From positions 62,001 to 126,000 of the forward strand of contig CP000782.1 in the NCBI GenBank assembly GCA_000017645.1: 64,000 bases of DNA, read 5' to 3'. The DNA comes from Xanthobacter autotrophicus Py2 (GTDB taxonomy: Bacteria; Pseudomonadota; Alphaproteobacteria; Rhizobiales; Xanthobacteraceae). A program made the position numbers and the translations under genes. Below are positions 1 to 64,000 of this stretch, piece by piece; position 1 is the first letter of the stretch; each line of letters opens with the position of its first letter. Under the pieces are notes generated by a model. The model was not told the DNA's origin and did no database searches. It saw only the letters and a list, made by a program, of their open reading frames with translations.

Positions 1-34
1 ACGAGAATGATGCGCGCCCTAAGGATGCCGGTCC

Positions 35-48
35 TTAATCGAGATTAA
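35..48. promoter_or_regulatory. Short inverted repeat upstream of metal-resistance genes
   Basis: TTAATC-GA-GATTAA is a perfect 6-bp inverted repeat about 125 bp before the first small gene of the metal operon. It could be an operator for a metal-responsive regulator. No regulator gene lies beside it in the window, so this is inference from symmetry and position only. Confidence 0.25.
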
Positions 49-173
49 AGATGCCTGACCGGGCCATCAGCTAACTTCAAAAATCAAGAAGTGGGAGGGC
101 ATGAGCGGCATGGGGCGAAAGCGCCAGCAATGCCGTCCTCTATAGCCATGCCCCCTGAGCAGGAGCCATCGGA

Positions 174-413
174 ATGAGCACTAACTCTGTCGACCAAATC
201 AAGATTCCCGAGCATTCGGTTCCGGATCACTCATCCTGTTGCGGGGGCCATGCCGGCGCAGAAGCCGCGGAGAAAACGAATGCTCACGGCTCCTGCGGAA
301 AACACGAAAGCGCGGCGGCGCCCGACGTGGCCGTGCCAGCGAGCGATCAAGACCATTCGGTCTCCAGCGCCGGTCATCATCCGAAGAAGTCCGGCTGCTG
401 CAGCGGCAGCTGA
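174..413 (+). CDS. Small Cys/His-rich putative metal-binding peptide
   Basis: This 79-residue ORF has paired cysteines near its N-terminal third (SCCGG), a central SCGKH and a C-terminal SGCCSGS, with histidines between them. It has no membrane segment or signal peptide. Composition and position directly before a heavy-metal ATPase suggest a cytosolic metal-binding or chaperone-like peptide. GCAGGAGCC precedes the ATG at good spacing, which supports translation. I do not recognise a named family. An overlapping ORF in another frame starts inside it, but the ATPase is better started downstream at 485, so the two genes need not overlap. Confidence 0.55.
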
Positions 414-484
414 CAGCGAGATCCGTGAAAGAGTGGATGATTGTAGGCGGGCATCCGCTCCGACTTCGACAGGAGACGACGATT

Positions 485-2893
485 GTGACGACCACAACAA
501 TTGACGTGGAGCAATTTTTCGATGTGCTCGATCCACTCGTGGTCGAAAAGCACCTGCGACGGTTGCCAGGTGTCACCTCCGTCGCCATGAACTTCGCATC
601 CGGCACGGCTACTGTCAGCTTTGACGAAAGACGCATCCGTCTGGAAGCTATCCAGGCTGAGGTGAGCGCCTGCGGCTTCCATTGCCGCGGCGAGGTGGTT
701 CCAAGGCATCAGTGCGTGCCGAACGAGACGACCGTGCCACCGGCGCATCCGGCAGCGCCGCATCGCCATGATGCTGGTCACCCGGGTCACGGGGCGCATC
801 CGGCCGCCGGGACGCAGGACAAAGCGATGCCGATCTCCCACGATGCCATGGCCCATGAGATGGGTCATGGCGCGGGGATGGACATGCAGGGCATGGTCCG
901 GGATATGCGCAATCGGTTCTGGGTCGCGTTGATTTTTTCGGTTCCGATATTTCTGCTGCAGCCGATGGGCATGGATTTCCTGCGCATTGATCCGCCATTC
1001 GGTTTCGATCGTGAAATCCTGCTTTTCGTTCTCGCGAGTGCCGCGATCCTCTATCCGAGCTGGCCCTTCGTCGTCGCGGCGATCCGCGCGCTGCGCAACG
1101 GCGTGCTCAACATGGCGGTATTGGTGCTACTCAGTGTTGGCACGGGCTACCTGTTCAGCGTCGGATCGACTTTTTTCTTCAAGGGTCAGCAGTTCTACGA
1201 GGCTGTTGCCGTTCTGCTGGTATTCATCCTGCTCGGACACTGGCTTGAGATGCGTGCACGAGCAGGCGCGTCCGAGGCAATCCGTCAGCTCATGGACCTC
1301 GCGCCGCCCAAAGCCACAGTGCTCAGGGGCGGAGCCGAGATCGAGATCCCAACCGCCGAGGTCCTACTCGGCGATACGGTCATTCTGCGTCCCGGCAACA
1401 AGATCCCTGTGGATGGCGAGGTTTTCGAAGGACGCTCTGATGTCGATGAATCGATGTTAACGGGCGAGTCGATGCCGGTCTCGAAGAAGTCTGGCGACAT
1501 GGTGATCGGAGCCACGATCAACAAGAGTGGCAGCTTGCGCTACAAGGCGACGAAGGTGGGCGCCGACACGGCCCTCGCCCAAATCGTAAAGCTCGTCCAG
1601 GAAGCGCAGAATTCCAAAGCGCCGGCGCAGCTTCTCGCCGATCGGGCTTCGCAATGGCTGGTGCTCGCGGCGGTCCTGATCGGTCTCGTCACCTTCGCGG
1701 TCTGGTATTTCTGGATCGGTCAGACCCTCCTCTTCGCGCTGACGCTGACCATCACCGTCTTTGTCATCGCCTGTCCCGATGCACTCGGGCTCGCCACGCC
1801 GATGGCGGTAATGGTGGGAACCGGGCTCGGTGCCATGAACGGCATCCTGTTTAAGAACGCTTCCGCGCTGGAAGACGCGACCAAGCTCGACGTCATCGTT
1901 TTCGACAAGACCGGCACACTGACCATGGGCCAGCCGCGCGTGGTCGACGTGATCGCCGCAGGCCAGGCGTCACCGGATGAGGTGCTGCGAATGGCGGCCG
2001 CCGTCGAGCACGGTTCGGATCATCCGCTCGCGCTGGCGATCATCGAACGCGCTGAAGGACTCACGGTGCCGGACGCGCAGTCGTTTCTCAATCTCGAGGG
2101 GAAAGGTGCTCGCGCAGAGATCGAGGGTCAAACGACGTTTCTCGGCAACCGCCGGCTCATGGACGAAGAAAAGATCGGCCTTGACGAACTCGCCGATGCG
2201 GCAGAGCAGTTGAAGGGCGCCGGCCGAACCGTGGTTCACGTGGCCCGTGGTGGCCGCCTTCTCGGCCTCGTCGCGATCGCCGACGCACCGCGCCCGACCG
2301 CCCAGGCGACCGTAGCCAAGCTGCGCGAGCGTGGCGTGCAGGTCGCCATGCTGACCGGCGACAACGCCGGCACAGCGAAGCGAATTGCCGCAACTCTTGG
2401 CATCGACATGGTGCTCGCCGATGTACTGCCCGGCCAGAAGGCGGCGAAGATTCAGGAATTGCAGGCTCAAGGCCACAAAGTCGGCATGGTTGGCGACGGC
2501 GTCAACGACGCTCCGGCACTCACGCAGGCCGACGTGGGGTTCGCCATCGGTGCGGGAACGGACGTCGCCATCGAGAGCGCCGACGTCGTGTTGATGAAGA
2601 GCGATCCATACGACATCGTCGGCGCCATCGAGCTCTCCCGCGCGACCCTGCGCAAGATGCATCAGAACCTGTGGTGGGCCGTGGCCTATAATGTCATCGC
2701 CTTTCCGCTCGCAGCGGGCGTGCTCTACCCAATGCTCCTGAGCCCTGAAATCGCCGCTCTCGCCATGTCTGGCAGCTCGGCTCTGGTGGCGATCAACGCA
2801 CTGATGCTCAAGCGCACACGGCTGGCCGGCATCACGCGCGGTACTAGAGTTCAAAGCAGTCCGACGGAAACCGCGGTTGAGGCAGTGGCGTGA
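485..2893 (+). CDS. P1B-type heavy-metal (probably copper) translocating ATPase with CPD motif
   Basis: An integral inner-membrane pump, probably exporting copper or a related metal. I start it at GTG 485, with AGGAG 9 nt upstream, giving 802 aa. The N-terminus has an HMA-like fold (about residues 8-65) without the usual CxxC, followed by a His/Met-rich stretch typical of CopB-like pumps. Visible motifs are TGES in the actuator domain, DKTGTLT (aspartate about 474) for phosphorylation, HP (SDHPLA), and [10 protein letters not shown] in the hinge. The transmembrane metal motif reads CPD (C430-P431-D432) instead of CPC, CPH or SPC. The C-terminal membrane segment keeps a Met/Ser-rich [13 protein letters not shown] motif. 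It is followed at once by an MFS gene with a 4-nt overlap. Copper is the best guess from context; specificity is unproven. Confidence 0.88.
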
Positions 2894-4152
2894 TCGCGGT
2901 GAACGTCTTCCAACCACTGCGATGGTGGATGATGTTCTCATTGCTGTTGGCAATGTTTACGATTTCCGTTGGCTATGGGTTCCTTCTGCCGATACTTCCG
3001 CTTGCGATTGAACGGATCGCAGGAACGGCGGAACCTACTATCCTATCGCGGCATACCGGCATGCTGACCGGAACCTACACCCTCGCGCTGTTTTTGTTCG
3101 CACCACTATGGGGCCGCCTTGCCGATCGGCATGGTAGCCGCCCCGTGCTGCTCGCGGGACTGATGGGGTTCTCCTTGACGCTGGCACTGTTTGCGCTCGC
3201 CAATGGCGTCCCGCTGCTCTATCTCGGCCGCTTCCTGAACGGGTTGTTCGCAGCTTCCATTGTGCCCGCAGCCTATGCCCTAGTCGGCGACTATGCTCGC
3301 ACGAAGGAATGGCGCGCCCGCCGCTTTGCTCTGCTCAACATTGCCGGTGCCATTGGCTTCCTAGTCGGGCCGATGCTGGGAAGCTTCACCGTCGTCGTCG
3401 CCCGAGGACTCTTCCCAAGTTCAGGCGAGGACGCAGTTTCTCTTTCACCCTATGTAGCCACATCAGGTTTTTCGTTCCTGGTGGCGCTGGCAGTATGGTT
3501 CTTCGTGCCTGACGCCATGGAGCGCGGCATAAATCAGGAAGGAGTTGCAAGCGGACCCGAGGGCCGCGCCGCCCTGCCACGCCTCCTTGTCATTTCGTTC
3601 GTAACCGCCGCGGCTGTGGGCGCCTTCGAAGTTGGCCTCTCGCTTCGCGGATTGCAAGTTCTCGACATGAGTACCTATCAGATCGGGCTCATGTTCAGTG
3701 TGTGCAGCCTCGTCATGTTGGTCGCCCAAATGATCGTCTTCTCACCGTTCGTGAAGCCGGAGACCACGCGCTGGTTCCTCATGCCCGCTCTCGCTGTCTT
3801 GGCAGCGAGTGTCGCGGCCGTGCCGTTTGCCTCAGCGACCACGTCCACTGTGTTCGTCGTAGCCGCGATCGCGGCCAGCGCTGGTATCCTCTCCCCCATT
3901 GCGACGTACTGGATTTCGCTCAGTGCCGGGGAAAGGCAAGGAGCGGCATTGGGTCGCCAGACTGCGGCTGCGAGTCTTGGCCAAGCCGCCGGATCGGCCG
4001 CCGGCGGTCTGCTGTTTGGCGTTTCCTTCGTGCCGAACGCGCCTTTCACGCTCGCGGCCCTCGCTGTGCTGGGAGGCTTCGTCGCAAGTCTGGGTATCCC
4101 GGGCCTGCTGGCACGGGTGAACGGTCTCGCCGCTCTTGAAGCGGCGCGCTGA
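2890..4152 (+). CDS. Major facilitator superfamily transporter
   Basis: A 420-residue polytopic protein with about 12 hydrophobic segments. The classic MFS loop between helices 2 and 3 is present as [12 protein letters not shown]. It starts at a GTG overlapping the ATPase stop (GTGA), so the two are translationally coupled. Substrate cannot be read from sequence. Its position suggests a co-regulated efflux function in the metal operon, but drug or metabolite efflux is equally possible. Confidence 0.82.
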
Positions 4153-4346
4153 CGTATTTCGGCGACTTGAAATCGCGATTCAGCGAGAGTGTAGAAGTGA
4201 CGAACTGGAGAGCCAAAGATATCCAACTGAATTGGATGGCCCCTCCGCTGAACGCCTGTCTACGTCGGCAGGCGGCTACTCTTTTGTAGCGTAATTGCAA
4301 CGGTCGATACGTCAGCATGCGACAGATCTCATGATGGGAAATCCAG

Positions 4347-5165
4347 ATGGGCAAGAAAGAAAAACGTGAGGCTATCGGCCAAGAACTTCACGACCTCCAG
4401 GTGGATTTGGCGCGTCTTCAGAAGCACCTCATCAAATCCGGCAAGAAGGTTCTCGTGATATTCGAAGGACGGGACGCCTCCGGCAAGGATGGAACGATAA
4501 AACGAATCGTTGAGCATCTCAGCCCGCGCGAGACGCGCGTGGTCGCGCTGGGCAAGCCGTCCGATCGCGACCAGAAGTCCTGGTATTTCCAACGTTGGGT
4601 GCCGCACCTCCCGGCAGGCGGGGAAATCGTGCTGTTCAACCGCAGTTGGTACAACCGCGCTGGAGTCGAGCGGGTGATGGGGTTCTGCAGCAACGAGGAA
4701 TATGACGAGTTCCTCATGACGGCTCCGCTGTTCGAACAACTGCTCGCCCATTGCGGCGTCACTATTCTCAAATACTATTTGGATATCTCGCGAACTGAAC
4801 AAAAACGCCGGCTAAGAGATCGACGGGACGATCCGCTCAAGCAGTGGAAGCTGAGTCCCATCGACGACACAGCGATAAAGCACTGGGACGATTATAGCGC
4901 AGCGCGGAACGAGATGCTGGCTCGCACGCACACGCCATTTGCGCCCTGGACAGTCGTGCGCGCGGCCGCCCTCCAGCGTGATCACTTTATCCGCATCGCC
5001 ATTCACAACCCCGCGGACCAACTTGGGCTCGCCATGCTCCCGCGTTGCGCGACCACCATTTTTCGCGGCCGCTATAAATTAGTGCGCAAAGATCTGGGAC
5101 GACACTTCGAGCCTCTTCAACGTCGCTCTCCTCAAGTGCCAATGTTGCTATTGCAGATACCGTAA
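4347..5165 (+). CDS. PPK2-family polyphosphate kinase with replaced C-terminus
   Basis: PPK2 enzymes transfer phosphate between polyphosphate and nucleotides in the cytosol. The Walker A region (FEGRDASGKDG, about residues 39-49), the NRSWYNRAGVERVMGF block and the RRLRDR lid are all present, so the catalytic core to about residue 205 (TPFAPWTVVRA) is intact. After that point the usual C-terminal helix of the family is absent and the last 65 residues are unrelated. The stretch from 4987 to the stop is antisense to the convergent TIR gene. A recombination junction near 4970 is the simplest explanation. Activity may survive, as only the last helix is lost. Confidence 0.8.
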   Translation: MGKKEKREAIGQELHDLQVDLARLQKHLIKSGKKVLVIFEGRDASGKDGTIKRIVEHLSPRETRVVALGKPSDRDQKSWYFQRWVPHLPAGGEIVLFNRSWYNRAGVERVMGFCSNEEYDEFLMTAPLFEQLLAHCGVTILKYYLDISRTEQKRRLRDRRDDPLKQWKLSPIDDTAIKHWDDYSAARNEMLARTHTPFAPWTVVRAAALQRDHFIRIAIHNPADQLGLAMLPRCATTIFRGRYKLVRKDLGRHFEPLQRRSPQVPMLLLQIP

Positions 5166-5712
5166 AGGAAGGAGCCCTTTCGTTCACTGAATAGGACGTA
5201 TACAAACCCGACTCGTTTCTAAAGGCGACAAGGGTCTGGACCAACGCTGCATGTAGCAGACGAACCCGTTCGACCAACGCGTGAATCTTAGTTTGGCGAG
5301 TCGAAATCAAGTGGGGGGGGTGAAAAGTCCCTTTACAGAAGTCGACAAGTCTTCTGAAGGCGTCGTCGGCGCGTCGTCCATTCCAGCAGATCAATTCAAA
5401 GCCTTGACGCTCGGCGTAGGATAGGAATATTGGCGCATTGGTTTTTTCAAGAAATACCTGCACAAGCTTGCCGGCCTGCTGTGCGAAGCGTGCCTCAGCT
5501 TTCACGAACTGGCTATTGACTGATGACGCAGTCCAGCAAGTCAAGACAAGAGCTGCGGAATGCAATTTTTCTTCGATTACTTGCTCCCAAGGGGCTTCGG
5601 CGGGGATATCGCGGTCCCACCAAATGGAGAGCCCTTCTGCGCGAAGCGCTTCAAGCAAAGTTGCCACTCGCGGCTCATCTTCACGGGCGTATGACAGAAA
5701 CATGAAGGACAT
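4987..5712 (-). CDS. TIR-domain protein, possibly 3' truncated
   Basis: A 241-residue protein started at the methionine preceding FMFLSYAREDEP. Residues 1-140 form a bacterial TIR domain: FLSYAREDE in strand A, the IWWDRDI box 2 region, a conserved EEKLHSAALVLTCWT strand and SQFVKAEARFA helix. The C-terminal 100 residues match no family I know, and the final 30 are encoded by DNA shared antisense with the PPK2 gene, so the natural end may be missing. Bacterial TIR proteins are often NADases or effectors of antiphage systems; no partner sensor is adjacent. Base composition is more AT-rich than neighbours, consistent with acquisition. Confidence 0.75.
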   Translation of the reverse strand: MSFMFLSYAREDEPRVATLLEALRAEGLSIWWDRDIPAEAPWEQVIEEKLHSAALVLTCWTASSVNSQFVKAEARFAQQAGKLVQVFLEKTNAPIFLSYAERQGFELICWNGRRADDAFRRLVDFCKGTFHPPHLISTRQTKIHALVERVRLLHAALVQTLVAFRNESGLYTSYSVNERAPSFTVSAIATLALEESDVEEARSVVPDLCALIYSGREKWWSRNAGAWRAQVGPRGCEWRCG

Positions 5713-6036
5713 AAATGTGTCACTGCGCGTTAATTGAAAATACTGAAGAAATGATGAGTTTAATATCGGGATATAGCATGTCAACCCTTAAAAGGTTCGA
5801 GGTGTGTGACCGACGACACGGCCGCAGCGAAGGCCGACCGGTGCAATTCATACCAGCGACCGGTGCCGGCCGTGCAGATCTCCAGGGCTTTTGTTTTTGG
5901 CGTTTAAGCACGATACGAGTAGACCGCGGTCCAATCTAGGTGTCTAAAATGCTTGCTCAGCGCACCTCAGGGTTGAAATTGCAGCGTGATCTTGCGCGGT
6001 CGTGAAGTATTGGGTGCCATTGCGCCTGTTGGTTAT
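5713..6036. other. Intergenic stretch without convincing gene
   Basis: About 320 bp between the TIR start and the IS left end. It must hold the TIR promoter. Short ORFs here lack coding character. An imperfect repeat of CGACCGG/CCGGTC around 5837-5875 could form a hairpin. No other signal is seen. Confidence 0.4.
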
Positions 6037-6097
6037 TGACCTGAGCCCCTAAACCTCCTCGAGATTTAGGTAGAGTCCGTCGACACGGAGACGGGCG

Positions 6098-6366
6098 ATG
6101 CGTGCCTCACGGTTCACCGAGGAACAGATCATTGGGATGCTGAAGGAGCAGGAGGCAGGCGCGAAGACGGCGGACGTCTGCCGCAAGCACGGCATCTCCT
6201 CGGCCACCTTCTACAAGTTCAAGGCCAAGTACGGCGGCATGGACGTTTCCGATGCCCGGCGGCTGAGAAGGCGCTCGAGGATGAGAACGCCCGGCTGAAG
6301 AAGCTGCTTGCCGAGCAGATGCTGGACAACGCCATCCTGAAGGATGTGGCTTCAAAAAAATGGTGA
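6098..6366 (+). pseudogene. IS orfA, frameshifted
   Basis: The first 57 residues (FTEEQIIGMLKEQEAG ... VSDARRL) are a typical orfA helix-turn-helix. At 6264-6271 the sequence reads CTGAGAAGGCG, where homologous elements would read CTGAAGGCG (LKALEDEN). Two extra bases (or one missing) throw the frame. The expected continuation [16 protein letters not shown] resumes in the next frame from 6271 and ends at TGA 6364-6366. The transposase of this copy is therefore probably not made, unless the sequence carries an error here. Confidence 0.8.
6354..6360 (+). other. A7 slippery site for programmed -1 frameshift (orfA/orfB)
   Basis: AAAAAAA lies directly before the orfA TGA, and the orfB ATG begins on its last A (6360). 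This is the canonical arrangement for -1 frameshifting that yields the OrfAB transposase in IS3-family elements. Confidence 0.75.
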
Positions 6367-7199
6367 CGCCCGATGCGAGGCGCAAAGCCGTGGCTCAGGC
6401 CTGTGCGGAGCATGGGGTGAGCCAGCGTCGGGCGTGCAAGGCGCTGGGCGTCGATCGCACCAGCGTGCGCTACCGGAGCGACCGCCCCGACGATGCGAGG
6501 GTGCGAGAAGCCATGAAGGCCGTGGTCGGCGAGCGCCGCAGGTTCGGCTATCGGCGGATCCACGTCATGCTCAGGCGCCAGGGCATCGTCATGAACCACA
6601 AGAAGCTGCGCCGGCTCTACCGGGAGGAGAAGCTCCAGGTGCGCCGGCGCGGGGGCCGCAAGCGGGCGCTCGGCACACGCCGGCCCATGGGGGTGCCGGA
6701 TCGGATCAACGTCCGCTGGAGCCTCGACTTCGTGTCGGATGCCTTCACGGATGGACGGCGCTTCCGGGTGCTGGCCGTGGTCGACGACTTCAGTCGGGAA
6801 TGCCTGGCGCTGGTGGCCGACACCTCGCTGTCCGGCCTTCGGGTGACGCGCGAGCTCGATGCGCTCATGGCCATCCGGGGCAGGCCCTCGACCATCGTCT
6901 CGGACAACGGCACCGAACTGACCTCGGTGGCGGTTCTCAAGTGGTGCCAGCACACCGGCATCGAATGGCACTATGTCGCTCCGGGCAAGCCCATGCAGAA
7001 CGGCTTCGTGGAGAGCTTCAATGGCCGGTTCCGGGACGAGTGTCTGAATGAGACCCTGTTCTCGACCCTGGCGCAGGCCCGCGCCACAATCAGCTTATGG
7101 AAGGAGGACTATAACCTCAACCGGCCTCACTCGGCGCTGGGCCACCGAACCCCAGCCGAGTTTGCCGCAACACTCACACTGGAAACCGTGGCCGCCTGA
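6360..7199 (+). CDS. IS3-family transposase OrfB (DDE integrase core)
   Basis: A 279-residue protein with the HTH_21-like N-terminus ([15 protein letters not shown]) and an rve integrase core. The catalytic triad is readable: D in [11 protein letters not shown] in [10 protein letters not shown] in [12 protein letters not shown]. The C-terminus [19 protein letters not shown] is diagnostic of the family. OrfB is intact and acts as part of an OrfAB fusion made by frameshifting. Because orfA is broken, this copy is likely defective on its own but could be mobilised by an intact copy. Confidence 0.9.
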
Positions 7200-7256
7200 G
7201 GCCACAAATCAACCTGCGGACTCTGCTCCTGAACTCGACGAGAAATGGGGCTCACG

Positions 7257-8827
7257 TCACCCGGCGCGCCATTCCAGAATAGTCGTTTGCACGCTGCTGG
7301 AAAGCCTTGAAAAGCAAGGTCGCTCGAGATCGAACGCGCGTCCGCCGAGGCCCGCGAGCGTGCGCCGGGCTGGCGCCACCTGGGCGGTGGGGCTTCTGGC
7401 GAAGCCCTTGGTGCGCGGCACGAACGGCGTGGCGCTGTCGCACACCTCCAGGAAGCGGCTCACCTGATCGGCGAGCCTTTGGTTGCGGTGGGGAGCCTCA
7501 CACAGAGCGAGCGCGCGGTGGTCGAGCCCTCATCCTTGAAATCGTCCCAGGCCTTGCCGAAGTCGATCTCGGATGTCGGCGGATCGAGCGGGATGGCCGT
7601 GGCGCGGTATTCGGCCTCGCTGGGCAGGCGCCCGCGCTTCATGGCATCGTTGCGGAACTCGGACACCTCGCGCAACGCACGCCGAATGCTGCGGTTCTCA
7701 TCGATGGATGACAGCAGCCACGCGGGCAGAGGCGCCAACACATCTGGAGCCGGCTTGAGATGCGCCCGCTCGCGCAGCAAGGCGAGGCGCCTGGCCACCA
7801 CGGCCCGGCGGAATTGAGGCGGCCCTACATCCAGCTTGGCGGGAAAGGGGGCTTCGCGTTCGATGCGGTCGAGATCGCTCGCGGTCAGGGTCAAGCGACC
7901 ACGGCGTCCGCCGATGATGGCCTCATACTCGTTGGCGAGGACCGCGATCACGACGGCGCAGTTGGGAATTTCCTCCACGAGACGCACCGCTTGGGTGAGG
8001 GCGTGCACGAACAGGCCCTCGTCTCCGAACCGCACGGTGTTTTCCACCTGATCGAAGCCCAGAACGAGGCAGCCGCGCACCAATTGGGCCAGCCCGCCCA
8101 GGTTGCGGATGACCTCTATGCGCTGCCTGGGGGTCGTGATCGGAACGAGGAGGAACTCGGCCATATGCTTGTCCACCTGGCCGTGTCGCAGATAGTTGAG
8201 CGCCGATGCGTCCCCGTGTCCGGCCAGCAGGACGGCGCCTATGAAGCCGCCGGGCAGATCGTCGGTTAGCCAGGCCCGAGCCTCCCTGGCGATGCGCCGC
8301 CCAATTCTGAAGGCGAGCTCGAACTCGGTGTCGCTGTCGAGATCGTCGACGGCGCGCCGGAACTCCTGCTGGCGGGGCTGGTCCACGAAATCGAGGAGCT
8401 TGTCCGCCAGCCGCCGCAAAGGGCTGTGGCCGTCCTCGTCGCCGAAATGGCGAGCCGACAGCTCGCGGATCACCGCATCGAGCAGCCACACGTCATAGCT
8501 GGCGATGGTCACCGGCGCCGTGAGCTGCAGGATGACGGGAAACACGCTGTGCTGGCGGTGCTCCGTGAAAGGGATCACGCCACGCAGCATGGTGGAGAGG
8601 ACGTGGCTCTTGCCCGAGCCCGCCTCCCCCTTGACCAGGGCGATGCGCGCGCCGGGGCTCGGATTGAGCTTCAGAGCGTGGATGATGGCATCGAAGATGG
8701 CTTCGCGTGCCACCTGCTGATGCTGGGGCACGTCCATCTCCGCCAGCTCGCGCGCATTGCGGAAGTTGGCGATGGTGGTGAACAGGTCATCGTTGCGCGC
8801 ATCGAGAAAGGCGCTGACGAGCGGCAT
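7257..8827 (-). pseudogene. P-loop ATPase of an unassigned three-gene module, frameshifted and cut by the IS
   Basis: The 5' part codes for about 440 residues with a Walker A motif KGEAGSGKSH near residue 66 and hydrophobic strand CLVLGFDQVENT as a likely Walker B region (D-Q in place of D-E). Around 7495 the frame breaks: CTGTGTGAGG appears to carry an extra TG. Coding continues in another frame (RLADQVSRFLEVCDSATPF) until TGA 7257-7259, which is supplied by the IS terminal repeat itself. So the natural C-terminus is gone. It follows the gene ending at 8833 by 5 bp, as one operon. Role unknown; the layout resembles antiphage or antiplasmid ATPases, which is inference. Confidence 0.7.
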
Positions 8828-8832
8828 GGCGC

Positions 8833-9915
8833 CTACCCGCCAGCCGTGACGACAAAGTGCGCGCGATCTCGGCCCCAGGCGGTCTCGCTACGCATGCGCA
8901 GAATGGCGTCCATGTGCTCGGGCATGTCGAGGCGCGCGAGCTGGAGCCTGTTGGCGGACGCGGCGGCCACGAGGCGCTCCTTGAAGCTCTGGAGGGCGCC
9001 GGCATCGGGAAATTCCCAACCATAGGCGTCGTAGACCTGCGCGATGGAAACATGGCCCAGGAACGGTGGGGTGGTGAGCTTGGCTGCCACCTCGAGCACG
9101 CGGGCGGCAAATTCCGTCGCCCCGGCACCGGCCCCGAGCGGAGAGGACGGGTGCATGGCCTTGTCCGGCGCCGAGTGCGATGGTGCTGCGTCCACCGCGC
9201 GCGAGGCCGTTTCATCGGGCATCGCCGCAGGCCGGGCATTGCGAAGCGAGCGGACGACCACCGCCCTGCGCACGGCGTCCAGGTTTCCCGCCTTGAGCCC
9301 CACCGCGGCGCAGGCCAGCGCGCCCATGGCCTCGGGCAGGCTCTTGGCGGGCGCGCCCGCAAGGCCGGCGAGGATCACGCGCTCGGTCACCCCCGGCTTC
9401 TCGATCTGCGGAAACGGGCCCTTGCCGACGAACTCTCCGATGCCCGCCATCAGCGTGCGCCAGACCAGCTCCGAGCGCACGGCCGACGGGGCGCCGATCA
9501 GCTCCTTCGGCAGCCCGAAGCCAACGGCGACGATGGCGCCCATGCAGACCTCGGGATGGGACAGGCGCACGTCGCCCGCCTGCGGATCGAGCCCGAGGCA
9601 GGCCGGAAGAAGCTGCCGGACCAGCCCATCCATGCCTCGCCTCGCGCCGGCATCGGCGCCGAGCAGCGCCCGGGCGGCCGCGTGCCCGCTTGGGGTGAGG
9701 GTGATGGTCTTCTCGGCGGAGGCCAGCCCCTGGGTGATGAGGGCGGATTGGGCGTCTGCGCTCTGGTCCGCATCGAGGAAGGGGGCCAGGCGCCGGGCCA
9801 GCATCTTCTCGGACAAGCCGGATTTCTGCCCCGCGAGGCAAGCGAGCATGAGATCGGCCGATGAAAGGGGGGCGAAGCGCGCCGGGTCCGGACGGGGAAA
9901 TACGACGAGCGACAT
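8833..9915 (-). CDS. Unrecognised protein with winged-helix-like C-terminus, middle gene of three-gene module
   Basis: A 360-residue, mostly helical protein. The ATG overlaps the upstream stop (TGATG), so it is translationally coupled. The N-terminal 70 residues (LMLACLAGQKSGLSEKML, ITLTPSGHAAAR) look like a DNA-binding-like small domain. A Ser/Pro/Ala-rich linker at about 245-270 precedes a C-terminal domain (VSIAQVYDAYGWEFPDAG, ARLDMPEHMDAILRM) that looks like a winged helix ending in a conserved HFVV strand. No catalytic motif is seen. I cannot name the family. Likely a DNA-contacting or scaffold partner of the ATPase encoded 5 bp downstream. Confidence 0.65.
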   Translation of the reverse strand: MSLVVFPRPDPARFAPLSSADLMLACLAGQKSGLSEKMLARRLAPFLDADQSADAQSALITQGLASAEKTITLTPSGHAAARALLGADAGARRGMDGLVRQLLPACLGLDPQAGDVRLSHPEVCMGAIVAVGFGLPKELIGAPSAVRSELVWRTLMAGIGEFVGKGPFPQIEKPGVTERVILAGLAGAPAKSLPEAMGALACAAVGLKAGNLDAVRRAVVVRSLRNARPAAMPDETASRAVDAAPSHSAPDKAMHPSSPLGAGAGATEFAARVLEVAAKLTTPPFLGHVSIAQVYDAYGWEFPDAGALQSFKERLVAAASANRLQLARLDMPEHMDAILRMRSETAWGRDRAHFVVTAGG

Positions 9916-10762
9916 CAAGCACCTGTTCTCATGATTCGACGCGAGAGCATGTCCGCGATATCCCGCCATACCGCGACGGGATCATGAATGCCGGAGTGGT
10001 TGGCGAAGCATTTGATGCGGTAGCCCGCGACTTCCAGGTCGCGCTGCTCGTCCTCGTCCAAGCGCTTGCGGCGCGCCGTCTCGTGCTCGCGATCGTCAAT
10101 CTCGATCGTCGGCGGCGCCTGATCGCGGAAGAGGTCGATCTCGTGGCTGCGCCTTGCGTGGACCGGCACGCGCGCATTGGGGGAGACGCGACCTTGGGCA
10201 TGCGTGCCGGCCCCGAGCATGTGGCAGAGCGACCCTCGCGGGGCCCGCGCAGGAACGGCACCTTGCGGTCCATGGAGACGGACTGGATCACCTGCCGCTC
10301 CACCGCGTCCACCGGCGCTAGCCCTTGCAGCGCCATGCCCACGAGGGGCTGGGGAAGGCTGGGGTCGAGAAGGCTTTTCACCATGTCGCCGATGCCGAAG
10401 GTGAGGACGACGCCGACGCCGGGATGGGCGCGGACGAGGGCCTCGGCCGCGGGCAGCGCCTCGCGCACCTCACCCGGCAGCCGGAGCAGCGGGCCGGAGC
10501 CTTGCGCGACATGGTTGGTGTGGGCTGGAAGGTGCATCCTGTAGGCGGCGAGGGCGGCCTTCGGCTCAAGGTCCGGCGCCGTGAAGACGACGCGTCGATG
10601 CGCGCGCGCCCAATGGCCGAGCCAGGCGCGCGCGTCCAGCGCGGTGCGGGCGGTGATGATGGTGATCAGCGGGAAGCGGCCGGCGCGCGGACGCCCATAG
10701 GCCTCCAGGATCTGGTCCGGCATCTGGTCCGGAGCATCCATCAATGTGGCAAGTGCAGCCAT
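9915..10762 (-). pseudogene. Protein with C-terminal DUF559-like (PD-(D/E)XK) nuclease domain, frameshifted
   Basis: First gene of the leftward module. About 170 residues of uncharacterised helical domain (LITIITARTALDARAWLGHW ... GLAPVDAVERQVIQSVSMDRK) are in one frame. At about 10235-10245 the frame slips, and the next frame continues LCHMLGAGTHAQGRVSPN and then a compact nuclease-like domain: HEIDLFRDQAPPTIEIDDREH ... DEDEQRDLEVAGYRIKCF. The E-I-D and E-I-D-D-R strands fit the DUF559/Vsr-like PD-(D/E)XK pattern. One missing base or two extra bases explain the break. A sequencing error cannot be excluded. The partner genes downstream are tightly packed, suggesting that a functional three-gene operon once existed. 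Confidence 0.65.
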
Positions 10763-10819
10763 CCGCCCGATACCGCCAACTTGAGACCTACGACTTCTAG
10801 CAAACCCACCAAGGTTCGA

Positions 10820-11113
10820 TCAACGATCCGTCAAGCGCGGTGGAGAGGCCGTTCTGTCGAGCCAGGTGGCGCACGAGGCCGTGACTTGCCGCTCGATCTT
10901 GGGGTCGGAGCGGACCGTCCGTGCAATCCTCGGCTGGCCCCGCCCGTCCTCGAACCCACTGAGCTCCACGATGGCGCCGGGAGCACCGTCGCCCGTCGCC
11001 TCAAGGTCGGGAAACCGGATGTGGTGGGTGCGTCCGTCCACACCGTCGACCACGGCATAGGTGGCGCCCTTCAGCTCATCGTCCAGGCCTCGATCGACGA
11101 GGCGGCCGCTCAT
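10820..11113 (-). pseudogene. Relaxase C-terminal fragment (DUF3363-like)
   Basis: About 97 residues starting at GRLVDRGLDDELKG, then YAVVDGVDGRTHHIRF, DGAPGAIVELSGFED and ATWLDRT. This is the conserved C-terminal region of large plasmid relaxases of the DUF3363 type. The catalytic N-terminal half is absent; upstream of 11113 the frame gives no relaxase-like sequence. It marks a deleted mobilisation gene between the ATPase module and the alkene island. Confidence 0.7.
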
Positions 11114-11721
11114 AGGAGCGTCCAACCTCTCGCGCGCATGTCTATCCGGGAATCGTTGTCGTCTCAGGCCTTTGCCGGAGATCGACGCGTGCCCGTCGGG
11201 CCTGCGCGATCTGCCGGCGGTCGGGCGCGCGGGCAAATCGATGGCGGCCTCTAGGCGGGCACGTGAGCACATGAACGACCATCAAAGGATAGGAAAGGAC
11301 AAGTATAGGGTTGTCATGTCTGGCTATCTGTGATGAAGATGTCGCCGTTGGCAGCGCGCGAACAGCCGGTGCCACGACAAAAAGAAGACGGGAGGGAGGG
11401 CAATCGGGGTGGCTCAGGCGAGGACAGTGCGCGCCGGACCGGTCGGGCGATCCGCCGCCTCATGGCGGGGGCACGCCATGCGCTCCGGCCCGCTCACGGG
11501 AACGGCCCCGCCGATCGAACCGGAGGGCGTCGCCGCGGCGGCGTCACGGTCGAGGTGTGGGTGTTGCCCCTTGCTCAATGTCCGTCAGATCGCCCTCGCC
11601 CCAAGCGAAAGCTGCTTTCGTATTGCACGACGGCTCAATTGAGCGGCGCGGCGATCGGATCGCGCGCGCTGTCTTGTGAGATCACGTTGGGCGCACCTTG
11701 CCGCTCATCGCAATAAGAGCC
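11114..11721. other. Gene-poor stretch upstream of alkene monooxygenase operon
   Basis: About 600 bp without a convincing gene. ORFs on both strands have low-complexity Arg/Pro-rich translations typical of shadows in GC-rich DNA. The left part may be decayed relaxase DNA. The right part must contain the xamo promoter. No good sigma-54 site was found: TTGGGCGCACCTTGCC near 11688 has a GG-N9-GC spacing, one base short. Confidence 0.45.
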
Positions 11722-11740
11722 GTTGTTATTGGCCAACAAC
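11722..11740. promoter_or_regulatory. Palindromic candidate operator of xamo operon
   Basis: GTTGTTATTGGCCAACAAC contains the perfect palindrome TTGGCCAA flanked by GTTG and CAAC. It lies 26 bp before the xamoA start and just ahead of the ribosome binding site. It could bind the MEDS or LysR regulator of this island; this rests on symmetry and position only. Confidence 0.35.
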
Positions 11741-11765
11741 AGTAGATCTGTGAGGGAGGACATCC

Positions 11766-13259
11766 ATGGCGCTCTTGAATCGGGACGATTGGTACGACAT
11801 CGCGCGCGATGTCGACTGGACGCTCAGCTATGTCGACCGCGCGGTCGCCTTTCCCGAGGAGTGGAAAGGCGAAAAGGACATTTGCGGCACGGCCTGGGAC
11901 GATTGGGACGAGCCCTTCCGGGTCTCCTTCCGCGAATATGTGATGGTCCAGCGCGACAAGGAAGCGAGCGTCGGCGCCATCCGCGAGGCCATGGTCCGCG
12001 CCAAGGCCTATGAGAAGCTCGACGACGGCCACAAGGCCACCTCGCACCTGCACATGGGCACCATCACCATGGTGGAGCACATGGCGGTCACCATGCAGAG
12101 CCGGTTCGTGCGCTTCGCGCCGTCCGCCCGCTGGCGCAGCCTCGGGGCGTTCGGCATGCTGGACGAGACCCGCCACACCCAGCTCGACCTGCGCTTCAGC
12201 CACGATCTGCTCAACGATTCCCCGAGCTTCGACTGGAGCCAGCGGGCGTTCCACACCGACGAATGGGCGGTTCTCGCCACCCGCAACCTGTTCGACGACA
12301 TCATGCTCAACGCCGACTGCGTGGAGGCGGCGCTCGCCACCAGCCTGACGCTGGAGCACGGCTTCACCAACATCCAGTTCGTGGCGCTCGCCTCCGACGC
12401 CATGGAAGCCGGCGACGTGAACTTCTCCAACCTCTTGTCGAGCATCCAGACCGACGAGGCGCGGCACGCCCAGTTGGGCTTTCCCACCCTCGACGTGATG
12501 ATGAAGCACGACCCCAAGCGCGCCCAGCAGATCCTGGACGTCGCCTTCTGGCGCTCCTACCGCATCTTCCAGGCGGTGACCGGCGTCTCCATGGACTACT
12601 ACACGCCGGTCGCCAAGCGGCAGATGTCGTTCAAGGAGTTCATGCTGGAGTGGATCGTCAAGCATCATGAGCGCATCCTGCGCGACTACGGCCTCCAGAA
12701 GCCCTGGTACTGGGACACGTTCGAGAAGACCCTCGATCACGGCCACCACGCGCTGCACATCGGCACCTGGTTCTGGCGCCCGACCCTGTTCTGGGATCCC
12801 AATGGCGGCGTCTCGCGCGAGGAGCGGCGCTGGCTGAACCAGAAGTATCCGAACTGGGAAGAGAGCTGGGGCGTCCTGTGGGACGAGATCATCTCCAACA
12901 TCAATGCGGGCAACATTGAAAAGACCTTGCCCGAGACGCTGCCGATGCTGTGCAACGTCACCAACCTGCCCATCGGCTCGCACTGGGACCGCTTCCACCT
13001 GAAGCCCGAGCAGCTCGTCTACAAGGGGCGGCTCTACACCTTCGACAGCGACGTCTCCAAGTGGATCTTCGAGCTCGATCCGGAGCGCTATGCCGGCCAC
13101 ACCAACGTGGTCGACCGCTTCATCGGCGGGCAGATCCAGCCCATGACCATCGAGGGCGTGCTCAACTGGATGGGCCTGACGCCCGAAGTCATGGGCAAGG
13201 ACGTGTTCAACTACCGTTGGGCCGGCGATTACGCCGAGAACCGGATCGCCGCCGAGTAA
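11766..13259 (+). CDS. xamoA: Alkene monooxygenase oxygenase alpha subunit
   Basis: The catalytic diiron subunit that epoxidises propylene and other short alkenes with O2 and NADH-derived electrons. The 497-residue length is that of Xanthobacter XamoA. All six iron ligands are found at the positions known from toluene-4-monooxygenase: E104 (MVEHMA), E134 and H137 (DETRH), E197 (LEHGF), E231 and H234 (DEARH). AGGGAGGA precedes the ATG. It is the first gene of a six-gene operon with tight spacing; subunits gamma, ferredoxin, coupling protein, beta and reductase follow in the order typical of four-component alkene/aromatic monooxygenases. Confidence 0.96.
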   Translation: MALLNRDDWYDIARDVDWTLSYVDRAVAFPEEWKGEKDICGTAWDDWDEPFRVSFREYVMVQRDKEASVGAIREAMVRAKAYEKLDDGHKATSHLHMGTITMVEHMAVTMQSRFVRFAPSARWRSLGAFGMLDETRHTQLDLRFSHDLLNDSPSFDWSQRAFHTDEWAVLATRNLFDDIMLNADCVEAALATSLTLEHGFTNIQFVALASDAMEAGDVNFSNLLSSIQTDEARHAQLGFPTLDVMMKHDPKRAQQILDVAFWRSYRIFQAVTGVSMDYYTPVAKRQMSFKEFMLEWIVKHHERILRDYGLQKPWYWDTFEKTLDHGHHALHIGTWFWRPTLFWDPNGGVSREERRWLNQKYPNWEESWGVLWDEIISNINAGNIEKTLPETLPMLCNVTNLPIGSHWDRFHLKPEQLVYKGRLYTFDSDVSKWIFELDPERYAGHTNVVDRFIGGQIQPMTIEGVLNWMGLTPEVMGKDVFNYRWAGDYAENRIAAE

Positions 13260-13295
13260 ACGGCGACAACAACAAGAGCATTCTGGAGGAAACCC

Positions 13296-13562
13296 ATGTC
13301 TTTGTTCCCCATCGTGGGCCGCTTCGTGGGGGATTTCGTCCCCCACCTGGTGGCGGTGGACACCTCTGACACCATCGATCAGATCGCCGAGAAGGTGGCG
13401 GTCCACACGGTCGGGCGGCGCTTGCCGCCCGATCCCACCGCCACCGGCTATGAGGTGCTCCTCGACGGCGAGACCCTGGACGGGGGCGCCACCCTGGAGG
13501 CCATCATGACCAAGCGCGAGATGCTGCCCCTGCAGTGGTTCGACGTGAGGTTCAAGAAGTGA
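13296..13562 (+). CDS. xamoB: Alkene monooxygenase gamma subunit
   Basis: An 88-residue protein of the TmoB/TouB-like family, the small gamma subunit of the (alpha-beta-gamma)2 oxygenase. Conserved features include the start SLFPIVGRFVGDFVPHLV, the ubiquitin-like fold pattern and the C-terminal MLPLQWFDVRF. TGGAGG lies 8 bp before the ATG. Its last codon overlaps the GTG of the ferredoxin gene, so translation is coupled. Confidence 0.93.
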   Translation: MSLFPIVGRFVGDFVPHLVAVDTSDTIDQIAEKVAVHTVGRRLPPDPTATGYEVLLDGETLDGGATLEAIMTKREMLPLQWFDVRFKK

Positions 13563-13927
13563 ACCTTCACGCCCCCAACGCCGAGCAAGACGACATCGAG
13601 TATGTCGATGTCTGCGCGGTCGATGATCTCTGGGACGGTGAGATGGATGTCTTCGACGTGGGCGAGCACGAGGTCCTGCTCGTCAAGCACGAAGGCCGGT
13701 TCCATGCCTATGACGGCATCTGCCCCCATCAGTCCGTCTCCCTGGTCGAGGGCCACCTGACCGAGGACGGGGTCCTGATCTGCAAGGCGCATGAATGGCA
13801 ATTCAGCGTCGAGGGCGGTCAGGGGATCAATCCCGCCAACGTCTGTCTCCAGTCGTTCCCCCTCAAGGTCGAGGGGGGACGTGTCCTGATCGGCACCGAA
13901 CCGCTGCCCAAAGAGGGAGAGGCCTGA
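13559..13927 (+). CDS. xamoC: Rieske-type ferredoxin of alkene monooxygenase
   Basis: A 122-residue soluble ferredoxin that carries electrons from the reductase to the diiron oxygenase. The Rieske [2Fe-2S] ligands are C55-P-H57 and C75-K-A-H78. I choose the GTG at 13559, which overlaps the xamoB stop (GTGA) and yields the length of the known XamoC. A longer ATG start inside xamoB is possible but would add an unrelated N-terminus. Confidence 0.94.
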   Translation: MNLHAPNAEQDDIEYVDVCAVDDLWDGEMDVFDVGEHEVLLVKHEGRFHAYDGICPHQSVSLVEGHLTEDGVLICKAHEWQFSVEGGQGINPANVCLQSFPLKVEGGRVLIGTEPLPKEGEA

Positions 13928-13929
13928 AA

Positions 13930-14235
13930 ATGAGCAACGCCACCGTCGACGACATGGACGAGAACCTTGTCGGTCCAGTCATTCGCGCCGGAGATCTTGC
14001 CGATGCGGTCATCGATGCCGTCATCGCCGACAATCCCGGCAAGGAAGTGCATGTCATCGAGCGCGGTGACTATGTGCGCATCCACACCGACCGCGACTGC
14101 CGGCTGACCCGCGCCTCCATCGAGCAGGCCCTGGGGCGCAGCTTCGTGCTCGCCGCCATCGAGGCGGAGATGTCCTCCTTCAAGGGGCGCATGTCCTCCT
14201 CGGACAGCGAAATGCGCTGGTACTACAAGTCCTAA
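13930..14235 (+). CDS. xamoD: Alkene monooxygenase coupling/effector protein
   Basis: A 101-residue cofactor-free MmoB/DmpM-family protein that binds the oxygenase and tunes electron transfer and product formation. Family features: [17 protein letters not shown] at the N-terminus, [15 protein letters not shown] in the middle and the C-terminal EMRWYYKS. The ATG follows the ferredoxin stop after 2 bp with GGGAGAGGCC ahead. Confidence 0.93.
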
Positions 14236-14266
14236 GCCGCAAGGCCATAAGATCTGGGAGGAACAC

Positions 14267-15292
14267 GTGACACAGCAGCGCCCCACCCGCACGCGCGAGC
14301 GCAAGAAGACCTGGACGGCTTTCGGCAATCTCGGACGCAAGCCGACCGACTACGAGGTCGTCACCCACAACATGAACCACACCATGCGCGGCACGCCCCT
14401 GGAGCTGTCGCCGACGGTGCACGCCAATGTGTGGCTCAAGAAGAACCGCGACGAGATCGCGCTCAAGGTCGACAGCTGGGATCTGTTCCGCGATCCCGAC
14501 CGCACCACCTACGACACCTACGTCAAGATGCAGGACGACCAGGAGACCTATGTCGACAACCTGCTCCTGTCCTACACCGGCGAGGGCCGCTACGACGAGG
14601 AGCTTTCCTCGCGCAGCCTCGACCTCCTGTCCGCGGGGCTGACGCCGACCCGCTATCTGGGCCATGGGCTGCAGATGCTCGCGGCCTATATCCAGCAGCT
14701 CGCCCCGTCGGCCTATGTGGGCAATTGCGCGGTGTTCCAGACCTCCGACGCGCTGCGCCGCGTGCAGCGCGTCGCCTACCGCACCCGCCAGCTCGCCGAC
14801 GCCCATCCGGCCCGCGGCTTCGGCTCCGGCGACCGGGCGGTGTGGGAGAAGTCCCCGGACTGGCAGCCCATCCGCAAGGCCATCGAGGAGCTGCTCGTCA
14901 CCTTCGAATGGGACAAGGCGCTCGCCGGCACCAATTTCGTGGTGAAGCCGATCCTCGACGAGCTGTTCCTCAACCACCTGGCGCGCCTGCTCCACGTGGA
15001 GGGCGACGAGCTCGACAGCCTCGTGCTGCGGAACCTTCACGGCGACGCCCAGCGCCACGCCCGCTGGACGGCCGCGCTCGGCCGCTTCGCCGTCGAGCAG
15101 AACGTGAACAACCGCACGGTCCTGCGCGACGCCATCGCCGGCTGGCACGAGACCGGCGAGGCGGTCCTCGCCGCGGGCGCCGGGATGCTTGCGAGCCGCG
15201 CCCCCAGCGCGGATGCGGCCAAGATCGCCGACGAGGTCCGCGCCACGCTCGCGCAGCTGCACGCCAATGCGGGCCTCGGGCACGATGCCTGA
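14267..15292 (+). CDS. xamoE: Alkene monooxygenase beta subunit
   Basis: A 341-residue protein homologous to the beta (TmoE-type) subunit of diiron monooxygenases. It shares the ferritin-like helical fold of the alpha subunit but lacks iron ligands. Recognisable segments are [39 protein letters not shown] and [12 protein letters not shown] start at 14267 with CTGGGAGGA upstream. The stop overlaps the ATG of the reductase gene. Confidence 0.94.
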
Positions 15293-16331
15293 GGCGCGTG
15301 ACGCGGCCGCCACGGCCGAGCGTCCGGGGCAGGACGGGGCATTTCACGTGCGGCTGAACGACGGCAGGAGCTTTTCCTGTCGCTCGGACCAGACCGTGCT
15401 CCACGCCGCCCTCGCGGCGGGGATCGACATGCCCTACGAATGCGCCAGCGGCTCGTGCGGCTCCTGCCGATGCCGTCTGAGCCACGGGAGCGTCTCGCTC
15501 CTGTGGCCGGAGGCCCCGGGCCTCAGCGCGCGCGACCGGCAGAAGGGCGATCGCATCCTCGCCTGCCAGTCCACGCCTTCGTCCGATCTCGAGATCAACG
15601 TGCGGGCCGGCGATGCGCTCCTCGAGCCACCGCCCCGGCGCCACGCCGCCCGCGTCACCGTGAAGGAGACGCTGTGCGCCTCGGTGATCCGGCTCGTCCT
15701 GAATGTCGGCGGGCCGATCCATTTCCTGCCCGGGCAGTTCTTCATCCTCGATCTGCCGGGCGCGGGCCGGCGCGCCTATTCGGTGGCCAATCTTGAGAAT
15801 GCCGCCGGAGGGATCGAGCTCCTGATCAAGCGCAAGATCGGCGGCGCCGGCACGGCCGCGCTGTTCGACCAGTGCGCGCCGGGCATGGGCCTCGTCATCG
15901 AGGGGCCCTACGGGCGGGCCTATCTGCGCGCGGACAGCGCGCGCGGCATCGTCGCGGTGGCGGGGGGGTCGGGCCTTGCGCCCATGCTCTCCATCCTGCG
16001 CGGCGCGCTCGCCCGAGGATTTGGCGGGCCCATGGACCTCTATTTCGGCGTCAACACCGCCGAGGAGCTGTTCTGCGTGCCCGAGCTTTCCGCCCTTCAG
16101 GCCGCGGGCGCGCGGGTGCATCTGGCTCTGCGGGACGGCGGGCCGGGGCCGGCCGGGCTCCATCGGCAGGCTGGCCTGATCGGCGACGCGCTCGTCGCCG
16201 GCGAGCCCGACCTGAAGGCGAAGGACCTCTATGTGGCCGGGCCCGCGCCCATGACCGACGACATCCTCGCCCGCACGGTGCGGCAGGAGGCCATTCCCGC
16301 GGACCGGGTGTTTTTCGACCGTTTCGTGTGA
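15285..16331 (+). CDS. xamoF: Alkene monooxygenase NADH reductase (2Fe-2S/FAD)
   Basis: A 348-residue electron-transfer flavoprotein that feeds the Rieske ferredoxin. The N-terminal plant-type [2Fe-2S] domain has C53-x4-C58-x2-C61 and C94. The FAD domain has the RxYS motif (RRAYSVAN), and the NAD domain has [12 protein letters not shown] and the terminal FFDRFV. The ATG overlaps the beta-subunit stop. A longer upstream in-frame ORF exists inside xamoE but would add unrelated sequence. Confidence 0.94.
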
Positions 16332-16360
16332 CGCGCAAAGAAGAACAAGCGGAGGGGACG

Positions 16361-17524
16361 ATGACCGACATGATCGAGGCCTCGCGTTTCGACGAGCTGG
16401 CCGAGCGCAACTTCATCGGCGGCGAATGGGTGTTCACCCGCGAGGGCTATGAGTTCGACATCTATGACCCGTCCAACTCGACGGTGATCGCCGAGATCCC
16501 GCTCTCCACCCACCGCGACATCACGGCGGTGATGGAGGCGGCGGGCGCGGCGTCGGGCAAATGGACCAAGCTGCCCGCGACCGCGCGGGTGAGCGCGCTC
16601 CAGGCGACGCTGGACTATCTCGTCCTGCGGGCCGACCACGTCACCCACATCATCGCCCGCGACACCGGCCTTCCCGCGCCCCTGGCGCGGCAGGACCTCG
16701 AGGCGGCCATCGCCGCGGCGCGGCTGCAGCTCGATCCCGCCGGCGCGAAGACGACCGCCGCGCCCGGCATCATCGCGCAGATCCTGTCCTGGTCCGGACC
16801 GCTCGGCATCGCGCTCACCCGTCTCTTCGCGGATCTCGCAGGCGGCGACGTGGCGGTGGTGAAGCCCTCCTTGCGCGCGCCCTTGTCGCTGGTGTGCCTG
16901 GCCGAGGCGTTCGAGGCGGCCTGCCCGGTGGGCGGCGTCTTCAACATCGTGCAGGGGGCGGGCATCGACGTGGGCATGGCGCTCGCCCGCCAGAGCGGCC
17001 TCAAGCGCGTGGACTTCCAGGGCAGCCGCAAGACCGCCGGCATGGTCAAGCTCTCGCCGGCCCGCCACGGCATTCCCGTCGAGACCCATCTGCGCCATGT
17101 CGCCACCATGGCGCTCGGGCCGAAGGACGATCTCGACGCAGCGGCGAGCGCCATCGCCGAGATCCTCTTCGCCCATGCCGCGCGTGCGGGCCATGGCGGG
17201 CTCGAGGTGAGCGTGCCGGAGAAAAGGATCGTGGCCCTGGCCGACGCGCTCGCGCCCCTCCTGAAGCGGGCCGACTATGGCGTGGGCGATGGGCGCAACG
17301 TCGCCCCCTTCATCGCCGACAAGTTCCGCACCCAGTGCGAGGCCAATCTCGGCGCGTGGCGCGCCGCGGGCGCCGAGGTGCTGTGCGCGGCCCCCAAGCC
17401 CGACGCCCGCACGCGGCGCATGGGCTGGTTCGTGCCGCCCCAGCTCCTCCTCGACCGGGAGGGCAGGGTGGCGCTCGACCCCGACCGTCCGAACGGCCCC
17501 GTCGCCGTGGTGCGCCCCGCCTGA
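16361..17524 (+). CDS. Aldehyde dehydrogenase-like protein lacking catalytic residues
   Basis: A 387-residue protein with clear ALDH-superfamily similarity in its first 250 residues (FIGGEWV, FDIYDPSNSTVIAEIP, ILSWSGPLGIALTRLF, VVKPS, FNIVQGAG, RVDFQGSRKTAG). True ALDHs are about 480 residues. The ELGGK region with the general-base Glu is replaced by ETHLRHVATM. The GQxC loop with the nucleophile is replaced by AGHGGLEV, with no cysteine. So it should not oxidise aldehydes. A GGAGGGG site 4 bp before the ATG and placement as the last gene before a terminator argue that it is expressed with the monooxygenase. A role in assembly or effector binding is possible but unproven. Confidence 0.8.
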   Translation: MTDMIEASRFDELAERNFIGGEWVFTREGYEFDIYDPSNSTVIAEIPLSTHRDITAVMEAAGAASGKWTKLPATARVSALQATLDYLVLRADHVTHIIARDTGLPAPLARQDLEAAIAAARLQLDPAGAKTTAAPGIIAQILSWSGPLGIALTRLFADLAGGDVAVVKPSLRAPLSLVCLAEAFEAACPVGGVFNIVQGAGIDVGMALARQSGLKRVDFQGSRKTAGMVKLSPARHGIPVETHLRHVATMALGPKDDLDAAASAIAEILFAHAARAGHGGLEVSVPEKRIVALADALAPLLKRADYGVGDGRNVAPFIADKFRTQCEANLGAWRAAGAEVLCAAPKPDARTRRMGWFVPPQLLLDREGRVALDPDRPNGPVAVVRPA

Positions 17525-17698
17525 CGGCGGGAAGCCCCGGCGCCGGAGCGTTTCCAGGCGCAGAAGATGCCGGGTCGCGTGAAGAAACGCGCGGACGCAG
17601 GAATTCGGCGCGCCTGCCACGGGGCGATGCGCGCGAGCAACGCTCCAAGCACGTCGCTTACCGCAGGTGCGCCACGCCTTCCCTTGGGGGGTGACCTT

Positions 17699-17737
17699 CC
17701 CGTCCGGTGCCGCAAGGCGCCGGGCGGGATTTTTTTT
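17699..17737 (+). terminator. Strong intrinsic terminator of the xamo operon
   Basis: A 13-bp stem (17699-17711 with 17716-17728, two G-U wobbles), a GCAA tetraloop and a run of eight T (17730-17737). It follows the ALDH-like gene by 175 bp and separates the xamo operon from the convergent regulator gene. Confidence 0.88.
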
Positions 17738-17820
17738 AAGCGAGGCGCCTCAGGGGCGCTGTGGACGACCATCGCGCGCGCCGCCGGCGCGACGGTCTCG
17801 CGCGGCCCGGCGCGCCGCGC

Positions 17821-18645
17821 TCAGGGCAGGAGCACGCCGCCCTTGCGCGAGCGCTCGCCGAAATAGACGTTCGGATGGGTCAGGCAGGCGTTGAGCACCG
17901 CCTCCGAATCGAACTTCGTGATGTCGTAGTGGCAGACGATGGTGGCTTCCGGATATTCGTCGGAGAGCCGGTTGAGCTTGCGCTCGTAGAGGTGGAGCTC
18001 GTCGATGTTCCCGGCGCTGCGCATGAAGTGCCAGTCCATCTCGCCGGTGGTCAGATGGCGCTGATAACCGTCGGCGCGCATGCGGATCATGATCAATCGG
18101 ACAAAGGAAATCATGAAGTCGGCGGAAAACTCGGACTGGCGCAAATAGGATTCGCTGGCGGGGACCAGCCGCAGCAGGCCCGAGCGGACGGCTTCTTCCG
18201 GATCGATGCCCTCATTGTGCACGCGCTCGAGCAGATCCGCCCGCGTGGAGCTGCTGTACATGTAGGTGGTCGGCGCGCCGGCCCGGTAATGATCAAGAAA
18301 ATAGGTGCGGAAGCTTTCCCACTGCTCGGCGGGATTGCGGTAATGCAGGCAGATGTGGCGATGAAGATGCGCATGGGTGTGCGCGTGGGCCTGCCCCGCC
18401 AGGGGCGCCGGCTCCGCCGCCGCGGCCGGGGGCGCGAGGGCAGGGGCGGCGACCTCGCCGACCTCCTCGCTGCGCCCGGCGAGGAAGGCGTCCAGCACCT
18501 TGCGATCGAATCGCCGCTCGCCGCGCAGGCCGACGCGCAGACAGGCCAATTGGCCGTCGCTCGTCCAGCGGCGCAGGGTCGTCTTGCTAAACCCTAGGTA
18601 TTGGGCGGCTTCCTCGAGGGTAAGCAGGTTGTTCTCTTCATTCAT
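17821..18645 (-). CDS. DcmR-like regulator: helix-turn-helix plus MEDS sensory domain
   Basis: A 274-residue predicted transcription factor. Residues 6-55 are an excisionase/MerR-like helix-turn-helix (LTLEEAAQYLGFSKTTLRRW). An Ala/Pro-rich linker then leads to a His-rich run (HAHTHAHLHRH, about 87-97). From about residue 97 a MEDS domain follows (HICLHYRNPAEQWESF ... ATIVCHYDITKF), the sensory module named for methanogen and DcmR proteins and linked to hydrocarbon or halocarbon metabolism. It lies convergent to xamo and divergent from the xec/xcb operon, the expected place for a pathway regulator. Ligand is unknown; epoxypropane or propylene is a guess. Confidence 0.8.
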   Translation of the reverse strand: MNEENNLLTLEEAAQYLGFSKTTLRRWTSDGQLACLRVGLRGERRFDRKVLDAFLAGRSEEVGEVAAPALAPPAAAAEPAPLAGQAHAHTHAHLHRHICLHYRNPAEQWESFRTYFLDHYRAGAPTTYMYSSSTRADLLERVHNEGIDPEEAVRSGLLRLVPASESYLRQSEFSADFMISFVRLIMIRMRADGYQRHLTTGEMDWHFMRSAGNIDELHLYERKLNRLSDEYPEATIVCHYDITKFDSEAVLNACLTHPNVYFGERSRKGGVLLP

Positions 18646-19144
18646 TGCGTCCGTCGTCCTCGGAGCGAGAATAGGTTTGACTAACTTCGGACATGTCCCA
18701 TCGGCTCCTTGGGCATGGCCAATCCTCCCCTTTGGTTTCTTATCGAGCTGTCCGCCCTCTTAGCACCCTTCGACCCATAACGGAAATGTGCGACAGTCTG
18801 GTGCGGTACAGATATGTATGAATAAGATTGTAATCAAGTCTCGGTGAGCGGCGGGACGCGGCGGAGTGTCCCACGCCCGGGTTCGGCGCCCGGCCGTCCG
18901 GATTCGCCGTTCGGCGCCGGAAAACCCGCAAAAGCTCGAGAATCTCATGCTGGCCCGTGCGAGGCGCTTGACAGCGTCCATGGTCGGTGACTAAGAATGA
19001 TCAACTATAGATAATAATGGCGACTTCCGAGCAGGAATGGTGCTGGAATGTCGTCATCATTGAGAAGGCCGACGACGCATCGTGGCCAGGCAGATTGGGT
19101 CTGCCGCGGCACGAGACAGTCAGGCGGCATCAGGGAGGATGGGA
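18646..19144. other. Divergent promoter region between the MEDS regulator and xecA
   Basis: About 500 bp with no convincing gene. It contains GGACATGTCC (18689-18698), TTGACA at 18969-18974 with a weak -10 (TAAGAA) about 18 bp on, and an AT-rich patch (CTATAGATAATAATGG, about 19003-19020). The promoters of both flanking transcripts must lie here. Confidence 0.5.
18689..18698. promoter_or_regulatory. Perfect 10-bp palindrome GGACATGTCC, candidate operator
   Basis: GGACATGTCC lies 44 bp upstream of the MEDS regulator start, next to TTTGACTAACTT. An autoregulatory operator would fit, but the only evidence is symmetry and location. Confidence 0.35.
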
Positions 19145-20275
19145 ATGCTGATCCGAGGGGAAGACGTCACGATTCCGACCAGTATGGTCGGCAACTATCC
19201 CAATCCGCGGTGGTGGGACGCCCAGTTCGCCCGCACCTGGACGGGTGATCAGGAGCCGCCGGACGCGCTGATCCAGGAATCCCTCGAGGATGCGGTGGCT
19301 GCCATCGCCCGCGATCAGGAGCGCGCCGGCCTCGACATCATCAGCGACGGCCGCGTGCACGGCGACAATTACGCCGAACAGGCCCTTTATTATTACTACC
19401 GGCGCCTCGGCTACGACCTCAAGGGCGGCTATCTCGGCTTTCCGATCTACAGCCGGCTTCACGCGGGCACCCTCACCGGCGAGGTCCGGCGCCACGGCGC
19501 GATCATGGTCGAGCAGGCCAAGGCGCTGAAGAAGGCCACTGGCAAGCCCACCAAGGTGCAGTATACGGGCGTCCAGGCGCTCACCCAGGCGACCAACGAC
19601 CTGCACTACAAGTCGAGCCGCGATCGCGCCATGGCCATCGCCAAGGCCATCAACGAGGACATCCGCGAGGTGGACGCGCTCGGCGTCGACTTCATTCAGA
19701 TCGACGAGTTCACCTGGCCCTATTTCTTCGAGGACTGGGCCATCGAAGCCTTCAACGCGGCGGTGGACGGCGTGAAGAACGCCAAGATCATCGCCCATGT
19801 GTGCTGGGGCAACTGGGGCGGCACGCCCGCTTACTATCCCGACGAGACGGCGGCCAGCGGCGAGATCTTCGATCTCACCAAGCGCAAGGCGGAAGCCACC
19901 AAGGCCACCGCCACCGGCTCCATCGTGCCGAAGGCCTACGAGGCCCGGCTCGACGTGCTCAACCTGGAAAGCTGCGGGCGCCGCTCCGATGATCTCAGCG
20001 GCCTTCACGTGATGAAGAACCATCCCCTGCCGGACAATGTCTCGTTCTGGGCGGGCGTCATCGACGTGAAGAGCACCATCACGGAGACGGCCGACGAGGT
20101 GGCAAACCGCATTCGCCGGCTGCTGGAGATCGTCCCGGCGGACCGCCTCGGCGTGACCACCGACTGCGGCCTCATTCTGCTCCAGCGCTATATCGCCCAG
20201 GACAAGCTGCACGCCCTCGTCGAGGGCACCAAGATTGTCCGAGCAGAGCTCGCCAAGGCCAAGCAGGCGGCCTGA
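19145..20275 (+). CDS. xecA: Epoxyalkane:coenzyme M transferase
   Basis: Zinc enzyme that opens epoxypropane with coenzyme M, giving 2-hydroxypropyl-CoM, the first step of epoxide metabolism. It belongs to the MetE-like alkyltransferase superfamily. The zinc ligands are readable as H218-V-C220 and C341 (TTDCGLIL). ATG 19145 is preceded by AGGGAGG at 6 bp; ATG 19139 is too close to that site. Length is 376 residues, as expected for the family. It starts the long xec/xcb operon. Confidence 0.95.
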   Translation: MLIRGEDVTIPTSMVGNYPNPRWWDAQFARTWTGDQEPPDALIQESLEDAVAAIARDQERAGLDIISDGRVHGDNYAEQALYYYYRRLGYDLKGGYLGFPIYSRLHAGTLTGEVRRHGAIMVEQAKALKKATGKPTKVQYTGVQALTQATNDLHYKSSRDRAMAIAKAINEDIREVDALGVDFIQIDEFTWPYFFEDWAIEAFNAAVDGVKNAKIIAHVCWGNWGGTPAYYPDETAASGEIFDLTKRKAEATKATATGSIVPKAYEARLDVLNLESCGRRSDDLSGLHVMKNHPLPDNVSFWAGVIDVKSTITETADEVANRIRRLLEIVPADRLGVTTDCGLILLQRYIAQDKLHALVEGTKIVRAELAKAKQAA

Positions 20276-20343
20276 TCTAAAGACGTCAGTCATCTTTCAA
20301 TCGTCCGGGCGAACACATGAGCTCGGGCGATGAGGGAGGAGCC

Positions 20344-20544
20344 ATGCCTGTCTATACCATCAAATGCCCGGACTGCGGCCATGTCTTCCGCGGGATGGTC
20401 ATGGAGGGCACGCGCAAGCCCCGCGTCTGGGTGTGCTCCCAGTGCAAGAGCGAGCGGCCACAGATCATGGCCGACCGCCCCGCCGAGCCCCACCCGTTCG
20501 AATGCACGGAAAACGGCGGCGGATGCCTGTGCTGCGGGCGCTAG
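20344..20544 (+). CDS. Small zinc-ribbon (FmdB-like) protein
   Basis: A 66-residue protein beginning MPVYTIKCPDCGHVF, with a second CxxC (CSQCKSER) at about residue 32, so a four-cysteine zinc ribbon or rubredoxin-like fold. The C-terminal tail has three more cysteines (ECTENGGGCLCCGR), giving a possible second site. GGGAGGAG lies just before the ATG. It sits between xecA and xecC, which suggests a dedicated role, perhaps zinc delivery to EaCoMT or protein assembly. No such function is established to my knowledge. Confidence 0.7.
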   Translation: MPVYTIKCPDCGHVFRGMVMEGTRKPRVWVCSQCKSERPQIMADRPAEPHPFECTENGGGCLCCGR

Positions 20545-20598
20545 CCCGCAGCATCCATCCGCCCCGCACGAACTCAACCTGATCGTCCCGAGGAGTAG

Positions 20599-22922
<2,324 letters not shown>

Positions 22923-22959
22923 TCTTGCGCGCCGCCCCGAGCAGAAAGGCAGGACGAAG

Positions 22960-23718
22960 GTGACCGGCATGCTGGACGCAGAGGTCATCGCCATCACGGG
23001 GGGCGCCGCCGGCATCGGGCTGGCGGTGGCCCACGCGGCCATAAGGGCCGGCGCGAGGGTGGCGCTCATCGATCGTGACGGCGCTTGCGCCCAACGGGCG
23101 GCGGCCGAATTCGGCGCGGCCGCCTGGGGCGTGGGGGCCGATGTCACCGACGAGGCGGCCATCACCGCCGCGATGGCGGGCGCGCAGCGAGCGCTCGGGC
23201 CGCTCACCGGCCTCGTCAACAATGCCGGCATCGCGGGCTTCGGATCGGTGCACGCCACCGAGGTGGAGACGTGGAGCCGCATCATGGCGGTCAATGTGAC
23301 GGGCACCTTCCTCGCCTCGAAGGCCGCGCTTTTCGGGATGCTGGAGCGGGGCAGGGGCGCCATCGTCAATTTCGGATCGGTGGCCGGCCTCGTGGGCATT
23401 CCCACCATGGCCGCCTATTGCGCGGCCAAGGGCGCGGTCGTGAACCTGACCCGCCAGATGGCGGCCGATTATTCGGGCCGGGGCATCCGGGTCAACGTGG
23501 TGTGCCCCGGCACGGTCGCGGGAACCGACATGGGCCGGCAGCTCCTCGGCACGGATTGCGATCCCGAGCTGGAGGCGCGCCGGCTCGCCAAATACCCCAT
23601 GGGGCGCTTCGGCACCCCCGAGGACATCGCCGAGGCCGCCGTTTTCCTTCTGAGCACGAAAGCCGCGTTCGTCACCGGGAGCGTGCTCGCCGTCGATGGC
23701 GGGATGACCGCCATATGA
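22960..23718 (+). CDS. xecE: S-2-hydroxypropyl-CoM dehydrogenase
   Basis: Paralogous short-chain dehydrogenase for the S-enantiomer. From GTG 22960 (AGGA upstream) it has 252 residues: TGGAAGIG at the NAD site, S140, Y153, K157, and R208/K211 in the C-terminal lobe. These correspond, with a constant offset of three, to S143, Y156, K160, R211 and K214 reported for the S-enzyme. The R-specific arginine pair of xecD is absent. ATG 22969 is an alternative start. The 37-bp gap from xecD shows a shared transcript. Confidence 0.92.
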
Positions 23719-23860
23719 CCGGCCCGGCGCCCCGCCTCTCCACGCGCGCGCCGGCGGCGGCATCGGCCGGAACACGCGGGACAAAGGCGCGCCATCCGCG
23801 GGACGCGCAAGAATTGGGGGCTGCCGCAATCGGGAAACGTACCAATCGGAAAGCAACGCC

Positions 23861-24430
23861 ATGAACAAGCCAGAGAAAATCCATCAGGAGCAGCACCAAG
23901 AGCAGGCGCCTGAGAAACTCCGCGACAAGAAGAACATCGTCGAGCTGCCCTATCGCGGGGTGAGCGTGCAGCCCTATGACGGCGAGATGAGCGAGGCGGC
24001 CATCACCGCCCATCTCATGGGCAAGGAGGCCTATCGCCGGACCACCATCATCGCCTTGCGCGGCAAGGACGACGCCTACGCCCTGGTGGCCCTCGGCCCG
24101 CGCGACACCAAGCCCTTGTTCGCGCCCATCGACTATCTGGAGGTGCTGGCCCTGCCGGACACCTGCCGCTTCGTGGTCGATCCCGACACCGATTGCGCGA
24201 ATCCCTCGGCCCTGGCGCGCCTCGCCGAGAAGAACGGCATCGGCGCCGACGGCACCATGATCTGCCAGGGCATGTACGACCACGTGAACTTCATCCACCA
24301 CCCCGACCCCCTGGTGCTCCGGGTGGTGGAGGTGAGCCCGCCCGATCCGCCCAAGCTGTTCCATCTCATCGAGCATGTGCTGAGCTACGCGAAGCTGCCG
24401 CCCATCAAGCTGGAGCTGGAATCCAGCTGA
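23861..24430 (+). CDS. Uncharacterised protein, first half of a split pair before xcbB1
   Basis: A 189-residue soluble protein. After a charged N-terminus it has VELPYRGVSVQPYDGEMSE, then LVALGPRDTKPLF and a C-terminal PDPPKLFHLIEHVLSYAKL. I recall no experimentally characterised relative. It ends in ...KLELESS, and the next coding stretch begins in the -1 frame with no gap, as if the two were one protein of about 310 residues. Placement between xecE and the CoM biosynthesis genes makes it a candidate for a missing CoM step (decarboxylation, thiolation or reduction), or for XcbA1; that is inference. Confidence 0.6.
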   Translation: MNKPEKIHQEQHQEQAPEKLRDKKNIVELPYRGVSVQPYDGEMSEAAITAHLMGKEAYRRTTIIALRGKDDAYALVALGPRDTKPLFAPIDYLEVLALPDTCRFVVDPDTDCANPSALARLAEKNGIGADGTMICQGMYDHVNFIHHPDPLVLRVVEVSPPDPPKLFHLIEHVLSYAKLPPIKLELESS

Positions 24431-24792
24431 AGGACCTGGCGGCGCAGGTGCACCCCCACGCCTTCCTCGTGCCCTGCCGCTCCGGCGGGCTCGACGAGCT
24501 GGAGGCGCCCGTCCACTTCCTCGACGAGCGGCCCGCCGAGCGGGAGGACTGGACCCTCATCGGCTGCGAGCGGAGCCTCCAGTTCCACCGCCACTATTAC
24601 GGCGACGAGCCGCCACGGGTGGAGATGTGCCCGCGCGCCATCGCCGGCAAGCGCAACAGCCTCACCATGCTGAAATGCTGCCTGCTCGAGTTCGACATCG
24701 AGCAGGACGGCAACGTGATGGTGGTGCCCTGGGGCTCCGACCTCGCCATGGTGGAGCGCGCCCTGAAGGAGCTGGTCAGCCATGCAAGCTAG
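24427..24792 (+). CDS. Uncharacterised protein, second half of split pair, no ATG start
   Basis: Coding character is clear from about 24430 ([17 protein letters not shown] ... [17 protein letters not shown] ... [16 protein letters not shown]). The frame has no ATG, GTG or TTG near its beginning. Candidates are CTG 24427, overlapping the upstream stop as CTGA with GGAG 10 bp ahead, or GTG 24448 without a good ribosome site. Cysteines in VPCRSGG, IGCERS, EMCPRA and LKCCLLEF could bind metal. Its stop overlaps the xcbB1 start. Either a translationally coupled partner of the previous protein or its frameshifted C-terminal half. Confidence 0.55.
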
Positions 24793-25687
24793 ATCGGACC
24801 GCCCCTGGCGCGGGGTGCTCGCCCTGGACGCCGCCCTCGACCGCCGCGTGAGCCGGCCGCGCAAGCGCGGCATCACCATGGTCATCGACAAGGGCATCGG
24901 GCCCGCCGCCATGGCCGACATCGCCGCGGTCGCCGCGCCTTACATCGACCATTGGAAGCTCGCCTTCGGCACGTCCGCGCTCATGCCGCCGCAGGTCTTG
25001 GCGGACAAGCTCGCCTTCCTGCGCGAGCGCGGCGTGCTCACCTATCCCGGCGGCACGCTTCTGGAAGCCGCCATCGTGCAGCAGCACTGCCGCGTCTTCA
25101 TGCAGCGCGCGCGGGACCTCGGCTTTTCCGCCGTGGAGATCTCCGACGGCACCATCGATCTGCCGCGCGACCGGCGCCGGCGCATCATCGACTGCGCCCG
25201 CGAGGCCGGCCTCGTGGTCATCACCGAGGTGGGCAAGAAGGATCCGCAAAGCCAGCCGGAGGCCGCCGAACTGGCCGAGCAGGCGCTGGACGACCTGAAA
25301 TGGGGATCGAGCTTCGTCATCGTCGAGGCGCGCGAATCCGGTCGCGGCATCGGCATCTACGACAAGGCCGGCGAATTGCGCGCCAACTTCCTGGAGGAGA
25401 TCGCGGGCCTCCTCGGCGACAAGATCGACCAGCTCATCTGGGAGGCGCCGCAGAAGGAGCAGCAGGCGGCCCTCGTGGCGCGGTTCGGCGCCAATGTCAG
25501 CCTCGGCAACGTGGCGGTGAACGAGGTGCTCGCGCTGGAGGCCCTGCGCTCGGGCCTGCGTTTCGAGACGCTGTCGGCGGTGGCGGACCGGGAGAAGGCG
25601 ATCGGGCACTGGGACCCGGACCTGCCCGAGCCGGACGAGGGGCCCATGGCGCGCCAAGGCCGGCCCCAAGAGCTGCGCCATGACTAG
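24782..25687 (+). CDS. xcbB1: Phosphosulfolactate synthase for coenzyme M
   Basis: A 301-residue ComA-family TIM-barrel enzyme that adds sulfite to phosphoenolpyruvate, the first step of CoM synthesis. Family landmarks: [47 protein letters not shown] and [19 protein letters not shown]. It overlaps the preceding ORF by 11 bp and xcbC1 by 8 bp. The last 20 residues ([11 protein letters not shown]) are a non-conserved tail. Confidence 0.92.
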
Positions 25688-27197
25688 GCTTTCCGACCGG
25701 TCCGCCGGAGCCGTGCTGGAGATCGGCAACCGCCTGTCGGCGGCGCCCTCGCCCCGGATGGTGGCGGTGGCCTTCGCCGAGGAGGTTTCCGGCCAGGTTC
25801 CGCTTTCGCCGCACCTCGTCCTCGTGGACCTGGCCCACGTGATCACCCTGGCCGAGCGGGACGTCATCCCGCGCGGCCCGGCCCGCGACCTCGTCGGCGC
25901 GCTTCTCGACCTGCACGACGAGGGTGGCGCGGAGGCCCTGGCCGAGCTCGGCGACCTCTACACCAATCACGAGGCCAGGATCGCCGCGCGGACGGCGGCC
26001 GCGGGCTGGCTCGGCACCGCGCGGGCGCGCCGGGAGGCGCTGACCACGGCCTATCACCTTCTTCTGCGCGAGCGGCTCCTCGTGCTCGGCACCGCGCTCA
26101 CCCGGCTCGGGCGCAGGCTGGCCGCGGCGGCCCTGGCCCATGCCGACCAGGTGATGCCCGATTACACCTATCTTCAGGCGGCCCAGCCCACCAGCCTCGG
26201 CCACTATCTCCTGGGGTTCGCCTGGCCGGTCCTGCGCGATCTCGGGCGCCTGGAAGCCCTTTACGTCCGCACGGATCTTTGCCCCGCCGGCTGCGGCAGC
26301 ATGAACGGCTCGGTGGCCTTCCAGGACCGCGCGGCGCTGTCGCGACGGCTCGGCTTCTCAAGCCCGCTCGCCCATGGGCGCGATGCCATGTGGCAGGCGG
26401 ATCTCGCCATCGAGGCCATGGCGCTTTCGGTCACCGCCAGCGTCGGCCTCGACCGGCTGGCGGAGGACCTGATGATCTTCGCCACCGCCGAGTTCGGCCT
26501 CGTGCGCTTGGCGGACAAGCATTCGCGCGCCAGCAAGATCCTGCCCCAGAAGCGCAACCCCTACGCGCTCGCCTTCATCCGGGGCCTCGCCAACCGGCTG
26601 ATCGGCGCGCAGGCGGGCGTGGCGGCGAGCGCGCGCACGCCCACGGGGCAGATGGACAACCGCATGCTGGCCTATGGCGCGGTGCCCGAGGCGCTCGGCT
26701 CCTGCGCCGAGGCCACCGACCTCATGGCCGAGATCATCGGCGCCCTCTCCTTCGATGGCGCGCGGGCCGAGGCCCTGCTCGCCGACGGCGCCTGCTTCGC
26801 CTCCGATCTCGCCGAGCGGCTGTGCCTCGCTCTGGGGCTCGATTTCCGCCGCGCCCACGGCCTCGTCGGCCGCCTCGTGACCCGCCTGGAAGGCGAGGAG
26901 CGCGCGCTCTCCACCCTGACGCAGGACGAGCTTTCCGCCGCCTGCCACGCCTTCGATGCGGCCCTTCCCCCCGTTCCGGACGGCCTTCTCGCCGCGGCCT
27001 TCGATCCGAAGACCTGCCTGGAGGCGCGCCGCGACGTGGGCGGCGCCGCGCCCCAGGAGGTGCGGCGCCAGGCGCGCGAACTGGACGACACCTTCCGCCA
27101 CCGCGCCGAGGATCTCGCGGCAACGGCGCGGCGCAACGCCATGGCCTTGGGCAGCCTCGTGGGCGAGGCCCGCTCTTGTTCGGGGAGGGCGCCATGA
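25680..27197 (+). CDS. xcbC1: Aspartase/fumarase-superfamily enzyme of CoM synthesis (phosphate elimination)
   Basis: A 505-residue argininosuccinate-lyase-like protein. In the bacterial CoM pathway XcbC1 eliminates phosphate from phosphosulfolactate to give sulfoacrylate. Signature segments are altered: the ASL motif YTHLQ reads [17 protein letters not shown] (His to Tyr), and the SSxMPxKxNP loop reads [11 protein letters not shown]. These losses fit a changed leaving group. The C-terminus is extended beyond normal ASL. It overlaps xcbB1 and xcbD1, showing tight coupling. Confidence 0.88.
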
Positions 27198-28564
27198 CCG
27201 GCTGGTCCTTCGGCTCGCGCATCTATGGCGGCGCCTGGTCGACACCGGAGCTTCAGGCCCTGTTCGACGACGCCCCGCGCACCCGGCGCTGGCTCGATCT
27301 TCTGGGCACGTTGGCGCAGGTCGAGGGCGAGTTCGGTCTGATCCCCGAGGCCAGCGCGGCGGCGATCGTCGAGGCCTGCCGCGAGGTTGTGCTCGACGAC
27401 GACTTCTTCGCGCGGTTCGCCGCCGGCTATCGGGCCACGGGCCATTCCACGGCCGGGCTCATCGACGTCATCCGCCAGCGCTATCCCGAGGCGGTGAACG
27501 AATGGTTCTATTTCGGCGCCACGGTGCAGGATGTCACCGACAGCTGGCTGATGCTGGCGCTCGGCGAGGCGCGCGCGCTGATCCTCGCCGATCTCGACCG
27601 TTCGATCGCTGCCGCCACCGCTCTGTGCCGCGATCACCGCGACACGGTGATGGTGGGCCGCACCCACGGCCAGCAGGGCCTTCCCATCACCTTCGGCTTC
27701 AAGGTGGCCGGCTGGCTCGCCGAATTGCGCCGCCATCGCCGGCGCTTCGAGGAGATCGAGGAGCGCATGGGGATCGGCCAGCTGTGCGGCGGGGTGGGGA
27801 GCCTGTCCGCGCTGGGCCGCCATGGCCTCGAGGTCCAGCGCGCGTTTTGCGAGCGCGTCGGCCTGCGCCCGCCGCTCACCTCGTGGACCGCCAGCCGCGA
27901 CGTGCTGGTGGAATGGGCCCAGCTTCTCACCCTCGCCGCCGGCACCGCCGACCGGATCGGCCATGAAGTCTATTCGCTCCAGCGCGACGAGATCGGCGAG
28001 GTGCGCGAGGGGGCGGTGGGCGAGCAGATCGGCTCCATTACCATGCCGCACAAGCGCAATCCCGAGATCGCCGAGCATCTCGGCACGCTCTCGCGGGTGG
28101 TGCGGGCCAACACGTCCGCGCTCGCGGAAAGCCTGCCCCACGACCATGAGCGCGACGGGCGCTCCTGGAAGCTCGAATGGCACGCGGTGCCCGAGCTCAC
28201 CATGGCGGGCGGCAAGGCGGTGCGATTGCTGGGCGAGATGCTGAGCAACCTCGAGGTCCAGGCCGATCGCATGCGCGCCAATCTCGATGCGTGCGACGGG
28301 CGCATCTATTCGGAAGTCCTCATGCTGGCGCTGGCGGGCAAGCTGGGCAAGCAGAGCGCCCATCGCCTGGTGCACCAGGCCGCCGGCCGGGCGGGCGAGG
28401 AGAGACGGGCGTTCCGCGAGGTGGTGGGCCAAGATCCCGACATCGCCAGGACGCTCACCGGCGCGGAGATCGAGCGCGTCTTCAATGCCGGCCTTCAGAC
28501 CGCGCAGTGCCAAGCGCTGGTCGACCGGGTGCTCGCGGGAGGCGCGCGGGATGGAGCAGCCTGA
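27194..28564 (+). CDS. xcbD1: Adenylosuccinate-lyase-like enzyme of CoM synthesis
   Basis: A 456-residue member of the same superfamily but closer to PurB/CMLE-type lyases. It keeps GRTHGQQGLPITFG with the catalytic His and the canonical loop GSITMPHKRNPE. XcbD1 belongs to the reported five-step bacterial route (sulfite addition, phosphate elimination, decarboxylation, thiolation, reduction). I place it after XcbC1, but which step it performs cannot be read from sequence. Starts at ATG 27194 inside the xcbC1 stop. Confidence 0.87.
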   Translation: MTGWSFGSRIYGGAWSTPELQALFDDAPRTRRWLDLLGTLAQVEGEFGLIPEASAAAIVEACREVVLDDDFFARFAAGYRATGHSTAGLIDVIRQRYPEAVNEWFYFGATVQDVTDSWLMLALGEARALILADLDRSIAAATALCRDHRDTVMVGRTHGQQGLPITFGFKVAGWLAELRRHRRRFEEIEERMGIGQLCGGVGSLSALGRHGLEVQRAFCERVGLRPPLTSWTASRDVLVEWAQLLTLAAGTADRIGHEVYSLQRDEIGEVREGAVGEQIGSITMPHKRNPEIAEHLGTLSRVVRANTSALAESLPHDHERDGRSWKLEWHAVPELTMAGGKAVRLLGEMLSNLEVQADRMRANLDACDGRIYSEVLMLALAGKLGKQSAHRLVHQAAGRAGEERRAFREVVGQDPDIARTLTGAEIERVFNAGLQTAQCQALVDRVLAGGARDGAA

Positions 28565-28565
28565 C

Positions 28566-29546
28566 ATGCGGCTCATGGAGCCGGCGCGCCTCGTTCTCAA
28601 CCCGACCACCACGCCGCTTTTGCCCGCGCCCCAGCTTTCCCAGGCGCTGGGCGGCCCCCAGATCTGGATCAAGCGTGACGACCTGATCCCGTTCGGCTGC
28701 GGCGGCAACAAGATCCGCGGGCTCGAGCTCATCGTCGCCGATGCGCTGAAGGCCGGCGCCGACACCTTGGTGACCGGCGCCGGCGTCCTCTCCAACCACG
28801 TGCGCGCGACGGCGGCGGCGGCGGCCTTCTGCGGCCTCGGCATGACCGCCGTCTACTGGGGCGATCCACCCCGGCAGACGAGGGGCAATCACCTGCTGTC
28901 GGTGCTGTGGGGCGCGCAGACCCGCTTCACCGGATCGAGCGACCGCAATTCGGTCGACGGGATGCTGGAGGTGGAAGCCGCCGACATCCGGGCCGCGGGT
29001 GGGCGGCCTTATGTGATCCCGCGCGGCGGGGCGTGCGCCCTCGGCGTGATCGGCCATGTCCAGGCCGTCGGCGAGGTCATGGCGCAGTGCCGCCAGGCGG
29101 GCATCCGGCCCGATTACGTGGTGATGGCGGTCGGCTCGGGCGGCACGTTGGCGGGCTGGCTCCTGGGCTCGCGGCTCCTGGGCGCCTCCTGGCGGGTGGA
29201 GGGCATCACGGTGAGCCGGCCGGCCGCCGAGGCGCGCGTTCGCGTCAAGGATCTCGCCGATCAGGCGGCCGATCATCTCGGCCTCGGCCGCGCCGTGCCG
29301 GCCGACGACGTGATCATCCATGACGGCTTCATCGGCGCGGGCTACGGCATCGCCTCGCCGGCGGGCATGTCCGCGCTCGAGCGGGCGGCGCGCTGCGAGG
29401 GCGTGGTGCTGGATCCCGTCTATACGGGCAAGGCCATGGCCGGCTATGGCGCGCTGGTCGGGGCAGGGCGCTATGGCGAGGCCGCCACCGTTCTGTTCCT
29501 GCACAGCGGCGGGCTGCCCAGCCTGTTCGTCGATGGAACCGCGTGA
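28566..29546 (+). CDS. xcbE1: PLP-dependent enzyme of CoM synthesis (cysteine desulfhydrase-like)
   Basis: A 326-residue fold-type II PLP protein of the D-cysteine desulfhydrase/ACC deaminase family. The PLP lysine is K49 in GCGGNKIRGLE, and the phosphate loop is GSGGTLAGW. In the CoM pathway it is thought to handle the sulfur-donating (thiolation) chemistry. ATG 28566 follows xcbD1 with no gap; an earlier in-frame start lies inside xcbD1 and is unlikely. This is the last biosynthetic gene of the operon. Confidence 0.88.
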   Translation: MRLMEPARLVLNPTTTPLLPAPQLSQALGGPQIWIKRDDLIPFGCGGNKIRGLELIVADALKAGADTLVTGAGVLSNHVRATAAAAAFCGLGMTAVYWGDPPRQTRGNHLLSVLWGAQTRFTGSSDRNSVDGMLEVEAADIRAAGGRPYVIPRGGACALGVIGHVQAVGEVMAQCRQAGIRPDYVVMAVGSGGTLAGWLLGSRLLGASWRVEGITVSRPAAEARVRVKDLADQAADHLGLGRAVPADDVIIHDGFIGAGYGIASPAGMSALERAARCEGVVLDPVYTGKAMAGYGALVGAGRYGEAATVLFLHSGGLPSLFVDGTA

Positions 29547-29652
29547 CCGCGCGCGGTCGGCGCCCACCCGAGACGGCGCCGGGACGGCCTGCGTCCCGCG
29601 GGCCAATGGGACGCGCCGACCGGCGCCGAGCCCCTACAAGGACATCGGAGGG

Positions 29653-30540
29653 ATGGACTTCAAACGCCTCGGCTATTTCCTGGCGGTGGCCGAGGAGCTG
29701 AATTTCGGCCGGGCGGCGGCGCGGCTGAAGATCGCCCAGCCGCCGCTCAGCCGGCAGATCGCCCAGCTCGAGCAGGATATCGGCGCGGATCTGTTCGACC
29801 GCAGCCGCAGCCAGATCCGCCTCACCCAGGCGGGCGAATTGATGCTGGAGCGCGCGCGCGAGATCCTCGCTTTGGCCGAGCGCACGGAGCAGGAGGTGCG
29901 GCGCGTGGGCGAAGGCCGCGCCGGCCGCCTGCGCATCGCGTTCGAAGGCACGGCAACCTATGGAGTCCTTCCCAAGATCATCCAGGCTTTCCGTGCGGCC
30001 CATCCCGACGTGGAGCTCGCCCTTTGCACCATGAGCCACGCGGAGCTCAAGCGCGCCCTCATCCAGCGTGAGATCGACATCGCCGTGGCGCGGCCGAAGC
30101 TCGACGATGCGGAGCTGAAGTCGGAGATCATCGCCCAGGAGGACCTGATCCTCGCCGTGCCGGACAGGGGCGAGGACTGCGTGTTCCGCCTGCGCGACCT
30201 GAGGGCGGAGACCTTCGTCCTTTATCCGCGCCAGCCGCGGCCCGGCTTCTGCGATCTGGTGCTCGACGTCTGTCGACAGGAGGGCTTCACGCCCGGGGAG
30301 CAGGTGTTCACGCAGGACTATCAGACCGCGATCACGCTGGTTTCCATCGGCACCGGCATCTCGCTGGTCCCGGCCTCGGTCTCGGAAAGCAGCAGGGCAG
30401 GGGTGCTCTTCGCGCGCTATGAGGGGTTCAATCCGGGCACGGAGCTGTCCTTGAACTACCGGCGCGACAACCAGATGCCGCACCTGTTCAACTTCGTCGC
30501 CCTGAGCCGGAAGATCGCGAAGGGCGGGCGCGCCGCTTGA
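29653..30540 (+). CDS. LysR-family transcriptional regulator
   Basis: A 295-residue LysR protein. Residues 1-60 are the winged helix-turn-helix (FGRAAARLKIAQPPLSRQIAQLE), followed by an effector-binding domain (LRIAFEGTATYGVLP ... ITLVSIGTGISLVPAS) of the CatR/benzoate-like group. GGAGGG abuts the ATG, which is close for a ribosome site, so a start slightly upstream is possible. It is co-directional with xcbE1 after 106 bp and ahead of a bidirectional terminator, so probably regulates this island. Confidence 0.9.
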   Translation: MDFKRLGYFLAVAEELNFGRAAARLKIAQPPLSRQIAQLEQDIGADLFDRSRSQIRLTQAGELMLERAREILALAERTEQEVRRVGEGRAGRLRIAFEGTATYGVLPKIIQAFRAAHPDVELALCTMSHAELKRALIQREIDIAVARPKLDDAELKSEIIAQEDLILAVPDRGEDCVFRLRDLRAETFVLYPRQPRPGFCDLVLDVCRQEGFTPGEQVFTQDYQTAITLVSIGTGISLVPASVSESSRAGVLFARYEGFNPGTELSLNYRRDNQMPHLFNFVALSRKIAKGGRAA

Positions 30541-30610
30541 AGGCTCGCGCCGTTCATCGCCCATTGGCTTCGGGCTCCGGCCACGCCGTCCGGCCTGCCA
30601 GACGGCGATG

Positions 30611-30635
30611 CGGGCCGTGGCGGTGCCACGGCCCG
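30611..30635. terminator. Bidirectional hairpin terminator between lysR and ompW genes
   Basis: Perfect 11-bp stem CGGGCCGTGGC/GCCACGGCCCG with a GGT loop, placed between two convergent genes. There is no T-run, so the efficiency is uncertain. Confidence 0.75.
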
Positions 30636-30673
30636 TCGACGCGACCCTTCAGGAGGTCACCGCTGCGGCCACG

Positions 30674-31378
30674 TCAGAACCGGTAGGACGCGCCGAAGGA
30701 AACGATGAGCGGATCGAGCGTGATGTCCGCCTGGACGGGCAGGCCCGCCACGATGCCGGTGGCGTCCACCTCCAGGAACAGCTTCTTCACGTCGGCGAAC
30801 ACGCCCCAATGCTGGTCGATGGCGTATTCGGCGCCGGCCTGCAGCACGAAGGCGGGCGCGCCGTTGACCTTGAGGTTCTTCACCGCGCCGTCGTTGGAGT
30901 TGAAGATGATCGCATAGGCGATGCCCGCGCCCACATAGGGCTGGAAGGCGCCGAACTGGTTGAAATGATACTGCGCGGTCAGGGCCGCCGGCCCGTAGGT
31001 GGTCTTGCCCAGCGCCCCGAGGGCGGCGAGCGAGCCCTGGCCCGTCAGCGTCGTGGTGGGCGGGTATCCGCCGGTGAGCGAGAGCGAGATGTTGGGCGTG
31101 ATGTAGTATCCGATGTCGAACACCACGGTCCAATTGTTGTCGGCCGTGGCATCCGAGAAGGGCACCGGCGCGTTGCCCAAGAGAATGTTCGTGCTCGAAT
31201 CGAAGAAGAGCCCGCCGACGCCCACCCGCACGAACCACGGCGACGGCTCGCTCACCGGCGCGACGGCCTTGACCGGGGTGGTCATGTCCGCGGCGCGCGC
31301 CATTGGCGCGCCGGCCAGAACACCCGTCGCCAGCGCGAGGCATGCCCCGATGCCCGCGGTCTTGTTCCCACCCATCAT
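30674..31378 (-). CDS. OmpW-family outer-membrane porin
   Basis: A 234-residue protein with a signal peptide (cleavage near ARAADM), WFVRVGVGGLFF near the mature start, amphipathic beta strands, and the terminal aromatic GASYRF needed for outer-membrane insertion. OmpW proteins form narrow hydrophobic channels and often accompany hydrocarbon pathways, so uptake of alkenes is plausible. The IS1380-like left end lies 59 bp upstream of its start, so the native promoter is probably displaced. Confidence 0.88.
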   Translation of the reverse strand: MMGGNKTAGIGACLALATGVLAGAPMARAADMTTPVKAVAPVSEPSPWFVRVGVGGLFFDSSTNILLGNAPVPFSDATADNNWTVVFDIGYYITPNISLSLTGGYPPTTTLTGQGSLAALGALGKTTYGPAALTAQYHFNQFGAFQPYVGAGIAYAIIFNSNDGAVKNLKVNGAPAFVLQAGAEYAIDQHWGVFADVKKLFLEVDATGIVAGLPVQADITLDPLIVSFGASYRF

Positions 31379-31436
31379 CTCTAAGCCCACATTTCCCAAG
31401 TAAGGCGCTGATTTCGCTGTCCTGACCATTATATTT

Positions 31437-33049
31437 CCTATATAAAACATGGTGTTGAAGGCTACGAGGGGCGCGTTTCATGGATCACCCAGAGGGTGCG
31501 GGCTTGCAACGGGCAGATCGGGTGGATTTCGACCCTCGCGTGCGGCTGGAATTTCGCGGCACGCAGCTCAGTTCCGACGGCGGCCTTCTGGTGATGCGCG
31601 AGCTTGATGACGCGCTCGGGTTGTCCGATTTGGCGTCAGCGGCGCTGCGCGATACTCGCTCTGGCAAGAACACGGTCCATCGGCTCGACGGCCTGTTCCG
31701 GCAATCAGTCTTTGGGCGGCTGGCCGGATACGAGGATGTCAACGACGCCAACCGTCTCGCCTGCGATCCGGTCATGCGCCAAGTTGTCGGCGGCAGAGCG
31801 GTCGATGCACAAGCGGCCTCGGCATCGCAGATGGGACGGTTCGAGACCGAGACGCTGGCTCTGGCCGGGAACCGTGCCGCGCTGGCCGACCTGAACGGGC
31901 AATGGATCGACCGGTTCCATGACCGTAACGGGCTGAAGTACATCGTTCTGGACATGGACAGCTCGGTCAGCCCGACCCATGGCGACCAGGAAGGGTCCGC
32001 CTGGAGTGGCCATTTCGACTGTAGCTGCTATCACCCCAACTTTCTGTTCAACCAGTTCGGGATGCTGGAACGCTGCGCCCTGCGCCATGGCAACGTCCAC
32101 AGCGCCGATGGCTGGCGTGATGTTCTCGACCCCGTCATTGCGCGCTACGCGGAGCGCGACCTTGGTGGCAGGTTCTTCCGGGCCGATGCTGCCTACGCGA
32201 TCCCGGCGATCTATGAGCGATTGGAAGAAGCGCGGTTCTTCTACGCCATCCGGCTGCCCGCAAACGCGGTCCTCAAGGACAAGATCGCGCATCGGCTAAC
32301 GCGCCCTGTCGGGCGGCCGTCACTGACCAAGGTCAAGCGGTTCTTCGAGGAATTCGAGTATCAGGCGGCGTCCTGGGACAAGGAACGCCGGGTGATCGCC
32401 AAGATCGAATGGCATCCGGGCGAACTGTTCCCGCGTGTCGGCTTCATCGTCACCAACCTGCCGATGGAGCCGGACTGGGTGGTGCGGTTCTACAACCAGC
32501 GCGGCACCGCCGAGCAGCACATCAAAGAGGGCAAATACGCCTTTCGCTGGACGCGGCTGTCGTGCCGGAAGTTCCGCGACAATGAGGTGCGGCTGCAACT
32601 GCACGCCCTGGCGTACAACCTGGCCACCTTCTTGCGCTGCATCGAGCTGCCCGAGGCCATGGCCGACTGGTCGTTGACCAGCCTGCAACTGAAGCTGATC
32701 AAGATCGGGGCACGTGTGGTCCGTCACGCCCGCACCATCACCTTCCAGCTGGCCGAGGTCGCTGTCACCGGCACGATGGTACGCGCCATCCTCGCCGCTA
32801 TCCGCCGATTGCGAGCGCCACCGCTATGCGCATGATCGCGATCCACGCTCAAACTGAACGAAAGCGGCTGGACAGATCTGTCCGCTGCGCTGAAAAACGC
32901 CGCCCCTGGGCAAGGAAACAGCGGCTTCGCGGTCTGATCCGTCCAGATCCAGCAGTCTGCGCGACCGCAGGTGCCGCTTGCGGCAGAAAATCCTTGTCTA
33001 GCGCTCGGATACAGGCGCTCTTCACCTCAAACGACACGCCACTTGGGGA
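31437..33049 (+). mobile_element. IS1380-like insertion sequence (ends not fully resolved)
   Basis: The element contains a full IS1380-type transposase. CCTATATAAAAC at 31437 resembles the CCTATA-type start of the family's inverted repeat. I could not find a matching right inverted repeat between 32836 and 33120, so the right boundary is approximate. The element forms the right edge of the alkene/CoM island. Confidence 0.6.
31480..32835 (+). CDS. IS1380-family transposase
   Basis: A 451-residue DDE transposase. Typical segments: LSSDGGLLVMRELDDALGL at the N-terminus, IVLDMDSSVSPTHGDQEG (first Asp), RFFRADAAYAIPAIYE (second Asp) and QRGTAEQHIKEGK (Glu). The C-terminus LAYNLATFLRC is family-typical. 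No frameshift is seen, so it may be active. Confidence 0.92.
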   Translation: MDHPEGAGLQRADRVDFDPRVRLEFRGTQLSSDGGLLVMRELDDALGLSDLASAALRDTRSGKNTVHRLDGLFRQSVFGRLAGYEDVNDANRLACDPVMRQVVGGRAVDAQAASASQMGRFETETLALAGNRAALADLNGQWIDRFHDRNGLKYIVLDMDSSVSPTHGDQEGSAWSGHFDCSCYHPNFLFNQFGMLERCALRHGNVHSADGWRDVLDPVIARYAERDLGGRFFRADAAYAIPAIYERLEEARFFYAIRLPANAVLKDKIAHRLTRPVGRPSLTKVKRFFEEFEYQAASWDKERRVIAKIEWHPGELFPRVGFIVTNLPMEPDWVVRFYNQRGTAEQHIKEGKYAFRWTRLSCRKFRDNEVRLQLHALAYNLATFLRCIELPEAMADWSLTSLQLKLIKIGARVVRHARTITFQLAEVAVTGTMVRAILAAIRRLRAPPLCA

Positions 33050-33124
33050 ATGCAGGCTGATGCGAATATATGTCCGACAAGAGATGCCAAACCACCCTGC
33101 AAACACAAGACAAGGGTCTCGATC

Positions 33125-34633
33125 GTGAGCATATTGAACCCACCACTGCACAATCTTGACAGGCGACAGGTCTTGCTGGGCGGCGCGGCGCTGCTGGCGG
33201 CTCCGTTCGTGCTGACCGGGCGCGCCTTCGCGGCGGAAGGCGGCGCGGCGTTGCCGATCCCGCCGATCCTAGAGGCCGACGGCGCGCAGCCGGTCACGCT
33301 GACCGCGCGAAAAGGCAGCCACGCCTTCGTGCCCGGCACGCAGACGCCGACGCTAGGGTATGAGGCCGATTACCTCGGGCCGACGCTGCGAGTGCGGCGC
33401 GGGCGCACCGCGCAGATCGACGTTGTCAACAGGACCGACGACGTGGTCACGGCGCATTGGCACGGGGCCCATGTCCCGGGCAACATGGATGGCGGCCCGC
33501 AGACGGCCTTCGCCCCCGGCCAGACGTGGTCGGCGCGGTTCGATGTGCATCACCCGGCGGCGACGCTGTGGTATCACAGCCATGTCCACGGCAAGACCGG
33601 GCCGCAGGTCTACCACGGGCTCGCGGGCCTGTTGTTGGTCGACGATCCCGCCGCGCCCGACGGCCTGCCTTCGGACTATGGTGTGAACGATATCCCGCTG
33701 GTGGTGCAGGACCGCAGCTTCGACAGCTCCGGGCGGCTGGTCTATGACATTTCCGGCATGATGTCCCTGATGGGCGGTTTTCTGGGCGACACGATCTGCG
33801 TCAACGGTGCGGTCCGACCGGTCGCGGATGTGCCGCGCGGACTGGTGCGGCTCCGCCTGCTCAATGGCTCGAACGCGCGGTTTTATGATTTTACCTTTGC
33901 CGACGGGCGGCAGTTCCATCAGGTCGCAAGCGACGGCGGGTTGCTGCCCGCGCCGGTCGCGCGCAATCGCATCGCCCTGGCCCCGGCCGAGCGCGCCGAG
34001 ATCGTCGTCGATTTCAGCGCGGACAGCGCGCCTGTCCGCCTGATCAGCAGCGACCTCGCGCAGGGTGGCATGATGGGGGGCGGCATGATGGGCGGTGGGG
34101 CCGGTTCCGGCGGAACGCTGGATATCCTGACCTTTTCGCCGGGATCAGCCCAGGGCAATGCTCCCTCCGCACTGCCCGCCGCGCTCCCCGCACCGCCATT
34201 CGATCTCGGCGCCCCAGTGCGCACCCGCGAATTCCGGCTCGATATGCACGCGGGGTCCATGATTGGGTCGATGGCCAGAAGGCTATTCGGCGCCACCGGC
34301 AGTATCATGGGCATCAACGGCAACGCCTACGACATGGGCCGCATCGACGCGGCCCTGACCCTCGGCGAGACTGAGTTGTGGCGGGTGAGCGCGCCCATGA
34401 TGGTGCATCCGTTCCACGTGCATGGGTGTTCGTTCCAAGTGGTGTCGCGCGGGGGCCAGCCCGTCGACCCCGCGACAGAGGGACACAAGGATGTGGTGGT
34501 CGTCGACGCAAGCGGCGTCGAAATCCTGGTCCAGGTCAACAAAAAGGCGGATGCGGCAGATCCGTTCATGCTGCATTGTCACATCCTTGAACATGAGGAT
34601 GCCGGCATGATGGCGCAATTCACCGTGACCTGA
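33125..34633 (+). CDS. Multicopper oxidase (CueO-like), Tat-exported
   Basis: A 502-residue periplasmic oxidase from GTG 33125. DRRQVLLGGAALLAAPFVLTG is a twin-arginine-type leader. Copper motifs are HWHGAHVPG and WYHSHVHGK near residues 105-160, then MVHPFHVHGCSF and HCHILEHEDAGM at the C-terminus. A Met/Gly-rich insert (GGMMGGGMMGGG) near residue 320 resembles cuprous-ion binding segments of CueO-like enzymes. It likely oxidises Cu(I). It heads a cluster of small electron-transfer-related genes. Confidence 0.9.
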   Translation: MSILNPPLHNLDRRQVLLGGAALLAAPFVLTGRAFAAEGGAALPIPPILEADGAQPVTLTARKGSHAFVPGTQTPTLGYEADYLGPTLRVRRGRTAQIDVVNRTDDVVTAHWHGAHVPGNMDGGPQTAFAPGQTWSARFDVHHPAATLWYHSHVHGKTGPQVYHGLAGLLLVDDPAAPDGLPSDYGVNDIPLVVQDRSFDSSGRLVYDISGMMSLMGGFLGDTICVNGAVRPVADVPRGLVRLRLLNGSNARFYDFTFADGRQFHQVASDGGLLPAPVARNRIALAPAERAEIVVDFSADSAPVRLISSDLAQGGMMGGGMMGGGAGSGGTLDILTFSPGSAQGNAPSALPAALPAPPFDLGAPVRTREFRLDMHAGSMIGSMARRLFGATGSIMGINGNAYDMGRIDAALTLGETELWRVSAPMMVHPFHVHGCSFQVVSRGGQPVDPATEGHKDVVVVDASGVEILVQVNKKADAADPFMLHCHILEHEDAGMMAQFTVT

Positions 34634-34761
34634 CCTGCGAGGGGCAAATGCAGAATAAATTCTCCGGGGCCCTTTGATCCTCCAGTTACTGGAACCCCTA
34701 TGTTCGAAAATATCGAAGCCGCGGTTGACAGGAATCCGCCGCAGGAAAAGGAGTAACAAGG

Positions 34762-34866
34762 ATGGGAATGGGATTTGGAATGGGTTTCGGCGGCATCTGG
34801 ATGTTGCTGATACTGGTGCTCGTGGTGCTGGCGATTGCCGGACTGGTCAAATATCTGCGCAAGTGA
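34762..34866 (+). CDS. 34-residue membrane mini-protein
   Basis: MGMGFGMGFGGIWMLL then a single hydrophobic helix (LILVLVVLAIAGLV) and a basic end KYLRK. AAGGAG lies at proper spacing before the ATG. Such Gly/Met-rich one-helix peptides often sit beside copper oxidases. Too short for family assignment. Confidence 0.65.
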   Translation: MGMGFGMGFGGIWMLLILVLVVLAIAGLVKYLRK

Positions 34867-34903
34867 CGCGGGATCAAGTGACGCAAGGCGAAGGAGAAAG
34901 AAG

Positions 34904-35290
34904 ATGAGCTACACGATAAACCGCAAGCTAGACGGCGCGACCATGGACGCGGCCGAAGAGCGCGTGCGCGCCGCCCTGACCGAGGCCGGTTTCGGCGTGC
35001 TGACCGAAATCGACGTCAAGGCAACGATGAAGAAGAAGCTGGACGAGGACATGGCCGGCTACAAGATCCTCGGTGCCTGCAACCCGAAGATGGCGCACCA
35101 GGCCCTGGGGATCGAACCGCGCGTGGGTGCGATGCTGCCCTGCAACGTGATCCTGCGCGAGGTCGACGGCGGGGTCGAGGTTTCGGCGATCGACCCGGTG
35201 GCCTCGATGCAGGCGATCGAGAACCCACAGCTGACCCGCGTGGCCGGCCAGGTGCGCGACATGCTGGCGGGCGTGGTGAAGGATGCCTGA
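34904..35290 (+). CDS. DUF302-family protein
   Basis: A 128-residue protein with the DUF302 pattern: VRAALTEAGFGVLTEIDV, YKILGACNPKMAHQAL and VGAMLPCNVILREVDGG. Function of the family is unknown; members frequently occur in copper or redox clusters. GGAGAAAGAAG precedes the ATG. The stop overlaps the next start by 8 bp. Confidence 0.88.
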   Translation: MSYTINRKLDGATMDAAEERVRAALTEAGFGVLTEIDVKATMKKKLDEDMAGYKILGACNPKMAHQALGIEPRVGAMLPCNVILREVDGGVEVSAIDPVASMQAIENPQLTRVAGQVRDMLAGVVKDA

Positions 35291-35858
35291 GGAAGCCGTC
35301 GTCGCGCCCCAGGTCTGCATCACCGTGGGCGTGACCCGATGCGCGGTGCCGGGACCCGATGGACCGCTTGATATCCGGCGGATCGCTGACCCAAAGCATC
35401 GGCTGTCGCCCGAGTGGGCGCACACCTCGCGCCCCGCACCTCCGGCGGTCTTGCAACCGCTGGTGCCGGTGCCGGGCGTGGTGCCGCTGGGCGAGCTTGA
35501 ACTGATCGAGGCGCTGCAGGACCCCTATATCCTGATCGTCGACAGCCGCAAGCCCGAGCAATTCGCCAGATACACCATCCCCGGCGCGATCAACCTGCCG
35601 TTTACCGACCCCGAGACGGCGCTCGAGGCGCTGGGATGTCGGCGCACCGGCGACGGCTGGGATTGCAGCGGCGCGCGCCCGGTGGCGATGTTCTGCAACG
35701 GGGTCTGGTGCGGCCAGTCGCCCACGCTGATTCACAAGCTGACCGCCGCCGGCTTTCCGCCGGGACACATCTATTATTATCGCAACGGCCTGCAGGGTTG
35801 GCTGTTGCAGGGGTTGAGCGTCTGGACGCCGGGCGAGGCGGACGTCTTCCATATCTGA
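35283..35858 (+). CDS. Rhodanese-domain protein
   Basis: A 191-residue protein. The C-terminal rhodanese domain (about 75-185) has ILIVDSRKPEQFARYTIPGAINLPF and the loop FCNGVWCGQSP with a likely active cysteine. The N-terminal 60 residues are unassigned. It overlaps the DUF302 gene, so the products are probably made together. Sulfur or metal trafficking is plausible. Confidence 0.8.
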   Translation: MPEEAVVAPQVCITVGVTRCAVPGPDGPLDIRRIADPKHRLSPEWAHTSRPAPPAVLQPLVPVPGVVPLGELELIEALQDPYILIVDSRKPEQFARYTIPGAINLPFTDPETALEALGCRRTGDGWDCSGARPVAMFCNGVWCGQSPTLIHKLTAAGFPPGHIYYYRNGLQGWLLQGLSVWTPGEADVFHI

Positions 35859-35899
35859 ACGGGTCCGACCGGATCCATTCACCCGGAAGCGAGGGACCA

Positions 35900-36262
35900 A
35901 TGAACGCGCTGACACAATATGCCCTCCTGCTCGGCCTGACGCTGGGCACTGTGGCGCTGGTGCTGAGCCTCTACGCGCTGGCCCGCGCCATCGGGCGCAC
36001 CCGCGTCGAACCGGTCAAGGACGTGCCCGCCACCGCCGGCAGCCTGGCGCGCGATCCGGTCTGGGTGCGCTATCACGCGCGCTACTATGGCTATGCTCTG
36101 TTGTTTCTGGCCTTCGATATGGAGATGGCCTTCATGTACCCGTGGGCTGTCGTCTACCGCGAGGAAGGGCTGGTGGCGCTTCTCGACATGGGCGTGTTTC
36201 TGGCGATCCTGTTTCTCGGTCTGCTCTATGGCTGGAGCCAGGGCGCGTTCAGGCGGCAATGA
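35900..36262 (+). CDS. NuoA-like (complex I subunit A) membrane protein
   Basis: A 120-residue protein with three membrane helices. The NuoA signature is clear: RYHARYYGYALLFLAFDMEMAFMYPWAVV, with the conserved acidic residues in helix 2. It is isolated from any complete nuo operon. A GAGGGACC site precedes the ATG. Probably part of an alternative membrane oxidoreductase, not the housekeeping complex I. Confidence 0.82.
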   Translation: MNALTQYALLLGLTLGTVALVLSLYALARAIGRTRVEPVKDVPATAGSLARDPVWVRYHARYYGYALLFLAFDMEMAFMYPWAVVYREEGLVALLDMGVFLAILFLGLLYGWSQGAFRRQ

Positions 36263-36591
36263 CGATGCTGGGCGCCCATCAATCCGCGCGCGCCGGGGCG
36301 TTTGCGCCGCTGCGCCGCCTGATCGCCGGGGCGATGGCGCGCGACCTTCGGGCGCTGGTGGTGCCGGGGGTGGATGTGGCGTTGGCGGCGGGACTGGATC
36401 TTTCCCGCGCGGGTCTGACCGAAGCCGATGGGCCGCGCCAAGCCAATGTGCTGCTGGTGATGTTGCCGTTGCCCGCGCCGATGCTCAAGGCGGCGACCGT
36501 GGCCTACGCGCAGATGCCGCGCCCGCGCACGGTTCTGGTGCTGGGTGAGGGCGTGATCGCGCCGTTGCCCGAACCCGACAGCGTGCGCTAA
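36259..36591 (+). CDS. NuoB-like protein lacking Fe-S cysteines
   Basis: A 110-residue ORF overlapping the NuoA-like stop (ATGA). GPRQANVLLVMLPLP and YAQMPRPRTVLVLGEG align by eye with the NuoB segments around PRQAD..I and QMPEPKWVIAMG. None of the cluster N2 cysteines is present; the protein contains no cysteine. It may be a genuine NuoB paralogue in a modified complex or a remnant; the DNA beyond 36591 belongs to an unrelated TIR fragment, so the operon may be cut here. Confidence 0.65.
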   Translation: MTMLGAHQSARAGAFAPLRRLIAGAMARDLRALVVPGVDVALAAGLDLSRAGLTEADGPRQANVLLVMLPLPAPMLKAATVAYAQMPRPRTVLVLGEGVIAPLPEPDSVR

Positions 36592-36594
36592 ACG

Positions 36595-36849
36595 TCATGC
36601 TGCTTTAGGCAGACGCACCACTTCCGCGATCTCCGCAGCGATCTCCTCAACAGTGTGGGTAGCGGTGCTTCTTGCCAATCGGTCGGCGAGTGAAGCCGAA
36701 TACCCGATCACTTCGCGCTTCGAGACGTTGTGCCAGATCGGCAGCAAGATTTGCTCGCCCGAGACGGCGCGGGTCACCAGCCCGTCCAGCTCGTACTCCG
36801 GCCACCCCTTGCCGAAGAATGCCTGATCAAGTAGCAGGTGGTGCGCATC
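36595..36849 (-). pseudogene. TIR-domain C-terminal fragment
   Basis: About 84 residues resembling the second half of a TIR domain: AFFGKGWPEYELDGLV, LLPIWHNVSKREVIGYS and ADRLARSTATHTVEEI. The N-terminal half with the catalytic region is absent; upstream DNA in this frame is noncoding. It is a different TIR family from the gene at 4987-5712. A recombination remnant, convergent with the NuoB-like ORF. Confidence 0.65.
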
Positions 36850-37018
36850 GACCGCCCGGAATTCTGTGCGCGGGCGGGTTTCCGGCCGCCCGTCCGACAA
36901 TTGGCGGGAGAATATGTGGTGCCGTGCCACCCGCGCGAAAGTTTGATCGAGTTTAAAGTCCGATATGTTTGCCGGCCGCATAATTCGATGGCTTCGCTGG
37001 TGTTCAAACGAGGAACCG

Positions 37019-37366
37019 ATGGCCAGGTCCGCCTGCGTACCGCCTCCGCCGGCAAATCGCATTGCGATCATTGTGATGAAATCCGACGCGGGCCCCGCAC
37101 TTTGTCCCTTCTTCGGCAAGTGCGATGGAATATGGATCGTGGATACGCTCACGGGCGCGACCGAGTTCCGCGCCAACCCCCAGCGCACGTCTGCCGCGCT
37201 ATGCGATCTCATTGTCGCGGCCAGATCGGGCCGCTTGGTTTGCGGTTTTATCGGCGAGCCGGAGAAACAGAGACTTTGTGCTGCTGGGATCGATGTGAGG
37301 CTCGGCTCTTGCACGAGGACGATTCAAGAGCTTGTGGCCTGTTTTCCCGCTCTCGTTGCCGCATGA
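37019..37366 (+). CDS. NifX/NifB-C-terminal-like domain protein
   Basis: A 115-residue protein with the dinitrogenase iron-molybdenum cofactor domain pattern: RIAIIVMKSDAG, LCPFFGKCDGIWIVD and CGFIGEPEKQRLCAAGIDV. Cysteines in CPFFGKC and later could hold metal. The start is uncertain. It stands alone among metal-related genes; metal-cofactor carriage is a guess. Confidence 0.65.
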   Translation: MARSACVPPPPANRIAIIVMKSDAGPALCPFFGKCDGIWIVDTLTGATEFRANPQRTSAALCDLIVAARSGRLVCGFIGEPEKQRLCAAGIDVRLGSCTRTIQELVACFPALVAA

Positions 37367-37604
37367 CGTCGGTTGCCGCGGGCGGGACAGGCGGCGCATT
37401 TAATTGATCCTGCTGCTTCGATCCACACCCGGCGCATGTTTAACCGGGATCAAAGATTCAGAACAGATGGCCGGCCATAATTCGAGCGCTGTCGTGTCGG
37501 TCGAAGGATGGCGCCGGGCCGATGCCAGCGTGCGTCGTCTAGCGGATTCTCGACGGTTCTAGAGCGTGTCGGTGCGTCCCGGTCTGACGTGGGTGGAGTT
37601 TCCA

Positions 37605-37877
37605 ATGGAACACGATGGTCATGGTGGTGAGGGTGGCTTCTTTCGCTTCCGCGCGAACTGGGTCCTGATCGGCTTTCTCGCGATCGGCGGCTTCTATCTT
37701 CTGACCGAGCACCGTGCGCATCTCATCCCCTATCTGGGGTACTTGCCGTTCCTGCTGATTCTCGCCTGCCCGTTGATGCACGTTTTCATGCATGGCGGCC
37801 ACGGTGGACATGGGGGCGGAGACGACAGCAGAAGCAGATCGGCGGACGCCCGCAAGAACCAGCCCCACAATCACTGA
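37605..37877 (+). CDS. DUF2933-like small His-rich membrane protein
   Basis: A 90-residue protein: short His/Gly N-terminus (MEHDGHGGEGGFF), two hydrophobic helices (WVLIGFLAIGGFYLL and LPFLLILACPLMHVFMH), and a HGGHGGHGGG tail. This matches DUF2933, a common companion of the methyltransferase gene downstream in copper clusters. GGAG lies 6 bp before ATG 37605; an upstream start would add unrelated residues. Confidence 0.8.
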   Translation: MEHDGHGGEGGFFRFRANWVLIGFLAIGGFYLLTEHRAHLIPYLGYLPFLLILACPLMHVFMHGGHGGHGGGDDSRSRSADARKNQPHNH

Positions 37878-37905
37878 GCGGCGATCAACGATCCGGAGGT
37901 CGACC

Positions 37906-38568
37906 ATGAACGACGACGTTCCTGCCTATGGCCTCTGGTCACTGGTGATTATCAATTCGGCGATCTTCATCTTCTTCGCCTTCACCTTCTTCAAGCCGCA
38001 GACCAAGCGCGACTGGCGGTCCTTCGGCGCCTTCAGCGCCTTTCTGGTCGCGCTGTTCACCGAGATGTACGGGTTCCCGCTCACGATCTATCTGCTCTCA
38101 GGCTGGCTGCAGAGCCGCTTTCCGGGCGTCGATTGGTTCTCCCATGACGCCGGACATCTTCTCGAGGAGATGTTCGGCTGGAGAGCCAATCCGCATTTCG
38201 GGCCGTTTCATCTCCTGAGCTTCGTGTTCATCGGCGGCGGCTTTGTCCTCATCTCGGCCGGCTGGAAGGTGCTGTACCAAGCCCAGCGCCATCGTACGCT
38301 CGCCACCGGCGGCGTCTACGCCTACGTGCGGCATCCGCAATATGTGGGCTTCGTGCTGGTGATGTTCGGCTTCCTCCTGCAGTGGCCGACCTTGCTGACA
38401 CTCGCGATGTTCCCGGTGCTGGTGTTCATGTACGTGCGCCTCGCGCGTGCCGAAGAACGCGAGTCGCTGGCCGAATTCGGCGCTGACTATGAACGATATA
38501 TGCAAGAGGTTCCGGGTTTCATTCCACGGCTCGGCGGCCCGAGACGCAGCAGCGCCGGACAGGGCTGA
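37906..38568 (+). CDS. Isoprenylcysteine methyltransferase-like (ICMT) membrane protein
   Basis: A 220-residue integral membrane protein with five or so helices. The conserved C-terminal cofactor region reads YVRHPQYVGFVLVMFGFLLQWPTL and RLARAEERESLAEFGADYERY. These proteins are widespread beside metal-efflux genes; substrate is unknown. GGAGG precedes the ATG; 28 bp from the DUF2933 gene. Confidence 0.85.
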   Translation: MNDDVPAYGLWSLVIINSAIFIFFAFTFFKPQTKRDWRSFGAFSAFLVALFTEMYGFPLTIYLLSGWLQSRFPGVDWFSHDAGHLLEEMFGWRANPHFGPFHLLSFVFIGGGFVLISAGWKVLYQAQRHRTLATGGVYAYVRHPQYVGFVLVMFGFLLQWPTLLTLAMFPVLVFMYVRLARAEERESLAEFGADYERYMQEVPGFIPRLGGPRRSSAGQG

Positions 38569-38643
38569 ACAGCGAGTTTCAGGCGTCGCCGCAGCAGGCT
38601 AGGCCCCGCCGTTACAAGCCACAACGCGAAGGAATTGGCTCCA

Positions 38644-39165
38644 ATGATCAAGACGCCCTCCATTTCCATCCTTCTATTCAGCGCCATGCTCCTCACGGGG
38701 ACTCCCGCCTCGGCCAACGACGAGCATCATCCCAACGCCGGAGCTGAAGCGCCAAGCGCACCTTCGAGCGCGCCCGGTTCACAAATGCCCATGGGCGGCA
38801 TGATGTCGGCGATGGGTGCTGGCGGTATGCCGATGATGGGAATGATGACCGGGCACATCGAAGGCCGGTTGGCATTCCTGAAGACCGAGCTCAAGATCAC
38901 CGACGTTCAGGAATCCAAATGGAACGTGTTCGCAGACGCCGTGCGAGCCAACGCGAAGGCGATGAGGGGCATGCGCGAGGGTATGATGCAGGCGCGCGGC
39001 GGCGCTCTCCCGGTGCGCCTTGAGCGGATCGAGAAGGCCATGGCTCTATGCCAGGAATCGCTCCGGACAATCAAAGCAGCGGTGGAGCCGCTCTATGCGA
39101 GCTTCAGTGACGAACAAAAGCGCGCCGCCGACCAGTTGATGGTGAGTCCGATGGGTCTATTCTGA
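38644..39165 (+). CDS. Spy/CpxP-like periplasmic protein (LTxxQ type)
   Basis: A 173-residue exported protein with a signal peptide ending near ASANDEH. A Met/Gly-rich region (MPMGGMMSAMGAGGMPMMGMM) may bind copper. The helical part (LKTELKITDVQESKWNVFADA ... SFSDEQKRAADQLM) is characteristic of Spy/CpxP-like chaperones that respond to envelope and metal stress. TTG 38635 is a less likely start than ATG 38644. Confidence 0.82.
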   Translation: MIKTPSISILLFSAMLLTGTPASANDEHHPNAGAEAPSAPSSAPGSQMPMGGMMSAMGAGGMPMMGMMTGHIEGRLAFLKTELKITDVQESKWNVFADAVRANAKAMRGMREGMMQARGGALPVRLERIEKAMALCQESLRTIKAAVEPLYASFSDEQKRAADQLMVSPMGLF

Positions 39166-39920
39166 ACGAAAGTATTTGCGGGTAAGCAGAACCAATCGTC
39201 TCGCTGGAAGCTGGTTTGGCGAGCCGCGCGGACCACGCGGACAACGACTGCAGATTTCATGACGCGTTGTCGCCGAACCCATCTTGTGGTCCGGTGAGTG
39301 TAGTTAGCGCTTGCTGGACGCGCTCTTCCTGACCAACTGCTGCGGTACTTGCAGTCATTGCCTCGAAGTCGCGCCGCTGGCCGGCGCGCAAAAACCCCAT
39401 CAACTTTATGAAGGTGTTCGGCGACTGAGGATGCCCTCCACCCTGGAGCGATTTCGAGCGAAGCAGGCGCGTGGTGGCCGAACCGCGCGCCTGTTTAGTC
39501 GCGTCGGACGGGCCGTCACGCGTGTCATGCAACACGATGTCGTTCGCGCCGGGTGCTTGTCCCTGAAGCGCATACGACGAATAGACCAGCGCGCCAGATG
39601 GATGCCGGACCGTGCTCGGCAGCGCGCCGCCGCGTGCCTAGGGCACCTTGGTGAACTGCCCCCCCAAAGCCTTGGCGGTGGCCACTGCCGGATCCTGACC
39701 GAGAGCGCAGCGGCTGCATGGAATAGACCAGCTTCCGGCAGGCGGACTCTGCTTGGCGTCGGCCCATCCGAGGACCGTGCGCGTCATCTCTTCGACCCCG
39801 GACAATCTTCAGCGAGAAGGAGCGCATAGGCCATTCGACGTGGGTGGCGCGCCAGAAATCCAGGTGTTCCCTGTCCTTGTGGGAATACGACGGAGCGAAT
39901 GCGAGAGGAAGGTGGATGCG
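39166..39920. other. Gene-poor region with decayed coding remnants
   Basis: About 750 bp. On the minus strand, fragments such as SGALVYSSYALQGQAPGAND and DPAVATAKALGGQFTKVP look protein-like but are split by stops and frame changes, suggesting an old pseudogene of unknown family. It must also contain the promoter of the traR-like gene. No lux/tra-box palindrome was recognised. Confidence 0.35.
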
Positions 39921-40622
39921 ATGAGAACCTGGTTCCAACGGCTGACCGATGTCTCCTCCCTAGCGTGCACCGAGCAGGCACTTAAGGAGGCACTCGCGGA
40001 GTTGGTGCAGGATCTTGGGTTTGATGGCTATGCCTATCTAAACGTCCAGCCGGTGCGCATCTTTGCGGTCTCCAATTACGCCTCCGAATGGCAGGCCCGA
40101 TATCTCACACAGAACTACGCCATGATCGATCCGGTCGTTACCATGGCAAAGGCGCAGATGAAGGCCTTTGCGTGGGCCGCCGCCGCGCCGCGCTCCCTCT
40201 CCAAGCCGCTGCGCCGCTTCTATTCCGAGGCGAGTGATTTCGGAATCAGATCCGGAATCTCGATCCCTGTGAGGACGGCTTTCGGGCACTTGTCGATGCT
40301 GACGCTGGCATCGCACAAGCCGTCGCTCAACCTCGAGACCGACATCGATCAGATCGCGGCGGTGACGGCGGTCGCCCAGCTCCACGCGAAGATGGAGCAG
40401 CAGGATGCGGAACCAACGGCCAGCGTGGAGATCGATCTGAAGGCGAAGCAGGCTCTCTGCCTGAAATGGTCCGCCGAGGGGAAGACGATGAAGGATATCG
40501 CTTCCATCGAGGGCATGTCGTTCGCGACGGTGAACTTCCACCTGAACAATGCTCGGAAGGCGCTCGATGCAGGAAGCCTGGCACAGGCGACGGCACTCGC
40601 CACGAAGCTCAAGCTGATCTGA
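39921..40622 (+). CDS. traR: TraR-family LuxR-type quorum-sensing regulator
   Basis: A 233-residue protein aligned by memory with Agrobacterium TraR. The autoinducer domain has YASEWQARYLTQNYAMIDPVV (Trp, Tyr and Asp of the acyl-homoserine lactone pocket), FAWAA and the SDFGIRSGISIPV strand. The C-terminal GerE-type helix-turn-helix reads GKTMKDIASIEGMSFATVNFHLN, ending TALATKLKLI as in TraR. TraR activates plasmid conjugation. No traI synthase or traM antiactivator is in the window. ATG 39921 is chosen by homology; upstream in-frame sequence is unrelated. Confidence 0.85.
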   Translation: MRTWFQRLTDVSSLACTEQALKEALAELVQDLGFDGYAYLNVQPVRIFAVSNYASEWQARYLTQNYAMIDPVVTMAKAQMKAFAWAAAAPRSLSKPLRRFYSEASDFGIRSGISIPVRTAFGHLSMLTLASHKPSLNLETDIDQIAAVTAVAQLHAKMEQQDAEPTASVEIDLKAKQALCLKWSAEGKTMKDIASIEGMSFATVNFHLNNARKALDAGSLAQATALATKLKLI

Positions 40623-41186
40623 GTGGTCCGCTCCCGCCAGCACTCCGGCACCGGCGGGGCTTGACCCGCCCGGCGAGGAGCGTCGAAAGCAGGGCCTGCT
40701 AGGCGTCAATATCTGTCATCGGGAGGCATGGGCGATGCGGGTAGAGCCCATAATGTCGCAACCGGGGCCGGGCGGGCCTTGCACGATGACGTTGGTGGGG
40801 TGGCCGCCAGCAAGGCGCAGACGCTGGTGCGCGATCTCGTCGTGCGTGATGCCGAGCCCGACGCGAACCTCGCCGCGCTCGACCGGCTCGCGCTTTGCTG
40901 CGCCGCTAGGCCAGCTCTCCGACCGAGCCCGGCGCGGTCGGCATTTTCGCGTTCGTGCAGACGTTGCCGCACAAAGGGGGCCCTCCGGGGATGCCGCTTG
41001 CGCGCGGGCGGCGGCAAGGGAAGCTGCGCCGCGGCTGGCTTGCGAACCGCACTGCCGAAATCGTCAGTTGCCAGCCACGCCCTTGCCCCCTTCGCTCTTC
41101 GCGGCAGCTTGGGGGCGCCTCGCGACATGCGGGGAGGAGACCCCGAGCAGGAAAGGCTGGACACCGATGGGTGCCGGGAAGAAGCG
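40623..41186. other. Intergenic region without convincing gene
   Basis: About 560 bp of GC-rich DNA. ORFs are open on several strands but have no protein-like pattern. The motif TTGACCCGCCCGG at 40661 recurs after the next gene. The 3' end holds the ribosome site for the DUF3991/TOPRIM gene. Confidence 0.4.
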
Positions 41187-42146
41187 ATGGAAAGGAATGA
41201 CGTTGAAGAGCTGAAGGAGCGTGTCCTGTGCGCCGCCGTGCTGGAAAAGGCCGGCTTCGCGATCGACCTGAAGGAGAGCACGCGCCGAGCCGTCAAGTAT
41301 CGCCGGGGCGACGACATCATCATCGTCATCCACGACGGCAAGGGCTGGTTCGATCCGCTGTCCGACGCGAAAGGCGACGTCTACGCGCTCGTCGCGCACC
41401 TCGATCGGGTGGGATTTTCCGAGTGCCTCGAGCACGTGGCGAACCTCGTGGGATTTGTCCCCACGGAGCCGCTCTGGACGCGACCAGCGCGGAAGCAGGA
41501 GGCGGACCTAGCCGTTGGCGAGCGCTGGCGCCGCCGCCGCAAACCCTGGCCCGGATCTCTGACCTGGCGCTATCTCGGCGAGGAGCGGGCACTTTCCGAT
41601 GCAACGATCCGCGCAGCGATCCGTCATGATCGTTTGCGGGAAGGGCCGCATGGCAGCATGTGGGCGGCTCATACGGATGACGCGGGCCTCGTGACGGGTT
41701 GGGAGGAGCGGGGACCCGAGTGGCGCGGCTTCGCCACCGGCGGCGCCAAGGTCCTGTTTCGCTTCGGCCCCGTCGACGCTTTCCGGTTCTGCCTCACCGA
41801 GGCGGCGATCGACGCCATGAGCCTGGCGGTGATCGAGGACATGCGCCCCGATAGCCTGTTTCTCAGCACCGGCGGCGGCTGGTCGCCATCGACGGACGCG
41901 GCGATCCGGGCCCTTGTGACCCGGGACAACGCCTTTCTGGTCGCTGCCACCGACAACAACGGGCAGGGTGACGTCTATGCTGAGCGACTTCGGGCGATCG
42001 CGAATGAGGCGTCCTGCCGCTTCGAGCGCCTGCGACCGACCGCGGAGGACTGGAACGCGGATCTCCGGATGATGAGGAGGAGGAAGGGAGGAGAGAAGGA
42101 AGGCGAGATCCTGCTGCCGCATGCCCGCCGGTCGCGTCAAGGGTGA
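41187..42146 (+). CDS. DUF3991 and TOPRIM domain plasmid protein
   Basis: A 319-residue protein. The N-terminal zinc-finger-less DUF3991-like part has LCAAVLEKAGFAIDLKEST and the DGKGWFDPLSDAKGDVYALV block. The C-terminal TOPRIM part has FCLTEAAIDAMSLAVIE with the conserved Glu, and LVAATDNNGQGD with the Asp pair. Such proteins are common on large rhizobial plasmids near DUF1419 and methylase-helicase genes and may act in DNA transfer or replication. ATG 41187 is preferred; the ORF is open further upstream without conserved sequence. Confidence 0.8.
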   Translation: MERNDVEELKERVLCAAVLEKAGFAIDLKESTRRAVKYRRGDDIIIVIHDGKGWFDPLSDAKGDVYALVAHLDRVGFSECLEHVANLVGFVPTEPLWTRPARKQEADLAVGERWRRRRKPWPGSLTWRYLGEERALSDATIRAAIRHDRLREGPHGSMWAAHTDDAGLVTGWEERGPEWRGFATGGAKVLFRFGPVDAFRFCLTEAAIDAMSLAVIEDMRPDSLFLSTGGGWSPSTDAAIRALVTRDNAFLVAATDNNGQGDVYAERLRAIANEASCRFERLRPTAEDWNADLRMMRRRKGGEKEGEILLPHARRSRQG

Positions 42147-42175
42147 AGCTTCGCCCGGCTGCGCCGGCCCTTGAC
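42136..42175. repeat. Stem-loop with repeated TTGACCCGCCCGG motif
   Basis: GTCAAGGG (42136-42143) pairs with CCCTTGAC (42168-42175), and an inner GGC/GCC hairpin sits between them. TTGACCCGCCCGG at 42171-42183 is identical to 40661-40673 after the traR gene. It may be a terminator or an intergenic repeat. Confidence 0.5.
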
Positions 42176-42290
42176 CCGCCCGGACGGAGAGGCGGCCGCC
42201 AGGGAGGGGTCATGAAGGGCTGAAGAGAAGATGGTGTTCCCCGCGAAGGGGAGCCGCGCTCCGGCCCGACGAGGCTGAAAGGAGCCCGCC

Positions 42291-42893
42291 ATGAACCTCC
42301 CACCCGTCCGCAAGGTCTTCGAGGGCGTCGCCGACCGGCGCCAGATGTTCCGCATGTTCGACCGTCACGCGCAGCGCCCGAACCGCTGGCAGGGCGACGA
42401 CAGCGTGCTCTATCGCGGCGAATGGTTCGAGATCGGCCAGGTCGAGCACGACTACATGTTCGAGGTGCTGCCGCCGCTGTGGATGCGCGGTGACATGTTC
42501 GCCATGCGCGAATTCCTGACCGGAAACATCACCAGCGTCTTCGTCTCGCTGACGATCGACGGCCGGTCGCGCTATTTCCACGGCTATTGCGACGTGTCGG
42601 ACCGGACGTCGCCGGCACAGATGCGGGATGTCATCACCGAGCGCGAATCCCGGCCGGCGAAGGCAATGACCCGGGACGAGCGCCTCGAGCACATCTGGAG
42701 CGCGACGAACGACGACTATCGTGGCTATGCCGACTGGCGATTCCCACTTGCCGCGCGCGGCAGGCGCATCGTCATCGTCTATGGCCGAGATCGGGGCCGC
42801 GACTTCAAGCTGCTCGACCAGCTCACGGACGCGGAGATCGGCGCCAAGCTTCCGGTGCATCTGCGCTACCTGCCCGACGCGATCGCCGCATAG
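42291..42893 (+). CDS. DUF1419-family protein
   Basis: A 200-residue protein with the family pattern PPVRKVFEGVADRRQMFRMFD, YDYMFEVLPPLWMRGDMFAM-like segment and FVSLTIDGRSRYFHGYCD. No catalytic motif is visible. Family members are restricted to plasmids and integrative elements of alphaproteobacteria; function unknown. AAGGAG lies before the ATG. Confidence 0.82.
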   Translation: MNLPPVRKVFEGVADRRQMFRMFDRHAQRPNRWQGDDSVLYRGEWFEIGQVEHDYMFEVLPPLWMRGDMFAMREFLTGNITSVFVSLTIDGRSRYFHGYCDVSDRTSPAQMRDVITERESRPAKAMTRDERLEHIWSATNDDYRGYADWRFPLAARGRRIVIVYGRDRGRDFKLLDQLTDAEIGAKLPVHLRYLPDAIAA

Positions 42894-42901
42894 GTGCTGC
42901 C

Positions 42902-43300
42902 ATGTTCACCTTCTCCGTGACAGACGTCCATGCGGTCATCACGCGTGGGCGTATCGATGCCCTCGCCAATGGCGGCTTTCGCAATCCCTATTACGGACTC
43001 CGCCCCGGCAGGGACGAGAAGCCCGGTCTCTGGCTGGTCGGCGACGAGGGGGTCTATCTGCTCTCCAACGGCAAGCTCGCCGAGGGGCAGCGAGCCCTCG
43101 TCGTCTATGCCGAGGAATGCGATCCGAAGACCAATCCCGACTACTGGCACTACAAGCGCCAGCATTTCGGCGGCGATGACGGGATCGAGTTTCTCGATGC
43201 CGAGATGCTCGTCAAGCAAATCGCCGCGGCTCCCCGAGCCACGCATGTACGGATCGAAATGACCGACACCAGCATGTCGATCACGCCGATCCGCCGCTGA
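42902..43300 (+). CDS. DUF3085-family protein
   Basis: A 132-residue protein with FGGDDGIEFLDAEM, GLRPGRDEKPGLWLVGDEGVYLLSNG and VVYAEECDPKTNPDYW. This matches DUF3085, another plasmid-associated family of unknown function found beside DUF1419. Starts 8 bp after the DUF1419 stop. Confidence 0.82.
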   Translation: MFTFSVTDVHAVITRGRIDALANGGFRNPYYGLRPGRDEKPGLWLVGDEGVYLLSNGKLAEGQRALVVYAEECDPKTNPDYWHYKRQHFGGDDGIEFLDAEMLVKQIAAAPRATHVRIEMTDTSMSITPIRR

Positions 43301-43410
43301 CATCTCGGGCCAGGCCGCCAGTTCCCGACCATCACCGCGACCATCGCTCCTGCCGGCGCACGCTCCGGCGGGCCGATGCCGCCCGCCTTCATCACAGGAG
43401 ACAATTCCCC

Positions 43411-46400
43411 ATGGCGCAGGACGATCCCTTCACGCTTGACCTCTTCGGCAACGCTGCCTTGTCCTCCGGGCTCGGCCTCGGCATCACGGCATTTGCGGTC
43501 TCGTCCAACGACAATCCCGATCGCGACGATGACCCTCCGCCATCGGCGCCGGCCTCGGCGATGCCGGTCGCTTCGCGGCCGCTCGCGTCGTCATCTCCGG
43601 GCCGGGCGCGCGGCGAGAATTTCCATCTCGTTGGCGACCGCACGCTGGCGAAAGGCTGGAAGGATCGCGCGCTCGACAACATTGCAGCGATCCGCCTTGC
43701 GGCCGCGATCGAGGCGGAGGAGCGCCCCGCTACGCTCGATGAGCAGGAGAAGCTGATCCGATTCACCGGATTCGGCGCATCCGCCCTCGCCAACTTTGTG
43801 TTCCGGCGGCCCGGCGAAGCTGAATTCCGCAAGGGCTGGGAGACGATCGGCGCCGAGCTCGAGGACGCGGTTGGCGATCTCGATCACGCCTCGCTCGCCC
43901 GCTGCACGCAGTATGCGCACTTCACGCCCGAGTTCATCGTGCGAGCGGTGTGGGCGGGCCTTCGGCGCCTCGGCTGGCGCGGCGGGCGGGTTCTCGAGCC
44001 AGGCATCGGCACGGGCCTGTTTCCGGCGCTGATGCCCGAGTCTCTTCGCGACGTGTCGCACGTCACCGGCATCGAGCTCGATCCGGTCACGGCACGCATC
44101 GTCCGGCTGCTGCAGCCGCGGGCCCGGATCATCGCCGGCGATTTCGCCCGCACCGAGCTGCCGGCGAATTTCGACCTCGCCATCGGCAACCCGCCCTTCT
44201 CCGATCGCACCGTGCGTTCGGACCGCGCCTATCGGTCGATGGGGCTGCGACTGCACGACTATTTCATCGTGCGGGCGATCGACCTGCTGAAGCCCGGCGC
44301 GCTCGCGGCCTTCGTGACCAGCGCGGGCACGATGGACAAGGCCGACGGCAGCGCGCGCGAGCATATCGCGAAATCCGCCGACCTCGTCGGAGCGATCAGG
44401 CTGCCCGAGGGCAGCTTTCGCGCCAGTGCCGGCACCGACGTGGTGGTCGACCTCCTGTTCTTCCGCAAGCGCAAGATCGGCGACGCGGAAGGCGATCTCG
44501 CCTGGCTCGATCTCGACGAGGTGCGGCCGGCGACGGAGGACGAAGGCCCCATCCGCGTGAACCGCTGGTTCGCGACGCATCCGGCCTTCGTGCTCGGCAC
44601 GCATGCGCTCGCCTCCCGGCCCTTCGGCGAGACCTATACCTGCCTCCCGCGCGAGGGCGAGGATCTCGGCGCCGCGCTCCCGGCTGCGATCAACCGCCTT
44701 CCGGAAGCCGTCTATGACGGCGAGCCCGGCATCATCGACCTTGACCTTGAGGATGGCGCCGACGAGGCGGCTCCCGACCTGCCCGGCGATCGGCATGTGC
44801 GCGAAGGCAGCTATGTCTTCGACAAGGCCCGCGGCCTGATGCAGGTCGTCGACGGCAGGCCCGTCGCGGTCAAGGTTCGCAAGGGACGAAGCGCCGACGG
44901 CATCCCCGAGAAGCATGTCCGGATCCTCCAGAAGCTGATCCCGATCCGCGACGCCGTGCGCGAGGTGCTCAAATGCCAGGAGCTCGACCGGCCCTGGAAG
45001 GATGCGCAGATCTGCTTGCGCATCGCCTGGTCGAGCTTCGTCCGCGACTTCGGCCCGATCAATTTCACAACGGTCTCCATGACCGAGGACGAGGAGACGG
45101 CCGAGGTGCGCGAGACGCATCGTCGGCCGAACCTCCAGCCCTTCCTCGACGATCCCGATTGCTGGCTGGTCGCCTCGATCGAGGACTACGACCTCGAGAC
45201 CAACACGGCGAAGCCCGGCCCGATCTTCACGCAGCGTGTGATCTCGCCGCCGGCGGCGCCGGTGATCACCAGCGCGGCCGACGCACTGGCCGTGGTGCTG
45301 AACGAGCGCGGTCGCGTCGATATCGACCACATCGCCGAACTGCTGCACCGCGACCGCGACGATGTCGTTGCCGAACTCGGCAGCGCGATCTTCCGCGATC
45401 CCGTCGACAGCTCGTGGCAGACGGCCGATGCCTATCTCTCCGGAGCTGTCCGCGACAAGCTGAAGGTTGCGGAGGCCGCTGCGGCGCTCGAGCCGGACTA
45501 TGAGCGCAACGTCACGGCGCTGCAGGGTGTGCAGCCGGCCGATCTCAGTCCCTCTGACATCACGGCGCGTCTCGGCGCGCCGTGGATTCCGGCTGCGGAT
45601 GTCGTTGCCTTCGTCAAGGAGACGATGGGCGCCGAGATCAGGATCCACCATATGCCGGAACTGGCCTCCTGGGCCGTGGAGGCCCGGCAGCTCGGCTATA
45701 TGGCGGCGGGGACGTCGGAATGGGGCACGGACCGCCGGCATGCCGGCGATCTTCTCGCTGATGCGCTGAACAGCCGCGTGCCGCAGATCTTCGACACGGT
45801 GAAGGACGGTGACAGCGAGCGCCGCGTCCTCAACGTGGTCGACACGGAGGCCGCAAAGACCAAGCTGCAAAAGATCAAGGATGAATTCCAGCGCTGGATC
45901 TGGTGCGATCCCGACCGCACCGACCGGCTGGCGCGGGTCTACAACGACCGCTTCAACAACATCGCGCCGAGGGCCTTCGACGGCTCCCATCTGCAGCTTC
46001 CGGGCGCCTCTGGCGCCTTTGTTCTTTACGGTCACCAGAAGCGCGGCATCTGGCGGATCATCTCGGCCGGATCGACCTATCTCGCCCACGCCGTCGGCGC
46101 CGGCAAGACCATGACGATAGCGGCGGCGATCATGGAGCAGCGCCGTCTCGGCCTGATCGCCAAGGCGATGCTGGTCGTGCCCGGGCACTGCCTGGCCCAG
46201 GCCGCGCGCGAGTTCCTGGCGCTCTATCCGAACGCCCGCATCCTCGTCGCCGACGAGACCAACTTCGTGAAGGAGAAGCGGCACCGCTTCCTCTCGCGCG
46301 CCGCGACGTCGACCTGGGACGCGATCATCATCACGCATTCGGCCTTCCGCTTCATCTCCGTGCCCTCGGCTTTCGAGCAGCAGATGATCCAGGACGAGCT

Positions 46401-47664
46401 CGAGCTCTACGAGACGCTGCTGACCAAGGTCGAGAGCGATGATCGCGTCTCGCGCAAACGGCTCGAGCGGCTGAAGGAGGGGCTGAAAGAACGCCTGGAA
46501 TCGCTGGCGACCCGCAAGGACGATCTGCTCACCATCTCCGAGATCGGCGTCGACCAGATCATCGTCGACGAAGCGCAAGAGTTCAGGAAGCTCTCCTTCG
46601 CCACCAACATGTCGACGTTGAAGGGCGTCGATCCGAACGGCTCGCAACGTGCCTGGGACCTCTATGTGAAGTCCCGCTTCGTCGAAACGAAGAATCCGGG
46701 CCGCGCGCTCGTGCTCGCCTCCGGCACGCCGATCACCAACACGCTCGGCGAGATGTTCTCCGTCCAGCGTTACCTCGGATACGCGGCGCTCAGCGAACGT
46801 GGGCTGCATGAGTTCGACGCCTGGGCCTCGACCTTCGGCGACGTGTCGACCGAGCTCGAGCTGCAGCCGTCGGGCAAATACAAGCCGGTGACGCGCTTCG
46901 CCACCTTCGTCAACGTGCCGGAGCTGATCGCCATGTTCCGCTCCTTCGCGGACGTGGTGATGCCGGCGGACCTGCGCCGCTATGTGAAGGTGCCGGCGAT
47001 CTCGACCGGCCGGCGGCAGATCATCACCGCGAAGCCGACCGCCGCATTCAAGCGCTACCAGGTGCAGCTGGACGAGCGCATCAAGGCGATCGAAATGCGC
47101 GACCGGCCGCCGGAGCCGGGTGACGACATCTTGCTCTCGGTCATCACCGACGGACGCCACGCCGCGATCGACCTGCGTCTGGTCGATTGCGACAACGACA
47201 ACGAGCCGGACAACAAGCTGAACCAGCTCGTCGCCAACGCCTTCCGCATCTGGAAAGAGACGGCCGAGAACACCTACCTGCGGGCCGATGGAAAGCCGTT
47301 CGATTTGCCCGGTGCCGCGCAGATGATCTTTTCCGATCTCGGCACGATCAGCGTGGAGAAGACCCGCGGCTTCTCGGCCTATCGCTGGATCCGGGACGAG
47401 CTCGTCCGGATGGGCGTGCCGGCCACTGAGATCGCCTTTATGCAGGACTACAAGAAGTCGGAGGCGAAGCAGCGGCTCTTCGGCGACGTGCGTGCGGGCA
47501 GGGTCCGCTTCCTTCTCGGAAGCTCGGAGACGATGGGCACCGGCGTCAACGCGCAGCTGCGCCTGAAGGCGCTGCACCACCTCGACGTGCCCTGGCTCCC
47601 CTCGCACATTGGGGTCGGAACAAGAGCAGTGCGAAATCGTACGCTAAGGGCGAACGGAGCATGA
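43411..47664 (+). CDS. Plasmid methylase-helicase (strawberry-notch-like), 3' truncated by Tn3 element
   Basis: The ORF has 1417 codons. It combines an N6-adenine methylase-like domain (NPPF at about residue 260 in LAIGNPPFSDR) with a SNF2/strawberry-notch helicase (Walker A AVGAGKT at about 893, DEAQE at about 1053, SGTPITNT, and SSETMGTGVNAQLRL). Full-length relatives are about 1700 residues. At 47611 the reading frame enters a Tn3-family terminal repeat right after LDVPWLPS, so the last helicase motif (the usual DIEQREGRIVRQGN) is missing and 18 residues of transposon origin are added. The protein is probably nonfunctional as a helicase. Confidence 0.88.
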   Translation: MAQDDPFTLDLFGNAALSSGLGLGITAFAVSSNDNPDRDDDPPPSAPASAMPVASRPLASSSPGRARGENFHLVGDRTLAKGWKDRALDNIAAIRLAAAIEAEERPATLDEQEKLIRFTGFGASALANFVFRRPGEAEFRKGWETIGAELEDAVGDLDHASLARCTQYAHFTPEFIVRAVWAGLRRLGWRGGRVLEPGIGTGLFPALMPESLRDVSHVTGIELDPVTARIVRLLQPRARIIAGDFARTELPANFDLAIGNPPFSDRTVRSDRAYRSMGLRLHDYFIVRAIDLLKPGALAAFVTSAGTMDKADGSAREHIAKSADLVGAIRLPEGSFRASAGTDVVVDLLFFRKRKIGDAEGDLAWLDLDEVRPATEDEGPIRVNRWFATHPAFVLGTHALASRPFGETYTCLPREGEDLGAALPAAINRLPEAVYDGEPGIIDLDLEDGADEAAPDLPGDRHVREGSYVFDKARGLMQVVDGRPVAVKVRKGRSADGIPEKHVRILQKLIPIRDAVREVLKCQELDRPWKDAQICLRIAWSSFVRDFGPINFTTVSMTEDEETAEVRETHRRPNLQPFLDDPDCWLVASIEDYDLETNTAKPGPIFTQRVISPPAAPVITSAADALAVVLNERGRVDIDHIAELLHRDRDDVVAELGSAIFRDPVDSSWQTADAYLSGAVRDKLKVAEAAAALEPDYERNVTALQGVQPADLSPSDITARLGAPWIPAADVVAFVKETMGAEIRIHHMPELASWAVEARQLGYMAAGTSEWGTDRRHAGDLLADALNSRVPQIFDTVKDGDSERRVLNVVDTEAAKTKLQKIKDEFQRWIWCDPDRTDRLARVYNDRFNNIAPRAFDGSHLQLPGASGAFVLYGHQKRGIWRIISAGSTYLAHAVGAGKTMTIAAAIMEQRRLGLIAKAMLVVPGHCLAQAAREFLALYPNARILVADETNFVKEKRHRFLSRAATSTWDAIIITHSAFRFISVPSAFEQQMIQDELELYETLLTKVESDDRVSRKRLERLKEGLKERLESLATRKDDLLTISEIGVDQIIVDEAQEFRKLSFATNMSTLKGVDPNGSQRAWDLYVKSRFVETKNPGRALVLASGTPITNTLGEMFSVQRYLGYAALSERGLHEFDAWASTFGDVSTELELQPSGKYKPVTRFATFVNVPELIAMFRSFADVVMPADLRRYVKVPAISTGRRQIITAKPTAAFKRYQVQLDERIKAIEMRDRPPEPGDDILLSVITDGRHAAIDLRLVDCDNDNEPDNKLNQLVANAFRIWKETAENTYLRADGKPFDLPGAAQMIFSDLGTISVEKTRGFSAYRWIRDELVRMGVPATEIAFMQDYKKSEAKQRLFGDVRAGRVRFLLGSSETMGTGVNAQLRLKALHHLDVPWLPSHIGVGTRAVRNRTLRANGA
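47611..47648 (+). repeat. Left 38-bp inverted repeat of Tn3-family element
   Basis: GGGGTCGGAACAAGAGCAGT begins the repeat, ending CGTACGCTAAG. It differs from the right copy at two positions (A/G at 9, G/T at 21). Confidence 0.93.
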
Positions 47665-47793
47665 ACGGCGCCGTAGCCCGGATGTCCAGCATCCGATCCC
47701 TGTGGATTGCCATCGCAATGCACCAATCTTGATTTCTTCGTCCGTCCGACTCGACAACGCTCCCGGCAGATTGGTCGTAGATGGAGTCGGGCA

Positions 47794-50793
47794 ATGGGTA
47801 AACGGAGGCTTCTCAAGGTCCAAGATCGACAGAGACTTTTCGATATACCAACCGATGAGGACGGCCTCATCCGGCACTATTCGTTGTCGTCGGCTGACAG
47901 GCTTGAGATTGGACTTTGCAGACGAGAACACAATCGGCTCGGATTTGCCGTTCAGCTCTGCCTGATGCGATATCCAGGCAGGGTGTTGGCGACCGATGAA
48001 ACTCCGCCTCGCGCAATGCTAGAGTACGTTGCTGAGCAGATTGGCGCCGACGCTGGAAAGTTTGCGCTCTATGCACGCCGTGAAGAAACGCGGCGCGATC
48101 ACATTGCTCGCTTGATGGTTTATCTGGCCGCGCGGAGCGCGACGGGGCAAGACCGTAGGGCTGCGCTGTTGGCTGCAATTCAGGCGGCCACGATGTCCGA
48201 CGACGGTGGCGCGATAGCGAGTGCTACTGTCGCCATGTTTCGTGAACGCGGATCTCTTCTGCCAGCAATCGACACGATCGAACGGATCGGTCTTGCTGCC
48301 CGCGCCATTGCCCGTCGGCGGGCAGAGAGAGCGCTGATCGAAGAAATTTCGGTCGATACGCTTCAATCGTTGGATAAGCTGTTGGAGGTTGACCCGGCCA
48401 TCGGCCAGACGCGATTTCACTGGCTGCGATCAGCGCCGGATGCGCCAGGTACGTCAAACCTGGTCGGGCTGACCGAACGGATTGCCTTCCTGCGCGAGCT
48501 AGAAATCGATCCGAGATTGCAGATACGCATATCGTCTGGACGGTGGGATCAGATGATCCGTGAAGGCAACGCCACACCGGCATGGCTGGCCAACGACTTC
48601 AATGCCAGCCGTCGACACGCGCTGATCGTGGCGCAGATTATCAAGCTCGGCCAGAAGCTCACGGACGATGCAGTGTCGATGTTCATCAAGCTGATAGGTC
48701 GGCTGTTCTCGCAAGCCAATAACCGCAAGAAGCAGCGGCACATGGACTGCAGGCCGGATACCGCCAAAGCGCTACGCATGTTCCTGGACACGATCACAGC
48801 CCTGCAGTCCGCGAACGATTATGGCCGGAACGCATTGGAGGTTCTCGATCAGGAAGTTGGATGGCACCGGTTGCTTCGGATGAAGCCTGAGCTTGAGTCG
48901 ATGGTCGACGACAACGAGGCATCGCCCTTGACCTTAGCGGTCGAGCAATATGCCACCGTCAACAAGTATGCCGGTGCGTTTCTGCAAGCGTTCACGTTCC
49001 GCTCAGCGCGCCGCCACGATCCCCTTCTTGCGGCGATTTTCCTGCTGAAGCGGCTCTATGCCGAGAAGCGGCGGACCCTTCCGGATCGCGTCCCGGTCAC
49101 CCACCTCAGCCAAGTTGATCGACGGCTAATCCTCGGGCAGGAGAAGCCCGATCGCCGTCTCTATGAGATTGCAACCCTCGCGGCTTTGCGAGACCGGCTT
49201 AGATCTGCGGACATTTGGGTCGATGGCAGCCGATCCTTCCGACCGATCGACGAGCACCTGATGCCGCGGTCAACGTTCACCATCCTGAAAGATGAAGATC
49301 GCCTCGGACTTGGTGTCCAAGAAGACGGCGCGGCGTGGCTTACCGAAGCGCGGCAGATGCTCGACTTCAACCTGAAGCGCCTGGCGTACAGGGCACGATC
49401 CGGGAGGCTCGAAGGTGTTCGCCTTGAAGCTGGTACCTTGATCGTCACGCCGACCGCCGGCGAGGTTCCTGCTGCAGCGGAGGAACTGAACGCCGAGATC
49501 AGCGAGCTTTATCCGTTGGTCGAGGTGCCGGACCTCCTGCGGGAAGTGCACGAATGGACCGGCTTTGCGGATTGCTTCACGCATGTTCGAACGGGTGACA
49601 CTCCGAGGAATGTCTCGGCCATGCTGGCTGGCGTACTGGCCGATGCGACCAATCTCGGTCCAAAGCGAATGGCCAGCGCGTCCAAAGGCATCAGCGCTCA
49701 CCAGATCAGTTGGATGCGAGCCTTCCATGCCCGGTCAGAGACCTACCGCGCGGCCCAGGCCTGCGTGACGGACGCACACACCCGCCATCCGCATTCTTGC
49801 CTTTGGGGCAATGGCACGACGTCATCATCCGATGGCCAATTCTTCCGAGCAAGCGACCGAGCCGCAAAGCGCGGAGATATCAATCTACATTACGGCAGTG
49901 AGCCCGGATCGAAGTTCTACAGCCATCTGTCAGATCAGTACGGCTACTTCAGCATCTTGCCCATCAGCCCGACCGAAAGCGAGGCTGCCTATGTGCTCGA
50001 CGGACTATTCGATCAGGACACAATCCTCGAAATACAGGAGCACTTCACCGACACCGGCGGCGCGAGCGATCACGTCTTTGGGCTATTCGCTCTGATCGGC
50101 AAGCGGTTCGCACCACGACTGCGCAATCTCAAAGATCGGAAGTTCCACACGTTCGAGAAAGGCGATGCATACCCGGCGCTGTCGAACCACATCGGGGCGC
50201 CGATCAACACCACCCTGATCCTCGATCACTGGGATGATCTGCTTCATCTCGCGGCATCGATCACCACCCGTGCCGTTGTGCCCTCTACGATTTTGAAGAA
50301 GCTCTCGGCATCACCGAAGGAAAGCCAGCTGGCCAAGGCTCTTCGGGAACTCGGCCGCATCGAGCGGTCGCTCTTCATGACCGAATGGTACTCGAACTCG
50401 ACATTGCGCCGGCGCTGCCAAGCCGGCCTCAACAAGGGCGAGGCAGCGCACAAACTCAAACGCGCAGTCTTCTTCCATGAGCGTGGCGAACTCCGCGACC
50501 GGTCGTTCGAAAGTCAGGCATTCCGCGCATCGGGCCTCAATCTTGTCGTCAGCGCGATCGTCCACTGGAACACGGTCTATCTCGACCGCGCGGTCAAAGA
50601 GCTCAAACGAGCGGGAAGGAACATTCCAGAGTCCCTGTTGAGGCATATCTCGCCACTGAGTTGGGAGCATATCAACCTGACAGGCATCTACACCTGGGAC
50701 AGCGAGCAACATCTCCCGGAAGGCTTCAGATTGCTTCGCCTCCCGGCTGGGCTACGGCGTGCCGCACAACGTTCCTGCTCCGTTCGACCTTAG
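47794..50793 (+). CDS. tnpA: Tn3-family transposase TnpA
   Basis: A 999-residue transposase. N-terminal DUF4158-like segment ([25 protein letters not shown]), central coiled region and C-terminal catalytic DDE domain ([18 protein letters not shown] with the first Asp, [25 protein letters not shown], and [10 protein letters not shown] near the end). It starts at ATG 47794; its stop lies inside the right inverted repeat. No frameshift, so probably active. Confidence 0.93.
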
Positions 50794-50826
50794 CGTACGA
50801 TTTCGAACTGCTCTTGTCCCGACCCC
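50789..50826 (-). repeat. Right 38-bp inverted repeat of Tn3-family element
   Basis: Reverse complement begins GGGGTCGGGACAAGAGCAGT. The tnpA stop codon at 50791-50793 is contained in it. Confidence 0.93.
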
Positions 50827-50855
50827 TATGGGTACCATCCGTTTCGGTTGATCCA

Positions 50856-51380
50856 CTAGGACCACGATGATTGGTCCTGCGGCAGCCGATGATCGGGATC
50901 GTGGACCATGACCGTGTCGTCAGCGAGAAGATTGGCTGGAAAGATCATCAGGTTGGTGCCGCCGGCATGGCGAAGTGAGGGAAACAGGATGCCGCGAAGC
51001 CCGGCAGTGATCACTCGATCAGCGAGCCTCCAGGATAGAGGGACTTTTCCGTCGATGCGGGCAATGCGGCGCCACGCACAATCCCAGTCCTTCCAGGCGT
51101 CATCCCAGACGCTCGGATCGAATCCCTGGGACAGATCCGCGACTTCGCCGAGCGTGACCGTGTAGGCGGCAAGGGTTGCCGGCGGCGTGATGCTGGCGCC
51201 TTGCCGGTATTCTTCAAGGGCTGTCTGCGGCGCGCGGGAGAGATAAAGAGCCTCGACGCCGGGCCGGTTAAACCGGCCACCATCTATAGCGGCACCCGCG
51301 CCGCTCGTCGGCAGGAACGCCCATTTAGGTGTTAGATAGCGGTGGAATATCTCGTCCGGACCGAGGTGGGCGATCTTCAC
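50856..51380 (-). CDS. RES-domain toxin
   Basis: A 174-residue protein of the RES family: YLTPKWAFLPTSGAGAAIDGGRFNRPG (Arg), ALEEYRQGA (Glu) and a later conserved Ser give the RES residues. Such toxins are NAD-degrading or ADP-ribosylating. It overlaps the stop of the upstream antitoxin by 4 bp (ATGA), typical for this module. Complete, with its 3' end 30 bp from the Tn3 end. Confidence 0.88.
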   Translation of the reverse strand: MKIAHLGPDEIFHRYLTPKWAFLPTSGAGAAIDGGRFNRPGVEALYLSRAPQTALEEYRQGASITPPATLAAYTVTLGEVADLSQGFDPSVWDDAWKDWDCAWRRIARIDGKVPLSWRLADRVITAGLRGILFPSLRHAGGTNLMIFPANLLADDTVMVHDPDHRLPQDQSSWS

Positions 51381-51763
51381 CCACGGGCTCCGTTCTCGAG
51401 ATCGCGGATGAAGGCCAGCACCGCCTCTACCTGGCCATCGGCCACGAGCTCAGCCGCCGTGCGATGCCCATAATCGGCGATCGGCTCGTTCCGGTACCAA
51501 TAAATCGCCTTGTCGATATCCCCGGTGAGTTCCGTGGTTGCCGAGATCACCTTCACCATTTCGCGCATCCGTCCCTGCAGCCGCTCGGAAGAGGGGTTGC
51601 GCAAGGTGTTGCGATGAACGCCGGTGAGCTGGGCCAGGTTGGCAACGTTGACGCCGAGTGCCTTAGACAGGCGCTTCGGCGAGATATAGGGCGTCCGGGG
51701 CTCCTGAAGGCTGTCGACGAAGCCGGAAACCATTGCAGTGTGAGCTAGCTGAGCCTGGGCCAT
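51377..51763 (-). CDS. Xre/MbcA/ParS-type antitoxin
   Basis: A 128-residue protein with an Xre-like helix-turn-helix (SPKRLSKALGVNVANLAQLTGVHRNTLR) and a C-terminal DUF2384 domain (AIYWYRNEPIADYGHRTAAELVADGQVEAV). This binds and inhibits the adjacent RES toxin and represses the operon. It is first in the two-gene operon. Confidence 0.88.
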   Translation of the reverse strand: MAQAQLAHTAMVSGFVDSLQEPRTPYISPKRLSKALGVNVANLAQLTGVHRNTLRNPSSERLQGRMREMVKVISATTELTGDIDKAIYWYRNEPIADYGHRTAAELVADGQVEAVLAFIRDLENGARG

Positions 51764-51849
51764 GGCAGAACCTCGCTTGTGTCATGCACAATATATGCAC
51801 ATTTCAAAGCACATCAAGGTGCGGCTCTGTCCAAGGCGGTCGATAGGCG

Positions 51850-52578
51850 TTCCACTGCGAAGTCGGGTCAGGGCTGCCGGACTATGGTGCCCACGATATT
51901 GACGAGAATACGCGCAGCGGTGAGCGCCGACAGGCCCTCTATGTCGAAGACGGGCAGGTTGATTTCAAGGGCAAGGCGAAAGCCTTCGCCCGGACGTACG
52001 CCTTCATCTCGGCCATCCTGCCGTTCACGAACGCCGAATGGGAAAAACTCTCGATCTTCCAGAATTTCCTCGCGCCCAAGCTGCCGGCTCCGCGGGAGGA
52101 GGACCTCTCAAAGGGCATTCTCGAAGCGATCGACATGGATAGCTACCGGGTCGAGAAGCAGGCCGCGCAGCGGGTGCAATTGGCGGATCAAGATGCCGAG
52201 ATCGACCCTGTTCCCACCGATGGCGGCGGCCACAAGGCGGACCCTGAACTCGACCGGCTGTCCAATATCATTCGCGGTTTCAACGATCTGTTCGGGAACA
52301 TCGCCTGGGAGGACGGCGACCGCATCCGGCAACTGATCGCAAACGAGATTCCGAACAAGGTGGCCGCGAACGCCGCCTATCAGAATGCAAAGCAGAACTT
52401 AGACAAGCAGAACGCTCGCATTGAACACGACAAGGCGCTCGGGAGCGTCATCATTGGGTTGATGAAGGACGACACGGAACTGTTCAAACAGTTCAGCGAC
52501 AATCCTGAATTCAAGCGATGGCTCGCCGATACCATCTTCTCGGCGACATATGACCGGCCGGCGTCACCGCCGCCGTGA
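51850..52578 (+). pseudogene. HsdR C-terminal remnant (type I restriction enzyme)
   Basis: An open frame from about 51850 encodes GLPDYGAHDIDENTRSG, ALYVEDGQVDFKGKAKAFAR, LPAPREEDLSKGILEAIDMD and VPTDGGGHKADPELDRLSNI. This is the EcoEI-type C-terminal region of HsdR. The motor and nuclease domains are gone; a stop lies just upstream. ATG 52135 could start a 147-residue peptide, but that is not a natural gene. No hsdM or hsdS is present. Confidence 0.78.
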
Positions 52579-52841
52579 GACCGGGGACGTGCCAAGGGCC
52601 GATGACGAGACAGACGGGGAATGACGGCGATGCCGGTGCGCAGGGGGCAATAAGCTCGAACGCTGGGAGATCGCCCTGATCAAGGCCATGGTTGCCGATG
52701 GGCGATGGCCGAACGATCAGGATATCCTCGCTCACTTCAGCGCGCCGCCGCCGAGGCGGCGATCAGCGCGGGACAGGTGGGGATCCCCCATGGGGCGGGG
52801 CCTCCATCGCGCGCTTTCCCGATCGATCAGGCCACCCGCGA

Positions 52842-55685
52842 TCATGCTGATCGTTCGGAGACGCCGGCGGATATCGTGTCCCCGCCAATCCTTCGCGTCG
52901 CGATCTTGCTCAACTCGCACAGCCACAGCACCGAACTCGACACCGCGGCACAGAACAGCCAGTCTCCAGCGCCCAGGCTGACGGTCGAGAACGCCTCCTG
53001 CAGGACGGGCGTATAGACCACGAAAGCGTGCAGCAGCAGCGAAAGCACAACGGCCCCCCAGAGCCAGTGGTTCGTGAAGAGGCCATGGAATGCGCTGCGA
53101 TTGTCGGAGCGCGCATTGAAGACGTTGAAGAGCTGGAACATCACCAGAGTGGTGAAGGCCATGGTCTGGCCATAGGCGAGCGTGCCCGTGCCTTCGATCA
53201 TTCCTCCAGGCAGCGCGGCGTCGAGCACGAGCAGCGTGCCGACCGCCATGATCGCGCCGACAAGGAAAATGCCACCCCACATCCGGCCCGTGATCACGCC
53301 TTCGCCGCGCGGGCGTGGCGGCCGGCGCATCACATCGTCGTCGGCGGGATCGACACCGAGAGCCAGCGCCGGCGCACCGTCGGTGACCAGATTGATCCAC
53401 AGTATCTGCGTCGCCAGGAGCGGGAGCACGACGCCTCCGGTCGCAGCGCCGGTCAGTCCGATCATGTCGGCGAGGAGAATGCCGAAGAACATCGTCATGA
53501 CCTCCCCGATATTCGACGACAGCAGGTAGCGCAGAAACTTCCTGATGTTGGAGAAGATCGCCCGCCCCTCTTCGATGGCAGCGACGATGGTGGCGAAATT
53601 GTCGTCCGCCAGCACCATGTCGGCCGCTTCCTTGGAGACGTCGGTGCCGGTGATCCCCATGGCGACGCCAATATCGGCGGCCTTGAGCGCGGGGGCATCG
53701 TTGACGCCGTCGCCCGTCATGGCCACCGTCTCTCCTGCGCGCTGCAGCGCTTTGACGATCCGCAGCTTGTGCTCGGGATTGACACGCGCATAAACCGAGA
53801 CCTCCTGAACGGTTCGGTCCAGTTCCGCCTCGGTCATGGCCGCGAGCTCCGCGCCAGTGACGGCGCGGCCTTCGGCGGTGATGCCAAGCTCGGCGGCGAT
53901 GATCGCCGCCGTCACTGGATGATCGCCGGTGATCAGGATGGAGCGGATGCCTGCGGCCTGCGCCCGCGCCACCGCCTCGCGCGCTTCCCGACGCGGTGGA
54001 TCGATCATGCCAATCAGGCCGAGGAAGACGAGATCGTGCTCCGCATCCTCCTCGAAGGCGTCATAGTCGGGACGATCGGCCGGCAGCGAGCGGAAGGCGA
54101 CGCCAAGCGTGCGCAACGCCTCTTGGGCGAGCGCGTCGTTGCTCGCCATGATCTCGGCCCTGCGCGCATCGGTGAGCGCGACGGTGTCCCGGCCGACAAG
54201 TTCCTCGGTGCAGCGCGCGAGCAGAATATCCGGCGCGCCCTTGGTCACCATGATCAGACGCTCGGGCTGCTCTGCATCGGTATGGACGGTGCTCATCAGT
54301 TTGCGTTCGGAGGAAAACGGCACCTCGCCGACCCTCGCGAAGCGCGCATTGAGGGCTTCCGACAGTAGGCCGGCCTTGCGTGCCGCAACGATCAGCGCCC
54401 CCTCGGTTGGGTCCCCCTGGACGGACCAGTTGCCGTCGCGCTGCTGCAGAATCGCATTATTGGCCCGCTCGGCGGCCGTCAGCGCGCGCGCAAGCTCGAA
54501 CTGCAAGGTCTCGCCGGGCGATGGCATGCCGACGAACTCCACATCTCCGTGCGGCGCGTATCCGGTCCCGGACAGGTTCGCGGCGCCGCTCGCCGTCACG
54601 ACCCGGCGCACCGTCATCTCGTTCCGGGTCAGCGTCCCGGTCTTGTCGGAGGCGATGACGGTCGCCGAGCCGAGCGTCTCCACCGCGACGAGGCGGCGAA
54701 TGATCGCCTTGTTCTTCGCCAGGCGCTGCATGCCGAGCGACAGCACGGCGGTGACCACCGCCGGCAATCCTTCCGGCACCGCGGCGACGGCAAGGGCGAC
54801 GCCGAGGATCAGCACGTCGAATATTTCCGAGAAGCCGCGGACATCGCTGACAAGGAAGATGGTGCCGATCATCGCGATGGCGATCAGGACAACGGTGACC
54901 GCCAGCGCTTTGCCGACGCGGTCGAGCTCCCGCTGCAGCGGCGTGATCTCGTCCGGGGCTTTTTCCAGCATGCCGGCGATGCGCCCCATGGCGGTCCGCG
55001 TTCCGGTCGCGGTAACGACGGCGCGGCCATGTCCGTAGACCGCATTGGTCCCGCTGAAGACCATATCGTGCTGGTCGCCGAGCTCGGGCGTGCCGGTGAC
55101 GGACGCGACGTCCTTCGAAACCGGCAGGCTCTCGCCGGTGAGGGCGGCCTCCACCGTCTGCAGGGAGGCGGATTCGATCAGCCGCGCATCGGCCGGAATG
55201 GTATCGCCTTCCGCAACGAGGACGATGTCTCCGGGCACGAGCTCGGCCGCCGGGATGCTCCGTCTGTCGCCGTCGCGGATGACGCTCGAATGTGTGGCGG
55301 ACAGTTGCCGCAGGGCCGCGGCGGCGCGCTCGGCCCGAGCCTCTTGAATGTAGCCCATCAGCGCGTTGAGAATCACGATCGCGAAGATCGCCAGCGCCTC
55401 GTAGGGCAGCGCCGTGTCGCGCTCCTGCAGCCAGATCGCAGCGGAAATCGTCGCCGCGGCGAGCAGCAGAAGCACCAGCACATCGGTGAATTGCTCGAGG
55501 AACTTCAGCCATTGCGGACGCGGCGGCACCGCGTCCAGCTCGTTGCGGCCATAGAGCGCCAGGCGCCGCGCCGCCTCCGTCGGGCCGAGGCCGGACTGCG
55601 GCTGCGTCTTCAAGGCGGCGGCGACTTCTTCGGCAGTCTGCCGGTACGGCTTATCGATGATCGGGTCGGTGGGTGTGACGGGCAT
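52842..55685 (-). CDS. P2-type cation-transporting ATPase (calcium-pump-like)
   Basis: A 947-residue inner-membrane pump with the SERCA-like layout: N-terminal cation-ATPase domain (ARRLALYGRNEL), actuator TGES, M4 motif AAVPEGLPAVV, phosphorylation site DKTGTLT (D347), [17 protein letters not shown] hinge and six C-terminal helices. PEGL in M4 groups it with Ca or Mn pumps rather than heavy-metal pumps. ATG 55685 removes an unlikely N-terminal extension. It is a single transcription unit running leftward; the 260 bp downstream hold no gene. Confidence 0.92.
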   Translation of the reverse strand: MPVTPTDPIIDKPYRQTAEEVAAALKTQPQSGLGPTEAARRLALYGRNELDAVPPRPQWLKFLEQFTDVLVLLLLAAATISAAIWLQERDTALPYEALAIFAIVILNALMGYIQEARAERAAAALRQLSATHSSVIRDGDRRSIPAAELVPGDIVLVAEGDTIPADARLIESASLQTVEAALTGESLPVSKDVASVTGTPELGDQHDMVFSGTNAVYGHGRAVVTATGTRTAMGRIAGMLEKAPDEITPLQRELDRVGKALAVTVVLIAIAMIGTIFLVSDVRGFSEIFDVLILGVALAVAAVPEGLPAVVTAVLSLGMQRLAKNKAIIRRLVAVETLGSATVIASDKTGTLTRNEMTVRRVVTASGAANLSGTGYAPHGDVEFVGMPSPGETLQFELARALTAAERANNAILQQRDGNWSVQGDPTEGALIVAARKAGLLSEALNARFARVGEVPFSSERKLMSTVHTDAEQPERLIMVTKGAPDILLARCTEELVGRDTVALTDARRAEIMASNDALAQEALRTLGVAFRSLPADRPDYDAFEEDAEHDLVFLGLIGMIDPPRREAREAVARAQAAGIRSILITGDHPVTAAIIAAELGITAEGRAVTGAELAAMTEAELDRTVQEVSVYARVNPEHKLRIVKALQRAGETVAMTGDGVNDAPALKAADIGVAMGITGTDVSKEAADMVLADDNFATIVAAIEEGRAIFSNIRKFLRYLLSSNIGEVMTMFFGILLADMIGLTGAATGGVVLPLLATQILWINLVTDGAPALALGVDPADDDVMRRPPRPRGEGVITGRMWGGIFLVGAIMAVGTLLVLDAALPGGMIEGTGTLAYGQTMAFTTLVMFQLFNVFNARSDNRSAFHGLFTNHWLWGAVVLSLLLHAFVVYTPVLQEAFSTVSLGAGDWLFCAAVSSSVLWLCELSKIATRRIGGDTISAGVSERSA

Positions 55686-55916
55686 GCCGCAACGATACGC
55701 ATCCGCGAAGGATTGCAATACGGGACTTCTCTTGGCGCCCTATCTATGCCAAGTCGGCCATACCGCTTCAATGGCGAAGGGCGCTCTTCGACGAGATGGA
55801 CGAAGCCGGTCACAGTCGCGACGGGGACGAAGAACACGAGGTCGTTGCCGAGCGTGGCCAGTTCCGTGGCAATTTCCAGAAGGATTGCATCCTTCATATC
55901 CATTGGCCCGACGGAT

Positions 55917-56855
55917 TCAAGAATGCAGCTGCTCCTCGGTGAACGGCGACCAGTCGGCAACAAACAACGCCGCGATCAGAGGACCGATGACGAAGCCATT
56001 CATGCCGATTAACGAGAGGCCGCCAACCGTCGATATGAGGACGACGTAGTCCGGCAAACGCCTTCCTCTTCCGACCAAGGCCGGCCGTAGGAAATTGTCG
56101 ATCGTGCTGATAACCAGCACACCGACCGCCAACAGGATCGCGCCCGTCAAATAGTCCGAGATGAGAGCGGATGCCCATGCCGATGAGAGATCGCCTTCCG
56201 AGCACTGCACGCGCTCGAAACCGCCGGGTCGCGCCTCCATGTGCTTGAGGAGACGCTGCTCCATGTCGTAAGCGTCGACGGACGTCGGCCAGCGGTGCGT
56301 CAGATAAACGGAACACTGTTCGTTGAGGACCTCGACAGGGCCATGTTGGTTTACTGCCGCGAGCCGACCCTGCACATCTTCCGCGTGGCCGATCTTGAAG
56401 AGGTTTCGCTTCCCGAACCTGAATGCATAGGTCGAAGCCGCGCCGTGTCCCGACCGCTCGACCATGTAGTTGGCATCGCCTGGGCGCGGGCCGGTTGTCG
56501 GACGATGCCCCTCGTTGAGCCTGCGCATGCGCTTCAGAGTGGGCAATTCCGGAATCAGGAGCCTTTCTGCCGGCAACGCGAGGACTCTGGCAACATCCTC
56601 CTCGCCGATCTCTTCGACGCCGGGGGTCGCTACCATTGTGAGCTGGCTCGCCAGGACGTCGGACAGGAGTGGCGGTGGGCCGAAACGCCACGCTTCGGCC
56701 AGGGCGACGGCATGCGGAAACTTATAGTTTCCACCGTCGTCGAAATCGCGCGCGTCCAGATCCGCATGATCGACGATCTCTAGATGCCGTAATAGGCCGG
56801 TGCAGGGCGTGCGATCAGAACCGTGCTGGTTAGCCGCCTTGCCTTCCGAAGGCAC
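55917..56855 (-). pseudogene. Chimeric ORF: T5orf172/MUG113-type nuclease joined to AI-2E transporter C-terminus
   Basis: A 312-codon ORF. Residues 1 to about 230 look like a GIY-YIG-superfamily protein (T5orf172/MUG113): LEIVDHADLDARDF, PPPLLSDVLASQLTMV, YAFRFGKRNLFKIGHAEDVQGRL and AYDMEQRLLKHM. From ISDYLTGAILLAVG onward the sequence is the last 80 residues of an AI-2E/PerM-type exporter (DNFLRPALVGRGRRLPDYVVLISTVGGL, FVIGPLIAALFVA). Such a fusion has no plausible function and is best read as an in-frame deletion junction near 56160. Part of the nuclease might still fold. Confidence 0.72.
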
Positions 56856-56882
56856 CCCGATTGTTCGTCCATGGCTGTGCGC

Positions 56883-57356
56883 TCAGTTCGGAATCGGGCT
56901 GGCGCTGCGGAAGCGCATGAACAGGCTCGGCGTTGCGGAACCGAAAGCCATCACGTCGTAGGTCTCCGGTTCCATTCCGGCAACGTCCATGCCCGGCGAT
57001 CCCACCGGCATGCCGGCAACGGCAATGCCGCGTACGGACGGACGCGCAGCCAGGAGCCGGATCAAAGCCGTGGCTGGAACATGGCCTTCGAGAAGGTAGT
57101 TTTCGACCTCGGCCGTGTGGCAGGACCAGAGCGCCGAGGGAATCCCAAAGCGAACTTTGATTGCGTTCATCCTTGGCTCCTCGACGATCGTCATGGAAAA
57201 GCCGGCCTTCGCGATGTGGTCGGCCCAGGCCCCGCAACAGGCGCAGGACGGATCCTTGTAGACCGTGACCAAAGGTCGGGTGGCGGCCCTGGCAGCCGTT
57301 GGCGCGAGCAGTGCCGCGGCAACGAGCAGGAGCATTCGTCTGCGATCCGTGTTCAT
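56883..57356 (-). CDS. DUF411 metal-binding protein
   Basis: A 157-residue exported protein: signal peptide (LLLVAAALLAPTAARAA), then VYKDPSCACCGAWADHI with a CxCC copper site, WSCHTAEVENYLLEGHVPA with a second Cys-His, and GIAVAGMPVGSPGM. This is the DUF411/CopG-like family found in copper clusters. Last gene in a leftward cluster of five or more. Confidence 0.88.
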   Translation of the reverse strand: MNTDRRRMLLLVAAALLAPTAARAATRPLVTVYKDPSCACCGAWADHIAKAGFSMTIVEEPRMNAIKVRFGIPSALWSCHTAEVENYLLEGHVPATALIRLLAARPSVRGIAVAGMPVGSPGMDVAGMEPETYDVMAFGSATPSLFMRFRSASPIPN

Positions 57357-57411
57357 CGGGTGGTCCTCCGGGGACGGGGAGCGCCGCAGCGCTCCCCGGG
57401 ATAACAGGATG

Positions 57412-57699
57412 TTAGTTCGCCTTGGCGATCATGGTGACCGTCAGACGGCCATTCACACGATCGGCCTCGAACTTGACCTTGTCGCCGACCTTGACCGCTT
57501 TCAGCATGGCCGGTTCGGCGACGGCAAAGACCATCGTCATTCCATCCATGTCGAGATTTTTGATCGGCCCATGCTTGAGCGTGATCTTGCCCTGGGCCTG
57601 GTCGATCTTGGTGATTTGCCCGTCGACCGGCGCGGTCTGTGCCAAGGCGACGGTAGAGAACGCCGAGATCGCAGCTGCCATCATGAATTTGCGCATCAT
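57412..57699 (-). CDS. CusF-like periplasmic copper-binding protein
   Basis: A 95-residue protein with a signal peptide ending near ALAQTAPV. The core GQITKIDQAQGKITLKHGPI, NLDMDGMTMVFAV contains the His, Met-x-Met pattern of CusF_Ec domains that bind Cu(I)/Ag(I). Translation starts at the methionine of MMRKFMMAAAIS; the longer ORF is unrelated. Confidence 0.9.
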   Translation of the reverse strand: MMRKFMMAAAISAFSTVALAQTAPVDGQITKIDQAQGKITLKHGPIKNLDMDGMTMVFAVAEPAMLKAVKVGDKVKFEADRVNGRLTVTMIAKAN

Positions 57700-57722
57700 T
57701 CTGCTCTTTCTCTTCGGCTCGG

Positions 57723-58193
57723 TCACTTGACGACAATCTTGCCGAACATGCCGGCTTCTCGGTGACCCGGGATCAGACAGGAAAAGTCGAACTCGCCTGC
57801 CTTCGTAAACTTCCACACAATCTCCCCCGTCTTCTTCGGAGCGAGACGCTTAGCGTTGGGATCGTCGTGCTCCATGTCGGGGTTCTTCGCCATTTCGACG
57901 GCGTGTTTGAGATTTTCGTCCAGAGTGGCAAGGACGATTTCGTGGTCGAGCTCGCCGTTGTTACGGATGGCGAACTTGACCTGCTCACCCTTGCGGATAT
58001 CGATCTTGTTCGGGATAAACACCATCTTCCCGTCCGATTCGCGCATGGTGATCTGGATAGTACGTGCCGGTTTCTTGGGATCTCCAGGTTCGCCATACGC
58101 ACGCTCATCGCCACTGGAGTGGCCTGCGTCCGCCAGCGCGGCCGTGGATAGTGATAGGGCCGCGAGAGCGGCGACCAAAATTCTCGTCTTCAT
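57723..58193 (-). CDS. Cupredoxin-domain copper protein
   Basis: A 156-residue exported cupredoxin. Signal peptide ends near ALADAGHS. Type I copper ligands are visible: His in GELDHEIV, and Cys-x4-His-x4-Met in CLIPGHREAGM. MVFIPNKIDIRKGEQVKF is the typical strand pair. It probably carries copper or electrons near the CopA-type oxidase upstream in the operon. Confidence 0.9.
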   Translation of the reverse strand: MKTRILVAALAALSLSTAALADAGHSSGDERAYGEPGDPKKPARTIQITMRESDGKMVFIPNKIDIRKGEQVKFAIRNNGELDHEIVLATLDENLKHAVEMAKNPDMEHDDPNAKRLAPKKTGEIVWKFTKAGEFDFSCLIPGHREAGMFGKIVVK

Positions 58194-58206
58194 CTGGAAT
58201 TCCTTC

Positions 58207-59604
58207 TCAATGATTGTTGTGGGGGGATTTGACGCCGGGTTTCACGACGTTGAACTCGGCAGTCTTGGTCTTGTCGAACTTAGGGGAAGGAGCGCGTTCA
58301 GCCTTTTTCGGTTCGCCCTTCCACTCGAAGGCGACCGTCCCTTCCGGGTGCTTGAACCAACCCGGATCCTTGTAGTCGCCGGATGCGAGCCCCTCGCGCA
58401 CCTTGACGACCGAGAACATGCCGCCCATCTCGACCGCCCCGAACTGGGCGAAGCCCGTCATCATCGGCAGCGTGTTGTCGGGCAGCGGCATCTCCATCTC
58501 GCCCATGTCCGCCATGCCCGCCGTGCCCATCGGCATGTAGTCGGGGACGAGCTTGCGCACCTTCTTGGCGAACTCCTTCTTGTCGACGCCGATGAAGTTG
58601 CGCACGTCGTGGCCCATGGCGTTCATGGTGTGATGCGACTTGTGGCAGTGGATCGCCCAATCGCCGGGCTTGTCGGCGACGAAATCGAAGGCGCGCATCT
58701 GCCCGACGGCGCAATCGATGGTGACCTCTGGCCAGGCCGCGGCCTCCGGCACCCAACCGCCATCGGTGCACGACACCTTGAAGTCGTAGCCGTGCATGTG
58801 GATGGGGTGGTTCGTCATGGTGAGATTGCCGAACCGGATGCGGACCTTATCGCCCTTGCCCGCGACGATGTGGTCGATGCCGGGGAAGACGCGGCTATTC
58901 CAGGTCCACATATTGAAGTTGGTCATCTCGGCGACCTTCGGCACATAGGTGCCGGGATCGATGTCGTAGGCAGCCATCAGGAACACGAAGTCCCGGTCGA
59001 CGCGGCGAAATGCGGGATCCTTCGGATGCACCACGAAGAAACCCATCATGCCCATGGCCATCTGGACCATCTCGTCGGCATGGGGGTGGTACATGAAGGT
59101 GCCGCTCTTCTGGAGCTGGAACTCGTAGACGAAGGTCTTGCCGACGGGGATGTGCGGCTGGGTCAGCCCACCGACCCCATCCATGCCGCAGGGCAGCAAC
59201 TGCCCGTGCCAATGGATGGTGGTGTGCTCCGGCAGCTTGTTGGTGACGAAGATGCGGACCTTGTCGCCCTCGACCGCCTCGATGGTCGGTCCGGGCGATT
59301 GGCCGTTATAGCCCCACAGGTGGCCGACCATGCCGGGCGAGAACTCGCGCACCACCGGTTCGGCGACGAGATGGAACTCCTTCCAGTCCCCGTTCATGCG
59401 CCAAGGCAGGGTCCAGCCATTGAGCGTGACGACGGGCTGGTAGTCCGGGCCGCTCGTCGGGACGAGCGGCGGCTGCATGACCGCCTCCTTCATGGTTGCG
59501 GCTTCGGGGATCGCGGCCGCCTGGGCGCGGCCTGACACGGCGCTTGCGCTGATCAGTGCCATGCCACCGGAGGCGCCGAGGAAATTTCGACGTGAGATCG
59601 TCAT
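58207..59604 (-). CDS. Multicopper oxidase, CopA-like
   Basis: A 465-residue Tat-exported oxidase (SRRNFLGASGG leader). Copper sites: IHWHGQLLPCG, MYHPHADEM, NHPIHMHGYDF and IHCHKSHHTMNAMG. The C-terminus is Met-rich (MPMGTAGMADMGEMEMPLPD) for cuprous binding. It is a periplasmic Cu(I) oxidase distinct from the CueO-like one at 33.1 kb. Stop-to-start gaps with neighbours are 13-18 bp, so it is in the same operon. Confidence 0.92.
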   Translation of the reverse strand: MTISRRNFLGASGGMALISASAVSGRAQAAAIPEAATMKEAVMQPPLVPTSGPDYQPVVTLNGWTLPWRMNGDWKEFHLVAEPVVREFSPGMVGHLWGYNGQSPGPTIEAVEGDKVRIFVTNKLPEHTTIHWHGQLLPCGMDGVGGLTQPHIPVGKTFVYEFQLQKSGTFMYHPHADEMVQMAMGMMGFFVVHPKDPAFRRVDRDFVFLMAAYDIDPGTYVPKVAEMTNFNMWTWNSRVFPGIDHIVAGKGDKVRIRFGNLTMTNHPIHMHGYDFKVSCTDGGWVPEAAAWPEVTIDCAVGQMRAFDFVADKPGDWAIHCHKSHHTMNAMGHDVRNFIGVDKKEFAKKVRKLVPDYMPMGTAGMADMGEMEMPLPDNTLPMMTGFAQFGAVEMGGMFSVVKVREGLASGDYKDPGWFKHPEGTVAFEWKGEPKKAERAPSPKFDKTKTAEFNVVKPGVKSPHNNH

Positions 59605-59622
59605 GATGGTCTCCTTGTCTCG

Positions 59623-61092
59623 TCAATTCACGCCGCCTTCGGCGGCCGCGGTCACGACAGGGCCCTCACCGGCCGAACCGGCTGAGCTGCCTCCGCCGAT
59701 GATCGCGGTCTCGAAGTCCACGGTGGCGATGAAGAAGTCGTGCTTGGCGGAGATCGCCGCGACGTTGGTGGCGATGCTTTCCCGCGCCGTCGTCAGAAGC
59801 TCGAAGACGTCGATCAGCATGCCGTTGTATTCGAGCAGAGCCTGCTCGTTGATCGTCCGGCGCAGCGGCAGAATGCTGTTCTGATACTGGCGGGCGATGT
59901 CGTAGCTGCCGCGATAGGTGAGATAGGCCGCGCGCGCTTCCGAGCGCACGTTGATGGCTTTTTCCATCAGGCGGTTGACCGCCTGCATGTAAGTCTCCCG
60001 CGATCGGCGCACGTTGACTTCGCCGCCGTCAAAGATCGGGATCTGGATTTCGAGCTCGAAGCCGCGCGGCGACGAGCTCTCCCGTACGCCGTCCACGGTC
60101 GATCGCTCGTAGTTGCCGCGCCAGCCACCATCGAGCATGGAGACGAACCGCGTCGCCTCGGTCAGCCCGAGAGTCTTGGCCATGGCATCGAGCTCGAGGC
60201 GCGCCGCGATAAGATCGACACGCTTTCGAATGGCTTCGACTTCGACCTGCTGTGCCGTCTGGATGCGGGGCATGCCCGGGAGCTGACCCGGCAATCTGTA
60301 GTCGACGTCGGCCCCCCACAAGCCCAGCATGCGGGTCAGGCCTTCGCGGTCCGTGCTGACCTTCAATCGAGCCTGGGCAAGCTCGTTGGACACCTCGGCG
60401 TAGAAGGAACTCGCTCGCGCCTGGTCGAGTTTCTTCGCGGCGCCGGTTTCGCCGAGCTTGCGCGTGAGGTCGGCGGCCGCGTCGGCGGAAACCCGTGCCT
60501 GCTCGAGGAAGGACGCGGTCTGCCGCGACGCCACAGCGCGGTAATAGGCGCGGCGGGTCTCCGCCGCAGTGCGGAAGGTTGCCTCGATTGCTTTCTGCCG
60601 GGCGGCTTCGAATTGCGTCCTGGCGATGTCGCTGCGGGCCGGAAGTGTCAGGAGCGCCAGGATGTTGGCGATTACGCGACGTTCGATATCCAGCGAACCG
60701 CCGGTGGAGAGCCGCTCGACTCCGATGACCGGATTGGGCGGCAGGCTGGCCTCGACGAAGGCAGCCTCGGAAATGCCGAGCGCATTGTACTCGGCCTGAA
60801 GACCGCGATTGTTGATGAGCGCAAGCTGGACGGCGCCGTCCGCGGTCAAGGGCTTGGTCAGGAGTGCCTTGACGCGGCTCTGGACCGCGGACGCCTCGGC
60901 GGAGGACACGATCTTCACGGTGTCCTTGCCGATCGCGGCCGAGACCTCCGCCGACACCGGGCTCATGCCGCCGTCCGGCGTGAAGGTTACGCAGCCACCC
61001 AGTGTCGTGGCGACGGCGCCGATCGCGACGAGACGCCTCCATGGTGGCGCAGGAACAGGCTTCGCCTGGCTATCGATTGTGAGCGCCATCAT
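59623..61092 (-). CDS. TolC-family outer-membrane efflux lipoprotein
   Basis: A 489-residue protein. The lipobox LGGC after residue 30 suggests a CusC-like lipidated channel. Helical repeats typical of OEP domains follow (LALINNRGLQAEYNALGISEA, LPARSDIARTQFEAARQKA, TYRGSYDIARQYQNSILPL). It should form the outer-membrane duct for a metal efflux pump, but no RND pump or adaptor lies in the window. Confidence 0.87.
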   Translation of the reverse strand: MMALTIDSQAKPVPAPPWRRLVAIGAVATTLGGCVTFTPDGGMSPVSAEVSAAIGKDTVKIVSSAEASAVQSRVKALLTKPLTADGAVQLALINNRGLQAEYNALGISEAAFVEASLPPNPVIGVERLSTGGSLDIERRVIANILALLTLPARSDIARTQFEAARQKAIEATFRTAAETRRAYYRAVASRQTASFLEQARVSADAAADLTRKLGETGAAKKLDQARASSFYAEVSNELAQARLKVSTDREGLTRMLGLWGADVDYRLPGQLPGMPRIQTAQQVEVEAIRKRVDLIAARLELDAMAKTLGLTEATRFVSMLDGGWRGNYERSTVDGVRESSSPRGFELEIQIPIFDGGEVNVRRSRETYMQAVNRLMEKAINVRSEARAAYLTYRGSYDIARQYQNSILPLRRTINEQALLEYNGMLIDVFELLTTARESIATNVAAISAKHDFFIATVDFETAIIGGGSSAGSAGEGPVVTAAAEGGVN

Positions 61093-61307
61093 TCGCCCCC
61101 TGTCTTAGGAGCGACGCGCTCATTGCGCTCGATCCAGGGTTTCGGATCGACCGGACGGTAATCGACCGTTCCCGCGGTGACGGGCGCGTAGCGCAAGGGC
61201 TTCACGCTCGAATTCGCATCGGATGGGCTCTGCCCCACCTCGATCGCGGGCGGTCCGGAACATGCGGACAGAGCGACGGCGAAGGCCGTCAGCAAGACAG
61301 GTTTCAT
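61089..61307 (-). CDS. Small lipoprotein
   Basis: A 72-residue lipoprotein (MKPVLLTAFAVALSAC, lipobox at residue 16) with DYRPVDPKPWIERNERVAPK near the end. Its stop overlaps the TolC-family start, so the two are coupled. It occurs in similar copper clusters; function unknown. Confidence 0.75.
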   Translation of the reverse strand: MKPVLLTAFAVALSACSGPPAIEVGQSPSDANSSVKPLRYAPVTAGTVDYRPVDPKPWIERNERVAPKTGGE

Positions 61308-61485
61308 GGAGATCCTCGGAATCGGCCCAGTCGGCCTGAGCGGCATGGCCGCGCGGCATCGAACAGCGATCTTCAGCGGCTGCGGAGACGCAGCGGCGAA
61401 AGCCGTCGGCAGAAACCCGAGGACGGAAACACAGACGGATTAAATCCGTCAGCAGTCAGAGGTCGTGAAGGGAGTCGGCCGACGA

Positions 61486-61899
61486 TCAGACGTCGGTGGA
61501 TCTTGGCGGGCGCTCGAGGCGCGTCGCGGACGATTCCTTTACACCCGCATCGAGCGACGGATGATCGATGGTCCGCACAAAAGCGATGATCGCCATAGCG
61601 CATCCGCTGGCGGGAATTGCCGTGTGGCAGGCCATGGCGCAGCAGGAGTTGGATGCATCGCCGTGCTGATGTTGGGCGGAGCAGGCCGAGCCGTCTGCTT
61701 CCAGACAAGCGGAATTCTGGGCCAGGTCGCTGTCGCCGTGCTCATGCGATCCGCTGGAATGGCTGGTCTCGATCGGGGCGTGGTGCCCTTTCCCACCGCT
61801 CGATACCATCAAGGTGTTCGCAATACCCCATCCCGTGCTTGTCACCAAAAAGGCGAGCACGGTCAGAAGAACCACGAATGAGCGAAGCGAAAGCATCAT
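61486..61899 (-). CDS. Exported Cys/His-rich protein of copper cluster
   Basis: A 137-residue protein with an N-terminal hydrophobic helix (SFVVLLTVLAFLVTSTGWG), then His-rich HSSGSHEHGD, HQHGDASNSCCAMACHTAI and several cysteines. Likely periplasmic metal binding. The start at MMLSLRS is chosen for the signal peptide. Separated from the lipoprotein gene by 178 bp with no gene. Confidence 0.7.
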   Translation of the reverse strand: MMLSLRSFVVLLTVLAFLVTSTGWGIANTLMVSSGGKGHHAPIETSHSSGSHEHGDSDLAQNSACLEADGSACSAQHQHGDASNSCCAMACHTAIPASGCAMAIIAFVRTIDHPSLDAGVKESSATRLERPPRSTDV

Positions 61900-62242
61900 A
61901 TCGCCTCGCAAAATACGGGTGACGCCGTGAATGGCAAGGACCATTTTGGCGTCATGTAAAAAAGCTTCGACGCTGGTCCTCGGCAGTCACACGAAAATCC
62001 CTTGCAAGGCTTTCGCTTTATCACCGAGAACATCAACGCTACGACATCCGGCGGCCGCCTGGTCTTCCACGTATTCGGGGCTCTAGTCCGGATTATGCAC
62101 CAGGGTTGGCGGGCATAGCCTAAGCTGATCGGGGTGCAGCGGGAACCAATGCGCCCGCGACCCCGTCAGCGCCCACGTTGATCCTGCTCAAGGCGGTCCT
62201 TTCATGCGCACCTACGATGAGGCATAGTTCGCCGGTGAGGCG
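61900..62242. other. Divergent promoter region of copper cluster
   Basis: About 340 bp between divergent genes. It contains the palindrome CCTTGCAAGG (62000-62009) and AT-rich tracts (ATGTAAAAAAGC near 61955). No open frame is convincing. A metal-responsive regulator site is likely but not identified. Confidence 0.4.
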
Positions 62243-62635
62243 ATGAGGCACATGCTCAGGCTCAGTTCCGCAGCGGAGTGGGTGAAAGTGCTACCAGCGA
62301 TCCTGGTGGCACTGGCCATGCTGTTCGCGCCCATCGCCAACGCCTATTCCGCGCCATGCCACGACGAGGATTCGGCATACGCCGTAGCGGTGGATCATCC
62401 GCACCAGATCGCCTCGCCTGATCCCGCGGATCATCATTCGGACGAGCCGACCCAACCCGCTGACCACGGAAAGTGCTGCAGCGTCTCCTGCAGCGTCTAT
62501 GTGCCCGTGGCCGACGGCGCGGATTTGCACGTTCTGGATCTGACCTTTGTGCGACAGCCCTTTGATCTCGCCAACCAGGCCGCAGACGGCCTGGCGGTCT
62601 TGCCCGGCCTCGATCCCCCGCGTTTCCAGAGCTGA
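62243..62635 (+). CDS. Exported Cys/His-rich protein, divergent from copper cluster
   Basis: A 130-residue protein with a membrane or signal segment (VLPAILVALAMLFAPIANAYS), then HDEDSAY, DHPHQ, DHHSDEPTQPADHGKCCSVSCSV. The composition mirrors the protein at 61486-61899, suggesting paralogous metal-binding roles. The ATG is followed by another 9 bp on; no strong ribosome site. Confidence 0.65.
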   Translation: MRHMLRLSSAAEWVKVLPAILVALAMLFAPIANAYSAPCHDEDSAYAVAVDHPHQIASPDPADHHSDEPTQPADHGKCCSVSCSVYVPVADGADLHVLDLTFVRQPFDLANQAADGLAVLPGLDPPRFQS

Positions 62636-62679
62636 TAGCGGTCTCAACGCATTTCAGGCGTGAGACGGACGCGCGAAGC

Positions 62680-62698
62680 GGCACCCCTTGAGGGTGCC
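62680..62698. terminator. Hairpin downstream of copper-cluster gene
   Basis: GGCACCC-CTTGA-GGGTGCC forms a perfect 7-bp stem with a 5-nt loop, 45 bp after the stop at 62635. There is no T-run. Confidence 0.5.
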
Positions 62699-62773
62699 GG
62701 CGCGTCGACGCGCCGCAAGATGCCCCCGAAATCAGCGTCGGTCTCGTGCCGATGGGGAAACGAGGACCTTTCC

Positions 62774-64000
62774 ATGTATGGTCGCGACACGCTTGCCGAG
62801 CCTATGGCCGGCACGGCTGCGCTCGGGCAATCCGGACCGACGGGCACCGGAGCCCCGCAGCAAACCCGCAATGCCCAAGCGGGCGCCTTCTTCAGCGACC
62901 CCGGAACTTTCGCTCGCGATGTCCTGTCCTATGGCAGGGACGCGGCCGAGCGCTGGATCCTGTTCTGGGACACGCTTCGCCAGCGGGCCGACAACATGCT
63001 GGCGCACGAGCGCGCCGGAAAGCCGCCGCTGCTCGACTTCGACTATGAAGTCCTGCTCGATGCCCGCCGGTTTGAGCGTCCGGCAAATTATGCGCTCCTG
63101 CGCGTGACCCGCGTCGGAGATCAATGCCTGGACGCTTGCCTGGACGCTGCCAAGCCGCCGGTGGTGATCCTCGATCCGCGGGCCGGCCACGGACCGGGGA
63201 TCGGCGGCTTCAGGCAGGACTCCGAGGTCGGCCTCGCCCTGCATCAGGGGCATCCCGTCTATTTCGTCACCTTCTATCCCGAGCCTGCCGCAGGGCAGAC
63301 GCTCGCCGACGTGCTTCACGTGCTGCGGCGGTTCGTCGAGGAGGTGTCACGCCGCCATTCCGGCGCCGCGCCCGTGCTCTACGGGAATTGCCAGGCCGGC
63401 TGGGCGGTGACGCTGCTCGCCGCGGACTGCGCGGGGCTGACGGGTCCCGTCGTTCTCAACGGGACCCCTCTGTCCTACTGGGCCGGCGAGAGCGGCATCA
63501 ACCCGATGCGCATCGCGGCGGGCTTCGAGGGCGGCGCATGGCTGACGCATCTCCTCGCCGACCTCGGGGACGGCCGCTTCGATGGCGCCTTCCTGGTGCA
63601 GAACTTCGAAGGGCTGAAGCCCGAGGCGGTGTGGGAGAAGTACGCGAACCTCTATGCCCACATGGACACGGAGCGGGAGCGGTTCCTCGCCTTCGAGCGC
63701 TGGTGGGGCGGCTACTACTTCCTGAGCCGCGAGGAGATCCTCGCCATCGTCGAGAACCTCTTCGTCGGCAACCGGCTCGAGGAGGGGCGCCTGCGCATCT
63801 GCGCGGGGTGCCATGCGGACCTCAGGCGCATCCGCAACCCGCTCGTGATCTTCGCCTCCTATGGCGACGACATCACCCCGCCCCATCAAGCGCTTGGCTG
63901 GATACCGGTCGTGTACCGCGACACCGACGACCTGAAGGCGGCGGGCCAGCGCATCGTCTATCTCGTCAACCGCCATGTCGGGCATCTCGGCATCTTCGTT
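62774..64000 (+). CDS. DUF3141 poly(3-hydroxyalkanoate) synthase-like protein (partial, runs off right edge)
   Basis: The frame is open for 409 codons to the window end, so it is 3' incomplete. An alpha/beta-hydrolase core is visible: VVILDPRAGHGPGIGGF, HPVYFVTFYPEPAAG, LYGNCQAGWAVTLLA (the PHA-synthase-type lipase box with Cys in place of Ser), WAGESGINPMR and the late NRHVGHLGIFV with the catalytic His. DUF3141 proteins are related to PhaC and occur next to phosphate acetyltransferase genes. ATG 62774 has GAGGA 7 bp upstream. Confidence 0.85.
   Translation, partial: MYGRDTLAEPMAGTAALGQSGPTGTGAPQQTRNAQAGAFFSDPGTFARDVLSYGRDAAERWILFWDTLRQRADNMLAHERAGKPPLLDFDYEVLLDARRFERPANYALLRVTRVGDQCLDACLDAAKPPVVILDPRAGHGPGIGGFRQDSEVGLALHQGHPVYFVTFYPEPAAGQTLADVLHVLRRFVEEVSRRHSGAAPVLYGNCQAGWAVTLLAADCAGLTGPVVLNGTPLSYWAGESGINPMRIAAGFEGGAWLTHLLADLGDGRFDGAFLVQNFEGLKPEAVWEKYANLYAHMDTERERFLAFERWWGGYYFLSREEILAIVENLFVGNRLEEGRLRICAGCHADLRRIRNPLVIFASYGDDITPPHQALGWIPVVYRDTDDLKAAGQRIVYLVNRHVGHLGIFV

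What the first reader, a model, noticed from the sequence alone, without database searches (positions are those of the whole stretch)
7257..10762. Unassigned three-gene nuclease / winged-helix / ATPase module, apparently a decaying defence-type operon
Three genes run leftward with a 1-bp overlap and a 5-bp gap: a protein with an N-terminal unknown domain and a DUF559-like PD-(D/E)XK nuclease, a mostly helical protein with a winged-helix-like C-terminus, and a P-loop ATPase. I know no named defence or mobility system with this order. It lies next to a relaxase remnant, a TIR gene and an IS. Intact relatives elsewhere could define a new system; here it is a damaged copy.
Basis: partly seen in the sequence, partly recalled or inferred. 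Interest (0 to 1): 0.72.

Follow-up and report, generated by a model that had tools for sequence, protein, structure and literature searches.

The report
Broken copy of a DNA-motor nuclease operon
A bacterial plasmid carries the wreck of a three-gene machine (a DNA-cutting enzyme, a DNA-binding partner and a double DNA motor) that is intact in other bacteria; it fits a recently proposed class of defence systems, and a relative without the cutting enzyme is a standard chromosomal gene pair in two bacterial families.

Summary
The three genes are real and the copy is damaged, as reported. The nuclease half of gene 1 is out of frame; gene 3 has an internal deletion, a frame change and no second half. 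Gene 3 is not a simple P-loop ATPase: intact relatives (about 1,000 aa) have an Orc/Cdc6/BrxD-like AAA+ domain, a conserved middle domain and a HerA/FtsK DNA-motor domain closest to DndH/DptH. Gene 2 has two winged helices. Gene 1 is a Vsr-like DUF559 nuclease on a probable degenerate AAA+-fold domain. An intact operon lies in an Azospirillaceae MAG; shared contig lengths point to more in metagenomes. In X. agilis (whose gene 3 has one stop) an empty site shows exactly these three genes gained or lost as a unit. The composition fits a class in print, Orc/CDC6-type 'HerA/FtsK capture' systems: a new variant of a known kind. The unexpected part: a nuclease-free two-gene form is in 8/8 genomes of the Rhodomicrobium family and 102/103 (100 strongly) of a second family, where AAA+ domain and partner are kept but the HerA motor is of another clade. 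Defence is likely for the nuclease-armed form but unproven; no defence neighbourhood was found.

The parts
10232..10762 (-). gene 1, N-terminal part: probable degenerate AAA+-fold domain (no P-loop motif conserved in the family)
   Evidence: 72% to P0037 residues 1-183, frame -1; fold; alignment
9915..10235 (-). gene 1, C-terminal part: DUF559/Vsr-like PD-(D/E)XK nuclease, out of frame with the N part
   Evidence: 67% to P0037 residues 183-288, frame -3; two separate matches; DUF559 in relatives
8833..9915 (-). gene 2: unbroken, 360 aa, winged helix + helical middle + winged-helix-like unit
7505..8827 (-). gene 3, N-terminal AAA+ domain (Orc/Cdc6/BrxD-like; Walker A GEAGSGKSH, DQVE acidic motif)
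7266..7544 (-). gene 3, fragment of the middle domain in another frame with a stop; HerA/FtsK half lost
6037..7259 (.). IS3-type insertion sequence (type by eye) adjoining the truncated end of gene 3
   Evidence: partial copies 85-91% identical respect these borders

Best explanation
The locus is a dead copy of a three-gene, DNA-translocating, nuclease-armed module of the Orc/CDC6-type 'HerA/FtsK capture' kind. Intact version, mechanism inferred except for the domains: gene 3 assembles as a ring; its Orc/Cdc6-like AAA+ domain loads it on DNA and its HerA/FtsK domain pumps double-stranded DNA. Gene 2, with two winged helices, supplies DNA or partner recognition. Gene 1 docks on the AAA+ ring through its own degenerate AAA+-like domain and its Vsr-like nuclease cuts the DNA being pumped. 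No modification enzyme is in the unit, so target choice would rest on DNA state (entering, transferring or replicating foreign DNA) rather than on a methyl mark. Shown: domains, operon linkage, unit borders at one locus, conserved active-site motifs, HerA exchange. Inferred: assembly, order of action, defence role.
Against: No experiment on any member. No PADLOC match among nine neighbour ORFs at the X. agilis and Azospirillaceae loci. Nuclease-free relatives are core genes in two families, so the ancestral job may not be defence. The inactive-REase domain that the published class has between AAA+ and wHTH was not verified. Gene 2 and gene 3 showed no match to one DptG and one DptF beyond a shared P-loop. 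Shared contig length is indirect evidence of one contig.
Confidence: 0.62

Rival explanations
1. The module is at heart a cellular DNA-processing or chromosome-segregation machine; the nuclease was added in some lineages for DNA repair, not defence.
For: Two-gene form in 8/8 genomes of the family holding Rhodomicrobium and 102/103 (100 strongly) of a second family. Recurrent chromosomal neighbours at 14 f2 loci: a CAP-domain lipoprotein 12, a transglycosylase 10, a D-Ala-D-Ala carboxypeptidase 7, a flippase-like protein 5.
Against: The nuclease-bearing form is patchy (2/14 in the genus), lies on a plasmid here and comes or goes as a cassette in X. agilis. In the Rhodomicrobium family the context is shared by 4 loci (L041, L042, L049, L050) but not by L037, L039, L040 or L065.
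Confidence: 0.22
2. It is a mobility module: a motor and nuclease helping plasmid or conjugative transfer or integration.
For: HerA/FtsK-type motors serve conjugation (established knowledge); a relaxase remnant (DUF3363) lies just upstream in the window.
Against: The X. agilis cassette holds only the three genes, with no convincing terminal repeats; the two-gene forms are fixed in chromosomes; a gene 2 relative matched no plasmid in PLSDB at E 1e-5, where the window's own may be left out.
Confidence: 0.08
3. It is a DndFGH restriction module in compact form.
For: The HerA domain is nearest to that of DndH; a three-gene set with a multi-winged-helix middle gene resembles F-G-H.
Against: No DndF or DndG homology to the one set tested; DndH profiles match only their last ~300-400 of ~1,400-1,700 positions; none of the DndH proteins included matches the AAA+ or middle-domain profile.
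Confidence: 0.05

Closest known systems
Orc/CDC6-type 'HerA/FtsK capture' systems (Rakesh, Aravind, Krishnan 2024, PMC10853773; abstract, passages and sections 22 and 26 seen)
   Same: Orc/Cdc6-like AAA+ joined to a HerA/FtsK domain, an active REase-fold nuclease, a small multi-winged-helix protein; HerA domain exchanged between relatives
   Different: Here the active nuclease is a DUF559/Vsr-like domain on a probable degenerate AAA+-fold domain, AAA+ and HerA are in one protein, and nuclease-free forms are core chromosomal genes.
DndFGH / DptFGH
   Same: HerA domain of gene 3 is closest to DndH; nuclease plus motor plus multi-wHTH logic
   Different: No DndF or DndG match, no large DndH N-terminal region; nuclease in a separate gene
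BREX and BREX-related capture (BRC) systems (PMC12839542; outline and passages seen)
   Same: BrxD-like Orc/Cdc6 AAA+; HerA with DndH as top structural hit in BRC
   Different: Only three genes in the X. agilis unit: no PglZ, BrxC, BrxA/B or methylase
MADS mad8
   Same: mad8 profile matches the HerA part
   Different: None of the other genes of that system in the X. agilis unit

Membership tests
HerA/FtsK capture systems, Orc/CDC6 type | Orc/CDC6-family AAA+ ATPase | tested here: met
   AAA_16/AAA_22 matches, some below cut-off; NCBIfam BrxD E 7.7e-8 in an f2 relative, below its cut-off; BrxD is classed ORC-Cdc6 in PMC12839542 (passage)
HerA/FtsK capture systems, Orc/CDC6 type | HerA/FtsK ATPase domain | tested here: met
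   in relatives: HerA_C/DUF87, 7es4 DptH E 4.6e-25; absent from the window copy
HerA/FtsK capture systems, Orc/CDC6 type | active REase-fold nuclease | tested here: met
HerA/FtsK capture systems, Orc/CDC6 type | inactive REase inserted between AAA+ core and C-terminal wHTH | tested here: inconclusive
   a conserved middle domain lies between AAA+ and HerA (profile M); no fold prediction of it was made
HerA/FtsK capture systems, Orc/CDC6 type | wHTH, optionally a 2-4 wHTH protein | tested here: met
HerA/FtsK capture systems, Orc/CDC6 type | HerA domains taken from different clades | tested here: met
   14 f2-type proteins: AAA+ 82-117 bits, middle 49-69, HerA 16-27, while a DndH HerA scores 329; tree split 100/99, long branches present
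DndFGH | DndF and DndG homologues; DndH multi-domain N-terminus | tested here: not met
   (one DptF and one DptG sequence)
BREX | BrxC/PglY ATPase, PglZ, PglX in the locus | tested here: not met
   X. agilis unit holds only the three genes; no PADLOC match in nine neighbours
MADS | mad1-mad7 partners | tested here: not met
   for P0080, P0117 and P0082 only mad8 among MADS models matched; one f2 fragment had a weak mad3 hit, E 6e-4; X. agilis unit holds only the three genes

The most novel reading that the evidence does not exclude
The AAA+/HerA motor with its two-winged-helix partner is an unrecognised core DNA machine of two families of Hyphomicrobiales, vertically kept and with its HerA motor exchanged between lineages. 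Mobile, nuclease-armed versions turn the same machine into a defence weapon (or the core forms are tamed weapons), and at least one phage carries the partner's C-terminal winged helix inside a giant virion-type protein, possibly as a decoy.
Probability: 0.3. Interest if true: 0.72.

Novelty: new variant of a known kind. Interest (0 to 1): 0.52.

Why it matters
'HerA/FtsK capture' systems were proposed from sequence; I saw no experiment on them in the passages read. This gives a minimal three-gene version with no modification enzyme, an empty site that bounds the unit, whole operons to test, and a natural experiment: the same AAA+/winged-helix pair with a different HerA motor and no nuclease, fixed in chromosomes of a whole family. 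That makes it testable whether these motors began as cell machinery or as defence.

Tried and rejected
Known-family searches of the window ORFs gave for gene 3 only sub-threshold AAA-type matches, for gene 2 nothing, for gene 1 one chance-level NCBIfam match (E 0.26). The window's gene 3 found no plasmid and no viral contig. Gene 2 relatives found no plasmid or phage record. The class-wide scan with gene 1 matched 53 of 385 genomes, but every listed match other than the window's own begins at position 171 or later, the common DUF559 part; it says nothing about the operon. The class-wide scan with gene 2 matched 1 of 385, the window's own, with at most 5 candidates scored per genome in the rows shown. 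Profile comparison of gene 1 with gene 3 found no relation. Foldseek gave no match at E <= 0.001 for gene 2 or gene 1; MukF/kleisin rows for gene 2 were weak (prob 0.18-0.38) and are not used. Repeats at the X. agilis cassette ends: none convincing. A profile of gene 2 found no convincing PDB relative by sequence (best E 0.17). The paper search for MADS was swamped by plant MADS-box papers. By their listings, the searches for HerA/FtsK/DUF559/winged helix (6 papers), DUF559 with HerA (2 papers), capture-system terms (22 papers, 15 listed) and Xanthobacter with HerA (13 papers, 8 listed) showed no paper on this gene set beyond the two cited; the library holds no preprints and few subscription papers.

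Considered and dropped: calling it DndFGH (defining parts not met); counting the TIR gene or relaxase remnant as parts (not in the X. agilis unit).

Full report
What is there. The window is bases 62001-126000 of contig 2 (316,164 bases) of a two-contig genome. Homologues show the damage. Gene 1 is split over two frames. Gene 2 is whole. Gene 3 keeps residues 1-439 of a 1,041-residue relative, then a piece matching 486-586 in another frame with a stop, and ends beside an IS (6037-7259). The rest of gene 3 was not found in the genome.

What the whole genes are. Equal length is indirect evidence. Direct: in the Azospirillaceae MAG L038 the three genes are contiguous, with 4-base overlaps if the first possible starts are used.

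A bounded unit. In X. agilis (L035) the three genes sit between a sugar-nucleotidyltransferase-like gene and a thioredoxin-like gene (names by eye). In one other genome of the genus (G407) the same two genes are adjacent: 186 bases lie between the aligned flanks there, 5,225 in X. agilis. Elsewhere in the genus the two flanks were not seen side by side, so this is one comparison. Exactly three genes were gained or lost, with no methylase, integrase or evident terminal repeats. Within the genus 2 of 14 genomes have gene 2. In X. agilis gene 3 has one in-frame TGA (12114-12116), while Xanthobacter sp. V2C-8 has a 1,014-aa protein along the whole length (P0080, 92% identity).

The nuclease-free relatives. 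Searching 397 genomes of the order with the window's gene 3 gave 31 with a match, own included. I examined 28 loci (27 distinct; L035 and L068 are the same place). Among the 19 fetched because of the ATPase alone (L049-L067), a gene-2 homologue lies beside it in 19 of 19; the other 9 had been found through gene 2. The gene-1 nuclease is at 2 of the 27 distinct places, X. agilis and L038. The two-gene form is in 8 of 8 genomes (4 of 4 genera) of the family that includes Rhodomicrobium (the family is identified by equal contig lengths). In a second, unnamed family (f2) it is in 102 of 103 genomes and 25 of 25 genera; two of those hits (G421, G482) are weak and may be other HerA-type proteins, which leaves 100 of 103 and 24 of 25; the miss is a 54%-complete genome. 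Neighbours recur: at 14 f2 loci a CAP-domain lipoprotein 12, a transglycosylase 10, a D-Ala-D-Ala carboxypeptidase 7 and a flippase-like protein 5. In the Rhodomicrobium family four loci share their context and four others do not. So the pair is a conserved chromosomal gene set, most clearly in f2.

The motor is exchanged. Profiles built from three parts of the 36 aligned ATPases were run over 52 collected proteins. Fourteen f2-type proteins (12 from family f2, L063 and L064 from two further families) match the AAA+ part (82-117 bits) and the middle part (49-69) but hardly the HerA part (16-27), although a DndH protein scores 329 and two others about 100 on it. None of the DndH proteins matches the AAA+ or middle part. 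Conversely the f2-type HerA profile prefers three cellular HerA-like proteins (41-43 bits) to the three-gene HerAs (18 or less). A HerA tree of 51 rows separates them with 100/99 support, with long branches that call for caution. This is the exchange that Rakesh, Aravind and Krishnan named HerA/FtsK capture (PMC10853773, sections 22 and 26 read). Their Orc/CDC6 type lists an Orc/CDC6 ATPase, an inactive REase, an active REase, HerA/FtsK, wHTH and in some a 2-4 wHTH protein. The present module meets all but the inactive REase, which I could not verify.

Verdict. A broken member of a published class, in a variant with a DUF559/Vsr-like nuclease and a fused AAA+-HerA protein. Restriction of foreign DNA is the likeliest job of the armed form. 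The fixed, unarmed forms are the surprise and leave open that the machine began as, or became, ordinary cell equipment.

Noticed in passing
L045:7958-14617 (IMGVR_UViG_3300037692_000177): A 2,219-aa phage protein with LPD38 and similarity to virion RNA polymerase carries a 96-residue stretch 57% identical to the C-terminal winged helix of a gene 2 relative. Only this one viral contig was found. Passages of PMC5512222 mention rare HTH domains in such polyvalent proteins.
   Followed up: partly
L036:10130-12815; P0123-P0126: A Myxococcales MAG and similar metagenome proteins where the gene 3 homologue is only 607-660 aa; the two scanned (P0123, P0124) have no HerA match, although a Myxococcota protein (P0117, 999 aa) has one.
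   Followed up: partly
L097:4059-8013 (Sinorhizobium fredii GR64 p64a): A 1,169-aa protein whose HerA domain groups with DndH (long branch), directly upstream of a vsr gene and near an AAA_5 gene: perhaps another motor-plus-Vsr-nuclease set.
   Followed up: no
window 4987-5784: TIR-domain gene (TIR_2 E 5e-18) left of the IS; best PADLOC hit SAVED5 TIR E 2e-9; no system assigned.
   Followed up: no
window 10820-11272: Relaxase remnant: DUF3363 / RlxS-like over about 60 residues only.
   Followed up: no
window 11766-16331 and 19082-20275: Look like a multicomponent monooxygenase operon and an epoxyalkane-metabolism gene by eye (recalled families, no search run), which suggests a catabolic plasmid.
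   Followed up: no
window 4347-5165: Polyphosphate-kinase-2-like ORF (by eye) whose C-terminus looks out of frame; perhaps another decaying gene next to the locus.
   Followed up: no
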